Origin: Thermoanaerobaculia bacterium
Lineage (GTDB): Bacteria > Acidobacteriota > Thermoanaerobaculia > Multivoradales > JAHEKO01
Direction: 5' to 3'
Length of the DNA: 48,894 bases
Assembly (NCBI GenBank): GCA_945787635.1
Contig: CALZIK010000007.1
Span: forward strand, 1-48,894
The translations under genes and the position numbers were made by a program. The notes beneath the pieces are model-generated. The model was not told the DNA's origin and made no database searches. It worked only from the letters and a program-made list of their open reading frames with translations. This document shows positions 1 through 48,894 of this stretch, piece by piece. Within the stretch, counting starts at the first letter, position 1. The number at the start of each line of letters is the position of its first letter.

Positions 1-141
1 ATCCGATCTCTCGCATTCTCCAAACCGCTCCAGGGCTTGGTCCGATTCGCATCGGCGTGGGACGGCCGCGGACAGCGTGTGCTGCTCTACGGCGGCAAGA
101 AGTACGAAGGCGCTGAGCAGGTCCCGCTCGGGGATCTTTGA
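1..141 (+). CDS. C-terminal end of a protein cut by the left edge (possibly DUF4143-type ATPase)
   Basis: An open frame enters from the left edge and ends at TGA 139-141, giving the last 46 residues of a protein. The peptide reads like a folded C-terminus, with 'SKPLQGLVRF', then 'GQRVLLYGGKKYEGAEQ' and a final 'VPLGDL'. A helix followed by a 'RVLLYGG' strand and a short hydrophobic end resembles the C-terminus of DUF4143 AAA-type ATPases, but 46 residues are too few to assign a family with confidence. There is no gene between its stop and the convergent membrane-protein gene that ends at 194. Confidence 0.45.
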   Translation: MRSLAFSKPLQGLVRFASAWDGRGQRVLLYGGKKYEGAEQVPLGDL

Positions 142-193
142 GCTTGGGACGGGGCCCGCTGGGAGCGACTCGACGGCTGATCAGCCGGAGGTC

Positions 194-796
194 CTACACG
201 AACTCGAGGCGCTTCTCGGGTACGAGGAATGCGACTCCCAAGGCGATGTAAGCGATGGGGAAGAAGAGCAGACCGAAAAACGACAGGATCACCGTCACCT
301 CGCAGAGTCCCGTCGCCAGACTAAACGCCGCGAACGCCAGCAGAGGCAGTCCGAATCGGCGTCCCTGAAGAAGCAGCATGATCCCGAGGATCGCATCGAT
401 GATGCCGAACACGCCGATGCAGACGATCCAGAAGATCGTGGTCACGACCTCGGCACCCGCGGTGGACTCCGAGCCGACGATGGTGAAAAACGACTGGAGC
501 GCAAACGACCCGCCGTAGTTGACCACCGTCCAGGCGATGGTCAGAGCGATGATGACGTCGAGGCCGCGGTAACTGTACCGTTCGTAGAGCATGCGCTTCA
601 GCTCGACGAGCACGTAGATCATCACCGCCCCGAAGATCAGCAGCAGAAAGTCCGAGGCAAAGAGACCGGCCCTGAGCCGGTTCACCTCGAGGTCGAATCC
701 AGCTTGCTCGAGGCCGGCCGCGATGAAGGCGGTGGGCATGAGCCCAGCCGCAGCGATGGCGGCCCAACCAGCGACCAGGAATCGATTGTCATTCAT
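194..796 (-). CDS. DUF2975-like integral membrane protein
   Basis: A 200-residue protein starting at 'MNDNRFLVAGW'. It has about four to five hydrophobic segments: an N-terminal one, 'LLLIFGAVMIYVLVELKRML', 'VIIALTIAWTVVNYGG', a long one around 'FWIVCIGVFGIIDAILG', and a C-terminal pair. The 'LKRMLYERYSYRG' stretch after the second helix recalls DUF2975 proteins, which are usually encoded beside a small YozG-like HTH regulator. That is the arrangement here: the start ATG overlaps the end of the upstream regulator gene (ATGAATGA), so the two are translationally coupled. A longer start at 841 would overlap the regulator gene more deeply and is less likely. The biochemical function of the family is unknown; the pairing suggests membrane-linked signalling to the regulator (inference). 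Confidence 0.75.
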   Translation of the reverse strand: MNDNRFLVAGWAAIAAAGLMPTAFIAAGLEQAGFDLEVNRLRAGLFASDFLLLIFGAVMIYVLVELKRMLYERYSYRGLDVIIALTIAWTVVNYGGSFALQSFFTIVGSESTAGAEVVTTIFWIVCIGVFGIIDAILGIMLLLQGRRFGLPLLAFAAFSLATGLCEVTVILSFFGLLFFPIAYIALGVAFLVPEKRLEFV

Positions 797-1040
797 CTTC
801 CTCCTGCCTTTCCTCAACGTTGGCCTCGACGTCTGTCGCATCGGTGTGCGTCAGCAGATCTCCTGGCTGACACTCGAGTTCTCGGCAGATCGCGTCCAGG
901 GTCGCGAACCGGATGCCTCTCACCTTGCCCGTCTTGAGAAGCGAGAGATTGGTGATGGAGATGCCGACGCGGCCCGATAGCTCGGTGAGCGTCATCTTGC
1001 GCTTCACCAGCATTAGGTCCAGATTTACCGTGATTGCCAT
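789..1040 (-). CDS. XRE/YozG-like helix-turn-helix transcriptional regulator
   Basis: An 83-residue Cro/CI-type regulator. The HTH core is visible: 'MLVKRKMTLTELSGRVGIS' followed by 'ITNLSLLKTGKVRGIRFATL' and 'DAICRELECQPGDLL', the typical ending of the HTH_26/YozG family. The rest is a short acidic tail. I chose ATG 1040 ('MAITVNLDLML') because the upstream region holds a strong promoter and palindrome (1074-1107) rather than coding sequence. The gene is the first of a two-gene operon with the membrane protein that follows, overlapping it by 8 bases. The palindrome over its promoter suggests autoregulation. Confidence 0.85.
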   Translation of the reverse strand: MAITVNLDLMLVKRKMTLTELSGRVGISITNLSLLKTGKVRGIRFATLDAICRELECQPGDLLTHTDATDVEANVEERQEEDE

Positions 1041-1073
1041 CTCGAGCGTCTCTCTATATTTATGTACGCCGTA

Positions 1074-1107
1074 ACAGATTTTATGTTTCACGTAAAATCT
1101 GTGTCAA
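1074..1107 (-). promoter_or_regulatory. Sigma-70-type promoter overlapped by a palindromic operator
   Basis: Read on the minus strand there is TTGACA (1107-1102), an 18-base spacer, and TAAAAT (1083-1078). This is close to the consensus vegetative promoter and lies 38 bases upstream of the HTH regulator start codon. The same bases form an inverted repeat, ACAGATTTTA (1074-1083) against TAAAATCTGT (1093-1102), with an additional GT/AC pair inside. A repressor bound here would cover both the -35 and -10 elements. Binding by the adjacent regulator is inferred from position. Confidence 0.75.
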
Positions 1108-1166
1108 GTGGGTTGAGTGGGAGGTGCGATCGCCGGCGAAGAGCCCGGGGGCGTAGAATTCCAAGG

Positions 1167-1670
1167 GTGAAGGACGACTCGAGGAGACCTGAGGCTTCTG
1201 ACGACCGCGAGATCGAGCGAGAGATCCGGTCGCAGCGCAAGTTCTCGATAGCTGAGGCGATCGGGCGTGAGGGCGCCGACCTCATGAAGGGCGCTTCGCC
1301 GGTAACCCGCCGTCGCCAAGCGGAGCTCGAGGTCGAGCAATACTTGGAAGAGCATCTCGAGGACTCCGAAGGCGCGCTGCGCATCGTTCTCGTGCGCCGC
1401 GTTCGCGAGAGCGAGATTCTCCTGGAGAGCCGCTACAGCGAGGCGCTCGAGGCCCTGAGGCGGATTGCCGAACAGGTCGTGACCTCCGAGTCCCGCTTGC
1501 GCCAGCTGGTTCGAGCGGTCGACGCCGAGTGGGGCCGGATCTACTCCGAGCAGCCGTTCTTTGAGCTCGAGGGACGAGCTGCCCACTGCGACGACCCGTA
1601 CACACTCTCCTCGGTGAGGGAGGCGCTCGCTCGATTGCTCGAAGTACTAGAGCCACCGCGAGGCAGTTAG
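1167..1670 (+). CDS. Hypothetical helical protein
   Basis: A 167-residue protein read from GTG 1167 ('VKDDSRRPEASDD'). Upstream in-frame sequence runs into the promoter/operator of the divergent regulator, so an earlier start at 1062 is not credible. The protein is charged and mostly helical: 'EIEREIRSQRKFSIAEAIGR' near the N-terminus, 'LMKGASPVTRRRQAELEVEQ' next, then alternating Glu/Arg helices and a 'DDPYTLSSVREALARLLEVL' end. It has no signal peptide or membrane segment. I do not recognise a catalytic motif; the style matches conserved hypotheticals found in acidobacterial genomes (impression from memory, not checked). It stands alone, with relic DNA downstream. Confidence 0.65.
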   Translation: MKDDSRRPEASDDREIEREIRSQRKFSIAEAIGREGADLMKGASPVTRRRQAELEVEQYLEEHLEDSEGALRIVLVRRVRESEILLESRYSEALEALRRIAEQVVTSESRLRQLVRAVDAEWGRIYSEQPFFELEGRAAHCDDPYTLSSVREALARLLEVLEPPRGS

Positions 1671-1909
1671 AGCGCTCGTCGAGAAGAGGTGCCTGGCCCG
1701 CAAGATGCGAGCTGACCTCTCCGTGGAGGTGCAACCCGTTTCTTGGGGAGCCGGGCCGCCGGTGGGCAGAGCCGACGGTTCGACCTTCTTTAGTCCCTAG
1801 CTCGTGGCCGGCGTGCTCCACAAGTTCGTGTCGGGGCGGCTGGAGGAAAGAGCGCGTTAGCGGAAAGGTGGGTGCGCGGCTGTCGAGCGTGAGCCCCTGT
1901 TGCGGGAGG

Positions 1910-2161
1910 CTACTCCAGGTGCACCGACACGGTCCCACCGACTGCCTCGATGTGATGCCGCCACTCCCGCTGGGCCGCGCCGAGATGGAGCAGATAGCGT
2001 CCGGTGGAAAGCCTGCCGAGGGCCAGCTCACCGGTGTCCGAGAACCTCATCGCCGCCGATACGCCGGATAGATACGGCGCGATCTCGAAACCATCCGCCG
2101 AGTAGAGGCCGAGATAGTCGACCGCCTCTTCAGTCCCATTCCGAACCTCCTCTCGTTTGGC
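1910..2161 (-). pseudogene. C-terminal remnant of a beta-rich protein
   Basis: An 83-codon open frame without a start codon begins right after an in-frame TGA (2164-2162) and ends at TAG 1912-1910. The peptide is clearly protein-like: 'EEAVDYLGLYSADGFEIAPY', 'MRFSDTGELALGRLSTGRYL', and an end 'IEAVGGTVSVHLE', as in beta-sandwich domains. No upstream frame continues it, so the 5' part of the gene is missing. The family is not recognised. Confidence 0.5.
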
Positions 2162-2375
2162 TCAACCTTGAGCTGAATCTAGTAAACGTCTTCTCCGTGT
2201 CCCCAAACACGACTTTTCTGACGGTTCTCGCCTATCGGTTCCAGGCCAATGCGTCGGCCAAAGTGCCGTGAATGGCGCGGGGAGGCAACGAGGTCGCGTG
2301 CCATGGGAATCTCGCCTCTACTCTGGAGGGGGCCGAGCGCTGGGCACCGAGCTTCAGATCGTTGCCGGCTGACAT

Positions 2376-2416
2376 CGCCGGCGAGGTGCCCGGGAAAAAA
2401 GGGCACCCCGCCGGCG
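2376..2416 (-). terminator. Strong hairpin, probable terminator of the small-gene pair
   Basis: Starting 15 bases beyond the stop of the 60-residue gene there is a long hairpin. Arms GGTGCCC and GGGCACC flank a loop containing six A (six T on the minus strand), and outside them lie two copies of the self-complementary CGCCGGCG. The stem is about 15 to 16 bp with one mismatch. It has no T tract after the stem, so a factor-independent role is probable but not certain. Confidence 0.5.
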
Positions 2417-2431
2417 AGGTGTCTCGGTCTT

Positions 2432-2614
2432 CTACTTGGCCTTGAATGCCTTGAAGCTGGCATCGGGTTCGAGGCTGTAGTCCTCGGGCACGTCCCGCTC
2501 AACGAGCTTGACGCCCTTTTCGGGCTCCAGCTCCACCGATACGACATCCAGCGGTGTCGGCCGGAAGGACGCAATAGGTTGGCCTTTGGCATCGGTTGCG
2601 ATCATGATCTTCAT
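2432..2614 (-). CDS. Small hypothetical protein (60 aa)
   Basis: A 60-residue acidic protein with start ATG 2614 preceded by an AGAGGAG ribosome site at good spacing. The sequence opens with a strand 'MKIMIATDAKGQPIASFRP', continues with 'DVVSVELEPEKGVKLVERDV' and ends 'DASFKAFKAK'. It has no signal peptide or membrane segment. It lies 55 bases downstream of the 77-residue gene on the same strand and is followed by a hairpin, so the two small genes probably form a transcription unit. The fold may be a small beta-sheet protein; function unknown. Confidence 0.65.
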   Translation of the reverse strand: MKIMIATDAKGQPIASFRPTPLDVVSVELEPEKGVKLVERDVPEDYSLEPDASFKAFKAK

Positions 2615-2669
2615 TGGGTTGCTCCTCTTGTGTCGTTGGTTATCGTTTGGTTCCGGTTCCGAGGTTCCG

Positions 2670-2903
2670 TCAGTCCATCTGCTCGGCGTAGAAGCGGAAG
2701 GCCATCGCGCCTCCGCCCAAGACTCGCAGCCGAACCTGGTACCGCCTCGGGCTTCGGCGCACCGTGACGTGCTCGATCCTCAGCTCGGAGTTGCCTGACG
2801 TCGGTCCAACCACGACTGCGTCGTGACTGGAAAGCGCCGAGCCCGAAATGTTCCACGTTCCGGTGGTGTTCCCGTTCTGGGTTACGGTTCCTGTCGTCCA
2901 TGC
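2670..2903 (-). CDS. Small hypothetical beta-rich protein (77 aa)
   Basis: A 77-residue protein starting 'MAWTTGTVTQNGNTTGTWNI'. The start is fixed by an excellent ribosome site, AAAGGAGGG, ten bases or so upstream of ATG 2903; a longer reading to 2984 would run through that site. The sequence alternates polar and hydrophobic residues ('SSHDAVVVGPTSGNSELRIE', 'RYQVRLRVLGGGAMAFRFYA'), as expected for a small all-beta protein. It is Thr/Asn/Gly-rich at the start with no signal peptide. It is encoded just upstream of the 60-residue gene. Neither product is recognised. Confidence 0.65.
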   Translation of the reverse strand, partial: AWTTGTVTQNGNTTGTWNISGSALSSHDAVVVGPTSGNSELRIEHVTVRRSPRRYQVRLRVLGGGAMAFRFYAEQMD

Positions 2904-3086
2904 CATTTCCTGTCCCTCCTTTGTTTGCGCCAGGCCCTTCGCGGACTCGGCCAATTTGGTTACTCCCACTAGGACGGGCGGCACAGCCCGAGTGTCTCAC
3001 CTGCGAGCCGCAAAAGACTCCTCGACCGCGTCAAGACGGGCGACACGCCCGCCGGCCGCAAAGAGCAAACGGATCGTGCTTCGTGC

Positions 3087-3452
3087 TCAAGAGGCCAGGA
3101 AGGGATCGCGGGCGCATGCATTTTGCCCCGGCAAGCGACTTCGCCGGTCTCTATCTCCCAGCCTCAACCGCTTCACGGCGATCGGGCAACGGATCATGTA
3201 CCGGCCGAGGCGCACCGCGTCCTTGCGCTCCTCGACCCGCACCGCTCCGTGGGCCGAGAAGCCGCTGCGGGGGCAGGTTCGGTGGTTGTCGACGATCGCC
3301 TCGGTGACGAGGTCCTTCTCCAACAGCATCCGCAGCACCTCGGCACGGAACAGACGTTCCACGTGCGGGGAGTCGAACCAGGCAAGCGGCCGGAAGGTGC
3401 CGTCGGAAAAAGAGCTACCGTCCGTCAGCGTTATTTCAAGGACTTGTGAAGA
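3087..3452 (-). pseudogene. IS91-like (Y2-type) transposase remnant
   Basis: An open frame with no natural start opens after an in-frame TGA near 3453. It contains 'DGTFRPLAWFDSPHVERLFR', then a helix 'AEVLRMLLEKDLVTEAIV', then 'SGFSAHGAVRVEERKDAVRL' and 'GRYMIRCPIAVKRL'. The order of these elements, in particular 'SGFSxH...RV...RLxRYMIRCP', matches the middle of IS91/IS801-family transposases (putative transposase, Y2 type). The N-terminal zinc-binding part and the C-terminus are absent, and sequence after 'AVKRL' is unrelated. It is a decayed fragment. Confidence 0.55.
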
Positions 3453-3470
3453 TCAAAGTCGATCCGGGAG

Positions 3471-3521
3471 GGGTTCCAATTCTCTCCCGTTAGGGTGACC
3501 CAAAGGGATCACTTGGAACCC
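3471..3521. repeat. Hairpin element with 9-bp perfect inverted repeat
   Basis: GGGTTCCAA (3471-3479) and TTGGAACCC (3513-3521) are perfect inverted repeats around a 33-base interior. The interior includes CTCTCCCGTTAGGGTGACCC. The second half of the element resembles 12416-12448 and the first half resembles 11722-11755, so this belongs to a family of short dispersed elements in the window. It lies between the transposase relic and the end of the pentaheme gene. A 14-bp palindrome TTTCCCGCGGGAAA follows at 3539-3552 and might act as the terminator of the cytochrome operon. Confidence 0.5.
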
Positions 3522-3574
3522 GGCCTGCGGCCGCAGACTTTCCCGCGGGAAAATCCCGAAGCTTCCGAGTCTTC

Positions 3575-5224
3575 TTAGCGGGCGCCCCCGCCCACGCGGG
3601 ATTGGTCTTTGGCCTCAGCCAGAGCGACTGCCGACCTGTCGGCGTTGGCCTTGTAGTAGCCCACGAATCGATTGGTCTCATGGGAGTCGTAGGCTTCGAG
3701 GTTCCGCGCCCAGCGGTAGCCGATGGTCTGGTAGAAGAGCCCGACCGAGACCTGTACCGAGTTGACGCCCTCCGGGAGCGAGACCCGATACCGAATGCTG
3801 TCGCCACCCGCGTCGAAATCGTCGTCGTCGGATGCGGCTCCACGGACGGCGATGGCAGCCTCGGTTGTCGACTTGTCGAAGCCCTCGGGCAGCAGGCGGT
3901 TGTCCTTGGCGTAGGCGACGCCCGCCAGAAGTGAGGTCGTCACCTCGTTTTTGTAGTCGTGGATGATCGGCTCGTAGATCTGCACCTGATCGGCGCTGGT
4001 GATCTCTTCATAGTGGGGCTCGTAGGTTTGGGGATCGGCGTCGTTGTCGTTGCCCGCGATCGAGCCGTCGGGACCGAGCGCTCCGGACTCGAAGACCGTC
4101 AGGCCGCTCTCATCACGGACCGTTACGTGCAGCCAAGCGCGGCGCGACGGATAGGCAGTCGGCAGCTTGTGACCAGCCAGGTTGGTGACGCTGATGTCGA
4201 TGAGTGCTTCGGAGTCCGACACCTGAAGGCCGGTGACCTCGATGCGGGCAGCACTCGATTGCAGATGAACCAGCGTTGCCTGGGCGGATTGTTCGAGTTC
4301 CGCGACCGGCGTCGTCACCCCGAGCTCGTCCCGGTACTTGTTGAGTATCTGAAGCATGAAGGCGTTGCCGCCGCGGAAGACATGGCGCGAGACGTTGTCT
4401 CGGGGCTCACCCAGAACCGAGGCAATCGGGACGGGCACGTCCACCTCGGGCATATGACAATCCTGGCAGCTCTGCGTGCCTTCGTAAGCGCTGTGCTTCC
4501 ATTCGAGATAGGGCACCTGCTCGGGGAAATCGCCGATGACTTGGCCCTCGCCATCCGTCGCGGGTGTGAACAGCGTGTGGCAGGTGGCGCAGAGCTCCGA
4601 GCGCTGGATGTGCAGCCCTTCGGCCGGCAAAAGTGCCGATGCTGAGTGCATGACCCTCTGGAGCCCGGGAGCGATTTCGTACGGCCCGTAGACTTTGCCT
4701 TGCTCCGGCAGGGACGGCTCGATGAGGTAGCCACCGTCGAAGCTCGTGTGTTCGCCCAGGTTCTCCGCCGAGATCTGGTGACACACCGTGCAGGACACGC
4801 CGTCGGCGCCGAGCTGCTGCTCTTGGGGCGTGAAGCCGCCCTCGAGATAGCGGAGGATCTCGCCGGACCGTTCGTTCGCTACTGCCTGGGTTCGAAACAT
4901 GGGCATGTGGCAGACCGAGCAGGTGTCTTCGATCATCGCCTGCAAGTGCGGGCGATCTGCGATCTCGCGGCGCACGGCCGCTTGCCAATACGGGTCCTTG
5001 GCGGATTGTGCCATCAGGGACGCGCGCCAGGTATGGCCGATCGAAAGGGTCTCTCCCCCGGCGTCGACCATGTTGCTGTGGCAGCCGATGCATTGGTCGG
5101 AGGTGACGAAAGTGGGCTGGGGTCCATCCGGTGTGACCGCGGGAGCCGCCGGCGAAGCTGCGGTGGCCAGCGCAATAGAAAACGCGGTCATCATCCCGAG
5201 TTTCATCAGCCGCTTACCAGCCAT
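3575..5224 (-). CDS. Secreted pentaheme c-type cytochrome with C-terminal beta domain
   Basis: A 549-residue exported multiheme cytochrome. Start ATG 5224 ('MAGKRLMKLGMMTAFSIALA') follows a GGAGGG ribosome site and gives a signal peptide of about 28 residues; a start at 5278 would spoil it. Five CXXCH haem sites lie at residues 45 (CIGCH), 102 (CSVCH), 145 (CTVCH), 212 (CATCH) and 253 (CQDCH). From about residue 320 there is a beta-sandwich-like domain with 'VTNLAGHKLPTAYPSRRAWL'. The protein is a paralogue of the product of 46570-47940, which shares haem order and the 'AGHxxPT' motif. The gene overlaps the upstream cytochrome-barrel gene by 11 bases, so the two are coupled and probably work together in periplasmic or outer-membrane electron transfer. 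The electron donor and acceptor are unknown. Confidence 0.85.
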   Translation of the reverse strand: MAGKRLMKLGMMTAFSIALATAASPAAPAVTPDGPQPTFVTSDQCIGCHSNMVDAGGETLSIGHTWRASLMAQSAKDPYWQAAVRREIADRPHLQAMIEDTCSVCHMPMFRTQAVANERSGEILRYLEGGFTPQEQQLGADGVSCTVCHQISAENLGEHTSFDGGYLIEPSLPEQGKVYGPYEIAPGLQRVMHSASALLPAEGLHIQRSELCATCHTLFTPATDGEGQVIGDFPEQVPYLEWKHSAYEGTQSCQDCHMPEVDVPVPIASVLGEPRDNVSRHVFRGGNAFMLQILNKYRDELGVTTPVAELEQSAQATLVHLQSSAARIEVTGLQVSDSEALIDISVTNLAGHKLPTAYPSRRAWLHVTVRDESGLTVFESGALGPDGSIAGNDNDADPQTYEPHYEEITSADQVQIYEPIIHDYKNEVTTSLLAGVAYAKDNRLLPEGFDKSTTEAAIAVRGAASDDDDFDAGGDSIRYRVSLPEGVNSVQVSVGLFYQTIGYRWARNLEAYDSHETNRFVGYYKANADRSAVALAEAKDQSRVGGGAR

Positions 5225-6290
5225 CGAAAAACCCTCCGTCGAACCAGTCCCACAGCAGATACGTGACGAGTTGCGCATCCCGCCCCGCGGTCTCAGTCAC
5301 CGGAACGCGTATTCCCAGGTTGAAGAGTATGTGCTGGCGTGTATTGAGTGCCACCTGGCACTGCGGCACGAGATCGATCTTTGTCTTGGCGCCAGAGGCC
5401 AGGTCCCGGACCGAGAGCACCTCGAGCATCGGTGACCAGGCGCGGCCAAACTCGCCGCCGCTCGTCCAGGTCTTGCCTAGCGCCAGTCGGAGTCCCAGCT
5501 CGTCATCGAATCCGCCTTCGGTCGGGAACTCGGCGAATGCATGCGCCTGGAAGAAGGCGTCGGAAGCGAGCAGTCTTCCCCAGGTCGCGAACGGCTCGAG
5601 CACCGTTGTGCCCTTGCCGAGCCCTTTGTCCTCGTCACCGCTCGGCAGAATCACCTCGCCGCCGAGGCTGACGATGTTGCCGCTGGCCAGATTGCTGTAG
5701 ACGGTGTGTTTGTAGCCGAGCGCGATGTCGCCGACTCCGGTCTCGCGGCTTCCGGTGGGTGAATCGACGCTGGCGAGTGGCACCGCGATCTCCACCATGC
5801 CGACCGGACCAAAGCGTTTCTCGTAGAGAATCTCCAGCTCAGATGCGTCCCCGTCGCCGCTGGCGGTGAACACCGCTTCGTCCTCGGGGAAGGCCTTTTC
5901 CGTGAAGAGCGGTCGTGGCAGGTTGAACTCGCCGCGCGGCCAGCGCGGGTCGTCGCACAAGGTGCGGACGTGGACGAGGATCTTCTCGATCTCGTCGCCC
6001 GTCAGCGCGTCGCCGAAGGCCGGCATCATGCGACCGAACGCCCGCACCGGTCCGCCCTCGTGGATGATGGCGTACCAGTCCGGGTCCGGCTCCCTGGAAG
6101 CGAACTCGCAGTCGGAGAAATCGGGCACCGGTGTCTCGAACGCCAGGTCTTGTTGAGCTCTTCCCTTGCCGTCGGCGCCGTGGCAGCTCGCGCAGGCGCT
6201 TGCGTAGAGCCCCGCTGGGCTTCTGTCCTGGGCCGACGAGATGGCCGCTAACAGCAGCAGAGCCGCGAAGATCAAGGGTGGCTGTCTCAT
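5214..6290 (-). CDS. c-type cytochrome fused to a putative outer-membrane beta-barrel
   Basis: A 358-residue protein with a signal peptide ('MRQPPLIFAALLLLAAISSA'), a single haem site CASCH (residues 33-37) and a likely distal Met in 'FGRMMPAFGDAL', together forming a class I cytochrome c domain of about 110 residues. The remaining 220 residues carry no haem motif and read as alternating amphipathic strands separated by charged turns ('GVGDIALGYKHTVYSNLASG', 'SDAFFQAHAFAEFPTEGG', 'QHILFNLGIRVPV'), as in small outer-membrane transporter-like barrels. The protein ends in an aromatic stretch. It is the first gene of an operon with the pentaheme cytochrome. A monohaem domain joined to a barrel is unusual; an outer-membrane electron conduit is a hypothesis, not shown. 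Confidence 0.75.
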   Translation of the reverse strand: MRQPPLIFAALLLLAAISSAQDRSPAGLYASACASCHGADGKGRAQQDLAFETPVPDFSDCEFASREPDPDWYAIIHEGGPVRAFGRMMPAFGDALTGDEIEKILVHVRTLCDDPRWPRGEFNLPRPLFTEKAFPEDEAVFTASGDGDASELEILYEKRFGPVGMVEIAVPLASVDSPTGSRETGVGDIALGYKHTVYSNLASGNIVSLGGEVILPSGDEDKGLGKGTTVLEPFATWGRLLASDAFFQAHAFAEFPTEGGFDDELGLRLALGKTWTSGGEFGRAWSPMLEVLSVRDLASGAKTKIDLVPQCQVALNTRQHILFNLGIRVPVTETAGRDAQLVTYLLWDWFDGGFFDGW

Positions 6291-6556
6291 CTGTTCTTCC
6301 TCAAGCCTGACAAGCGTACAAGAGTTGGGCTCGGCGCTCGCCTGCCATCCCCTGAGAGGCAGGGCTCGACGAAAAGGTTCCCAAGATTCGGCCCTACCTG
6401 TCCCAGCGACGGCCGAGCCGGATTATTCGGCGTGGGACTCGGTGGTGGGACTGAACATGGCGATCTCGTCGAGAGGGGCTCGACACATTGATAGTGTTTG
6501 CCTTCGAGTTACGCGCACCGATGGCTGGCAGCCTTCCGCTCTCAACGAAGCCCTCA

Positions 6557-7966
6557 ATGTTTTTTCGAATCGCACTCCGCGCTGCACCAGCCCTCCTCTC
6601 GTCGGCTCTTCTCGCCTGCGGCGGAGGCGGCGCGAAGGAAAAAACGCCACCGCCGCGGGCGCCTTTGGTTGAGGCTGTTGAGGCCCGCTTCGGGGCGCTT
6701 CCCATCGAGGAGACGATGCCGGGCGTGGTGCGGGCTCGCAATCAGGTCGCGATTCGACCGGAAACCGCGGGGCGGATCGTCGAGGTACCGGCGGTGATTG
6801 GCCAGGCGGTCGAGCGCGGCCGGCTGCTCGTGCGCCTGGACGCCTCCGAGGCGGGTGAGCGACTGCGGCAGGCCGAGGCCGATGTGCGGCTGGCCGAAGC
6901 GAGTGCAGCCGCGGCGCGGGCGCGAGTCGCCGAAATCGAGGCGCGAGTGGCCCGGAGCCGCACTCTCGCCGACCAGCAGCTCGTGAGCGCGCAAGACATG
7001 GAAACGCTGGAGGCGCAGCTCGAGTCCATCCGGGCGAGCGCGGACGAATCCGCGGCGCGGGTCGAGCAGAGGCAGGCGGCCGTCGAGGAAAGCCGTTCGG
7101 CCCTGGCCAAGACCGAGATCCGGGCGCCGGTGGCTGGGAGGCTCGGCGACCGCCGCGCCGAGGTGGGGATGCGGGTCGATCCCTCGAGCGTGCTGTTCGT
7201 GGTGGGCAACCCGGAGGAGCTGATCATCGAGGTGGATCTGACCGAGGCCATGCTCGCCAGGGTCGAAGAAGGCCTGCCGGTCGTGATCGAGGCCAGCCCG
7301 GGCGCTCCGATCCAGGCCGAACTGTCGCGAGTCTCTCCGTTTCTCGCCCGGGAGAGCTTCACCACGGTGGGCGAGATCGACGTGGCGAACCCCGCCACCG
7401 GGCAGAGCGGGCGACTGCGGCCGGGGATGTTCGTGACCGTCCGGATCCTGGTCGGCCAGAGCCGGCAGGCCACGCTGGTGCCGGTGAGCGCCCTCTGGGA
7501 AGACCCGGCTTCCGGCGAACCCGGCGTCTTCGTCATCGAGGACACCGCCGGCCTCGAGGCGCCGGCCGGTGTCTCGACCGCGAGCCCAGAGCAGTCGCGC
7601 GCGGCTTCGTTCCGTCGGATCGAGGTGCTGGCGCAGGGCTCCGGCGCGGCTGGAGTGACCGGAATCGAGCAAGGCGCATGGGTCGTCGTGGTCGGGCAGC
7701 AACTGCTCAACGCCGAGGTGCGGGCGGCCGCCGCGGGCTCCGAGGCGGATGCGATGCAGCCGATCGAAGCGCGGGTCCGCCCGGTCTCCTGGGAGCGGCT
7801 CATGGAGCTCCAGGGCCTGCAGAGCGAAGACCTTCTCGAGGGCTTCCTCGACAAGCAGCGTAAGGTCGCCGCGGCACTCGGAGCCGAGATTCCAGAAAGC
7901 GAAGATGTCGTTGACCGAGTGCTCGAAGCGGCCGCGTCCGAGCAAGTGCAACCGCAGGGCCGATGA
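6557..7966 (+). CDS. RND efflux periplasmic adaptor (membrane fusion protein), lipoprotein
   Basis: A 469-residue adaptor. I chose ATG 6557 because 'MFFRIALRAAPALLSSALLA' followed by Cys21 is an ideal lipoprotein signal; earlier Met codons at 6488 and 6521 only add a polar extension. After a proline-rich linker come a lipoyl/barrel half ('GVVRARNQVAIRPETAGRIV'), a helical hairpin rich in Ala/Arg/Glu (about residues 100-190), the return lipoyl half ('TEIRAPVAGRLGDRRAEVGM') and beta-barrel and membrane-proximal domains ('RLRPGMFVTVRILV'). The C-terminus has an extra helical tail. The protein links the inner-membrane pump encoded one base downstream to an outer-membrane channel, which is not encoded nearby. 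Confidence 0.9.
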   Translation: MFFRIALRAAPALLSSALLACGGGGAKEKTPPPRAPLVEAVEARFGALPIEETMPGVVRARNQVAIRPETAGRIVEVPAVIGQAVERGRLLVRLDASEAGERLRQAEADVRLAEASAAAARARVAEIEARVARSRTLADQQLVSAQDMETLEAQLESIRASADESAARVEQRQAAVEESRSALAKTEIRAPVAGRLGDRRAEVGMRVDPSSVLFVVGNPEELIIEVDLTEAMLARVEEGLPVVIEASPGAPIQAELSRVSPFLARESFTTVGEIDVANPATGQSGRLRPGMFVTVRILVGQSRQATLVPVSALWEDPASGEPGVFVIEDTAGLEAPAGVSTASPEQSRAASFRRIEVLAQGSGAAGVTGIEQGAWVVVVGQQLLNAEVRAAAAGSEADAMQPIEARVRPVSWERLMELQGLQSEDLLEGFLDKQRKVAAALGAEIPESEDVVDRVLEAAASEQVQPQGR

Positions 7967-7967
7967 C

Positions 7968-10900
7968 ATGCGCCTGACCGAGGTCTCGATCCACCGGCCC
8001 GTGGCCACCACAATGGCCTTCCTGATCCTGATCGTCCTCGGGATCGTCTCCTTTCGCAGCCTGCCGATCGATCTCCTGCCCAAGGTCGAGTTCACCCAGC
8101 TCACGGTGAGGGTCAACTACCCGAACGTCGGCCCCGAGGAGATCGAGCAGATCATCACCGACCCCATCGAAAACGCGGTGGCCGGTCTGCCGAATCTCGA
8201 GCGGGTCACGTCCCAGTCCGAGGAGGGCTCGAGCCGGGTTCGGCTCGAGTTCGCCCGAGGCAGCAACATCGACGAGGCCGCCAACGACCTGCGCGCGGCG
8301 CTCGACGGCCTGCGCGACGAGCTGCCAGTGGAGGCCTCCGCGCCGCGGGTGTTCAAGCTCGACCTGGACCGGATCGAGGTGGTCAGCCTCGCTGTCACCT
8401 CGACCCGCGAGCTCGAGGAAGTGACCCGCCTGCTCGAGGACGAGCTGGCGCGGCGCTTCGAGCAGATCCCTGGCGTAGGCGCAATCGACATCCGAGGCGG
8501 TGTTAACCGGGAGATCCGCGTCGAGCTCGACCGCGCGCGGCTCCAGGCGCGCGGCCTCACGGCCCTCGATGTCGAACAGGCCCTGGCCCGGGAGAACGTC
8601 ACGCTCCCCACGGGCACGGTCAAGAGCGGACTCGACGATCTCTACATCCGGAGCCTCGGCGAGTACAAGAGTCTCGAAGATATCGAGCTCACCGTGGTCG
8701 CGACACCCGGCGGCCGGCCGGTACGCGTCCGCGACCTCGGCCGGGTCCGCGACGCCTACGAGGACGTCCGCTACCTGGTCGAGATGAACGGCGTCCCGGC
8801 GATCAGCCTCGGCATCCAGAAACAGAGCGGCGGCAACACGGTAGAGGTGGCGCGGGCGGTGCGCCGTGAGGCGGAACGCATCAACGAGGAACGCGACGAC
8901 CTCCAGCTTACGGTGGTGGTAGACCAGAGCGACTTCATCCGCCAGTCCATCGGCAATGTCCAGAGATCGGCGATCTGGGGCTCGCTCCTGGCCGTGATCG
9001 TCCTCTACCTGTTCCTGCGCAACCGTTCGAGCACACTGATCATCGCTCTGGCGATTCCGATCTCGGTGATCGCGACTTTTGCCCTGCTGTTTTTCGGCGG
9101 CCAGACCTTGAATCAGATGACCTTCGGCGGCCTGGCCCTGGGGGTCGGGCTGATCGTCGACAACGCCATCGTCGTGCTCGAGTCGATCGTACGCAAACGC
9201 GAAGAGGAAAACGCTCCCGACCGTGAGGCGGCGCGCGTCGGCACCCGCGACGTTGCCGGCGCCATCGTCGCTTCGACGCTCACGACCTGTGTGATCTTCG
9301 TGCCGGTCGTCTTCACCCGGACCACCACCGGCGCGCTCTTCCAGGCCCTGGCCCTGGTGGTGGTCTTCGCCCTGATCTGCTCTCTGTTCGTGGCGCTGAC
9401 CCTGGTGCCAATGCTCTCCTCGCGCTTCCTGCACCTGCCGCCGCGGCAGGAGCGCGAGGCCTCCTCTCATCGACGGCTCCAGCGGCGGGTCGAAGGCTGG
9501 TACACCGATCGGCTGCGGGCCTCCATGCACCATCGAGGCCGGGTCTTTGCCGCCACCGGCCTCGCCCTGGCCCTTGCGGTCGCCGCCTGGCCGCTGATCC
9601 CGGTGGAGCTGGCGCCGCAGACCGAGGCGGACGAGATCGATATCCAGCTGGAAATGGCGCGCGGCACAAACATCGCCGTGGCGCGCGCCTACACCGACGA
9701 GCTCGAAAACAAGGTCCGCGCGGTGGTGCCGGCCGGCGACGTGCGGTTGTTCTCGACCGAAATCCGCGGCGACAACGCGGCCGTAGAGCTCAAGCTGGCG
9801 CCCCAGGACGAGCGCGCGATGGAGAGCGCGGACCTGGCGGACTTGGTGCGTCGGGAAGTCGACGGCCGGGTGCCGGGTGGGCTCCTGGATGTCGAGGCCC
9901 AGCAGGGTCTCTGGATGCTGAATCGCGTCTTCAGCTCGGGTGGCGGTAGCAGCGCCCTCGAGCTCGAGCTCAGGGGCTGGGAGCTCGAGCGGGCGGATCG
10001 CGTCGCGGAAGAGATGAGCCGGCGAATGGAACGAGTGCCGGGCGTGACCGACGTCCGGGTCAGCCGCCGTGAGGGGCGCCCCGAGGAGCGGCTGATCCTC
10101 GAGCGGGAGCGAATCTCGGAGCTCGGTCTGTCTGTGCGCGAGGTCGGCAGAACGGTTCTCGCCAACGTCGCCGGCGTCGAGGCCGGCCGCTACCGCGAGG
10201 GGGGCTACGAGTTTCCGCTCACCGTGCGCCTGCGGCGCGAAGACAGGCGAACCGCCGACGACCTCGAGGGTGTCACGCTGCGCACCCCGCAGGGAGCTAT
10301 TGTTACGCTCTCGAGTCTGGTCACACGGCAGCGGGGCCTCGGACCGGTCGAGATCGATCGGGTCGATGGCCAACGGGTCACCTACGTCACCGCCAACCTC
10401 GAAAGCGGCGTCGCCCTCGGTGATGCCGTGGAAAAGGTGCGCGAGGCTCTCGTCGGGCTCGAACTGCCTCGGGGTTTCTCGGTCCTTTACGGCGGCCAGT
10501 ACGAGGAACAGATCGCGGCGCGACGGGACTTCTCGATCGCCATCGTCATGGCGCTGGTCCTGGTCTACATGCTGATGGCGGCCCAGTTCGAGCGCTTCAT
10601 CGATCCGCTCATCGTCATGCTCGCGGTGCCGATGGCGCTGATCGGGGTCGTGCCGACGCTGCTCCTGACCGGAACGACCCTCAACATCCAGAGCGTCATG
10701 GGACTGGTCATGCTGATCGGCATCGTCGTCAACAACGCCATCGTCCTGGTCGACGCCGTCAACCTGCTGCGCCGCGAACGCCATATGGGCGCCGCCGACG
10801 CGGTGATCGAGGCCGGCCGGTTGCGGCTGCGGCCGATCCTCATGACCACCGCCACCACGGTGCTGGGTCTCTTGCCGCTCGCCCTCGGCCTGGGCGTGGG

Positions 10901-11078
10901 CGGCGAGATCCAGGCTGCGCTCGCCCGAGTGGTGATCGGCGGCCTCCTGGCCTCGACCCTGGTGACCCTGTTGCTCATCCCCGTGACCTACACCACCTTC
11001 GCGAACTGGCTGGCGCGGGCCCGGGCGACGCGGCGTCACTGGACGGACGAAGCGCCGAAGCAAAAGGCCACGGCCTGA
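7968..11078 (+). CDS. RND-family efflux pump, AcrB/HAE1 type
   Basis: A 1036-residue inner-membrane proton-driven exporter beginning 'MRLTEVSIHRPVATTMAFLI'. It shows the family layout: TM1, a large periplasmic loop with porter subdomains, a block of six TM segments, a second periplasmic loop, and a final six-TM block. The TM4 proton-relay motif reads 'GLIVDNAIVVLESI' near residue 395 (Asp-Asn rather than the double Asp of AcrB), and the mirrored C-terminal motif is 'GIVVNNAIVLVDAVNLLRR'. The gene starts one base after the adaptor stop. Substrate cannot be read from the sequence; drugs, solvents or lipids are all possible. The large open frame on the opposite strand is a high-GC shadow. Confidence 0.95.
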   Translation: MRLTEVSIHRPVATTMAFLILIVLGIVSFRSLPIDLLPKVEFTQLTVRVNYPNVGPEEIEQIITDPIENAVAGLPNLERVTSQSEEGSSRVRLEFARGSNIDEAANDLRAALDGLRDELPVEASAPRVFKLDLDRIEVVSLAVTSTRELEEVTRLLEDELARRFEQIPGVGAIDIRGGVNREIRVELDRARLQARGLTALDVEQALARENVTLPTGTVKSGLDDLYIRSLGEYKSLEDIELTVVATPGGRPVRVRDLGRVRDAYEDVRYLVEMNGVPAISLGIQKQSGGNTVEVARAVRREAERINEERDDLQLTVVVDQSDFIRQSIGNVQRSAIWGSLLAVIVLYLFLRNRSSTLIIALAIPISVIATFALLFFGGQTLNQMTFGGLALGVGLIVDNAIVVLESIVRKREEENAPDREAARVGTRDVAGAIVASTLTTCVIFVPVVFTRTTTGALFQALALVVVFALICSLFVALTLVPMLSSRFLHLPPRQEREASSHRRLQRRVEGWYTDRLRASMHHRGRVFAATGLALALAVAAWPLIPVELAPQTEADEIDIQLEMARGTNIAVARAYTDELENKVRAVVPAGDVRLFSTEIRGDNAAVELKLAPQDERAMESADLADLVRREVDGRVPGGLLDVEAQQGLWMLNRVFSSGGGSSALELELRGWELERADRVAEEMSRRMERVPGVTDVRVSRREGRPEERLILERERISELGLSVREVGRTVLANVAGVEAGRYREGGYEFPLTVRLRREDRRTADDLEGVTLRTPQGAIVTLSSLVTRQRGLGPVEIDRVDGQRVTYVTANLESGVALGDAVEKVREALVGLELPRGFSVLYGGQYEEQIAARRDFSIAIVMALVLVYMLMAAQFERFIDPLIVMLAVPMALIGVVPTLLLTGTTLNIQSVMGLVMLIGIVVNNAIVLVDAVNLLRRERHMGAADAVIEAGRLRLRPILMTTATTVLGLLPLALGLGVGGEIQAALARVVIGGLLASTLVTLLLIPVTYTTFANWLARARATRRHWTDEAPKQKATA

Positions 11079-11100
11079 GCTTCGGGCCGCTGTGCTCTGA

Positions 11101-11459
11101 GAGGTGCGCGGCAGGGTAGACCTGGAGGACTTCTGCAACGAGCAGCTGGCTCAGGGCCGTCCTGACCAGGACGGCCGGCCGGGCATGGAGTTCTTCATCA
11201 CACGCAAGCTCTGGGACGTAGGAAACTCGGCTCCCTACGGCCATCGCGGCGACATCACGACGATCGCTGAGGCCCATCCTGTACCACGGCGGCGAGGCGC
11301 GGGCCCTCGAGAGACCGCTTCGTCGACCTGCCCTCCCAAGACCAGCAGGCACTCGTGGGCTTCTTGAAGACGCTGCAGGTGGTTCCTGACAAAGGCGGTG
11401 TCCGCGATCAGGACGATAGCGACAGCGACAGCAACAGGGGCCGCGGCCACGGTCGCTGA
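11101..11459 (+). pseudogene. C-terminal remnant of a di-haem cytochrome c peroxidase-like protein
   Basis: After an in-frame stop at 11098-11100 the frame reads 'RVDLEDFCNEQLAQGRP', then 'FFITRKLWDVGNSAPYGHRG' and 'DITTIAEA'. After a one-base insertion near 11273 the homology continues in another frame as 'ILYHGGEARALER', and after a second shift near 11315 as 'RFVDLPSQDQQALVGFLKTL', ending with an Asp/Ser/Arg-rich tail at TGA 11457. 'LWDVGxSAPYGHRGDxTTxxEAIxxHGGEA' followed by 'FLKTLQV' is the classic end of di-haem peroxidase/MauG-like proteins. The 5' part is absent and at least two frameshifts are present, so it is a dead gene. Confidence 0.75.
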
Positions 11460-11508
11460 GGAAAGACCGAGGATCGCAGCAAAGGGCCCGGGCATGCGCT
11501 CGATCGAC

Positions 11509-11630
11509 GCCGGCGGCCCGGACGTCCTCGGCTTCGATTTCGAGCGCTTCCTGGGCGAGCTTCTGGGACTTGGTGCGCGGTTGCGGACGGGTGTTCCAAA
11601 CGGTCCGCTCCAGAACCTCCCCGAGGCGAT
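11509..11630 (-). pseudogene. RepA-type replication initiator remnant (N-terminal piece)
   Basis: On the minus strand the sequence encodes 'LGEVLERTVWNTRPQPRTKS' followed by 'QKLAQEALEIEAEDVRAAG'. This N-terminal signature is also found at 15214-15569, where it continues into further recognisable RepA sequence. It agrees with RepA_C-type plasmid replication proteins as I remember them. Homology stops after 'RAAG', and no start codon or remaining domain is present. Confidence 0.55.
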
Positions 11631-11640
11631 GCGGACAGTT

Positions 11641-11712
11641 GTCAGCACGCGTCAGCGCGAAAGCCTCACGCGGCTAAGCTCATGTCCCTCAGTGAGTTAA
11701 AGGATTCGAGTT
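11641..11712. repeat. Dispersed repeat, copy 1 (partner at 35171-35250)
   Basis: GTCAGCACGCGTCAG, then GCGGCTAAGCTCATGTCC and a GAGTTA stretch are shared in order with 35171-35250, at roughly 80 per cent identity by eye, with a gap of about ten bases near one end. On the minus strand both copies contain an in-frame TAG followed by a similar short peptide ending 'ALTRAD', after which the two loci diverge completely at the same point. The repeat abuts the RepA relic. It looks like a conserved end of a mobile or plasmid-derived segment. Confidence 0.55.
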
Positions 11713-11721
11713 GGGCGAAAA

Positions 11722-11755
11722 CGGTGTTCCAAATCTCTCCCGTTGAGGACACCAT
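11722..11755 (+). repeat. tRNA 3'-end-like short repeat, left of the RelBE module
   Basis: The sequence GTTCCAAATCTCTCCCGTTG followed by AGGACACCA looks like the T-loop and acceptor end of a tRNA, including a terminal CCA. It resembles the element at 12328-12358 on the other side of the RelBE genes, in the same orientation. There is no complete tRNA here: no matching 5' acceptor or anticodon arm lies upstream. It may be a relic attachment site. Confidence 0.4.
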
Positions 11756-11803
11756 CCTTCGTTCTGCCGACGACAGCGGGGTGCTACAGGCAGCATCTAG
11801 CCA

Positions 11804-12064
11804 CTAACGATAGATGTCGCGCCGATGCCCGACTTTGAGAATGATGATCACCAACTTCTTGCTCCCAATGCTGTACAGGAGCCGGTAGCGTCCGATCCGA
11901 ATTCGGAAGACATCGTCGTAGCCCGACAGCTTTCGACATCCCTGCGGTATTGGATCCAGGGCAAGCGGCCGGATGGCCTCGGCAATTCGTTCCTGGTCCT
12001 TTCGCGGTAGCTTGGCTAGCTGTTTCTCTGCGGTTCTGGAGACCTCGATTCTGTAGCTAGCCAT
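11804..12064 (-). CDS. relE: RelE/ParE-family toxin
   Basis: An 86-residue basic protein of the RelE/ParE superfamily. It has the typical order: N-terminal strand 'MASYRIEVSRTAEKQLAKL', helix 'RKDQERIAEAIRPLA', 'RKLSGYDDVFRIRIGRYRLL' and the C-terminal 'VGHRRDIYR', where RelE toxins carry catalytic basic and aromatic residues. Such toxins cut mRNA at the ribosome; here this is inferred from the family. The start ATG overlaps the antitoxin stop (ATGGCTAG), showing translational coupling. The module is small, isolated and flanked by short tRNA-like repeats. Confidence 0.9.
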   Translation of the reverse strand: MASYRIEVSRTAEKQLAKLPRKDQERIAEAIRPLALDPIPQGCRKLSGYDDVFRIRIGRYRLLYSIGSKKLVIIILKVGHRRDIYR

Positions 12065-12275
12065 CGAGCCCGAGCTCTGCGAGCACCTCCGCGAGCGGCC
12101 GGGTCGGCTCGTGGCGTATCGACTTGAGGTCTTCGATGTCTTCGAGTTCCTCGAGTCGATCGATCAGCGCCTCCTGTACGAAATGGTTGAGAACGACACC
12201 TCGAGAGCGGCAGTATTCGTCGATCGCTTTTTTGAGAGCCGGGTCTACTCGAGCGTTGATCTGTACGGTTGGCAT
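12057..12275 (-). CDS. relB: RelB/ribbon-helix-helix-type antitoxin
   Basis: A 72-residue protein starting 'MPTVQINARVDPALKKAIDE'. The N-terminal strand followed by two helices ('YCRSRGVVLNHFVQEALIDR') is a RelB-like ribbon-helix-helix DNA-binding domain, and the acidic C-terminal half ('LEELEDIEDLKSI', 'LAEVLAELGLDG') would wrap the toxin. The start is fixed by a GGAGG site at 12284-12288. It is the first gene of the toxin-antitoxin operon, and a palindrome just upstream (12293-12308) is the likely autoregulatory operator. Confidence 0.85.
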   Translation of the reverse strand: MPTVQINARVDPALKKAIDEYCRSRGVVLNHFVQEALIDRLEELEDIEDLKSIRHEPTRPLAEVLAELGLDG

Positions 12276-12292
12276 GATTCCGTCCTCCAAGC

Positions 12293-12308
12293 GCTATCAA
12301 TTGCTAGC
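12293..12308. promoter_or_regulatory. Palindromic operator upstream of the RelBE-like operon
   Basis: GCTATCAATTGCTAGC is a 16-bp near-perfect palindrome (14 of 16 positions symmetric) beginning 18 bases upstream of the antitoxin start codon. RelB-type antitoxins bind such sites to repress their own operon. Position and symmetry are the only evidence. Confidence 0.5.
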
Positions 12309-12327
12309 ATCAGTTTAGCGCAGAAAC

Positions 12328-12358
12328 TCCCAGGGGTTCAAATCCCGTTGGGGACACT
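12328..12358 (+). repeat. tRNA-Glu 3'-end-like fragment, right of the RelBE module
   Basis: CCCAGGGGTTCAAATCCC followed by GTTGGGGACAC is close to the T-arm and 3' acceptor strand of bacterial tRNA-Glu (which reads CAGGGGTTCGAATCCCC then GGGGAC). One T-stem pair is broken and there is no 5' half upstream, so it is not a tRNA gene. Integrating elements often leave such copies of a tRNA 3' end. The related element at 11722-11755 lies on the opposite side of the RelBE genes. Confidence 0.45.
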
Positions 12359-12415
12359 ATTATTATGCTGTAAAGTACTGCAAAAAATGTAACTTAGCGT
12401 GTCTTCCGTGTTCAA

Positions 12416-12448
12416 CTTAGGGTGACCCAACGGGATTCTGTTGGAGCT
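12416..12448 (+). repeat. Short repeat related to 3490-3520
   Basis: CTTAGGGTGACCCAACGGGA, then TTCTGTTGGAGC, matches TTAGGGTGACCCAAAGGGA, then TCACTTGGAAC at 3490-3520 with only a few changes. The matching part is the right half of the hairpin element described there. Shared sequence at two unrelated intergenic sites indicates a dispersed element. Confidence 0.5.
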
Positions 12449-12518
12449 CAGCGCAGGGCCAGGAGCGGAGGTCCTGATAGGGACCTGAGGTCGGCATCCT
12501 CTGATCGGTGGGTGAGCC

Positions 12519-12641
12519 CTAGCGGCCAAACTGCCTCGAGGCGGTCCGGCTAGTCGGCTCGACTTGTGACGAAAGAGCGGCAGGGACGAGGAGGCAGGCG
12601 AGGACGCCGGCGGTCGAGAGGGAACGCCACTTGAGTCTCAC
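12519..12641 (-). CDS. Short open frame encoding a signal peptide (truncated secreted protein)
   Basis: A 40-codon frame from GTG 12641 encodes a textbook Sec signal, 'RLKWRSLSTAGVLACLLVP' and 'AALSSQ', followed by only 14 more residues before TAG. It starts 8 bases beyond the stop of the small MscS gene, in the same operon direction. A signal peptide with no mature domain suggests the remains of a secreted protein whose body was lost at the edge of the relic region. A genuine small secreted peptide is the alternative. Confidence 0.35.
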   Translation of the reverse strand: MRLKWRSLSTAGVLACLLVPAALSSQVEPTSRTASRQFGR

Positions 12642-12648
12642 CAGATGA

Positions 12649-13461
12649 TCATGCTCCACTGGCTGCCAGGACCTGGACGGCCGGCTCCACGCCGAGCGTC
12701 GATAGCGCCTCCTTGCCGCGCGTCGTCAGGTCACTGGTGAATTGGAACTGCTGCCTGGCGTCTATCGGGTAGGCCTTGAGCCGGTAGTGGGTGCCCCACG
12801 GCTTCTCGCTCACGACGACGGTGACGGGGCGCTCGAGGTCCAGGTAGGAACTGGTCAGCGCCACGGTTCTCAGCTTGTGTCGGACGCGCTGGGCGTCGTG
12901 TCTCGGATGGAGGTAGAAGTCGGCCACGCATAGCTGCGTCCGCTGTCCCGAGTTGGAGTTGAACAGGTTGGAGTTCCACATCTTGGAATGTGGGATGGTG
13001 ACCTCTGTATCGTCCGGGGTCACCATGGTCATTGCACGAAGCCCGATGGACTTGACTTCCCCGTAGGCGTCGTCGACCTGGACCCAGTCGCCGGGACGGT
13101 AGGGCCGTTCGTAGATCGTCACGATGCCGCCGATCAGACTGCTGGCGTACTCTTTTAGCGCGAAGCCGATCGCCAGTCCCAGGGCACCGAAGATGGCTAT
13201 GAGGTTCTCGGGCGTCGGCGTGATGATCTGCGGCAGGACCTGGGCGAATGCTATGGCCAGAATGGCCAGGCGCAGCACCGGCACCAGCCGCAGAAGGTGG
13301 AGGCGCATGCGAGCGGGTACTCTCTCGGCCAGCCAAGGCAGCCCCCTTTGGCAGGCGACGATCAGCAGCCACGCGCCAGCCACGATAGCCGCGATGACCA
13401 GGAAGTTGATCTCGTCCAGGCTCTTGATGACGTCAGTCGCTGCGGTCTGCCCTTGGTTCAC
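12649..13461 (-). CDS. Small-conductance mechanosensitive channel (MscS family)
   Basis: A 270-residue channel with start GTG 13461 preceded by GAGGAGG. Three membrane segments are visible: 'FLVIAAIVAGAWLLIVACQ', 'PVLRLAILAIAFAQVLPQII', and the pore helix 'IAIFGALGLAIGFALKEYAS', the last followed by the hallmark 'GIVTIYERPYRPGDWVQVDD'. The beta domain ('YGEVKSIGLRAMTMVTPDDT', 'TIPHSKMWN') and a cytoplasmic alpha/beta domain complete the family layout. It opens on membrane tension to release solutes. It is the third gene of an operon with a P-loop-like protein and a truncated second MscS, separated from the former by 13 bases. Confidence 0.9.
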   Translation of the reverse strand: MNQGQTAATDVIKSLDEINFLVIAAIVAGAWLLIVACQRGLPWLAERVPARMRLHLLRLVPVLRLAILAIAFAQVLPQIITPTPENLIAIFGALGLAIGFALKEYASSLIGGIVTIYERPYRPGDWVQVDDAYGEVKSIGLRAMTMVTPDDTEVTIPHSKMWNSNLFNSNSGQRTQLCVADFYLHPRHDAQRVRHKLRTVALTSSYLDLERPVTVVVSEKPWGTHYRLKAYPIDARQQFQFTSDLTTRGKEALSTLGVEPAVQVLAASGA

Positions 13462-13474
13462 GACATCCTCCTCG

Positions 13475-14674
13475 TCAGATCACGCCGGCGAGATAGCCGG
13501 CCTCGCGCAGGCTCTCCCGCACTGCGGGATAACCCAGTCGGGTGACTCGCCACGCGTCAGACTCCCTTTCGGCCAGCCGCGACTTCCGAAGAACGTGCAA
13601 GCTGTTTGTGACGTCGGCCAGTGAGTAGGGCAAGAGATGCGCTAGAAGCTCTGCAGTCGTGGATCCCTGCAGCATCAGCTCGTGGAGGATGGCGTGGTCG
13701 CACGGCCCTATCGCTCCGGGTGGGCCGGGGAAGTCCAGCTCCGACCACGCGGGCACACAAAGCGTCGCCTCTCTCGTGGTTTCGCCGGTAGGACCGTCAC
13801 TTTCCAGACGGAGACTGTCGCGCCATCCCTGCCAGGCGATGAGAGGAATACCCCGGCTGAAGGCCGCGAGCTGCCTCAGAAAGTCGGGGTCTTCGCCGGG
13901 GCTGTCGTCGCGGCCATGGCTCTCGGGCCGGCGCTTCCCGACGACGACAGCCGACCCGTTCTCCCTGGACTGGCAGAAGTCGAAGCGGCCTGCGGCGAGC
14001 TGGCCGAACCAGTCCCGTAGCAGGCGATGGTCCAGGGCCTGGATCGCAAGCGGCGGACCGAGGGCGACATCTATCTTCAGGGTACGAGTCAGATAAGCCC
14101 AGCTCCAGCTACCGCAGCCCACCAGGAATGGTCCTCGAGTCGTAAGCAAGCGCTCGATTAGCCGCTCGACGAGCTCCAGCCCGTCGTGGTGGCGCAGGTA
14201 GAACTGGTCGAGTCGCGTCAGTACCCGCGGCGTCTCGTCCTGCTCCATCCCAGCCAGCCAGTCCTCACCGCCCGCCAGGATCTGCTCGGTCCGTGGGGGC
14301 TCAACGCTGCCCCACTGTTGGGAGTTGGCCCAGGCGCCGACTATCTCGTCGGCAGCTGCGCCCGACGGGCCGACGACGACACGCACCTGGTCGTCGGGTG
14401 CGCCGCCACCTTCCGCCCATTGCCCCAAAGCCACATCGAGGCCTTGTGCAGCCTCCCTCCAACTCGGCGACGGCACGGCCTCGTCGCGCAGAGCAAGGGA
14501 GGGCGGCGCTGGCTTGACCCGGTCGTCATCGTCGTCGGCTGCGCCGGACCTGCGGAGCCGGTCCCAGAGTCGGCCGAATCCACTGCGCACTCGCTCGGCC
14601 GCTGGAGCGGCCGGTGCCGAGTATTCTTCCAAGCGAACGAAACTCCACAGCGGCGTGGTCTCTTCCTGGCTCAC
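13475..14674 (-). CDS. Uncharacterised P-loop-like/winged-helix protein encoded between two MscS genes
   Basis: A 399-residue soluble protein starting at GTG 14674, which overlaps the stop of the upstream MscS fragment (GTGA). After a disordered, acidic linker (residues 1-75) comes 'DDQVRVVVGPSGAAADEIVG', positioned like a Walker A strand and loop but lacking the Lys-Ser/Thr. Then follow 'RVLTRLDQFYLRHHDGLELV' (possible Walker B-like strand), 'GPFLVGCGSWSWAYLTRTL', and a C-terminal winged-helix-like part ('TTAELLAHLLPYSLADVTNS', 'AWRVTRLGYPAVRESL'). This resembles STAND/AAA-type sensors with a degenerate nucleotide site. The genetic coupling to two channels suggests it senses or gates them. 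Function is not established; no named family is claimed. Confidence 0.75.
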   Translation of the reverse strand: MSQEETTPLWSFVRLEEYSAPAAPAAERVRSGFGRLWDRLRRSGAADDDDDRVKPAPPSLALRDEAVPSPSWREAAQGLDVALGQWAEGGGAPDDQVRVVVGPSGAAADEIVGAWANSQQWGSVEPPRTEQILAGGEDWLAGMEQDETPRVLTRLDQFYLRHHDGLELVERLIERLLTTRGPFLVGCGSWSWAYLTRTLKIDVALGPPLAIQALDHRLLRDWFGQLAAGRFDFCQSRENGSAVVVGKRRPESHGRDDSPGEDPDFLRQLAAFSRGIPLIAWQGWRDSLRLESDGPTGETTREATLCVPAWSELDFPGPPGAIGPCDHAILHELMLQGSTTAELLAHLLPYSLADVTNSLHVLRKSRLAERESDAWRVTRLGYPAVRESLREAGYLAGVI

Positions 14675-14955
14675 GGCACGACCTTTGGTTCTGGCCCGCC
14701 CTTGAGCCTAACGTCGAAAACCGGTGTCTCTACGATTTGGAACGTGGCCGACGCCAGGGCAACGCCACCGTCGGAAGCGGCAATCTCGTCGAGGATACGG
14801 CTGAAGAGCTGGTCTTTGGTGGCGCGCCGCCTCTTGAAGTCCACAACGTAGGGTAGCGTAAACTCCATCCAATTGTCGTTGGCGACCATCGTGACCATGG
14901 GATCCACCTTGGCGTCCTCGATCAGATAGCGCTGCGCAGGTAGGAAAGCGGCCAA
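14671..14955 (-). pseudogene. Truncated MscS-family channel (cytoplasmic domain only)
   Basis: The frame contains the C-terminal cytoplasmic part of an MscS channel: 'AQRYLIEDAKVDPMVTMVAN', 'DNWMEFTLPYVVDFKRRRAT' and 'GVALASATFQIVET'. The membrane segments and pore are missing. An in-frame TGA lies three codons upstream of 14955, and there the sequence switches to an unrelated coiled-coil fragment on the opposite strand. The stop overlaps the start of the P-loop-like gene, so this was the first gene of the operon before it was cut. The truncation probably also removed the operon's original promoter. Confidence 0.7.
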
Positions 14956-15213
14956 GGCAAATCAAGATGTCGAGAGGCTGACCGCCGCGGAGGCCGTGCT
15001 GACATCCGCGGAGCGGGATCTGAGGATCGCAAAGCAGTTCCTCGGATGGAAAGAGCACGAGCGAGAAACTCGCCAAGCCGAGGAGAAGACGACCGCGACC
15101 GCACTCGATCTGGCGGAAGCCCGGCGCGATCTCGCCCGCGCGGAGCTGCTGGTTCGTAATCAACTCCCGGCCGCCAGCAAGTACGACATCTCGGATCTCG
15201 CGAAGACCGTTCT
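14948..15213 (+). pseudogene. Fragment of a coiled-coil protein
   Basis: The plus strand encodes about 88 residues of highly helical sequence with no start codon at its left end: 'ANQDVERLTAAEAVLTSAER', 'DLRIAKQFLGWKEHERETRQ', 'ALDLAEARRDLARAELLVRN', ending 'ASKYDISDLAKTVLRVR'. The Ala/Glu/Arg heptads indicate a coiled coil. The fragment is bounded exactly by the MscS remnant on the left and the RepA remnant on the right, both on the opposite strand. It is therefore a transplanted piece of another gene. Family unknown. Confidence 0.5.
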
Positions 15214-15569
15214 CCGCGTCCGGACGGCCTCGGTCGAGAGCCAGGCAAGGGCAAGCCGCGGGTATGAGCCAAAGGGCAGCCCCACCGACTGTGGCGCGTT
15301 CATGTAGAGAGTGAAGCGGCCTTTGACGCGCTCGAACTCGTGCGGATTTCGGAGGTTTCGGGGCCGGCTGTGGGGGAGGGCTGCCTGGACGAGAATTCTG
15401 GCCATGAAGCCGAGGGCGCGCCGGCCGCACGGGCCTCCTCGGCTTCGATGGCGAGAGCTTCTTGGGCGAGTTTCTGGGATTTGGTGGGGCGTTGGGGAGA
15501 GGTGTTCCAAACGGTCCGCTCCAGGACCTCCCCGAGGTTGGTTCCTGCTTCGAAACACAGCACAAACAT
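15214..15569 (-). pseudogene. RepA-type replication initiator remnant (N-terminal third, frameshifted)
   Basis: From about 15569 the minus strand reads 'LGEVLERTVWNTSPQRPTKS', 'QKLAQEALAIEAEEARAAGA'. A frameshift near 15415 then leads to 'LGFMARILVQAALPHSRPR', 'HEFERVKGRFTLYMNAPQSV' and 'GLPFGSYPRLALAWLSTEAV' + 'RTR', where homology stops. These phrases match plasmid-type RepA replication proteins (RepA_C family) as I recall them. The other two thirds are missing, although a short middle piece of the same family lies far away at 46438-46487. Shares its N-terminal part with 11509-11630. Confidence 0.65.
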
Positions 15570-15601
15570 GCGATTAAGAAGAACCGTCGTGGAGGCCGAG
15601 A

Positions 15602-15630
15602 GTATTCCTGTCAGGAATACCCAGGTATTC
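15602..15630. promoter_or_regulatory. Operator palindrome upstream of the MazEF-like genes
   Basis: GTATTCCTG (15602-15610), one T, and CAGGAATAC (15612-15620) form a perfect 9-bp inverted repeat. A further half site GGTATTC follows at 15624-15630, 15 bases before the antitoxin start. Ribbon-helix-helix antitoxins commonly bind such arrays to repress their operon. The site sits directly after the end of the RepA remnant. Confidence 0.6.
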
Positions 15631-15644
15631 TTTGATGTGCTACC

Positions 15645-15890
15645 ATGGGCCTCGTGAAGATCGGTGTCTCTCTCTCCGACGAACTCCTCGGCTTTGCGGA
15701 CGACATGGCGAAGCGCCGGGGCCTGTCGAGGTCCGGTCTGCTTGCCGACCTTTTGCGGGCGGAGCAGATTCGTGTACAGGCCCAAAGGTATCTGGACAAG
15801 TATGGGTGGGACGTGGCCGAGGACGAAGGTCGCTGGCACGAGTACCAGGCGGACCGGATGGCCAAGGACTATCCAGATGACGAGTGGTGA
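15645..15890 (+). CDS. Ribbon-helix-helix antitoxin (MazE-like)
   Basis: An 81-residue protein starting 'MGLVKIGVSLSDELLGFADD'. The strand-helix-helix pattern continues with 'MAKRRGLSRSGLLADLLRAE', a ribbon-helix-helix DNA-binding fold, and an acidic, aromatic C-terminal tail follows ('YGWDVAEDEGRWHEYQADRM'), which would bind the toxin. It overlaps the toxin gene by 14 bases and has an operator palindrome just upstream. The GTG six codons... further inside is possible as a start, but ATG 15645 preserves the DNA-binding strand. Confidence 0.8.
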   Translation: MGLVKIGVSLSDELLGFADDMAKRRGLSRSGLLADLLRAEQIRVQAQRYLDKYGWDVAEDEGRWHEYQADRMAKDYPDDEW

Positions 15891-16212
15891 CGAGCAGCCG
15901 CGGAGGGGTGAGATCTGGTGGGTGCGGACGGACAAACGTCGGCCGGCGGTCGTGGTTCAGACAGACAAGGTGCGAGAACCCCGCGTCCGCTCGTTTCTGG
16001 TCGTTCCGCTGACGACGCGCCTCCATCTCGAGGGCCTGCCGGGCAACATCCGCCTCGACCGAAGCTCGACCGGCCTGAGAAAGGCCTCGGTAGCCAACTC
16101 CTACGACGTGCAGAAGGTCTTGCGCTCAGATTTTGCCTCCCGGGTCGGGGCGCTGCCGCAGATCGACGCGGCGAGACTCGATGATGGATTGAGACTTGTG
16201 TTCGATCTCTAG
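15877..16212 (+). CDS. MazF/PemK-family mRNA interferase toxin
   Basis: A 111-residue toxin starting at ATG 15877 inside the end of the antitoxin gene. The PemK/MazF signature is clear: 'QPRRGEIWWVRTDKRRPAVV', then 'RSFLVVPLTTRLHLEGLPGN', 'KASVANSYDVQKVLRSDF' and a C-terminal 'LDDGLRLVFDL'. Family members cleave single-stranded RNA at short motifs, with Arg and Ser/Thr residues around the RGEIWW and 'VVPLTT' strands forming the active site. With the preceding gene it forms a complete toxin-antitoxin module in the relic-rich region. Confidence 0.9.
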   Translation: MTSGDEQPRRGEIWWVRTDKRRPAVVVQTDKVREPRVRSFLVVPLTTRLHLEGLPGNIRLDRSSTGLRKASVANSYDVQKVLRSDFASRVGALPQIDAARLDDGLRLVFDL

Positions 16213-16604
16213 GACGGCTCGTGCAGCTCGCAGGATCAGCTGCCTGTCCCTCTTTCTCTCTCGAAATAGAAACCGAAGGTTGGCCAACGCGCGAGATCGG
16301 CGGCGGGCCAGGCCGGGGGAACCGTTAGGAAGAAGATCGTGGCTTTCATGGTGACTCCCCGCAAAGCTGCGTCTTGTGTCCACAGAGGTAAACGATCTGC
16401 AATCAGGAGGATTGTTTAGCGCTCGTCGCGCGGCTGGGAGAGATGTCGCTTCAGAAACGGCGCTCCTGCTCTTGGCCGCGCTGCTCGACGGCTCGAAACG
16501 CCGGGGCCGGCTGGGCGGCATCAACTACGTCACCTACCACGGGCGAGCGCTTGGAGCTCGCGGCGCACTCGGTCCGGCTGCTGCGCCGGTGTTGAGGGGA
16601 CGGA
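16213..16604. other. Intergenic stretch without a recognisable gene
   Basis: About 390 bases between the MazF-like gene and the convergent SGNH hydrolase gene. Open frames are short and do not look like proteins. The only suggestive piece is a plus-strand end 'GERLELAAHSVRLLRRC' at about 16528-16590, too short to assign. It may be more decayed DNA of the adjoining relic region. Confidence 0.4.
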
Positions 16605-17768
16605 TCAGGGGACGGGGACGGCTCCGAGCGTACGGCCCCTCAGATAGCGCTCGAACTCCCGAGCCATCAGGTCGTGCCCGGCCGGCGTCCAGTGCATGTC
16701 CTCTCGATAGTAGAGGAGGTCTTTCCCGCGGTAGGCCCGAAAGGCCGGGAAGAGATTTAGAAAGCCGATGCCTTCGTCGGCCGCGAAGGCCTCCAGTCGA
16801 TGGACACTTCGATCGCTGATCGGCGCCCCCTTGGGGTTGATCCACGTGTGTCCGGCCGCCCACTCGTGATCGCTGACCTGATGCCCCCAAGGGTAGGTCG
16901 TCAACAGAAACTCGATTCCGCGCCGGTCGCAGTAGCCTTTGATGCCGCGGATGCTGTCGAAGACGTCACGCCACTGCTTGGAGCGATCTTCGCGGTCCCA
17001 GCCCAGGGTATGGAGAAGCAAACGCCGGTTGCGCCTGCGCACCACGTTGTCGACGGTGAGCTCGAGAGCCTCGGGCGGCGCCGCGAAACGACCGACGAGC
17101 CAGCTCGTCAGATAGAGATGATGATCGATCCAGACGCGCAGCGCGTACAGCGGGCTTGCGGCGGCCTCCGGGGCACTAAGCGGCAGCGCAGCGACCGCGA
17201 GCACCTCGCCGTTCGGTCCGAACGAAGCGATGCTTCGGTAGGCCTGTTCTTGAACCAGATCGCTCATGTCGAAGTTGAGGACGACGAGGTCGGGCTCGAG
17301 GCGGCCCAAGCGATGGGCCAGTTGCAGAAAGGACAGGACCGGCGTGTAGCTATCGGTGCCGGCGTTCAACACCTCGAACTGCATCCCGGCCGGCGGCTCG
17401 GCGTTCAACCGTTGCTCGAGGAGATTGGAGAAAGTGTCGTCGTCGCCGACCCCCTTGCCCTGAGTGAACGAATCTCCCAGCATGAGGATCCTGTAGGTGC
17501 CGGACGGCTTGGTGGGATCGACGTCCTTTCCACGCAAGCCGAGATTGTTGGCGCGCTGCACGTAGTCGAACTCGGAGGTGGCAATCCGACTGTGGGTGTC
17601 CGGCACGGTGACGTGGTGAGCGATCGGATCGGGCACGGTGGCGGGCGAGAGCGGGCGGATGAACACCGCTCCCGCCAAGAGGTCGCTGACAAGGTAGGTC
17701 AGCAGGGCCGAGGCCGTCGCCAGCCCGATCTTCGAAAGAAAGGAGGTCTTTTGCCCGCGGGGTTGCAT
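16605..17768 (-). CDS. Membrane-anchored SGNH/GDSL-like hydrolase
   Basis: A 387-residue protein with one N-terminal membrane helix ('LATASALLTYLVSDLLAGAV') and a large exported domain. The SGNH blocks are present: 'YRILMLGDSFTQGKGV' with the nucleophile Ser100 in GDS, 'VLNAGTDSYTP' (Gly block), 'LVVLNFDMSDLVQE' (in place of the usual GxND Asn), and the Asp-His block 'DMHWTPAGHDLMAREF' near the C-terminus. Such proteins add or remove acyl groups on surface polysaccharides. It is followed by glycosyltransferase-like genes on the same strand, which fits a role in envelope glycan acylation. The missing Asn block makes the exact activity uncertain. Confidence 0.8.
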   Translation of the reverse strand: MQPRGQKTSFLSKIGLATASALLTYLVSDLLAGAVFIRPLSPATVPDPIAHHVTVPDTHSRIATSEFDYVQRANNLGLRGKDVDPTKPSGTYRILMLGDSFTQGKGVGDDDTFSNLLEQRLNAEPPAGMQFEVLNAGTDSYTPVLSFLQLAHRLGRLEPDLVVLNFDMSDLVQEQAYRSIASFGPNGEVLAVAALPLSAPEAAASPLYALRVWIDHHLYLTSWLVGRFAAPPEALELTVDNVVRRRNRRLLLHTLGWDREDRSKQWRDVFDSIRGIKGYCDRRGIEFLLTTYPWGHQVSDHEWAAGHTWINPKGAPISDRSVHRLEAFAADEGIGFLNLFPAFRAYRGKDLLYYREDMHWTPAGHDLMAREFERYLRGRTLGAVPVP

Positions 17769-17885
17769 CGTCGGAGTCGCCGCTCGGAGTATATGGAAGC
17801 AACGGTCACAGGAGGGGCTAGCACGAGCTAGCGGGCGAGCCGAGCGATCACTGGCTCGAGAGCCAGGCCGGAGGCAGGCCGCGAC

Positions 17886-19532
17886 TCAGAGGGGGATTGG
17901 CGCGAGTTCGAAGACCACGACCTCACGCGGTCGGATGACCTGAACGCGCGTGACCGCGAGCCCCCTGTAGCTGCCCGGGCCGAACCGGCCATGGACTCTG
18001 ACAACCCGAGTCCGATCGAGCGCGAGCAAACCGCGAAACAGCGATTCGCTCGCGTGCAGGTAGACCCTCTTCTCGAAGTAGAGCGGCGCGAGGACCTGCG
18101 GCACCCAGAACCGGTCAGTGATGATGTCGTCGCTGCCGGATGCTTCGACCGCAGCGGTCAGCTGGGCGGAGTGATCGCGAATCGCGTGGAGGGCCTGACC
18201 ATTGATGAGAGTGGCGCGAACCGACAGCAGGAGCAGGACCGCGGCTCCGAGCAGAATCGCCACACCGATGCCTTTCTTGGATTGGTGCCTCAGATACTCA
18301 GCTGCGCCGAGAATCAGGATCGGGGCCGCGGGCAGTAGATAGCGAGACCCCAGTTCGAGGCCTCCCCAGAAGCCCGGCAGCCTGACCGCGACGACGAGGC
18401 CGACAAACGTCAACGCTGCGGCCACGATCGCTCCTCCCTCGCGGCCGTCCTCGTCCGCTCGACGCGGTCCGACTCCACGCAGCAAACCCAGGACCGCGAG
18501 CGGAGTCGCGGTAAACAGGCCGATGAGCGAGCGCGTTTCCGTGAACATCCCTGGAGAGACGGCTGCCATCGCCTGCCACGCGCCGAAGGCGGCGATTGCG
18601 ATCACGATCAGGGCGGCGGCACGGCCGAGCGCTCGGAGCGCAGCGCTCCCCGCGAAAAGAAGGCCGAGGATCGTAGCGCCCGCCAGGGACCAGAGCAGGA
18701 GATCGGGAGCGTCGTCCGACGCCAGCATCGCGAAATTCATGTCGTAGGTGGTGGGGGGGTGGTCGGCGGCCTCGAGGTTCGGGTGCGCGCTGCCGAACAA
18801 CAGAAGATTGAGCAGCAGATGAAGACCGATCACACCTGCACAGGACGACCCGACGACGGACAATCGCAGGACGCTTGCGCGGACCACTCCCCAGCGAAGA
18901 AACGCGTAGGCGGCGAAGCCAGCCGAGAAGGCGGCGAGCTCCGGGCGGATGCACGCGGCCAGGCCGAGGCAGCCACCCGCCGCCAGCAGGCTCTTTGTGG
19001 AAACGGTGTCGCCTCCCAGAAGAGTCAGGCTGGCCAGAATCAGAGCCGTGCCCCAAGCGTGCTCGTAACTGGTCGTTCCGTAGAGCAGGAGGGGTGTGCC
19101 CAGAGAGGTGGCGACGACGACCGCCGCGGCCCACACCGGTCCTACGGTGCGGGTTGCCAGTCTCGCCAGGAGCCACAATGCTGCGGCCGCGCCGATCCAC
19201 GACAACAGAAAAACGCCCCGTAGCCCGCCGAGTTTCCAGAAAACGGCACTGACGGTTACCCATTCAACGGAGTAGATTCCGTACCAACTGCCGTCCTTCT
19301 CCGAGACGAACGGTGGCCGGAGGGGGATGTGAGCGCCGCTCGGATCGGCATCCGAGCCCAGGTAGGGCACTGCAAAATCCCTCCAACCGCTGTTGACCAG
19401 GGCCTGGGCTTGTACGAGCTTGATGCCCTCGTCGCCCGAAAACAGCCCCGCCGGCATCGCCAGCGTCAAGACCAAGCCCAGAGCGGTTCCGAACAGGGCC
19501 GCCAGTTGCGGGAGACGAGCAGACACAACCAC
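17886..19532 (-). CDS. Polytopic membrane protein, GT39/ArnT-like (C-type glycosyltransferase superfamily)
   Basis: A 548-residue protein with about eleven hydrophobic segments and a short soluble C-terminus. Near the N-terminus, after the first helix, is 'LFSGDEGIKLVQAQALVNSG', which places acidic Asp-Glu residues where polyprenyl-phosphate-sugar-dependent (GT-C) transferases keep their catalytic acidic motif. The 'GSWYGIYSVEWVTVSAVFWK' loop and 'GTTSYEHAWGTALILASL' helices follow. The C-terminal 110 residues ('DDIITDRFWVPQVLAPLYFE') are a soluble domain. Start GTG 19532 is the first available; GTG 19526 is an alternative. It probably transfers a sugar from a lipid carrier in the periplasm, inferred from fold and neighbours. 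Confidence 0.7.
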   Translation of the reverse strand: MVVSARLPQLAALFGTALGLVLTLAMPAGLFSGDEGIKLVQAQALVNSGWRDFAVPYLGSDADPSGAHIPLRPPFVSEKDGSWYGIYSVEWVTVSAVFWKLGGLRGVFLLSWIGAAAALWLLARLATRTVGPVWAAAVVVATSLGTPLLLYGTTSYEHAWGTALILASLTLLGGDTVSTKSLLAAGGCLGLAACIRPELAAFSAGFAAYAFLRWGVVRASVLRLSVVGSSCAGVIGLHLLLNLLLFGSAHPNLEAADHPPTTYDMNFAMLASDDAPDLLLWSLAGATILGLLFAGSAALRALGRAAALIVIAIAAFGAWQAMAAVSPGMFTETRSLIGLFTATPLAVLGLLRGVGPRRADEDGREGGAIVAAALTFVGLVVAVRLPGFWGGLELGSRYLLPAAPILILGAAEYLRHQSKKGIGVAILLGAAVLLLLSVRATLINGQALHAIRDHSAQLTAAVEASGSDDIITDRFWVPQVLAPLYFEKRVYLHASESLFRGLLALDRTRVVRVHGRFGPGSYRGLAVTRVQVIRPREVVVFELAPIPL

Positions 19533-19607
19533 CGACGAAACGGTATCAAGAAGCCCTGGACACTCTGCAGCCGAGTGACTGAGGAAGCAGGGCGAGCAGG
19601 CCAGCGC

Positions 19608-20567
19608 TCAGCTCGAGCCTGCCTCCTCCCATGTCCTGCGCAGGCTCAGAAAGTCGTCGTAGTCGCGAATGTAGTCGTCCGGGTCGTATGGGTCGGAGGC
19701 GATCACGAGCAGCACGGCGTCGGAGGTGTATTTGTACTGCGTTGCCCACACCATCGCCGGCACGTGGAGGCCAAGTTGGGGGCCATCGAGGACGAACTCC
19801 TGGCGCGACGAACCATCGTCCACCATGCACGACACCGATCCCTTCAATGCCACAAGGAGCTGTTCGCATCGGCGATGGGCATGTGCTCCTCGGATCTTCG
19901 TGCTGGGTACCTCGTAGACCACAAAGTAGCGCTTTGGGGCAAAGGGCAGTCCGTTTCCGACCTCCCGAGCCGATAGATTGCCGCGCAGATCGTTGATGAC
20001 TGGGACGGAGACCAGGGCCACACCTTCCACCGCTACATCCGGTAGTTGATCGTCAGTGCCGGAGACGCCGATTGCCGCCATGCCGCCCGGACCCGTATCG
20101 CTCGTGTAGCGCTCGATCCGCGCGGGATTGCCCATCACGACCGCATGGGGCGGCACATCCCTCGTAACCACGGCTCCGGCTCCAACCATCGAGTGTTGGC
20201 CGATACTGACGCCTGGCAAGATGGTCGCGTTGGCGGCTATCGAGGCGCCCTCGCGTATATGGGTCACGGGGTACTGGTCCAGGTGCCGACCGCTCCGGGG
20301 CGTTGGGTCGTTGGTGAAAGTGGCATTCGGGCCGATGAAGACATCGTTGTCGATGCGAATACCGTCCCAAACCTGCACGCCGCACTTGATGGTGACGCGG
20401 TCGCCAATCACTACATCGTTCTCGATGAAAGTGTGGTCGCAGATGTTGCAGTCTGCGCCGATTCGCGCGCCCGGCAGGATGTGCGCAAAAGCCCAAACTC
20501 GCGTTCCCTCCCCTATGTCGGTCGTCTCGACCAGGGCTTGGGGGTGCCTGAAGTAGTTTTCGCTCAC
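19608..20567 (-). CDS. WxcM-like bifunctional protein: hexapeptide acyltransferase plus FdtA/QdtA-type sugar isomerase
   Basis: A 319-residue fusion. The first ~165 residues are a left-handed beta-helix acyltransferase with hexapeptide repeats ('IGADCNICDHTFIENDVVIG', 'VFIGPNATFTNDPTP', 'ILPGVSIGQHSMVGAGAVVT', 'MGNPARIERY'). The last ~140 residues are a WxcM-like cupin of the dTDP-4-keto-6-deoxyglucose 3,4-ketoisomerase type: 'FVVYEVPSTKIRGAHAHRRC', 'QEFVLDGPQLGLHVPAMVWA', 'DYDDFLSLRRTWEE'. In known pathways these two activities make 3-acylamino-3,6-dideoxyhexoses, with a PLP aminotransferase between them that is not in the window. The GTG start overlaps the stop of the glycosyltransferase gene by four bases (GTGA). 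Confidence 0.88.
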   Translation of the reverse strand: MSENYFRHPQALVETTDIGEGTRVWAFAHILPGARIGADCNICDHTFIENDVVIGDRVTIKCGVQVWDGIRIDNDVFIGPNATFTNDPTPRSGRHLDQYPVTHIREGASIAANATILPGVSIGQHSMVGAGAVVTRDVPPHAVVMGNPARIERYTSDTGPGGMAAIGVSGTDDQLPDVAVEGVALVSVPVINDLRGNLSAREVGNGLPFAPKRYFVVYEVPSTKIRGAHAHRRCEQLLVALKGSVSCMVDDGSSRQEFVLDGPQLGLHVPAMVWATQYKYTSDAVLLVIASDPYDPDDYIRDYDDFLSLRRTWEEAGSS

Positions 20568-21523
20568 TGGGCGTCACTCGCTGTCTTGGCGTCGAACGTC
20601 TCCGACTGAGCGATGATGAAGTTCGGCCGCAACTTCGTGTTCTCGAAGGAGCGCCAGACGTACCCGCCAATGAGGCCGAGCCCGAAGCAATTGAGCGCAC
20701 CGAAAAACGAGACAATAAAAACCGTCGCAGCGTACCCGGGAACGGGGATATCGCCGGCGAGCTTGGCGGTGACCACCACAACGCCGAGCACCATGCTTGC
20801 CACTAGGCCGAGCAGCCCCGAGTACATGAGCAATCGAATCGGCAGATCCGAGAAGCTGAAAATGCTGTCGCTCAAATAGCGCAGCTTCTTCGCGAATGTC
20901 CAGGACGATTTCCCCGTTTGCCGGGCACGGCGCTCATAGGGAACGAAAACACGTCGAAAACCGACCCAAAACAGCAGGGCGATCAGCGAGCTACTGCTTT
21001 CGTTGAGCTCGACGAGGTGATCGCGAACGACCCGTGTACAAGCAAAGACATCCACGCCGCCCGGAGGAAACTCAGGCTGTACGAACCGTCGATAGACCTT
21101 CCAGAAGGTCGCCGCCGCGAGTCGACTCAAGCCCGGGTCCTGGCGGCCGGTGCGCTGGCCGATAGCGACGTCGTAGCGTCCGGTCTCGAGTTGCTCGTAG
21201 AAACGTTCGACGAGATCAGGCGGTTCTTGTAAGTCGGCCGCCATCACCGCTACGTACTCGCCGCGCGCGGCCGTCATTCCTGCGCGAATAGCGCCAAAGG
21301 CCCCGAAGTTGCGCGAGAGGCTCAAGAGTTGCGATCGAAACGAAACCCCGGGGAGAGCGCGGTTGAGGTGCGCCAACGACTCATCGGGGCTGCCGTCGAC
21401 GACGAACACCGCTTCGAGATCGCCGGCAAACCGGCGGTTGAGCTGGTCGAGCGCCTCGAGCAGCTCGGGGATACTGTCTGCGTTGCGATATACGGGAATC
21501 ACGAGAGAAATCACGGCTTCCAC
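20564..21523 (-). CDS. Glycosyltransferase family 2, GtrB/DPMS-like, with two C-terminal membrane helices
   Basis: A 319-residue enzyme. It begins 'VISLVIPVYRNADSIPELLE', contains the donor-binding 'AVFVVDGSPDESLAHL', 'LSRNFGAFGAIRAGMTAARG' and the metal motif in 'VAVMAADLQEPPDLV', and ends with two long membrane helices ('LLGLVASMVLGVVVVTAKLA' and 'IVSFFGALNCFGLGLIGGYV'). This is the layout of polyprenyl-phosphate sugar synthases. It makes a lipid-linked sugar donor that periplasmic GT-C transferases can use, consistent with the neighbouring polytopic proteins. Start GTG 21523 lies within the end of a truncated upstream gene. Confidence 0.9.
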   Translation of the reverse strand: MEAVISLVIPVYRNADSIPELLEALDQLNRRFAGDLEAVFVVDGSPDESLAHLNRALPGVSFRSQLLSLSRNFGAFGAIRAGMTAARGEYVAVMAADLQEPPDLVERFYEQLETGRYDVAIGQRTGRQDPGLSRLAAATFWKVYRRFVQPEFPPGGVDVFACTRVVRDHLVELNESSSSLIALLFWVGFRRVFVPYERRARQTGKSSWTFAKKLRYLSDSIFSFSDLPIRLLMYSGLLGLVASMVLGVVVVTAKLAGDIPVPGYAATVFIVSFFGALNCFGLGLIGGYVWRSFENTKLRPNFIIAQSETFDAKTASDAQ

Positions 21524-21696
21524 CTGCCTTCAACCTCGGTCACCTTATCGAACTCGCGATCTGCATTCTCCCACACACGACTGTTGCCCGTGACGTAATC
21601 GGTGATACCGTGACGACCGTTCACAGGGCGCGAATGATGATCACGGCCGTCGGCAGTTTGCTTCCCAGGAATCTCGAGTTCGAAGCACCTACGACG
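21511..21696 (-). pseudogene. C-terminal remnant of an upstream operon gene
   Basis: A 61-residue open frame without a start codon opens after TAG (21699-21697) and ends at TGA 21513-21511, overlapping the glycosyltransferase start by 13 bases exactly as an intact operon partner would. The peptide is protein-like: 'RCFELEIPGKQTADGRDHHS', 'RPVNGRHGITDYVTGNSRVW', 'ENADREFDKVTEVEGRWKP'. I do not recognise the family. The 5' part has been lost at about 21.70 kb, where a plus-strand gene that also lacks its 5' end begins. Confidence 0.5.
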
Positions 21697-21771
21697 CTAG
21701 GTCGCTAGAAAAGAGAGGCTCCAACGAAGTTCCTGGAGTTTTTTCCTCAGTGCTGTGACGCCGGCTACTAC

Positions 21772-22935
21772 TTGGAGGAGGGCGCGGCTTGTGCACAGCA
21801 AGCGCTCCTTGACGGAGCATGTTTTGGTCAGCTGCGACCGATGGGCAGCTATCTATGGTTCAGCCTGCCATTTCGCCTGGGGCTTCCCGGAGAGTGGTTG
21901 ATCGTCGGCCACGTCCTGCTGTTACTGGTTTCGGTCGCTCTCTCAACTGTCGCCTACATCAGGCTCGCCAACGAGCTCGCTCGCAAGTCTGACTCTTCCC
22001 CGAGGAAGAGGTGGTTCCAGGCGATCTGCTTTGCAGGGCTCAGTGCTCTTGTTCACTGGGTGTTCTTCTATCCGGTGTTGTTCAACAGTCTCGCGGATGC
22101 GCCGGCGGCCTTTCTCACGTTGATTGCCATGTGGCTCCTTTTACTGGGCCAAACCGGACATCGACGAGCGATGCTGGGGGTCTCCGGCGCGCTGCTTGGT
22201 CTCGCAGCCTGGATCAGGGTCTTCTACTTGTATCCGGTCTTCGTTGTCTTGGGTGTCTTCGTATTGCTGTGGTTGGTCGATAGCAAGAGACGACTTGGTG
22301 AGCTGGTGTTCCTGGTCGCATTGATCCCGATCTCCGTTCAATACTTCGTGACGTTTCAAGAATCCGGCCGCGTCAGTTATGTCGGAACAGTGCAAACAAA
22401 CCAATTGACGGATTTTCACCTCGGCAGTACCTCCATGGGATACGACACATTGGTGTCCCCAGTGGAGGGTCATCACTGGCCCTCGAATTGCGAAGTTGAG
22501 AATGGACTGATCGGTGCCTGGGAACGCCGAGATCTTTCTGGTGCGGCTTGTCTTCTCGCGAAGAAGGGTCAATTCTACTTCGGCAGCTATTCACCCAGGA
22601 CCTATCTAAGTCGCGCAGACCCAGAGGGCGGTGAGTCCGGGGAGAAGATACGGACATGGTCTCTCGGCTTCTTGCTGCTGAATCTCGTAGCCGCGCTTGG
22701 CGCTATTGGATTGATTTGCAGATCGTGGAGGGTTGGCACCAGATGTGGTCTTGTCGCCCTGTTGCTTCCCGGGCTGGTACTCGGCGAGGCGTTGATGATC
22801 ATTCCCGAGCAACGCTTCATGATGGTGTTTCATGTTGCGCTTTGGTGGGCGCTTCTTGCATCGGCCATGATGTCGTTCACGAAGCTCCGGTGGCGGGAGC
22901 GGTCCTCCGCGACCGACAAGGTACTTAGGGCGTAG
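21772..22935 (+). CDS. Polytopic membrane glycosyltransferase-like protein, 5' truncated
   Basis: A 387-residue membrane protein with about nine hydrophobic helices, including 'EWLIVGHVLLLLVSVALSTV', 'WVFFYPVLFNSLADAPAAFL' and 'LLGLAAWIRVFYLYPVFVVL'. The only start candidates are weak (TTG 21772). The open frame extends upstream to 21709 with natural-looking residues 'FLEFFPQCCDAGYYLEEGAA', where a preceding membrane helix would be expected. So the first helix and true start have probably been lost. The fold resembles GT-C/GT39 proteins. Its codons look less GC-rich than the neighbouring genes. The stop overlaps the end of the convergent gene by 11 bases. Likely a remnant that may no longer work. 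Confidence 0.55.
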   Translation: MEEGAACAQQALLDGACFGQLRPMGSYLWFSLPFRLGLPGEWLIVGHVLLLLVSVALSTVAYIRLANELARKSDSSPRKRWFQAICFAGLSALVHWVFFYPVLFNSLADAPAAFLTLIAMWLLLLGQTGHRRAMLGVSGALLGLAAWIRVFYLYPVFVVLGVFVLLWLVDSKRRLGELVFLVALIPISVQYFVTFQESGRVSYVGTVQTNQLTDFHLGSTSMGYDTLVSPVEGHHWPSNCEVENGLIGAWERRDLSGAACLLAKKGQFYFGSYSPRTYLSRADPEGGESGEKIRTWSLGFLLLNLVAALGAIGLICRSWRVGTRCGLVALLLPGLVLGEALMIIPEQRFMMVFHVALWWALLASAMMSFTKLRWRERSSATDKVLRA

Positions 22936-25546
22936 CCGCCGGCCACGTTTCCTCGAGCTTCGCTGCGGCGACCCTCGCCACGAGCCTGGATCCCTTCTCG
23001 TTAAGACCGGTTTCGAGGGGGTCGTATATGAGGACGCCGCGAGATGTGGCATTGCTGAGCTGCGGAATCGGGTTGACGAACCCCACGTCCTGGCTGAGAG
23101 CCAGCCTCTCGACGACCTCGGGTAGATCGGTGGGTCGCCACGTTCCGATTCTGCCGGCCTCCGCTTCGAAACGAAGGTACGGGTGCAGGATGCGGCGTTT
23201 GCACGGCATGTAAAGCAACCAGGGCTCGAGCCCGAGGTTGCGCGCGGTCTCGCCCCACTCGGCGACGACCGTACGCATGCGTTCGATCTTCTGCTCCGGC
23301 AGATGCCGGCTCCCCGGCGCTCGGCAGAAAGTGGCCACGCGCACAGTCTCTGCGCTCCCAGGCAGCTCGAGATCGGCATTGGTCAGCGGGGTCGGCACAT
23401 ACCCCCGCGAAACTACCGGATCCCCGAACGCTCTCGAGATCGCGCCCAGCGTCGCCTTGACAATCGAGCTCTGCGGCACGATCGTGCGATTTTCCCGAAC
23501 CCCGTGCGTTTGCAGACGGCTGAGGGCGGCTGCCTCGCTGTCGATCAAGCTGAGGTTTGCCTCGAAAAACGCGAGCACCGCTTGCCTTGTGCTCGGCGCC
23601 TTGCCCCAGGTCTCGAGGTAGTGGATGTGAGTCAACGGCCCGGTGTGGGCGACACCGAGGTTTTTGACCCTATGCCCCAGGCGCTGCCCAAGGCGCGAGG
23701 TGAGGAGCTCCGCCTCCGGCAGATAGCCCTGCTCGATCATCGAGTCCCCGACCACCACGACCTCCCAGTCTTCGAGCCTTTCGGGGTTACGGAATCCGTC
23801 TTGGTCGTAGGTTATGGCTACCTCGCGGCCACCACCGAATACCGTTCCCTCCCATGTCATCGGACCGGAGCGGTGGAAGAAGACCGGCCCGGTAGCCACC
23901 CGCGGCTCTTGCAGGTAGATCGGCACCTTGGCCAGCTTCCGGCGATGGCGATCGAACTCAAAGCCGGCGTGAATGAACGCAGCATCGACGATCAGAACGC
24001 CTGCTGTGAGGGCCAGCACCGCCAGCACTCGCCGAGTGTCCAGACGTGGTCCGTCCGCGCGAGCGTTCTCCCGGGCATCCATCGACCTCCCCGCGGCCGC
24101 GGGCTGGATCCCGAGGATCCACCGCCACAGCTCGAACAGGCCGACAGCCAAAGCGCTTGGGACAAGAAGGTTGGCCGCCACGGCGTAGCGGTCCAACGGA
24201 ATAGAAACGAGCGCTATCGCACCGTTGTGACCGAGAAAGTAGACCGTGGCTATCGCCAGCAGCCCCTGAAACGCCGGAGCCCTGTCCCTCCATCTGCGAT
24301 CTGGAAAGGTCGAACCACGCACGGCGCGGATCAGAACCGCGGGAACCGAAAGGGCGAGAAGCAACGACAGAAAGCGAACCAACCGGTCCTCGAAGAGGAA
24401 CTTGACTCCGATTCTGAACGCCGCCCATACGAACTTGACGTACAGGTAAGGCCGTCGTGCGATCAACGCCCGCCCCAGTTCACCGAGTCTTTCGTCCATT
24501 GCCAGAGCCGTCGGGCCCATCATGCCCGGCACGTCCATCGGTCCCTCGGCCTCTCGCCCCCACTCCTCATAGAGAATCTTCATGACCGCATCCTCGTTGA
24601 TGGGAAACATGTTCTCTGTGAGTTCCCATCGGATGGAGCGTGCCGGCCATGCGCCAACAGGCGCCTTGATCGGGGTCGTGGGTGTCAGGGGAGCCCAGCC
24701 TCGCCGCGTGCGCTGGTCCAGAATCTCGCGCGCCAGAGGGCGTTGATTCTCGGGCAGTTCGCTGATCAGCTCTTTGTCCAAAAAAAGCGCTCCGATGCCG
24801 GCGAACTGATAGCCGGAAAGCGAGGAGACGCTGAAGTGACCGACTGCCGCCCAGCGTACGGCCGAAAAAAGCAGCAGGGGCACGATGGTAAGTGCCGCGA
24901 GAGCGAGCGTCAGTCTTGTCGCGAGAACGGGCTTACCCGGGGCATGCCGCGAATACAAGAAGGCCCCGAGCATCGGAACCAGGACGACGAGAAACTGGTA
25001 CATCGGGCGAAGCCAGTACGTGAACAACAAGACAAGACCGAGTAGGAGCCACGCCCACACCCGGTTTCGGTGCGATACAAGAAGGAGCAGCAGGGAAACC
25101 GTGATGATCCCGAAGCTCTCCGCGGGTGAGTCCGTTACGACTAGCCGAACATGCTCGAGCGCGGGCGAAAAAAGCAGCGGAACCGCGGCGGCGAATGCCA
25201 GCCAGCCGGATCGAGCGAAGTGTCTGACGGCCAACCAGAAAACGAGAACGGCCGCCCCATAGAGGACGAAGTTGAGCTCGGGCACTCGGCTCCAGATCGG
25301 CAGAAGCCGGAGATCGTGCGGCAGAATCTCGGGGTCGAGCGCGAAAGCCTTCAGAAGGAGCGGGTAGGCGTAGGTCCGAAGTCCCGAAAGCGCCTCCGCG
25401 AGAGTAGAGGCTTTGAGCAGCAGCACGTAGCTGAGGGTGTCGTTCGTCACGCGCGGCTCCATCCAGCCGCTCCGCATGACCGACCACCAAGTGTGGCCGA
25501 GCAGGACCAGAAGATAGGGAAGCGGGTGGCGCAGTCTACGTAGCAT
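22925..25546 (-). CDS. Large polytopic membrane protein with C-terminal SGNH-like domain
   Basis: An 873-residue protein starting 'MLRRLRHPLPYLLVLLGHTW' (ATG 25546; a TTG nine codons upstream is the alternative). The first ~530 residues carry about eleven membrane helices with a GT-C-like start ('EPRVTNDTLSYVLLLKASTL') and a large loop near residues 260-370 ('INEDAVMKILYEEWGREAEG'). After a further helix ('VLAVLALTAGVLIVDAAFIH') follows a ~330-residue exported domain with an SGNH block 'WEVVVVGDSMIEQGYL' and 'KNLGVAHTGPLTHIHYLETW'. The usual C-terminal Asp-x-x-His block is replaced by 'ETGLNEKGSRLVA', lacking the His. Probably involved in surface-glycan assembly and acyl modification; activity of the SGNH part is uncertain. 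Confidence 0.75.
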   Translation of the reverse strand: MLRRLRHPLPYLLVLLGHTWWSVMRSGWMEPRVTNDTLSYVLLLKASTLAEALSGLRTYAYPLLLKAFALDPEILPHDLRLLPIWSRVPELNFVLYGAAVLVFWLAVRHFARSGWLAFAAAVPLLFSPALEHVRLVVTDSPAESFGIITVSLLLLLVSHRNRVWAWLLLGLVLLFTYWLRPMYQFLVVLVPMLGAFLYSRHAPGKPVLATRLTLALAALTIVPLLLFSAVRWAAVGHFSVSSLSGYQFAGIGALFLDKELISELPENQRPLAREILDQRTRRGWAPLTPTTPIKAPVGAWPARSIRWELTENMFPINEDAVMKILYEEWGREAEGPMDVPGMMGPTALAMDERLGELGRALIARRPYLYVKFVWAAFRIGVKFLFEDRLVRFLSLLLALSVPAVLIRAVRGSTFPDRRWRDRAPAFQGLLAIATVYFLGHNGAIALVSIPLDRYAVAANLLVPSALAVGLFELWRWILGIQPAAAGRSMDARENARADGPRLDTRRVLAVLALTAGVLIVDAAFIHAGFEFDRHRRKLAKVPIYLQEPRVATGPVFFHRSGPMTWEGTVFGGGREVAITYDQDGFRNPERLEDWEVVVVGDSMIEQGYLPEAELLTSRLGQRLGHRVKNLGVAHTGPLTHIHYLETWGKAPSTRQAVLAFFEANLSLIDSEAAALSRLQTHGVRENRTIVPQSSIVKATLGAISRAFGDPVVSRGYVPTPLTNADLELPGSAETVRVATFCRAPGSRHLPEQKIERMRTVVAEWGETARNLGLEPWLLYMPCKRRILHPYLRFEAEAGRIGTWRPTDLPEVVERLALSQDVGFVNPIPQLSNATSRGVLIYDPLETGLNEKGSRLVARVAAAKLEETWPAATP

Positions 25547-25656
25547 TTGTCGTGAACTGATCACGCCGTTCAACGCCCTGATGTCAGTTCCCGGAGGTCG
25601 GCCAGCCTGCGTCGGACGTAGAGTCGTTTTGGGATTGAGCGAACCTGGGATCCGGC

Positions 25657-27204
25657 CTAGTAGTCCGCCCTGACCGTGAGGGCACCGCCGGTCTCGACCC
25701 TAAAGCCGTTGTGCAGCTCGACTGCGACACCGGCGTGGAGCGTCAAGTTGCCGCTCGGCCCGGCAACCACGTAGTCGCCTGCGCCCAGGTTGCCCGCCTG
25801 AATCGTGCCGCAGGCGTCTTCCGACTCGGAGCCGGTCACCGTATGCTGCTGGAGCGGCCAGTCGCCCGGGTGCGAGCACCCAACGACGGTGAATACGGCG
25901 ATACCGCTCGCCAGCCCTGTGCCGCAGAGATTGCTCGGCGTCACCGTCCAGTTGTAGCTTCCCACGTTGAGATCGGGCGTAGGGGGCTTGACCGAGCAAT
26001 TTACTCCGTCGCAGAAGAAACCCGCAGCGCTGGTGGGTGGGAGCGCGCCGTCCAGAAGGTAGTCTGTCGCCTGCGGGGATTGGGTCCAAACGTAGGTAGG
26101 CGTCGTCGGAGTGGTATCAAGAAGGGGACCCCCCGGATACCTGCCGGTAGGTGCCGAAGGTGGACCGGAGAACACAGCAAACGCCGTGTCGGCGCTCCAG
26201 GCGCTCCTGCCGCGCGGGTTCCTCCCCCGGACCCGCCAGGTGTAATTGCCCGGGAGAAGCGGCCCCGGCAGCGTGACCGAACAAGCGTTTCCAGAGCAGG
26301 CGCCGGGAATCGCAGGATCCGGGCTCGTCGCGCTCACGGGCGCCTCGGGAAACCAGCCGTCAAAGGTCGTCGGACCCACGAGCTGGACCTGGTACCAATT
26401 GGCGACGTCGGGGCTCTCCTTGGTCCAGGTGAAGGTCGGCGACACGGTGCACAGATCCCCGACCGGCGTCTGCGGGCTCGGTACGCCGGGCACCGGAAAA
26501 GCCTGGATCACGTTCGCGAAACCCGGCGCCATATGGTCGAATCCTTCGGGTCTCGGGTGGCCGATAATCCAAGGATCGGGGTTTCCCGGAATGTCTTCGC
26601 AGTAGAGAGAGTTCTGGCAGACCTGATAGCCAAAGCCCGTCAAAGCTCCACACAGCACGACCCGCTGGTCGGAAAAGTAGCGATTCTCGGTGGCGGCGAG
26701 AGTCTGCACGAGCGCGCCCAGGTTGTCGACCTGCGGGTCTTTGAACTGTCCCCAGTTACCGAGGTAGTGAAAGCGGATGATCGAGGCATGCAGGGTGTCG
26801 ATCCCGAGCTCGGCGGCTTCGTAGGCCATCCGTTTCAGGTTGTCGCGCACGGTCTCCTCGGGCAGCTCCAGGGCGAAGATGTCGTTCGAGCCGTGCATCA
26901 AGATCAAGAGGTCCCACACCGGATCACCGGCGAAGATCTGGTTCAGACGAGTAATCCCCTGCGCCGTCGTTTCTCCCGAGACGCCCTGGTTCGAGACCAG
27001 GCAGTTCGAGCCGTCACACCCCAGCAGCGACGCCAGGCGAGCGGGATATCCGCAGGATGGAGCACCGCAGCCCAGACACAGCGGATGGTCGTTGAACCCG
27101 TCGGTGATCGAATCACCATGGGCCAGGTGCTTGAATACCTGCGCCGAGGTCACGCCGGCACACAGGATCCCCAGGACCAGGAATACTGCAGCGGTGAAGC
27201 GCAT
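25657..27204 (-). CDS. Secreted GDSL/SGNH lipase/esterase with C-terminal beta domains
   Basis: A 515-residue exported protein with a signal peptide ending in 'CAGVTSAQ'. The catalytic GDS lies at residues 30-32 ('HLAHGDSITDGFNDHP'), followed by 'VSNQGVSGETTAQGI' (Gly block), 'LLILMHGSNDIFALEL' (GSND Asn block) and, near residue 230, 'EGFDHMAPGFANVI', the Asp-His block. From about residue 240 the chain has fibronectin-like repeats ('SPTFTWTKESPDVANWYQVQ', 'GNYTWRVRGRNPRGRSAWSA', 'GSYNWTVTPSN') and an end-region common in secreted acidobacterial proteins. Several Cys pairs suggest disulfides. It starts immediately after the stop of the preceding beta-propeller-like gene (TAG-ATG). Confidence 0.88.
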   Translation of the reverse strand: MRFTAAVFLVLGILCAGVTSAQVFKHLAHGDSITDGFNDHPLCLGCGAPSCGYPARLASLLGCDGSNCLVSNQGVSGETTAQGITRLNQIFAGDPVWDLLILMHGSNDIFALELPEETVRDNLKRMAYEAAELGIDTLHASIIRFHYLGNWGQFKDPQVDNLGALVQTLAATENRYFSDQRVVLCGALTGFGYQVCQNSLYCEDIPGNPDPWIIGHPRPEGFDHMAPGFANVIQAFPVPGVPSPQTPVGDLCTVSPTFTWTKESPDVANWYQVQLVGPTTFDGWFPEAPVSATSPDPAIPGACSGNACSVTLPGPLLPGNYTWRVRGRNPRGRSAWSADTAFAVFSGPPSAPTGRYPGGPLLDTTPTTPTYVWTQSPQATDYLLDGALPPTSAAGFFCDGVNCSVKPPTPDLNVGSYNWTVTPSNLCGTGLASGIAVFTVVGCSHPGDWPLQQHTVTGSESEDACGTIQAGNLGAGDYVVAGPSGNLTLHAGVAVELHNGFRVETGGALTVRADY

Positions 27205-28272
27205 CTACTTCTCGGGACCCGGATCCGGCGCCCAAGGTCCAAGCGACAACGGCTCCCTGCGCTCGGGGAAGTCCGGTCGGAACGAAGGCCAGACCAGCTC
27301 GGCCTCGTCGTTCGCGGTATGATTCAAAAACACCGGGCCACCGTCACGCGGGTCCCGCTCGACCGCGGCCACCGCGAGTGGTTTTCCGCGGGCGTCGAAC
27401 TCGACGATCGACCAGATGGACGGCGCGACCGTCGTGTAGATCAGGCTCATTCGACCGGCGCCGGGTTCGGCGGCCAGGACCGGCCCCGAGGCTCCCCGGC
27501 CTCCGAAGTGGTTTGAAGCGGTCCATGACCGCCCATCGAACCGCGCTCGGCGCATCCGGTAATCGTCGCCGTCGAAGGCGGTCCAGACGACGATCGCGCC
27601 ACCTTCGACCGCCGCCAGCGCCGGCTCCACGTCATGCGTCTGGTTGTCTTCATGGATTCGAGCCGGCTCGGTCCAGGAGCCGCTTCGGTCACGCCGGCTC
27701 CACACGGTCTCCGCGTCGCCCTGCCCGTCCACCCAGGTCCAGACCGCCAACCATGAACCGTCTTCCAGAATCACGCCCGAAAGGGCGACCTGACTCCCCG
27801 GCCCCGGAACCGACACGACCTCTGCCGGTCCCCAGCCGGTCTCGTTTCGGGCGGCCGCGCGTACCGCCAGCCGATTGTGTCGATCGCCTTCCAACCAAAG
27901 CAGGCCCTCTAGCACACCCTTGGCCACCAGCGGAGTTGCCCGGCCTCTCCATTCCGCGCCGTCTCCGGCCGGAGACTCGAGCTCCTGGACCTCCTCCCCC
28001 TGCCGCGCGATCAAGAAGAGGTCGACGCCGGTCGCGGTCCCTTGCATGCCGCCGGCGATCCAGCCGTTTGTAAGCGGCTCGAGCCTGGTCGCCATGCCAC
28101 CCTCCGGCAGAGTGAGAACCTCTTCGACGTTGCCACCCCGGACTGCGAGTACGCTGTTGTCGAGCAGGACCGTTCGTGGGCCGACCTGCGCCACGAGCCA
28201 CGTCGGTCCCACCAGGGCCACGAGAAAAGCCGCCGCGAAATACGCTCCGGCCCTGCCATTTTCAGATCTCAC
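27205..28272 (-). CDS. Secreted beta-propeller-like protein of unknown function
   Basis: A 355-residue protein. The GTG start at 28272 is supported by an AGGAGG ribosome site nine bases upstream; an in-frame TTG at 28320 would run through that site. A signal sequence ('AGAYFAAAFLVALVGPTWLV') is followed by repeated blades with Asp/Gly turns and Trp: 'WRGRATPLVAKGVLEGLLWL', 'DGSWLAVWTWVDGQGDAETV', 'GGAIVVWTAFDGDDYRMRRA', 'AGRMSLIYTTVAPSIWSIVE'. These look like BNR/sialidase-type propeller blades, without an enzyme motif I can point to. The stop abuts the start codon of the GDSL lipase gene, so the two are co-translated, and the proteins may act on the same extracellular substrate. Confidence 0.75.
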   Translation of the reverse strand: MRSENGRAGAYFAAAFLVALVGPTWLVAQVGPRTVLLDNSVLAVRGGNVEEVLTLPEGGMATRLEPLTNGWIAGGMQGTATGVDLFLIARQGEEVQELESPAGDGAEWRGRATPLVAKGVLEGLLWLEGDRHNRLAVRAAARNETGWGPAEVVSVPGPGSQVALSGVILEDGSWLAVWTWVDGQGDAETVWSRRDRSGSWTEPARIHEDNQTHDVEPALAAVEGGAIVVWTAFDGDDYRMRRARFDGRSWTASNHFGGRGASGPVLAAEPGAGRMSLIYTTVAPSIWSIVEFDARGKPLAVAAVERDPRDGGPVFLNHTANDEAELVWPSFRPDFPERREPLSLGPWAPDPGPEK

Positions 28273-28452
28273 TGCTAAGGTCCTCCTGCTCCGGGCGGGC
28301 TCTGGACGGCCGGGCGTCAATCGACATTATAGCAACAGCAGAGCCGGCCTCCCGCCCGACGGAAACCCGCGCCGTCTCGCTGGTAGAGCCGGACCGCGCG
28401 GCTGATAATCTCGGGCGGCCTCGCTAGCCTCAATCAGGGAATTCATCGAAAG

Positions 28453-29598
28453 ATGCAAGGGAAAACGCCTTCGGATCGCGACGACCGTCTGTACTTTCCT
28501 TCTCTCGACGGGCTCCGCTTCCTCGGGTTCGTGCTCGTGTTCCTGAGCCACTTTTCCAATCCCGCCGGCTTCGGACCAACGAACAGGCACTGGCTCGCAT
28601 TTCAGCAGTTCGGATGGATCGGCGTCGACCTGTTCTTCGCACTGTCGGCCTTCCTGATTTTCTCGTTGCTGCTTGCCGAACACGGCAGGGCGTCCCGCAT
28701 CAGAGTCGGGGCGTTCTACGTTCGACGGTCCCTTCGGATCTGGCCCCTGTATTTCTTCTATCTTTGCATCGGTCTTTTCCTCTTACCGAAGATCATCGAC
28801 AGCCCGGCGTTGATGTTCAAGCAGCACGCGATCCCGCTGTTTACCTTCTTGGCAAACTACTCCTACGCCAGGTTCCTCGAGTCATTGCCCTGGTTCCTCG
28901 CCCACCTCTGGACGATCTCGCTCGAAGAGCAGTTCTACCTGTTTGCGCCCTTCGTGGGCGTGTTCCTGGCGACCCAGATCAAGCGCCCCCTGCGGCTGAT
29001 GGCCCTGTTCGTGGCGGCATTCGCGTTTACGATCGCATGGCGTTATTACCTTGTGGACAACGGCTTTCGCCACCCCTACGCGTTCGTCGTCCTCCTGTCT
29101 CGGCTCGATCCGTTCATTGTCGGAGCGACCTGCGCGGTCGTTTACAAACGACTGCCGAAGCTGTTCAATGCGACATCGGGCATCGTCGCTTTCACCGTCG
29201 CTCTTGGCAGCTATGCCCTTGTCGCTTCATTCCCGCAGGTGGGCAGCTCCCCGCACACCGTTTGGCAGTTGACAGTCGTGGCGCTCTTCGGCGGCTCGAT
29301 GATCATCGCGAGCTTCTCGCTTGCGCCTCTCAGGGCAGTGCTGAGCGTCTGGCCGACGCGAATGCTCGGGAGAATCAGCTATGGCCTCTACGTCTATCAC
29401 ATACCCTGCATCATTCTCGTTCCCAGGTACTTTGTCGCGGAGCGCTATGTCGAGCCGGGGATCTCTTCGTGGCTCTTGCTCATGAGCGTGGTGCTTCTCG
29501 TCATCATGGTCGTCTCGACGCTGTCTTACCTACTTCTCGAGCGGCCGTTTCTGAAGCTCAAACGGAACTTCGAAGTCGTACGGTCGCGCCCGGCCTAG
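28453..29598 (+). CDS. Acyltransferase family 3 membrane protein (O-antigen acetylase-like)
   Basis: A 381-residue polytopic enzyme with about ten helices. The N-terminal signature 'YFPSLDGLRFLGFVLVFLSH' includes the conserved His that faces the acyl donor. 'GWIGVDLFFALSAFLIFSLL', 'YVRRSLRIWPLYFFYL' (the R-x-x-R-I-x-P motif) and 'LWTISLEEQFYLFAPFVGVF' follow in family order. The C-terminus ends 'LLERPFLKLKR'. Such enzymes transfer acetyl or other acyl groups to surface polysaccharides or lipids. It is divergent from the propeller/lipase operon and fits the polysaccharide modification theme. Start ATG 28453 follows a GAAAG site. Confidence 0.9.
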   Translation: MQGKTPSDRDDRLYFPSLDGLRFLGFVLVFLSHFSNPAGFGPTNRHWLAFQQFGWIGVDLFFALSAFLIFSLLLAEHGRASRIRVGAFYVRRSLRIWPLYFFYLCIGLFLLPKIIDSPALMFKQHAIPLFTFLANYSYARFLESLPWFLAHLWTISLEEQFYLFAPFVGVFLATQIKRPLRLMALFVAAFAFTIAWRYYLVDNGFRHPYAFVVLLSRLDPFIVGATCAVVYKRLPKLFNATSGIVAFTVALGSYALVASFPQVGSSPHTVWQLTVVALFGGSMIIASFSLAPLRAVLSVWPTRMLGRISYGLYVYHIPCIILVPRYFVAERYVEPGISSWLLLMSVVLLVIMVVSTLSYLLLERPFLKLKRNFEVVRSRPA

Positions 29599-29639
29599 CT
29601 GAGCTTTACTGACCAGAAGTTGCTCTGTGCAGGGCCTGG

Positions 29640-30071
29640 TGTTGGGCTCCGAGAGCGCTCGGCAAATCCACCGGTAAAGAAGCTCTTCGAGAAGCGCCCT
29701 GTAGGGTTCCTGCTCCCTTGCCGCAAGCTCACGAGCGTTTGTCTGCCTGCTCTCGCACTCGATAGGTGTCCCGGACCGAGATGTGATCGGTTCCCCAACG
29801 CTCGAGGAAGCGCTCGAGAGCTTCGGCGAAGGCGGAGCCGGCTGTTCGCCGCGAGTTCCAGACCCAGGCGATGACTCCGCGCGGGCGTAGAGTGGTGTCT
29901 TCGGCGCTGCCGACGACGCTTTCGAATCGCGGCCACTCCGAGAGTGCCCGTTCCGCCGCCTCTCGCATCAGCTGGTTGGGCTCGACTCCGTAGACACGGT
30001 ACCCTTGCCGGAGGAGCTCTTCGGGAAAAGATACCGGTGCCGCTGCCGAGATCGGCGATAATAGTTGGCTC
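29640..30071 (-). pseudogene. Class I SAM-dependent methyltransferase, decayed
   Basis: The minus strand reads 'TIIADLGSGTGIFS' (SAM motif I), then after a one-base insertion in a CCC run continues 'EELLRQGYRVYGVEPNQLMR', 'EAAERALSEWPRFESVVGSA' + 'EDTTL'. The next residues jump to 'RGVIAWVWNSRRTAGSAFAE', which in intact relatives lies about 45 residues later, so an internal deletion has removed the DLVTxxxAxHW region. A late piece in yet another frame, 'SKSFFTGGFAERS', lies near 29660. There is also a stop right before motif I. The gene has no start, two or more frameshifts and a deletion. Confidence 0.7.
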
Positions 30072-30083
30072 CTAGTAAGGCAG

Positions 30084-30794
30084 ATGATCGACAAAACAGT
30101 TGACACTCCGGCTGAAGCGGTGTCCTCGATCGTCGAAGGCTCGGTCGTGATGATCGGCGGCTTCGGTGAGGCGGGTAGTCCGATCGAGCTGATTCATGCG
30201 CTGATCGATCAGGGGACGCGCAACCTGACGGCCATCAACAACAACACGGGCAACGGCGAGGTCGGCCTGGCGGCGTTGATCGGGAACGGGCAGGTCAGCA
30301 AGATGATCTGCTCCTATCCGCGCTCGAGCCATTCGAAGCTGTTCCCCGAGCTCTACCGGGCCGGCAAAATCGAGCTCGAACTGGTGCCGCAGGGAACCCT
30401 CGCCGAGCGTATCCGCGCCGGCGGTGCGGGAATCCCCGCCTTCTATACCCCGGCGGCGGTGGGAACCTCGCTCGCCGAAGGCAAGGAGAAACGGGAGTTC
30501 GATGGGCGGGAGTACCTCCTGGAGCATTGGTTGAAAGCGGATTTCGCCCTGGTGAAATGCGAGACTTCAGATCGGATGGGTAATCTCACCTACAACAAGA
30601 CGGCAAGGAACTTCGGCCCCTTGATGTGCATGGCGGCGAGGACGACGATCGTCCAGGCGCGGGTCATCGTCGAACCGGGAGAGATTGATCCCGAGCACGT
30701 CGTGACCCCTTGCGTCTTCGTCGACCGTATCGTTGAGGTCTCCGAGCCCCTCCACGAGTCTCGGCTCATCGCCGAAGGGAGACGCTATCCATGA
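30084..30794 (+). CDS. CoA-transferase subunit A (3-oxoadipate/acetoacetate type)
   Basis: A 236-residue subunit starting 'MIDKTVDTPAEAVSSIVEGS'. The CoA-transferase signature 'VVMIGGFGEAGSPIELIHAL' is at residues 21-40, followed by 'LTAINNNTGNGEVGLAALI', 'GKIELELVPQGTLAERIRAG', 'AGIPAFYTPAAVGTSLAEGK' and 'DFALVKCETSDRMGNLTYNK'. This matches the alpha subunit of succinyl-CoA:3-ketoacid or 3-oxoadipate CoA-transferases (AtoD/ScoA/PcaI). Its stop overlaps the start of subunit B (ATGA). The subunit pair moves CoA between two carboxylic acids; exact substrates cannot be told from sequence. A KamA-type aminomutase nearby makes a lysine-degradation or similar fermentative role plausible. Confidence 0.92.
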   Translation: MIDKTVDTPAEAVSSIVEGSVVMIGGFGEAGSPIELIHALIDQGTRNLTAINNNTGNGEVGLAALIGNGQVSKMICSYPRSSHSKLFPELYRAGKIELELVPQGTLAERIRAGGAGIPAFYTPAAVGTSLAEGKEKREFDGREYLLEHWLKADFALVKCETSDRMGNLTYNKTARNFGPLMCMAARTTIVQARVIVEPGEIDPEHVVTPCVFVDRIVEVSEPLHESRLIAEGRRYP

Positions 30795-31456
30795 AAGGTG
30801 TCGCTGGAATGGCCACCGGCTGGAGCCGCGAGCAAATGGCCACGCGGGCGGCGCAGGACATTCCGGATGGCTCCTACGTCAATCTGGGCATCGGGATTCC
30901 GGAGATGGTGGCGCAGTTCGTGCCCCGGGGCCGGGTGTTCGTCTACCACACCGAGAACGGTCTCCTGGGCATGGGGCCAGCGCCGTCCGCTGGAGCTGAG
31001 GACCCGGAGTTGATCAACGCGGGTAAGGCGCCGGTGACGACAGTGCCCGGTGCCTCCTTCTTTCATCACGCGGACAGCTTCGCGATGATCCGGGGTGGAC
31101 ACATAGATGTTTGCGTTCTGGGCGCCATGCAGGTTTCCGCACGTGGTGATCTAGCGAACTGGTCGACGGGCGCAGCCGACGCCATACCCGCCGTCGGCGG
31201 GGCGATGGACCTGGTAGCCGGGGTCGATTCGATCTTCGTCATCACCACCCACGTCACCAAGACGGGCGAGCCGAAGATCGTCGAAGAATGCTCCTATCCG
31301 CTGACCGGTCGCGGCGTGGTCTCGCGCATCTTCACCGACCTCGCCGTCGTCGACGTGACGCCTCGGGGACTCGAGGTGCTCGAGCTCGCCCCGGGCGTGA
31401 GCTTCGAGGAAGTGTGCGAGAACACCGGCGCTCCGCTTCGCCGGCTCGACCGCTAG
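30791..31456 (+). CDS. CoA-transferase subunit B (3-oxoadipate/acetoacetate type)
   Basis: A 221-residue subunit. The catalytic Glu that forms the glutamyl-CoA intermediate is in 'VFVYHTENGLLGMGPAP' (Glu55 counted from ATG 30791). The N-terminal 'AQDIPDGSYVNLGIGIPEMV' and the later 'RGGHIDVCVLGAMQVSARGD' and 'GGAMDLVAGVDSIFVITTHV' blocks are typical of beta subunits (AtoA/ScoB/PcaJ). An internal ATG at residue 7 is an alternative start, but the overlap with subunit A (ATGA) favours 30791. It forms an operon with subunit A and an aminotransferase gene 34 bases downstream. Confidence 0.92.
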   Translation: MKGVAGMATGWSREQMATRAAQDIPDGSYVNLGIGIPEMVAQFVPRGRVFVYHTENGLLGMGPAPSAGAEDPELINAGKAPVTTVPGASFFHHADSFAMIRGGHIDVCVLGAMQVSARGDLANWSTGAADAIPAVGGAMDLVAGVDSIFVITTHVTKTGEPKIVEECSYPLTGRGVVSRIFTDLAVVDVTPRGLEVLELAPGVSFEEVCENTGAPLRRLDR

Positions 31457-31490
31457 GCCGGCTGAGAAACCGAGGTGAGGGAGACCTGAG

Positions 31491-32828
31491 ATGAGCCACC
31501 GTAGTGCCGAGCTTTTCCTCCAGGCGCAGGAGTTCTTGGCCGGCGGCGTCAGCCGCAACACGCTGCTTAGGCAGCCGCATCCTCTCTATGTGGCAAGCGG
31601 CAACGGCTGCCGGGTCGTCGATGTCGACGGTGTCGAGCGCATCGACTTCGCCAACAACATGGCGTCCCTGATCCACGGACACGCCCACCCGGCAATCGTC
31701 GAGGCGGTGACGGCGCAGGTCAAGCGAGGCACCGCGTTCACCATGGCAACGGAAGTGGAGATCGCCTACGCGCGCCATCTTTGCGGTCGGTCCGCGAACT
31801 TCGACAAGTTGCGTTTTGTCAATTCAGGTACGGAGGCGGTGATGGCAGCGCTCAAGGCGGCGCGCGCTTTCACCGGTCGAGCAGGGCTCGCCAAGACCGA
31901 AGGGGCCTATCACGGAGCCTACGACTACGCCGAAGTCAGCCAGGCACCGGGGCCACAGAACTGGGGAGCTCCGGATCGTCCCGCCTCGGTACCGCTTGCC
32001 GTGGGGACGCCCGAGGGCGTGCTGCACGACGTCGTGGTGCTGCCGTTCAATGATCCCGAGGCCGCCACCGCGGCGTTGAACGAGCATCGGGATGAGATCG
32101 CTTGCGTCCTCCTCGACCTGATGCCCCACCGACTCGGGTTGGTGCGGGCGGACGATTCGTACGTCCAGGCGCTGCGCGAGTGGACTATGGAGAACGGAGC
32201 GCTTCTGGTGTTCGATGAAGTCATCACCTTTCGCACCGAAGTGGGCGGGATGCAGGCGCGCTACGAGGCGAGCCCCGATCTGACGGCCATGGGCAAGATG
32301 ATTGGCGGCGGTCTGCCGGTCGGGGCGCTGGCCGGGCGCGATGAAGTGATGAAGGTGTTCTCGGTCCAGGGCGGGGCGCCGCCGCGGCTCCCTCACTCGG
32401 GGACCTTCTCGGCCAACCCCTTGACCATGGCGGCGGGTCTCGCGGCCATGCAGCTCTTCGACGCCGACGCTACGGCGCGCCTCAACCGGTTGGGGGATGT
32501 GGCACGCAGCAAAATCAAGGAGGCGATCTCGGTGGCCGCAGTGCCCGCCAGCGTGACCGGCACCGGATCCATGTTCCGCATCCATCTGCGATCGACGCCA
32601 CCGCGGGACTATCGGTCGTTGTTCCCCTCGCCGGCAGAAGCTGAGGCCCTGCGGCTTTTCATCGACGGGCTCTACGATGCCGGCGTCGTGATGATCTACA
32701 GCGGTGCGGGGGCCTTGTCGACACCGATGGGCGAAGCCGAGGTCGACGCCCTGGCGGAGGCCGTTCTCACGAGTCTGCGCACGGTCAAGACGAGGCTTCC
32801 CGGGTCCGGGAGCGGTGCGGCTACGTGA
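31491..32828 (+). CDS. Class III PLP aminotransferase, glutamate-1-semialdehyde aminomutase-like
   Basis: A 445-residue PLP enzyme. Fold-type I aminotransferase elements are in place: 'AGGVSRNTLLRQPHPLYVAS' at the start, 'LRFVNSGTEAVMAALKAARA' (phosphate-binding), 'TEGAYHGAYDYA', the Asp that contacts the ring in 'ALLVFDEVITFRTEVGG' (FDEV, 241-244), and the Schiff-base lysine in 'TAMGKMIGGGLPVGALAG' (Lys269). The sequence resembles glutamate-1-semialdehyde 2,1-aminomutases but the gene is linked to a CoA-transferase and lies tail to tail with a KamA-type gene, not to haem biosynthesis. A role in a catabolic route acting on an amino or keto acid is more likely than haem synthesis. Substrate unknown. 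Confidence 0.88.
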   Translation: MSHRSAELFLQAQEFLAGGVSRNTLLRQPHPLYVASGNGCRVVDVDGVERIDFANNMASLIHGHAHPAIVEAVTAQVKRGTAFTMATEVEIAYARHLCGRSANFDKLRFVNSGTEAVMAALKAARAFTGRAGLAKTEGAYHGAYDYAEVSQAPGPQNWGAPDRPASVPLAVGTPEGVLHDVVVLPFNDPEAATAALNEHRDEIACVLLDLMPHRLGLVRADDSYVQALREWTMENGALLVFDEVITFRTEVGGMQARYEASPDLTAMGKMIGGGLPVGALAGRDEVMKVFSVQGGAPPRLPHSGTFSANPLTMAAGLAAMQLFDADATARLNRLGDVARSKIKEAISVAAVPASVTGTGSMFRIHLRSTPPRDYRSLFPSPAEAEALRLFIDGLYDAGVVMIYSGAGALSTPMGEAEVDALAEAVLTSLRTVKTRLPGSGSGAAT

Positions 32829-32852
32829 GGCAGTGATTGGCGGCAGACAGAC

Positions 32853-34295
32853 TCAGTCTCTCGCCAAGACGGACTCCGCCTTGCGTAAGTGCTCGACGCG
32901 AGCGTAGTCGTAGAGGCCGACCTCGTCGAAGATGACCCGGTCCTCGTAGTCGTCGAACCAGATTGCGTCCGGGTTGCGGCCGACGACGCAGACTTTTCCC
33001 CGATCCGGCGCCGACAGCGCATTGCGCAGGTTCTTGAAGATCAAGACACCATTCTCGGATGCGGGGACGCCCGGGATGGGCTCGTTGGTCACTGCGGCCA
33101 CTTCCGTCTTGCCTTTGTAGTGGGTAATCGAGAGCCGGGCGTGGGTCTCGACGCCGGAGAGCCCCTTCTGGGACTCGTTGAGCAGGTTCCAGGCGGTCTC
33201 GATCGGCACGTTGAATGCCCGGTAGGCGACAATGTCCCGACCACAGAAGAAGTAGTGGTTTCCGACACCGGCGCGGTAGAGCGCCCGCTGCATGATCCGC
33301 AGCGCGTCAGCGTCGTCGTTGATCCCCTTGATGATCGGCGCTTGATTCTCCACCTGGAGCCAACCTCTCGAGACCACGCCTTCCATGCCGCGTTTGGCGG
33401 CGGGATTCCACACGAGTGACCCGTTCGGGTTGGTCCGGTAGGCGCCGCCGTCGTCTTTGAGCAGGAACTCGTCCGGGTGGTTGAAGTGGATCATCAGCCG
33501 GAAGCCGACATCCGGGTAGGTCTCGTGAAAGGCGTCGATCATTGCCAGGAAGGTGTCGTCGAAGCGATCCGGGAAGAAGGACATGTCCTTGGTACCAAGG
33601 CGGATGGACTCGATACCGGCTTCGGCGAGGGCCGAGAGCCAGGCGGCGATCTTTTTGTTGGGCAGCATCATCGGGTCGCCACCCGATAGCAGGATCTCCC
33701 TCAGTTTCTCGCGACCGGTCTCGGGATGGCGGCCACCGTTGTCTTCCACGAGCTTGTTGTGGCGGTGGATGTAGTCGACGACCTCGGGGATCTGAGCCAG
33801 CCCCTTCTTGGCGACGGTCCCATCCTGACGTTCGATCTCCTTACGGGCGATGAGCTCCTCGCGATAGCAGAAACGGCAGTGTGCCGAGCACGTTGAGACC
33901 ACGTACATGAGCCCCATTTCGTACTTGTGGAGCAGCCCCTCAACCGGGCTGAAGTCCATCTGGTAGCCCGGGTCCTCGGAGCCGGCGAGATTCAGAGTCT
34001 CGTCCGGGTTCGCCTTGACCAACCTTTGCAAAGGGACGCTCTGCTTGGCCATCTCGAAGTAGTGGCGCGTCATTTTCACCGGCATTCGCGCCTCGACGTC
34101 GCGCTCGGTGCCCTGCAGGCTGACCAGTTCGGCGATCTCGTCGCTCGAGTAGAAGCTCTTCATGTCCTCGGGGGCGCGTTCCTCGATGAAGGGCTTGAGA
34201 CCGATGATGATCTGACGGTCGTACTTGGGGTCCTCGACCGTGTCGAGAAACGCCTGCTCTCTTGCCGTTGGCACGTACTTCTGAGATTTGCTCAT
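32853..34295 (-). CDS. KamA-family radical SAM aminomutase (lysine 2,3-aminomutase-like)
   Basis: A 480-residue protein. The radical-SAM iron-sulfur motif CxxxCxxC is Cys136, Cys140, Cys143 in 'VVSTCSAHCRFCYREELIAR'. Downstream are 'LREILLSGGDPMMLPNKKIA' (the GGD-type SAM-binding motif), 'RLGTKDMSFFPDRFDDTFLA', 'IHFNHPDEFL' and 'QAPIIKGINDDADALRIMQR', all typical of the KamA family. A lysine that could hold PLP lies in 'THYKGKTEVAAV'. The protein is about 60 residues longer than classical lysine 2,3-aminomutases, partly through the 'HNKLVEDNGGRHPETGRE' insert, so its substrate may differ (glutamate, lysine or other). Only 24 bases separate its stop from the stop of the aminotransferase. Confidence 0.88.
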   Translation of the reverse strand: MSKSQKYVPTAREQAFLDTVEDPKYDRQIIIGLKPFIEERAPEDMKSFYSSDEIAELVSLQGTERDVEARMPVKMTRHYFEMAKQSVPLQRLVKANPDETLNLAGSEDPGYQMDFSPVEGLLHKYEMGLMYVVSTCSAHCRFCYREELIARKEIERQDGTVAKKGLAQIPEVVDYIHRHNKLVEDNGGRHPETGREKLREILLSGGDPMMLPNKKIAAWLSALAEAGIESIRLGTKDMSFFPDRFDDTFLAMIDAFHETYPDVGFRLMIHFNHPDEFLLKDDGGAYRTNPNGSLVWNPAAKRGMEGVVSRGWLQVENQAPIIKGINDDADALRIMQRALYRAGVGNHYFFCGRDIVAYRAFNVPIETAWNLLNESQKGLSGVETHARLSITHYKGKTEVAAVTNEPIPGVPASENGVLIFKNLRNALSAPDRGKVCVVGRNPDAIWFDDYEDRVIFDEVGLYDYARVEHLRKAESVLARD

Positions 34296-34514
34296 GTCCG
34301 ACCTCTTGTTTCTGGAGTCTGTGTGGGCCCCTACTTGCGCGGGACAAAGCTATCAGAGCTGGTGGACATGCCGCCTCTTCCAAACTCAGCAGTGATCTTG
34401 AAGTGCGAAAGAGTCGAATACCGCTGCGGGCGGGTCCAGCGCCGGCCGAGTGCCGAGCTGAATAGCCTGAGTCGCCCTCGGCCTCAGTCGAGCAGACAAT
34501 CGGCCAGGAACTCG
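34296..34514. other. Region upstream of the KamA-like gene without a recognisable gene
   Basis: About 220 bases containing the presumed promoter of the KamA-like gene (minus strand). I see no clear coding signal apart from the short universal-stress-protein end that follows. No hexamer pair stands out as a promoter. Confidence 0.35.
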
Positions 34515-34592
34515 GCGCACGAGCTGTATCTGGGCAGCGTATTCAGCGGGTTGGTGCACCGAGCGCCCTGCTCGGTTCTGATTGCGCGCTAG
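34515..34592 (+). pseudogene. C-terminal remnant of a universal stress protein
   Basis: The plus strand ends with 'AHELYLGSVFSGLVHRAPCS' then 'VLIAR' and stop. 'LGSVxxxVxHxAPCSVLIxR' is the near-invariant C-terminus of UspA-family proteins. The rest of the domain (about 115 residues) is missing upstream, where the frame contains no related sequence. Its stop codon interlocks with the stop of the minus-strand remnant that follows (CTAG). Confidence 0.5.
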
Positions 34593-34666
34593 CGCGGATG
34601 AGTTCGGCTGCGGTAGCTGTCCATGCCGCTACCGAGGATCGTGCCGATGCGAAAGGACCACTTCAT
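34589..34666 (-). pseudogene. N-terminal remnant resembling a site-2 protease (M50)
   Basis: A 25-codon frame with a proper start: ATG 34666 behind an AGGAGA ribosome site, reading 'MKWSFRIGTILGSGMDSYRS'. Rhomboid-unrelated M50 membrane proteases commonly begin 'MRWSFRIGxIxGI'. Homology ends after 13 residues or so, and a stop follows. It looks like the start of a gene whose body has been deleted. The assignment rests on a short match. Confidence 0.3.
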
Positions 34667-34701
34667 CGGTGCTTCTCTCCTACGGCGGCGGCCGCCGCTT
34701 C

Positions 34702-35010
34702 TTACTGCTGATCTGGCCGCCGAAGCTGGGACTTGAAGTAGTTGATCGACTGCCTCAAAGTCTTCCAGACGTGCTCCGCGTCGTCGGTGAGATCTTCCCA
34801 GGACTCTTCGCCGGCGCCCCGGATCTCGCGCAACTTCTGCCGCGCGCTGGCGTAGCTGTCACGGACCTTCGACAGTTGGGGCTCGAGCTTTTCCCTGACA
34901 GGCTCCGCCACCTCTGAGAGCTTGGCTTCCAGCCTGTCCAGATCCGTATTCCAGTCATCCAGCTGCTGTTTCATTCTCTCGGCGTAGTCGTCTCGTTTGG
35001 ACACCTGCAT
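34702..35010 (-). CDS. Small helical, coiled-coil protein
   Basis: A 102-residue, highly charged protein starting 'MQVSKRDDYAERMKQQLDDW', fixed by an AGGAAAGGAG ribosome site before ATG 35010. The whole chain is predicted helical: 'LDRLEAKLSEVAEPVREKLE', 'KVRDSYASARQKLREIRGAG', 'WKTLRQSINYFKSQLRR'. It resembles the small sll1863-type stress-associated coiled-coil proteins that are often found near ion transporters and channels, but the match is only by composition and length. It is soluble and stands alone. Confidence 0.65.
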   Translation of the reverse strand: MQVSKRDDYAERMKQQLDDWNTDLDRLEAKLSEVAEPVREKLEPQLSKVRDSYASARQKLREIRGAGEESWEDLTDDAEHVWKTLRQSINYFKSQLRRPDQQ

Positions 35011-35457
35011 CTCCTTTCCTCTGAATCCTAGCAGCCGCCGGTACGGATCCCCCGGCAGCCGCATTCGCTCGACGCGGATCTGGTCGGGGGCTCACGCAGA
35101 AGAAACCGACATCTCTCGTGGGCCGCGTGCCCCAGTTTGTACATGAAGCTCGAGAAGGGGAGTCCCACCGTGTCAGCACGCGTCAGGGCGAGATCCTCAG
35201 GCGGCTAAGCTCATGTCCAAGCAACTGATTTTCAGCGAGTTAGAGTCGAGGATCTGCGTCGGTGCGGCCGCTGAGAGCAGGGCGGTTGGGCCCCGGTAAC
35301 CGCCGCTGGAGGCTGTGAGAGTGCCGCTTGCGAACGACTCGAACTGGCCTCGATCGTCTGTGCTTGCCCCGGTCCACGTGGAGTTCATCCCAGTTGCTGT
35401 AACCTCGAGGCTGCGCCTGAAACCAGACCTTCGGTACTCGACCAGAGGAGAAATACC
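35011..35457. other. Intergenic relic region upstream of the CorA-like gene
   Basis: About 450 bases. On the minus strand 'EDLALTRADTVGLPFSSFMY' continues as 'KLGHAAHERCRFLLREPP' (about 35078-35205) and reads like a real protein fragment of unknown origin. Further up, at about 35280-35430, the minus strand contains a Thr/Ser/Gly-rich piece ('EVTATGMNSTWTGASTDDRG', 'ESFASGTLTASSGGYRG') like a secreted beta domain. Neither has a start or a recognisable family. Between them lies the dispersed repeat at 35171-35250. Confidence 0.35.
35171..35250. repeat. Dispersed repeat, copy 2 (partner at 11641-11712)
   Basis: Shares GTCAGCACGCGTCAG, the GCGGCTAAGCTCATGTCC core and the following GAGTTAGA stretch with 11641-11712 in the same order and orientation. 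Beyond GTCAGCACGCG the two loci diverge at once: here towards 'TVGLPFSSF', there towards a RepA remnant. Confidence 0.55.
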
Positions 35458-36447
35458 ATGCTGCGCGCTGTGCTCTACGACCCAGCAAGCGGACAATTGC
35501 GTGACGGCGGAGCGGAGCTGATCGACGAGTGGGATGAGTCGGCGCAGAGCACGATCTGGGTCGCTCTCGAGGAGGAGCCGGCCGAGTCCGAATCGGAGCT
35601 CTTGGCGTGCCGTTTCGGCGTGCACCGGCTGGCGATCGCCGATGCGTTGCGGGAGCGGCATCCGCCGAAGATCGAGCCGTTCAAGGACAACACCTTCATA
35701 CTGCTCAAGGGCCTGGACGCCAGCTCGACGTCACTCGATTTCGGGACGATTCAGCTTTCGCTGTTCGTTGGTGAGCGCTTCCTGGTCACCCGCAGCTCCG
35801 GACCGTCTTTAAGTAGCAAGAGAATTCTCTCCGAGCTGACATCGGGTGCGATTCCGCCGGATTTTTCTCCCGCCGGCTTGGCGCTGCTGCTCTGCCGCAC
35901 GGTGGCCGACCGCTTCTTGCCCCTGCTACTCGCCGTCGAGAAGCGGCTCGAGGAGATGGAGACAGAAATGCTGCAGAAGCCGAGCGACGATTTGCTGGCG
36001 GAGCTTGTACGCCAAAAGGGCGATCTCAAGAAGGTGCTCCGCGTCCTCCAGTATCACGCGCAGGTCTTCTCTTCCGCTCGCTCGAAGACGCCGGTTCAGC
36101 TCGGAGGGCACGATCACGAGTTGACGGACGTGCAAGAGCAGCTCGACCGCCTGCTGAGTCTCGCTCGCCTGTACTACGAGCTGACGGACGACCTCATGAA
36201 CGGCTACCTTTCGCTCTCCGCCCACCGCCTGAACCAGATCATGCAAACGCTGACGATCGTGACGGTGATCTTTGTCCCGATCACCTTCATGGCGGGAATC
36301 TACGGCATGAACTTCGAGTTCATTCCCGAGCTTGGATACCGCAAAGGGTATTTCGTCCTGCTCGGTGCGATGCTGAGCGTGGTCGCGATGATCCTTCTCG
36401 TATTCCATCGGCGAGGCTGGCTCGGAGGCCGCCCACCTGGGCGCTGA
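35458..36447 (+). CDS. corA: CorA-family divalent-metal transporter (ZntB/CorA-like)
   Basis: A 329-residue transporter with ATG 35458 behind an AGGAGA site. An N-terminal cytoplasmic alpha/beta domain ('MLRAVLYDPASGQLRDGGAE', 'PKIEPFKDNTFILLKGL') leads into long stalk helices ('LAVEKRLEEMETEMLQKPSD', 'LNQIMQTLTIVTVIFVPITF'), and two C-terminal membrane helices flank the family motif 'AGIYGMNFEFIPELG' (GMN near residue 283). The family forms pentamers that carry Mg2+, Ni2+/Co2+ or Zn2+; the metal cannot be decided here. It converges on the MscS gene, with 40 bases between stops. Confidence 0.92.
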   Translation: MLRAVLYDPASGQLRDGGAELIDEWDESAQSTIWVALEEEPAESESELLACRFGVHRLAIADALRERHPPKIEPFKDNTFILLKGLDASSTSLDFGTIQLSLFVGERFLVTRSSGPSLSSKRILSELTSGAIPPDFSPAGLALLLCRTVADRFLPLLLAVEKRLEEMETEMLQKPSDDLLAELVRQKGDLKKVLRVLQYHAQVFSSARSKTPVQLGGHDHELTDVQEQLDRLLSLARLYYELTDDLMNGYLSLSAHRLNQIMQTLTIVTVIFVPITFMAGIYGMNFEFIPELGYRKGYFVLLGAMLSVVAMILLVFHRRGWLGGRPPGR

Positions 36448-36487
36448 GCATCCCACCCGATCAGAGCAAGAGAGCCGGGCGCACGAT

Positions 36488-37369
36488 TCAACCTCGGGGG
36501 GCTCCGGAGCGCAGCGCCGCGGCCTTGTCCCAAACCCGGTCCTCGACGTCGTCGACGAACAGCTGAAGGTGCGGAAACGGGATCTCGATTCCGGCCTCGT
36601 CGAGGGCCAGCTTTGCCGCCTCGATCGCCTTGAAGTAGGTGCCCTGGCGGTCCTTGGCGGCGTCGATCCACACGCGGACTTGCAGATTGACGCTCGAATC
36701 CCCCAGCTCTTCGACCACGACGTCGGGAGCCGGGTTGCTCTTGACCGTGTCGATCCCGCTCACCGCCTCGAGCAAAACCCGCCGCGCGGCCAGGATGTCT
36801 TCCTTGTAGGCGATACCCACGGTGACGTCGACGCGCAGCTCGCCGTGCTGGCTCAGGTTCTCGAGCACGGCGTCGATGATCGATTTGTTGGGAATCACGA
36901 CATAGGTGTTGCGCGGGGTGCGGATGCGGGTCGAGCGCAGTGTGATGTTGTTGACACAGCCGAACTGTTCTTCGACCTTGATCCAATCACCGACCACGAA
37001 CGGCTTGTCCCAGAAGATGATGATGCCGGAGATCACGTTGGCAACCGAATCCTGGGCTGCAAATGCCAGCGCGAGGCCAACCACACCGAGGCCGGCCAGA
37101 GCGGCCCCGACGTTGATCCCCAGCTGCGCGGCCGCCATGACCAGGCCGAAGATCATCACCCCGTAATAGAGGATGTTGTCGACCAGGAGGCCGATCAGCG
37201 CTTTCTCCATCCCGGCCCCGGCCATGAAACGGCGTAGCACCCGCCCCAGCACGCGGGCTAGGACCCAGAAAATGACCAGGATCACCAGCGCGGCGACGAG
37301 CTTGGGCACGAAGGCAATGACTTGAGTCATGAGCTGTGAGACGTCGATCGAGTCGAGCAGCTTCTGCAC
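36488..37369 (-). CDS. Mechanosensitive channel, MscS family
   Basis: A 293-residue channel. GTG 37369 is chosen because AGGAGG lies seven bases upstream and the protein then begins 'VQKLLDSIDVSQLMTQVIAF', a typical MscS start; a longer reading to 37636 adds non-homologous sequence. Three membrane helices include 'LVAALVILVIFWVLARVLGR', 'NILYYGVMIFGLVMAAAQLG' and the Gly/Ala pore helix 'VGAALAGLGVVGLALAFAAQ' then 'DSVANVISGIIIFWDKPFVV', the last the family signature. The beta domain ('GDWIKVEEQFGCVNNITLRS', 'YVVIPNKSIID') and C-terminal alpha/beta domain are complete. It relieves osmotic down-shock. It diverges from the cyclic glucan synthase gene, another osmotic-adaptation function. Confidence 0.93.
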   Translation of the reverse strand: MQKLLDSIDVSQLMTQVIAFVPKLVAALVILVIFWVLARVLGRVLRRFMAGAGMEKALIGLLVDNILYYGVMIFGLVMAAAQLGINVGAALAGLGVVGLALAFAAQDSVANVISGIIIFWDKPFVVGDWIKVEEQFGCVNNITLRSTRIRTPRNTYVVIPNKSIIDAVLENLSQHGELRVDVTVGIAYKEDILAARRVLLEAVSGIDTVKSNPAPDVVVEELGDSSVNLQVRVWIDAAKDRQGTYFKAIEAAKLALDEAGIEIPFPHLQLFVDDVEDRVWDKAAALRSGAPRG

Positions 37370-37803
37370 GGTGAGGCCTCCTTCGGGCTGTGGATGGCTC
37401 TGGCGCCGAGAAACAGCTTTTGACTCTACCCCAAGCCAGAATTGGCTCCTTCCAGCTCGGTCCAAGGGCCGCAGGAGCCCGGGTCTGTTTCTTGCTGCTG
37501 GAGGAATTCCCCGGTCTGGAGTTGACCCGGTTTCGTGGACACTGCACCCTTTGGGTGAGAGGAGTTCACAATGGGAAAGGCAGTTCTGTCGCTGCCTGTA
37601 CCGGGCGGCATCGCAATAGAGCGCAAGGCTCCGCAAGGCTCAGGCTGAGATGTGCGAACAGGTGAAGAGCCTGACGGTTCGCCAACGGCTGGCTTCCTTG
37701 CGCGAAAGAGCGCGAAGTGATGCACTGGCAGTCTGGTGGAAGGGCCGGTCTACGGGAAAGGCGACTTGACGAGAGTGACGAACGGTCTCGCTCGCCGTGA
37801 CCG
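37370..37803. other. Divergent intergenic region between mscS and the beta-glucan synthase gene
   Basis: About 430 bases that must hold the promoters of both flanking genes; no clear hexamer pair was identified. The plus strand has a short open frame from ATG 37650 to TGA 37769 (39 codons, 'MCEQVKSLTVRQRLASLRER', 'ALAVWWKGRSTGKAT') with no good ribosome site. TTGACCCGGTTTCGTGGACA followed by GAGAGGAGTTCACAATG (37521-37572) resembles the left end and start of an IS3-type element, but no transposase continues from it. Both could be relics. Confidence 0.35.
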
Positions 37804-40800
37804 ATGATGTCCCGGGACGTGGAACTCGAAGTGAACGCCACCGACCCCGTCATTGTCGTTCCTCACCAGTGGGAAGAGCCGATCCGCGCCGAGCTCTTCG
37901 GCATCGAGCGCCTGGAGCAACACGCCGAGAGCCTGGCCGCGGCACAGCGCGCAGCCTACGAGCCCTCCAAAGGACGGAATCTCCTGCCGAGGGTCCGCGA
38001 CAACGGCCAGGTGCTTCTGGCCGCATACCGAAACGTCGCCGAGACGGTCCGCGAGAAGGGCGAAATCACGCCCGCGGCGGAGTGGCTCCTCGACAACTTC
38101 CACATTGTGGAGGAACAGATCCGTGGGATCCGGGACCACCTGCCGGGGAGCTACTACCGCCTGCTGCCGAAGATCGCCGCGGGCCACCTGGCGGGATACC
38201 CGCGCGTCTATGGGCTGGCCTGGGCCTACGTGGCTCATACCGACAGCCGGTTCGAGCTGGAGTCGCTACAGCGATTCGTCCGCGCCTACCAGCGCGTTCA
38301 GCCGCTCACCATCGGAGAGCTCTGGGCGATCGCCATCCACCTCCGCGTCGCCCTGGTAGAGAACCTGCGGCGGCTGTCGCAGCTGATCGTCCGCTCCCGG
38401 GAGGCGCGAGCCAGGGCCGACGAGTTGGCGGACCGCCTGCTGGGACAGAGCGGTCGGCCGGCTGAGCACGCGAAGGCTGTTCTGGGGCGCCTGGCTGACG
38501 CCCCGCTGCGCCGCCCGTTCGCCGTGCAGCTCGTCCAGCGGCTTCGTGACCAGGGACCCGAGATCATGCCGGCCCTGGCCTGGCTCGACGAAAAGCTGAG
38601 CGCCCACGGGAGGTCGGCCGATGAGGTGGTTGCTCAGGAACACCATGCCCAGGCCGCGGCAAGTGTCACCGTCCGCAACATCCTCACCAGCATGCGTTGG
38701 ATGTCCTCCATCGACTGGCTCGAGTTCTTCGAGGGCGTCAGTCTAGTGGACGAAGTTCTGCGCGCCGCGCCCGGGTTCGCGGCCTTCGACTTTGCGACAC
38801 GAGACGTGTACCGAGCCCAGATCGAGTTGCTCTCCCGAGGCTCGGGGCGATCGGAGATCGAGGTGGCGCGGGAAACTGTGTTCCTGGCCGGACGTACAGC
38901 CCGGGGGAACGCTCAAGCCGCCGGCGCCGGGGTGGAGGCCGACTCTCGGGAGAGCGCGCCGGGGCTTCCCGGTGTTCCCGAGCGTGCCGAGGAGGACCCG
39001 GGGTACTACCTCCTGTCCGGGGGCAGGCGGGCTTTCGAGAAGCAGCTGGGGTTTCGCGTTCCGTTTCGAATCCGACTCCGCCGCTTCTGTCGCACCCATG
39101 CGACCGCCGGATACCTGGGAACGATTGCTTTCCTCACCGCCCTCCTGCTTTCCGCCCTGGTGTTCTACACGTGGACGGCCGGGGCAGGCCCCTCGGTCCT
39201 CGTCCTGCTGGGAATCCTGGGCCTGGTGCCCGCTTCAGAGATCGCGGTGTCCCTCGTCCATCGCCTGGTTCCGATTCTCGTTCCACCCAGGTTGCTCCCC
39301 AAGCTCGAGCTTGCCCAGGGCGTGCCTCCGGAGCTTCGAACCCTGGTCGTCGTGCCGATGTTGCTGACGAGGCACGACGACATCGAAGAGCAGGTCGAGC
39401 GGCTCGAGGTGCACTTCCTGGCAAATCCCGAAGGCCATCTCCACTTTGCTCTCCTGAGTGACTGGGCGGACGCTCCCCACGAGCGTATGCCCGGCGACGA
39501 GGATCTCCTGGCCGCGCTGGCCGCTGGCATGGCGAGCCTCAACCAGAAATACGAGGGTCCGCCCGGAGCCGAGAGCCGTTTTTTCCTGTTGCATCGTCGG
39601 CGTCTCTGGAACGAAAAGGAAGGCAAGTGGATCGGCTGGGAAAGGAAGCGAGGGAAACTCCATGAGCTGAATCGGCTTCTGCGCGGCGCCAAGGACACCA
39701 CGTTCGTGCCAGTCGACGGACAGCCGCCCGTTGTGCCTCAGGGGATCCGCTACGTCATCACCCTCGATGCCGACACCCGGCTTCCCAAGGGGAGCGCCTA
39801 TCGCCTCGTCGGGGCCGCGGCGCACCCGTTGAACCGGCCGTTCTTCGACCCCGGGAAAGGACGGGTCGTCGAGGGCTACGCGGTTTTGCAGCCTCGGATC
39901 ACGCCGTCCTTGCCGACGGGTCCGGCAAGCACGGCCTACCAGCGGATCGTCTCGGGCCCCGGAGGCGTCGACCCGTACGCGGCGGCTGTCTCCGATGTGT
40001 ATCAGGACCTCTTCAGGGAGGGCTCCTATACAGGCAAGGGAATCTATGACGTCGAGGCCTTCGAGGCGGCGCTCGAGGGAACGGTCCCGGAGAACGCGCT
40101 GCTCAGCCATGACCTGTTCGAGGGCTTGTTCGCGCGCGTCGGGTTGGTGACCGATGTGGATCTCTTCGAGGAGTTCCCCACCAACTACCAGGTGGCCGCC
40201 CGCCGCCATCATCGATGGGTGCGCGGCGACTGGCAGCTCCTGCCCTGGATCCTGGGCCACGCGCGCGATGCCGCGGGGCGGAGGCAGAGGGCTCGCATCC
40301 CCACCCTGGGCCGATGGAAGATGGTGGACAATCTCCGCCGAAGTCTCGTCGCGCCTTTCTCGTTTCTCGTGGCGGTGGCCGGCTGGATCCTACCCGCCGT
40401 TCCGCCCCTCCTCTGGACCGGCCTGCTCGTTGGAGCCGTCGCTGTCCCGAGCGTCATCCCGGTTCTCGACGGCCTCCTTCCCCGGCGATGGGGGATCTCC
40501 AAGCGCAGCCACCTGCGCGCCGTGGGGCGCGACATTTACGTGGCCCTGTCACAAACGCTTCTGGCCATCACCATGCTGACCCACCAGACCTGGCTCATGG
40601 TGGATGCCGTGGTGCGTACGCTCGGGCGGCTCTACCTCACGAAACGAAACCTCCTCGAGTGGGTGACGGCTGCGCGCGCGGGCTACGGGGCCGAGTTGGG
40701 ACTCCGGGTCTTCCACTGGCACCTTCGCTGGGGCGTGGTCCTCGCCGTCGGAGCCGGGGTTCTCGTTGTTTTCTTCAAGCCGGGAGCCTGGCCAGCAGCC

Positions 40801-43800
40801 GCGCCGGTCGTTCTCCTCTGGGTGCTGGCACCCGTTCTCGCGTGGCGGATGAGCGTTCCGGCCAAGATCGCAAAATCGCAAATTCTCTCCCCGCACGAGA
40901 CGCGCTCCTTGAGGCTCATCGCCCGCCGGACCTGGCGCTTCTTCGAGACGTTTGTGGACGAGGAGGAGCATGCTCTGCCGCCGGACAACTTTCAGGAAGA
41001 CCCCGAGCCTGTGGAAGCGCACCGCACCTCGCCGACGAATCTGGGTCTGTATCTCCTGAGCACGATGGTCGCCCATGACTTCGGCTGGATTGGGATTCTG
41101 GACACGGTGGAACGGCTCGAGGCCACGCTCGAGACCATGGCCAAGCTGCGTCGCGTCCGAGGCCATTTCTGCAACTGGTACGACACCCGGGACCTCCGGC
41201 CGTTGGAGCCCATTTACGTTTCCACCGTGGACAGCGGCAATCTGGCCGGGCACCTGATCGCCCTGTCTCAAGCGTGCCGCGAGCTCATACAACGGCCCCC
41301 CTTCGGCCCGGAGACCCTGGAGGGAGCCCGCGACGCTCTCCAGTTGGTTCTCGATTCCGTGCAGAAGGCCGAGCATCCCCAACGCACGCAAATAGTCGCG
41401 GCGGTGCAGCTGCGCGAAGCCGCGGCGGCGATGTCGGCCGTCCTCGAGGTTCCCCCGACGTCCCTCCCGGAATGGGTCGAGCGGCTCGAGGAGTTGGAGG
41501 TCCAGGCCGAGAATCTTCTGGACATCGCGCGTACGCTCTCGAGCGACGGCGAGGACAGCTCCCGCTCCGAGGTCCTGGCCTGGGCCCGGGCGGTACGGGA
41601 CTCCGTCCGGAGCCACGCCCGCGATCTCGAGACCAGCCGACCCGATGCCGCGGCGACCCTCGGGCACCGGCTCTCCGCCCTCGCGCTGGTCGCCGAAGGG
41701 ATGGTCCAGGGCATGGACTTTCGGTTCCTCTACGACTCCTCGCGCAGGCTGTTCTCCATCGGCTACCGTGTGGCCGACGGCACGCTCGATCCCGGCAGCT
41801 ACGACCTGCTGGCCTCAGAGGCCAGGTTGGCAAGCTTTGTAGCCATCGCCAAGGGCGACGTCTCACCTCGGCACTGGTTTCTGCTCGGCCGGTCTCTCAC
41901 GCCGGTGCGACGTGGTGCGGCCCTCGTCTCCTGGTCGGGGTCCATGTTCGAGTACTTGATGCCGCTCCTCGTGATGCGGCAGCCCGCCCATAGCCTTCTG
42001 GATCTCACCTGCCGCCTCGTAGTAGGGCGCCAGATCCGGTACGGCGCGGAGCGAAGGGTTCCGTGGGGGGTCTCGGAATCGGCCTACAACGTTCGTGACG
42101 TGCAGCTCACGTATCAGTACTCGGATTTCGGCGTACCCGGCCTGGGACTCAAGCGAGGGCTGTTCGACGACGTGGTGGTGGCTCCCTACGCCACGGCACT
42201 CGCGGCCATGGTGGATCCCAGGGCCGCCCTGAACAACTTCGCCCGCCTCGAGCAAGCCGGTGCCCGAGGCGCCTACGGGTTCTATGAGGCCCTCGACTAC
42301 ACCCCCTCGAGGTTACCGGAGCAGGCCAGGGTGGCCGTGGTTCGGGCATACATGGCCCATCACCAGGGGATGACCCTCGTTGCTCTGGGCAACGTGGTTC
42401 ACGACGGCCGCACGCGGAGGCGTTTTCACGCCAATCCCCTGGTGCAGGCGGCGGAGCTGCTGCTCCAGGAGCGGACGCCGCGTGCCGTGGCCGTGGCCCG
42501 GCCTCGGGCCGAGGAGGTGAGGGAGGCGGCGCTCGTACGCGACCTTGTTCCCGCCACCTTGCGACGATTCGAATCGCCGCACGACATCACCCCCCGCACC
42601 CATCTCCTTTCCAACGGCCGCTACACGGTCATGGTCACGGCGGCGGGCTCCGGGTTCAGCCGGTGTGGGGACCTTGAGGTCACCCGTTGGCGCGAGGACA
42701 CAACGCGTGACTGCTGGGGCTCGTTCCTCTTCTTGCGGGACGCGGAGACCGGTGACGTTTGGTCCGCTGCATTCCAGCCCACTGGAACCGAAGCGGAGGA
42801 CTACGACGTCGTCTATTCCGAAGACCGGGCCAAGATCATGCAGCGGCACCGCTCCCTTTCGATCGCTCTGGAGATCGTGGTTTCCCCCGAGGACGATGCT
42901 GAGCTTCGCCGGCTGACGGTGACCAATCTCGAGAACCATGACCGTGAGATCGATGTCACGTCATATGCCGAGGTCGTGCTGGCTCCGCAGGGTGTGGACG
43001 AAGCCCACCCCGCGTTCTCGAACCTCTTCGTGGAGACGGAGTTCGTTCCCAAGCTCGGAACCCTGCTGGCTACACGGCGCCCACGTTCAGCAGAGGAGCC
43101 TCAGCCCTGGCTCGCCCATTTGGCTGCGGTCGAGGGGGGGACGGTTGGCAAGCTGCAGTACGAGAGCGACCGGGCGCGCTTTCTCGGTCGGGGCCGCGGG
43201 GTTCGGACGCCGCTCTCCGTGGTTGACGGGGGGCCCCTTTCGAACACTGGAGGAACCGTTCTGGATCCAATTGTGAGCCTCCGGCACCGTGTAGCGATTC
43301 CCGCCAGCGGGACGGTCAGTTTCGTGTTCACCACGCTCGTGGCGCCGTCCCGGGAAGAGGCTCTCGAGATTGCGGAGAAGTACCGCCAACCGGCAACGTT
43401 TGCGCGCGAGAGCTCCCTGGCGTGGACGCACGCACAAGTCCAGCTGCACCACCTCCGGATCACCCAGGACGAGGCGCATCTCTTCCAGCGTCTGGCCAAC
43501 CGTCTGCTCTACTCCGATCCCACATTGCGCGCAGCTACTCAGGTACTGACGAAGAACCGCGGTGGCGCGCCCGAGCTCTGGGCTTACGGCATCTCCGGCG
43601 ATCTTCCCATCGCTCTGGTGCGCATCGAGACGGAGGAGGAGCGGGAGGTCGCGAGGCAGCTCGTGCGGGCGCACGAGTACTGGTACCGGAAGGGGATTGC
43701 CGCCGACCTGGTGATCCTGAATGCGCAGGGCACCTCCTACGCACCGGGCCTCCAGGAGTCCCTCGAAGCCATGGTGCGAGCGATCCAGTCCGGAGCCGGC

Positions 43801-46434
43801 CACGAGGGCCATCCGTATCACGGAGGCGTGTTCGTGCTCAGGGCCGACCTCGTGTCCCCAGGTGACCAGATCCTCCTGCACGCGGCGGCGCGACTCGTAC
43901 TTCATGCGAACCGGGGGACACTCTCAGAGCAGTTGGTTCGGTTGGGGAGACTCCGGCCCGGGCCGGTGCCGCCGCGTCTCCGCCCGCAGCGTGACACGGC
44001 CGAATCCGTTTCTCCTCCGCCGCTGGATCTCGAGTTCTTCAACGGTCTGGGAGGATTCACACCGGACGGCCGGGAATACGTCACGGTGCTAGGCAAGGGG
44101 CAGTGGACCCCGGCTCCCTGGATCAACGTAGTGGCCAACCCGGGGTTCGGTTTCCAGGTCTCCGAGTCGGGCTCCGGCCATACCTGGTCCGAGAACAGCC
44201 GGGAGAACAAGCTCACGCCGTGGTCGAACGATCCCATCAGCGACACTCCGGGCGACACGTTCTATGTTCGTGATGAGGACAGTGGTCGGCTTTGGGGGCC
44301 GACCTGTCTCCCCATCCGCGAAGAAGGTTCGCCCTATGTCATCCGGCACGGTCAGGGCTACAGTCGATTCGAGCACACATCGCATGGCATCGCACTGGAT
44401 CTCCTGCAGTTCGTGCCGCTGCGTGACCCGATCAAGATCTCTCGGCTCACTCTGGAGAATCAGTCCGACCGCAAGCGGCGCCTTTCGGTCACTGCCTATG
44501 CGGAGTGGGTGCTGGGCGTTTCGAGGAGCGAGTCCGCACCGTTCGTGATCACCGACATCGAACCCGCGACGGGTGCCCTGTTTGCGCGAAATGCCTGGAA
44601 CCGGGAATTCGCCGACCGGGTCGCCTTCGCTGACCTGGGTGGCCGCCAGACCTCCTGGACCGGCGATCGCCTCGAGTTTCTGGGCCGAAATGCGAGCCTC
44701 GACCATCCCGCTTCACTGGAGCGCAGAGAGAAGCCATCGGGCAAGACCGGAGCAGGCTTGGATCCTTGCGCGGCTCTCCAGACGCAGGTGGAGCTCGAGC
44801 CGGGGGAGCGCACCGAGGTGCTGTTCTTGCTGGGCCAAGGTTCTGGCCCCGAGCAGGCCCGATCCCTGGTCGAACGCTATCGGACGCTGAGCTGCGACGT
44901 GGTTCTCCGCGAGGTGCAGGAGTACTGGAGCCAGGTCCTCGGCACGGTCCAGGTCAAGACACCCGACCCCTCGATGAACCTCCTCCTCAACCGCTGGCTT
45001 CTCTATCAAACGCTCTCCTGCCGCATCTGGGCTCGCTCGGCGTTCTACCAATCGGGCGGAGCGTACGGATTCCGCGACCAGCTGCAGGACGTCATGTCCC
45101 TGGCGGTGACGAAGCCCGAGCTCGTGGGCGAGCACATACTGCGAGCCGCTGCGCGGCAGTTCCGGGAAGGGGACGTCCAGCACTGGTGGCATCCTCCGAA
45201 GGGCCGCGGGGTTCGGACCCGTATCTCCGACGACCGCCTCTGGCTGCCATATGCGGTGGCCCACTATCTGAAGACGACCGAGGATCGGGCGGTGCTCGAC
45301 GAGGAGGTTGCGTGGCTCGATGGGCCGGTTCTCGAAGAGGGCCAGCAAGAAGCCTACTTCGAGCCCACGGAGTCGGAAGACCGGGCGACGCTCTACGAGC
45401 ACTGCGCGCGAGCGCTGGACCGGAGCCTCGAGGTGGGAAGCCACGATCTTCCCTTGATCGGGGCTGGTGATTGGAATGACGGCATGAACCGCGTCGGTCA
45501 CGAAGGCCGGGGAGAAAGCGTCTGGCTGGGGTGGTTTCTGCTCGCCAACCTGAGAGAGTTTGCCGACATCGCGGACTCGCGGGCGGAGGCGAAGCGTGCG
45601 GCACGGTGGCGGAAGCGGGCCGCGTCTCTCGAGGTCTCGCTGGACCGCGAGGCATGGGACGGCGCGTGGTATAGGCGAGCCTTCTTTGACGACGGGACGC
45701 CGCTCGGGTCGGCGACGAACGACGAATGCCAAATCGACTCCATTTCCCAGTCCTGGGCGGTCCTCTCAGGTGCTGGCAACGAGCAGCGGGCACGCCAGGC
45801 CATGGAGTCCGTGGAACGGCGGCTCGTTCGGCGCGAGAGCGGGCTCTTGCTGCTGTTTTCTCCGCCTTTCGACCGGACTCCTCTGGATCCGGGATACGTC
45901 AAGGGATACGTTCCCGGAATCCGCGAAAACGGCGGACAGTACACCCACGCCGCGATATGGTCGGTCGTGGCTTTCGCCATGCTCGGCGAGGGAGGCAAGG
46001 CCACCGATCTCTTCAACCTACTGAGTCCCATCCACCATACGAGCGGTAGGGCGGATCTTCACCGGTACAAGGCAGAGCCGTACGCAATAGCCGCGGACGT
46101 CTACTCTGAACCTCCTCACGAAGGTCGGGGAGGGTGGACGTGGTACACGGGGGCTGCGGGCTGGCTTTACCGCGCGGGCCTGGAGTGGATTCTCGGTTTC
46201 CGGAAGCGGGGCTCTGCCCTCTGTATTGACCCGTGCATTCCCGAGGACTGGAAACGCTTCGAGATCGCCTACCGTCATGGCGACACGCTCTACCGGATCA
46301 CCGTCGAAAACCCGAACGGAGTCTGCCGGGGGGTATCCCGGGTCAGCCTTGACGGAGCCCTTCTTCCTGGGGGAGCGCTTGTCCCCTTGGCCGACGACGC
46401 TCGCGAGCACGACGTTCAAGTGGTGCTCGGATAG
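37804..46434 (+). CDS. ndvB: Cyclic beta-1,2-glucan synthase (GT84 + glycoamylase-like + GH94), NdvB-like
   Basis: A 2876-residue multidomain enzyme, the usual length of NdvB/Cgs (about 2800-2870). After an N-terminal helical domain come membrane helices near 435-490 ('GTIAFLTALLLSALVFYTW'), the GT84 domain with 'RTLVVVPMLLTRHDDIEEQV' (about 513) and 'IRYVITLDADTRLPKGSAYR' (about 648), 'VTDVDLFEEFPTNYQVAARR' and 'HHRWVRGDWQLLPWI' near 780-815, and further helices near 847-890 and 978-1015. A glycoamylase-like domain follows ('SPTNLGLYLLSTMVAHDFGW' near 1078; 'NWYDTRDLRPLEPIYVSTVD' near 1122). The C-terminal third has beta-sandwich and GH94 phosphorylase parts, the latter with 'LPLIGAGDWNDGMNRVG' near 2553, containing the catalytic Asp. 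It makes and trims periplasmic cyclic beta-1,2-glucans from UDP-glucose. It is monocistronic. Confidence 0.95.
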   Translation: MMSRDVELEVNATDPVIVVPHQWEEPIRAELFGIERLEQHAESLAAAQRAAYEPSKGRNLLPRVRDNGQVLLAAYRNVAETVREKGEITPAAEWLLDNFHIVEEQIRGIRDHLPGSYYRLLPKIAAGHLAGYPRVYGLAWAYVAHTDSRFELESLQRFVRAYQRVQPLTIGELWAIAIHLRVALVENLRRLSQLIVRSREARARADELADRLLGQSGRPAEHAKAVLGRLADAPLRRPFAVQLVQRLRDQGPEIMPALAWLDEKLSAHGRSADEVVAQEHHAQAAASVTVRNILTSMRWMSSIDWLEFFEGVSLVDEVLRAAPGFAAFDFATRDVYRAQIELLSRGSGRSEIEVARETVFLAGRTARGNAQAAGAGVEADSRESAPGLPGVPERAEEDPGYYLLSGGRRAFEKQLGFRVPFRIRLRRFCRTHATAGYLGTIAFLTALLLSALVFYTWTAGAGPSVLVLLGILGLVPASEIAVSLVHRLVPILVPPRLLPKLELAQGVPPELRTLVVVPMLLTRHDDIEEQVERLEVHFLANPEGHLHFALLSDWADAPHERMPGDEDLLAALAAGMASLNQKYEGPPGAESRFFLLHRRRLWNEKEGKWIGWERKRGKLHELNRLLRGAKDTTFVPVDGQPPVVPQGIRYVITLDADTRLPKGSAYRLVGAAAHPLNRPFFDPGKGRVVEGYAVLQPRITPSLPTGPASTAYQRIVSGPGGVDPYAAAVSDVYQDLFREGSYTGKGIYDVEAFEAALEGTVPENALLSHDLFEGLFARVGLVTDVDLFEEFPTNYQVAARRHHRWVRGDWQLLPWILGHARDAAGRRQRARIPTLGRWKMVDNLRRSLVAPFSFLVAVAGWILPAVPPLLWTGLLVGAVAVPSVIPVLDGLLPRRWGISKRSHLRAVGRDIYVALSQTLLAITMLTHQTWLMVDAVVRTLGRLYLTKRNLLEWVTAARAGYGAELGLRVFHWHLRWGVVLAVGAGVLVVFFKPGAWPAAAPVVLLWVLAPVLAWRMSVPAKIAKSQILSPHETRSLRLIARRTWRFFETFVDEEEHALPPDNFQEDPEPVEAHRTSPTNLGLYLLSTMVAHDFGWIGILDTVERLEATLETMAKLRRVRGHFCNWYDTRDLRPLEPIYVSTVDSGNLAGHLIALSQACRELIQRPPFGPETLEGARDALQLVLDSVQKAEHPQRTQIVAAVQLREAAAAMSAVLEVPPTSLPEWVERLEELEVQAENLLDIARTLSSDGEDSSRSEVLAWARAVRDSVRSHARDLETSRPDAAATLGHRLSALALVAEGMVQGMDFRFLYDSSRRLFSIGYRVADGTLDPGSYDLLASEARLASFVAIAKGDVSPRHWFLLGRSLTPVRRGAALVSWSGSMFEYLMPLLVMRQPAHSLLDLTCRLVVGRQIRYGAERRVPWGVSESAYNVRDVQLTYQYSDFGVPGLGLKRGLFDDVVVAPYATALAAMVDPRAALNNFARLEQAGARGAYGFYEALDYTPSRLPEQARVAVVRAYMAHHQGMTLVALGNVVHDGRTRRRFHANPLVQAAELLLQERTPRAVAVARPRAEEVREAALVRDLVPATLRRFESPHDITPRTHLLSNGRYTVMVTAAGSGFSRCGDLEVTRWREDTTRDCWGSFLFLRDAETGDVWSAAFQPTGTEAEDYDVVYSEDRAKIMQRHRSLSIALEIVVSPEDDAELRRLTVTNLENHDREIDVTSYAEVVLAPQGVDEAHPAFSNLFVETEFVPKLGTLLATRRPRSAEEPQPWLAHLAAVEGGTVGKLQYESDRARFLGRGRGVRTPLSVVDGGPLSNTGGTVLDPIVSLRHRVAIPASGTVSFVFTTLVAPSREEALEIAEKYRQPATFARESSLAWTHAQVQLHHLRITQDEAHLFQRLANRLLYSDPTLRAATQVLTKNRGGAPELWAYGISGDLPIALVRIETEEEREVARQLVRAHEYWYRKGIAADLVILNAQGTSYAPGLQESLEAMVRAIQSGAGHEGHPYHGGVFVLRADLVSPGDQILLHAAARLVLHANRGTLSEQLVRLGRLRPGPVPPRLRPQRDTAESVSPPPLDLEFFNGLGGFTPDGREYVTVLGKGQWTPAPWINVVANPGFGFQVSESGSGHTWSENSRENKLTPWSNDPISDTPGDTFYVRDEDSGRLWGPTCLPIREEGSPYVIRHGQGYSRFEHTSHGIALDLLQFVPLRDPIKISRLTLENQSDRKRRLSVTAYAEWVLGVSRSESAPFVITDIEPATGALFARNAWNREFADRVAFADLGGRQTSWTGDRLEFLGRNASLDHPASLERREKPSGKTGAGLDPCAALQTQVELEPGERTEVLFLLGQGSGPEQARSLVERYRTLSCDVVLREVQEYWSQVLGTVQVKTPDPSMNLLLNRWLLYQTLSCRIWARSAFYQSGGAYGFRDQLQDVMSLAVTKPELVGEHILRAAARQFREGDVQHWWHPPKGRGVRTRISDDRLWLPYAVAHYLKTTEDRAVLDEEVAWLDGPVLEEGQQEAYFEPTESEDRATLYEHCARALDRSLEVGSHDLPLIGAGDWNDGMNRVGHEGRGESVWLGWFLLANLREFADIADSRAEAKRAARWRKRAASLEVSLDREAWDGAWYRRAFFDDGTPLGSATNDECQIDSISQSWAVLSGAGNEQRARQAMESVERRLVRRESGLLLLFSPPFDRTPLDPGYVKGYVPGIRENGGQYTHAAIWSVVAFAMLGEGGKATDLFNLLSPIHHTSGRADLHRYKAEPYAIAADVYSEPPHEGRGGWTWYTGAAGWLYRAGLEWILGFRKRGSALCIDPCIPEDWKRFEIAYRHGDTLYRITVENPNGVCRGVSRVSLDGALLPGGALVPLADDAREHDVQVVLG

Positions 46435-46437
46435 GCC

Positions 46438-46487
46438 TTTGAGGGTAATCGGCGCCAAACTGGGTCTGCAGCGCTTCCCAGGGATGA
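46438..46487 (-). pseudogene. RepA-type replication protein remnant (middle piece)
   Basis: Directly after the glucan synthase stop, the minus strand encodes 'HPWEALQTQFGADYPQRP'. 'xPWEALQxQFGADYPx' is a distinctive stretch from the middle of RepA-type plasmid initiators as I recall them, the same family as the N-terminal remnants at 11.5 and 15.4 kb. Only about 17 residues are preserved. Confidence 0.45.
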
Positions 46488-46569
46488 GGCATGGCTTCCG
46501 GAGATTCCTCATCCGGCAGGGGAGCCATGAGTGATACTAAGGGCTGATGTCAAAGCCAAGGAGGTAGCA

Positions 46570-47940
46570 ATGCCTAGTTCGCAAGTTCTGGTGGTCTTGT
46601 TCTTGGTTGTCGGAGGCACCGCATTGGCTCAGGATGCGGCGCCCACGCCGGTAGCCGGTGAGGCAGCGCTCGGCAGCCAACCCTACGACCAGTTCGAGCC
46701 GGATTCGTTTTGTGCCGAATGCCATGTGGATATAGCGGCCCAGCACGCCCAATCGATGATGTCGCAGTCGTACACCCACGCCTGGGACGAGATCGAGTAC
46801 TTCGAGCTGGCCCTGCCGCACAGCCAGAAGGAGCCCAAGGTGGCGGGCGTCCGGGAGGGTTGTAACGGATGCCATGCTCCACTGGCATTCCTCGCCGGTG
46901 ACATCCCGCCACCGCGGCCCTCGGAGGGTTCGCGAGCGAACGAGGGCGTGTCCTGCGACCTTTGCCACAGCATCGTCGGCTTCGAGGGTGAGGTTCCGTT
47001 CAACTTCAACTACATCGTCGACCCGAGTGACGTCGAGCAGGGCGTTCGTGGCGGGACCGACAACATGGGACACGACGTGCAGGCGAATCCGTTCCTGCAC
47101 ACCTCGGAATTCTGCGGTACCTGTCACAACGAAAAGGACCCCTGGGGCCTATGGGTCAAGGCCACACATCTCGAGTGGCAGGAGAGCCCACAAGCGAAGG
47201 CCGGGATCATCTGCCAGGACTGCCACATGCCGCCTGCGGCGGGCAACAGCGCTCCCGACATGGGCGGTGAGGACCGTGCTGATATCCGGCAGCACCTCTT
47301 CCACGGAGCCCACGATGCCGCCAAGCTCGCGGGCTCGGTCGAGGTCCGCCTTCATGCCCGCCAGGTGGAAGTGAAACCGGGCTCCGAGGTCGTCATGGTG
47401 GCGACGGTCGTCAATGCGAAGGCCGGGCACATGATTCCGACCGGTTCGGCTGAGGAGCGCGTTGTCTGGTTGCACGTAGAAGCCGAGGATGCCAAGGGCG
47501 GGCGACACCACTTGCGGGTCGATCGGAAAGGGTTCGAAGGCGAGTCCTACACCATCGCTTCCACCGAGGCTCTCGCGTACCACGATATCGGCGATATTCA
47601 GGAAATCGAGGCTTTCCCGGGTCTCTCGCGCGATGGGGACGTACCGGACGGTGATCGAATCTTCCGCCTGCCCTATCTGGATCCTCAAGGGCGAATGACG
47701 GTCGCGCAGTGGAACACGGCGGCGTTCGGACCCGACTACCGCCTGGCTCCGCTCCAGGCCCGCAACGAGACATTCACCTGGCAGCTTCCCAAGGACGTGC
47801 CGGTGGGAGCAGTCGAAGTGACCGCGACGGTCTGGTACTCCAAGCTGGTCTCTTCCGTTGCGGAGTTTCTAGGCGTGCCGCCGGAGGAAAGCGAGGCGGT
47901 GATGGTCAGCCAACACAGTACGGTCTTCACCGTGAAGTAG
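46570..47940 (+). CDS. Secreted pentaheme c-type cytochrome with C-terminal beta domain
   Basis: A 456-residue exported cytochrome. ATG 46570 follows an AAGGAGG site at five-base spacing and gives the signal 'QVLVVLFLVVGGTALAQ'; the earlier ATA-type reading from 46531 is not needed. Five CXXCH haem sites are at residues 48 (CAECH), 98 (CNGCH), 129 (CDLCH), 182 (CGTCH) and 215 (CQDCH). The C-terminal half is a beta domain with 'VVNAKAGHMIPTGSAEERVV'. It shares haem order, spacing pattern and the beta domain with the product of 3575-5224, 41 kb away, so the two are paralogues. It stands alone here, with no barrel partner. Probable periplasmic electron carrier or reductase; no catalytic motif is obvious. 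Confidence 0.88.
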   Translation: MPSSQVLVVLFLVVGGTALAQDAAPTPVAGEAALGSQPYDQFEPDSFCAECHVDIAAQHAQSMMSQSYTHAWDEIEYFELALPHSQKEPKVAGVREGCNGCHAPLAFLAGDIPPPRPSEGSRANEGVSCDLCHSIVGFEGEVPFNFNYIVDPSDVEQGVRGGTDNMGHDVQANPFLHTSEFCGTCHNEKDPWGLWVKATHLEWQESPQAKAGIICQDCHMPPAAGNSAPDMGGEDRADIRQHLFHGAHDAAKLAGSVEVRLHARQVEVKPGSEVVMVATVVNAKAGHMIPTGSAEERVVWLHVEAEDAKGGRHHLRVDRKGFEGESYTIASTEALAYHDIGDIQEIEAFPGLSRDGDVPDGDRIFRLPYLDPQGRMTVAQWNTAAFGPDYRLAPLQARNETFTWQLPKDVPVGAVEVTATVWYSKLVSSVAEFLGVPPEESEAVMVSQHSTVFTVK

Positions 47941-48018
47941 GCGAGGCCGCCACTGCGCAGGAGCCCTGAAGGCGCTGCCTCGGCGAGCGTCGAGCACCAC
48001 CTTCCTCGAAGAGCGTAG

Positions 48019-48423
48019 ACGGAACCTTCGCAGGGGTCGTCCGTCAATGAGCTGGGCCTTCGTTTGATGACGGCGCTCGGCGAGCAACTCGGGGCCGGCG
48101 CACCCGCCGACGCCATCACCGTGTGCTCGGCGATCGCCCCGGCGGCCGCTACTGAGATCAGTCGGGAGGGGCTCGAAATCCGCCGGATCAGCTTGCGGTA
48201 TCGGAATCCGGAGAACGCTCCCGACGACTGGGAGGACGCCAGGCTGAATCGCTTTGAGGGAAGCTTCGCCGATCAAATTCCCCCGAGGGTCAACCTTCAG
48301 GCGCTCCCCGGCCATTCGCGAGAGGGGCACTTGTTTCCAGGGGGCACCTATTCCAGGCGGGCGCCCGCTGAGGCCCGATTCCGAGGCCCGCATCCCCGAG
48401 ACGCGTCAGCTACAGCCTGCTGA
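48019..48423 (+). pseudogene. DUF3365 (Tll0287-like) domain remnant
   Basis: A frame opening after TAG (48016-48018) encodes 'LRLMTALGEQLGAGAPADAI', 'TVCSAIAPAAATEISREGLE', 'IRRISLRYRNPENAPDDWED' and 'ARLNRFEGSFA'. 'IxVCSxxAPxIAxExS' followed by 'RRxSLRxRNPxNAPDxWE' is the hallmark of DUF3365, a periplasmic haem-sensor-like domain. There is no signal peptide or start (only TTG/ATG at 48064-48067 inside the domain), and homology ends near 48290, before the C-terminal 'CxxCH' that these proteins usually carry. It overlaps the end of pckG on the other strand. Probably dead. Confidence 0.6.
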
Positions 48424-48894
48424 CGAGCATCTCCCGCTCCAGGATCAGCTCCTTGGGCAGGTGGTCGCTGAGATCGAGGAACAGCTCCTCGTGTCCGAGC
48501 GTCTGCCGCTTCCAGGTCTTGCGATCGACCTCCATTACCTCGTCCCAGGCCTCGCGCGGGAAGTCTAGGCCGTCCCAGCGGATGTCCTCGTAGCGCGGCA
48601 CCCAGCCGATCGGGGTCTCCTGGGCCTTGGCGCCGAAGCGCGAGCGCTCGACGATCCATTCCAGGATCCGCATGTTCTCGCGGAAGCCGGGCCACAGGAA
48701 GTTGCCTTTGCTGTCCTTGCGGAACCAGTTGACGTGGAAGAAGCGGGGCAGCTCGGAGAGCCGCTTGCCCATCTTGATCCAGTGCCGGAAGTAGTCGCCC
48801 ATGTGGTAGCCGCAAAACGGCAGCATCGCCATCGGGTCGCGCCGGATCTTGCCCACCTCTCCGGTCGCGGCCGCGGTGGTCTCGGAACCGACGG
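48410..48894 (-). CDS. pckG: Phosphoenolpyruvate carboxykinase (GTP), C-terminal part, cut by the right edge
   Basis: The last 161 residues of a GTP-dependent PEP carboxykinase; the frame runs off the right edge without a start. Readable blocks are 'GSETTAAATGEVGKIRRDPM', 'AMLPFCGYHMGDYFRHWIKM' and 'FFHVNWFRKDSKGNFLWPGF', followed by 'ENMRILEWIVERSRFGAKAQ' and 'ETPIGWVPRYEDI', all in the order found in PckG. The enzyme converts oxaloacetate and GTP to PEP, feeding gluconeogenesis. The GTG at 48856 is an internal Val, not a start. Confidence 0.95.
   Translation of the reverse strand, partial: VGSETTAAATGEVGKIRRDPMAMLPFCGYHMGDYFRHWIKMGKRLSELPRFFHVNWFRKDSKGNFLWPGFRENMRILEWIVERSRFGAKAQETPIGWVPRYEDIRWDGLDFPREAWDEVMEVDRKTWKRQTLGHEELFLDLSDHLPKELILEREMLVSRL

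Follow-up and report, generated by a model that had tools for sequence, protein, structure and literature searches.

How could a protein that carries a single haem on a putative beta-barrel serve in electron transfer, and why should its gene run into that of a pentahaem cytochrome? This question is raised by two genes, here called P1 and P2, in a stretch of 48,894 nucleotides from a Thermoanaerobaculia bacterium of the phylum Acidobacteriota (contig CALZIK010000007.1; hereafter the window). The initial annotation described P1 as one CXXCH domain joined to a strand-like C-terminal part, with an 11-base overlap into an exported five-haem gene. Both descriptions were borne out: P1 has a single CASCH motif at residues 33-37 and, in an AlphaFold2 model, 12 strands between residues 138 and 348, and the overlap lies at the positions given in Table 1. 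An 11-base overlap is also the commonest P1-P2 spacing among relatives, with identical overlaps in many of them, which suggests that the two genes are translationally coupled. The start Met of P2, encoded at 5224-5222, is kept in 97% of the relatives; a longer P2 frame reaching up to 5278 was therefore rejected as a mechanical extension.

Table 1. Features of the P1/P2 locus, with positions counted from the first base of the window
Feature	Position	Strand	Extent	Description or basis
P1, cytochrome c-barrel fusion	5214..6290	-	358 aa	exported
P1 signal peptide			residues ~1-20	
P1 class I cytochrome c domain	5955..6230	-	residues ~21-112	PF13442, 7o38 fold match, conservation
P1 conserved linker			residues ~113-137	
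P1 barrel domain, 12 strands	5241..5879	-	residues 138-350	AlphaFold2, fold matches, amphipathic alternation
P1 C-terminal tail				DGGFFDGW
P2, pentahaem cytochrome c	3575..5224	-	549 aa	exported; ExtKL / c552 (PHC) fold
P1 stop / P2 start overlap	5214..5224	-	11 bases	

The N-terminal domain of P1 has the features of a class I cytochrome c. Residues 21-107 match Cytochrome_CBB3 (PF13442) with an E-value of 1.2e-8. In the AlphaFold2 model the helical cytochrome domain extends to residue 111, and it matches Kuenenia class I cytochromes (7o38) with a Z-score of 13.0 at 1.7 Å over 80 residues. Exactly one CXXCH motif was found in all 94 of the 94 P1 relatives. C33, C36, H37, and M89 are invariant, and Cys61 and Cys112 are nearly so. 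The invariance of the first four residues points to a His/Met haem, with Met89 as the probable sixth ligand.

The C-terminal part of P1 is predicted to form an outer-membrane barrel. The model, built from an alignment of 77 P1 sequences, has a mean pLDDT of 93.6 and a pTM of 0.87. Its barrel closely resembles those of FapF (5o65; Z 22.8, 2.5 Å, 217 residues) and of the COG4313 channel Pput2725 (4rl8; Z 21.9, 2.4 Å, 212 residues), and the best fold matches (FapF, COG4313, KdgM, and NanC) are all 12-stranded. The model and these matches rule out a soluble beta-sandwich, the fold that the initial annotation had set against its putative closed barrel. Residues 157-259 also match Phenol_MetA_deg (PF13557), at 18.6 bits and thus under the 22-bit Pfam cut-off. 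Only 7 of 5000 shuffled-strand sets showed an alternation of hydrophobic and polar faces as high as that of the P1 strands, and the alternation is weak in three of the 12. Several charged residues of the barrel strands (E157, R159, E167, D188, K194, E212, R268, E290, and D306) are strongly conserved, mostly on the predicted lumen face. The segment that precedes the first strand is also conserved, and it aligns with known barrels from residue 120/129.

P2 contains five CXXCH motifs, beginning at C45, C102, C145, C212, and C253. Its sequence matches the Thermochromatium tepidum cytochrome c552 weakly and scores 54.5 bits against the ExtKL family NF040886, for which the NCBIfam cut-off is 250; P2 is thus not ExtKL proper. 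The AlphaFold2 model of P2 (pLDDT 90) matches the T. tepidum pentahaem cytochrome c552 (5ze8) with a Z-score of 25.6 over 351 residues covering both domains. This is the one good match to a solved fold, the next best reaching a Z-score of 7.6. ExtKL of Geobacter belongs to this fold family (PHC), which has the archaeal nanowire protein AvECN as a relative (PMC11976967). The C-terminal domain of P2 is large and conserved, with H352, H404, and other residues invariant. A lipobox-like motif is absent from 58 of the 61 P2 sequences and no surface anchor was seen in them; P2 looks periplasmic. Another pentahaem cytochrome of the ExtKL/c552 type (469 aa) is encoded in the window at 46531-47940, on the forward strand; it scores 60.5 bits against NF040886, matches 5ze8 with an E-value of 6.7e-8, and is 26% identical to P2 when aligned over the five haems.

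A scan of bacterial genomes was performed to follow the distribution of P1. It yielded 129 relatives, of which the best 80 were retrieved. Their record titles name Acidobacteriota, Gemmatimonadota, Latescibacterota, Pseudomonadota, Myxococcota, Rhodothermota, and Balneolota, and the fusion spans at least six phyla. The P1-bearing records include chromosome-scale assemblies (L035 and L061) as well as an isolate, Rhodohalobacter sulfatireducens WB101 (L072), which has both P1 and P2 intact. Nearly identical P1 loci also occur in MAGs labelled as different phyla (L060, labelled Acidimicrobiia, and L073; L040 and L043); these conflicts are probably binning errors or mislabelled assemblies. P2 adjoins P1 in 69 of 92 loci, downstream and on the same strand in all of these except the divergent L048, and the pairing that had been noticed at a single locus therefore extends to its relatives. 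In ten of the 92 loci a copper-protein gene replaces P2 downstream of P1. No partner of either kind was detected beside P1 in the other 13, at least two of which lie at a contig end; one Myxococcota clade and two Acidobacteriota clades have no detected partner. Among 297 sampled genomes of the phylum, P1 is present in 37, and all strong P2 matches (at least 752 bits) lie beside P1 according to their listed coordinates. Chance is ruled out by the conservation of the pair in several phyla and by the repeated occurrence of the same 11-base overlap. The pairwise distances of P1 and P2 are correlated (r = 0.90), as would be expected of a pair inherited and transferred together, a correlation that alone is not proof of interaction. 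A larger conserved operon was considered and rejected; the neighbours mostly differ, and only small local groups have common ones. In the window, a 2876-aa open frame (37804-46434, forward strand) looks by eye like a cyclic beta-glucan synthetase, and no tRNA was found. Confidence is high that the genes, the barrel fold, the haem count, and the linkage of P1 and P2 are real.

In loci that lack P2, P1 is often followed directly by a gene for a protein with a type 1 copper domain. The alignment of these proteins shows H148, C186, and H189 to be invariant, and the ligand set consists of a His and a Cys-x-x-His-x-x-Met motif in a blue-copper domain; Thr replaces the Met ligand in one of the six sequences (one of the two that flank P1 in L125). 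Over the ligand region, the profile of the copper partner matched copper nitrite reductase (5e-7), a blue copper protein (7e-5), and amicyanin in the PDB. The copper domain went unnamed by Pfam, which recognized only the C-terminal, carboxypeptidase-regulatory-like part of these proteins. The copper arrangement requires four changes on the P1 tree, and the starred branches force at least three; it is therefore not the mark of a single odd lineage, although the branches are long in one deep group of five rows in this tree. In a divergent P1 clade (L123, L127, L128, L129, and L130) the copper protein is present in every member, and some members share the C-terminus LWEYLEPVRAR; in L127, L128, and L130, P1 lies near a gene that by eye resembles a PQQ-type beta-propeller protein. 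The one thing that pentahaem cytochromes and blue-copper proteins plainly have in common is that they carry electrons, and we take this as the best clue to function.

We lean towards the reading that the two genes encode a unit for electron exchange at the outer membrane, in which the haem is reached via a narrow channel; this appears somewhat probable. By prediction and comparison, P1 is an outer-membrane protein, a 12-strand barrel of the COG4313/FapF type that bears the class I monohaem cytochrome c on its N-terminal side. The bore of the COG4313 barrel measures 10-12 Å without the plug and is narrowed further by an N-terminal segment (PMC4493636), and the FapF barrel is plugged in a similar way (PMC5557850). 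Since a cytochrome c domain is too large for such a bore, its size would place the haem at the periplasmic mouth. With the haem there, P1 would not hold a haem wire like that of MtrAB, and what remains is the logic argued for Cyc2, in which a small dissolved substrate gets to the haem via the pore (PMC8406198). A small dissolved redox compound, such as a metal ion, a metal chelate, or a small organic molecule, may pass through the lumen to the P1 haem. Electrons would be exchanged between this haem and a periplasmic partner, which is the pentahaem P2 or, in some relatives, the blue-copper protein, and the partner would pass them to the respiratory chain or receive them from it. COG4313 channels may not be open pores, and hydrophobic molecules are thought to leave them by diffusing sideways, that of lateral diffusion being the route proposed (PMC4493636). 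The initial annotation had proposed a minimal unit for electron transfer across the outer membrane or at the cell surface. The outer-membrane barrel and the link to a pentahaem cytochrome stand; a complete wire is unlikely, and nothing puts P2 on the surface.

Confidence is moderate in electron transfer by the unit at the outer membrane, and low in any particular substrate or direction. A His/Met haem together with substitution by a cupredoxin points to a high-potential chain, and these sequence features suggest that electron uptake, with oxidation of the substrate, is more likely than reduction of metals at low potential. A purely high-potential chain is hard to square with the low potential ascribed to the T. 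tepidum relative of P2 (Chen 2019, as cited in PMC11976967). Two haem-copper oxidases are encoded in the genome, as are a conventional MtrB/PioB porin (302 bits), next to a multihaem frame (G000:C25:49336-52042), and several further multihaem proteins; electrons could thus flow either way. Large multihaem frames of 699 and 551 aa, each with many paired CXXCH motifs, are clustered at G000:C200:15318-28208 in the same genome.

The barrel may instead let in a small substrate for an enzyme, with P2 as the catalyst and the fused cytochrome c as no more than a relay of electrons to or from P2. P2 would then reduce or oxidize, for example, a sulfur, selenium, or nitrogen compound. The fold of P2 is in keeping with such a role, as ExtKL is linked to selenite reduction (PMC5877670) and models of its homologues in cable bacteria contain a pentacoordinate haem that is potentially catalytic (PMC11976967); the large C-terminal domain with its two invariant His residues also fits. 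However, a catalytic motif was not identified in P2, and a blue-copper carrier would be an unlikely substitute for a pentahaem enzyme, yet it is present in the ten relatives mentioned above. We therefore regard catalysis by P2 as rather unlikely.

It is improbable that P1 and P2 make up a full trans-outer-membrane conduit to solids, with P2 possibly exported to the surface or polymerising as AvECN does. The kinship of the P2 fold family with AvECN would suit such a conduit, as would the other multihaem and Mtr-type genes of the genome. However, a 12-strand barrel with the bore given above, even unplugged (PMC4493636), is too narrow for a chain of haems, and P1 has just one. The scarcity of lipobox-like motifs in P2 also argues against a surface location, and a conventional porin is already encoded elsewhere in the genome. 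That the barrel is an anchor alone, leaving P1 as an electron buffer or docking point tethered to the outer membrane with a lumen that passes nothing, is very improbable: the COG4313 crystal structure does have its barrel occluded by the N-terminal segment (PMC4493636), the place of which is taken in P1 by the long conserved linker, but the conserved charges, mostly facing the lumen, exceed what an anchor needs, though salt bridges to a plug could explain them.

The recurrence of the pair in several phyla, together with the occasional exchange of P2 for a copper protein, makes it look like a hitherto undescribed outer-membrane device for electron exchange. A literature search, largely confined to papers outside subscription, found no description of a P1-type fusion. 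More tentatively, P1 may represent a second, independent fused cytochrome-porin: a 12-strand outer-membrane oxidase or reductase distinct from Cyc2, with a periplasmic carrier that can be exchanged, found in several phyla many of whose members are uncultured. Fused cytochrome-porins are now recognised mainly via Cyc2, which serves as a marker of iron oxidation. If a second one exists, it would be an overlooked route of electron uptake from a dissolved substrate such as Fe(II), and surveys of electron exchange at the outer membrane would miss a common module that is invisible to the Cyc2 motif. P1 would also provide the pentahaem c552/ExtKL family, which is poorly understood, with a defined partner in the outer membrane, and the swap for a copper protein offers a simple genetic handle on the role of P2.

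Compared with known systems, the P1/P2 unit resembles MtrCAB, PioAB, and MtoAB in that an outer-membrane barrel is coupled to c-type haems. However, MtrAB-type conduits hold a decahaem cytochrome inside a 26-strand barrel, whereas P1 and P2 combine a 12-strand barrel with one and five haems, and the surface multihaem protein of MtrCAB-type conduits is missing. COG4313 / Phenol_MetA_deg channels (Pput2725 and SphA) and FapF have the same 12-strand barrel as P1, with an alignable segment before strand 1, but lack a cytochrome c domain; the coiled coil of FapF is absent from the P1 model, and no further operon genes in common with FapF were seen. P2 shares its five haems, overall fold, and an H-x-x-PT motif with ExtKL and the Thermochromatium c552, although its invariant Met71 aligns with a His in c552 and, unlike ExtKL, it is encoded outside any ext-like gene cluster. 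In layout, P1 resembles Cyc2 of Acidithiobacillus and Mariprofundus, in which an N-terminal cytochrome with one CXXCH is fused to an outer-membrane barrel. The initial annotation, which held that porin-cytochrome conduits normally use a separate porin, was incomplete on this point, as the fused, single-haem Cyc2 was already known; its haem lies at the periplasmic side, the placing proposed here for P1, and its barrel has 16 strands, against 12 in the P1 model (PMC8406198). The Cyc2 motif AXPXFAR[QK][TY] upstream of CXXCH was found in none of 92 P1 sequences, and its absence, together with the strand number, rules out that P1 is Cyc2. Moreover, the haem-bearing part of P1 is a complete class I cytochrome c with a Met ligand, against a short plug in Cyc2, and the P1 barrel belongs to the COG4313/FapF type, not to the OprP type. 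As in the copper-partner relatives of P1, the periplasmic partner of Cyc2 in Acidithiobacillus is a cupredoxin, rusticyanin; the usual partner of P1 is a pentahaem cytochrome.
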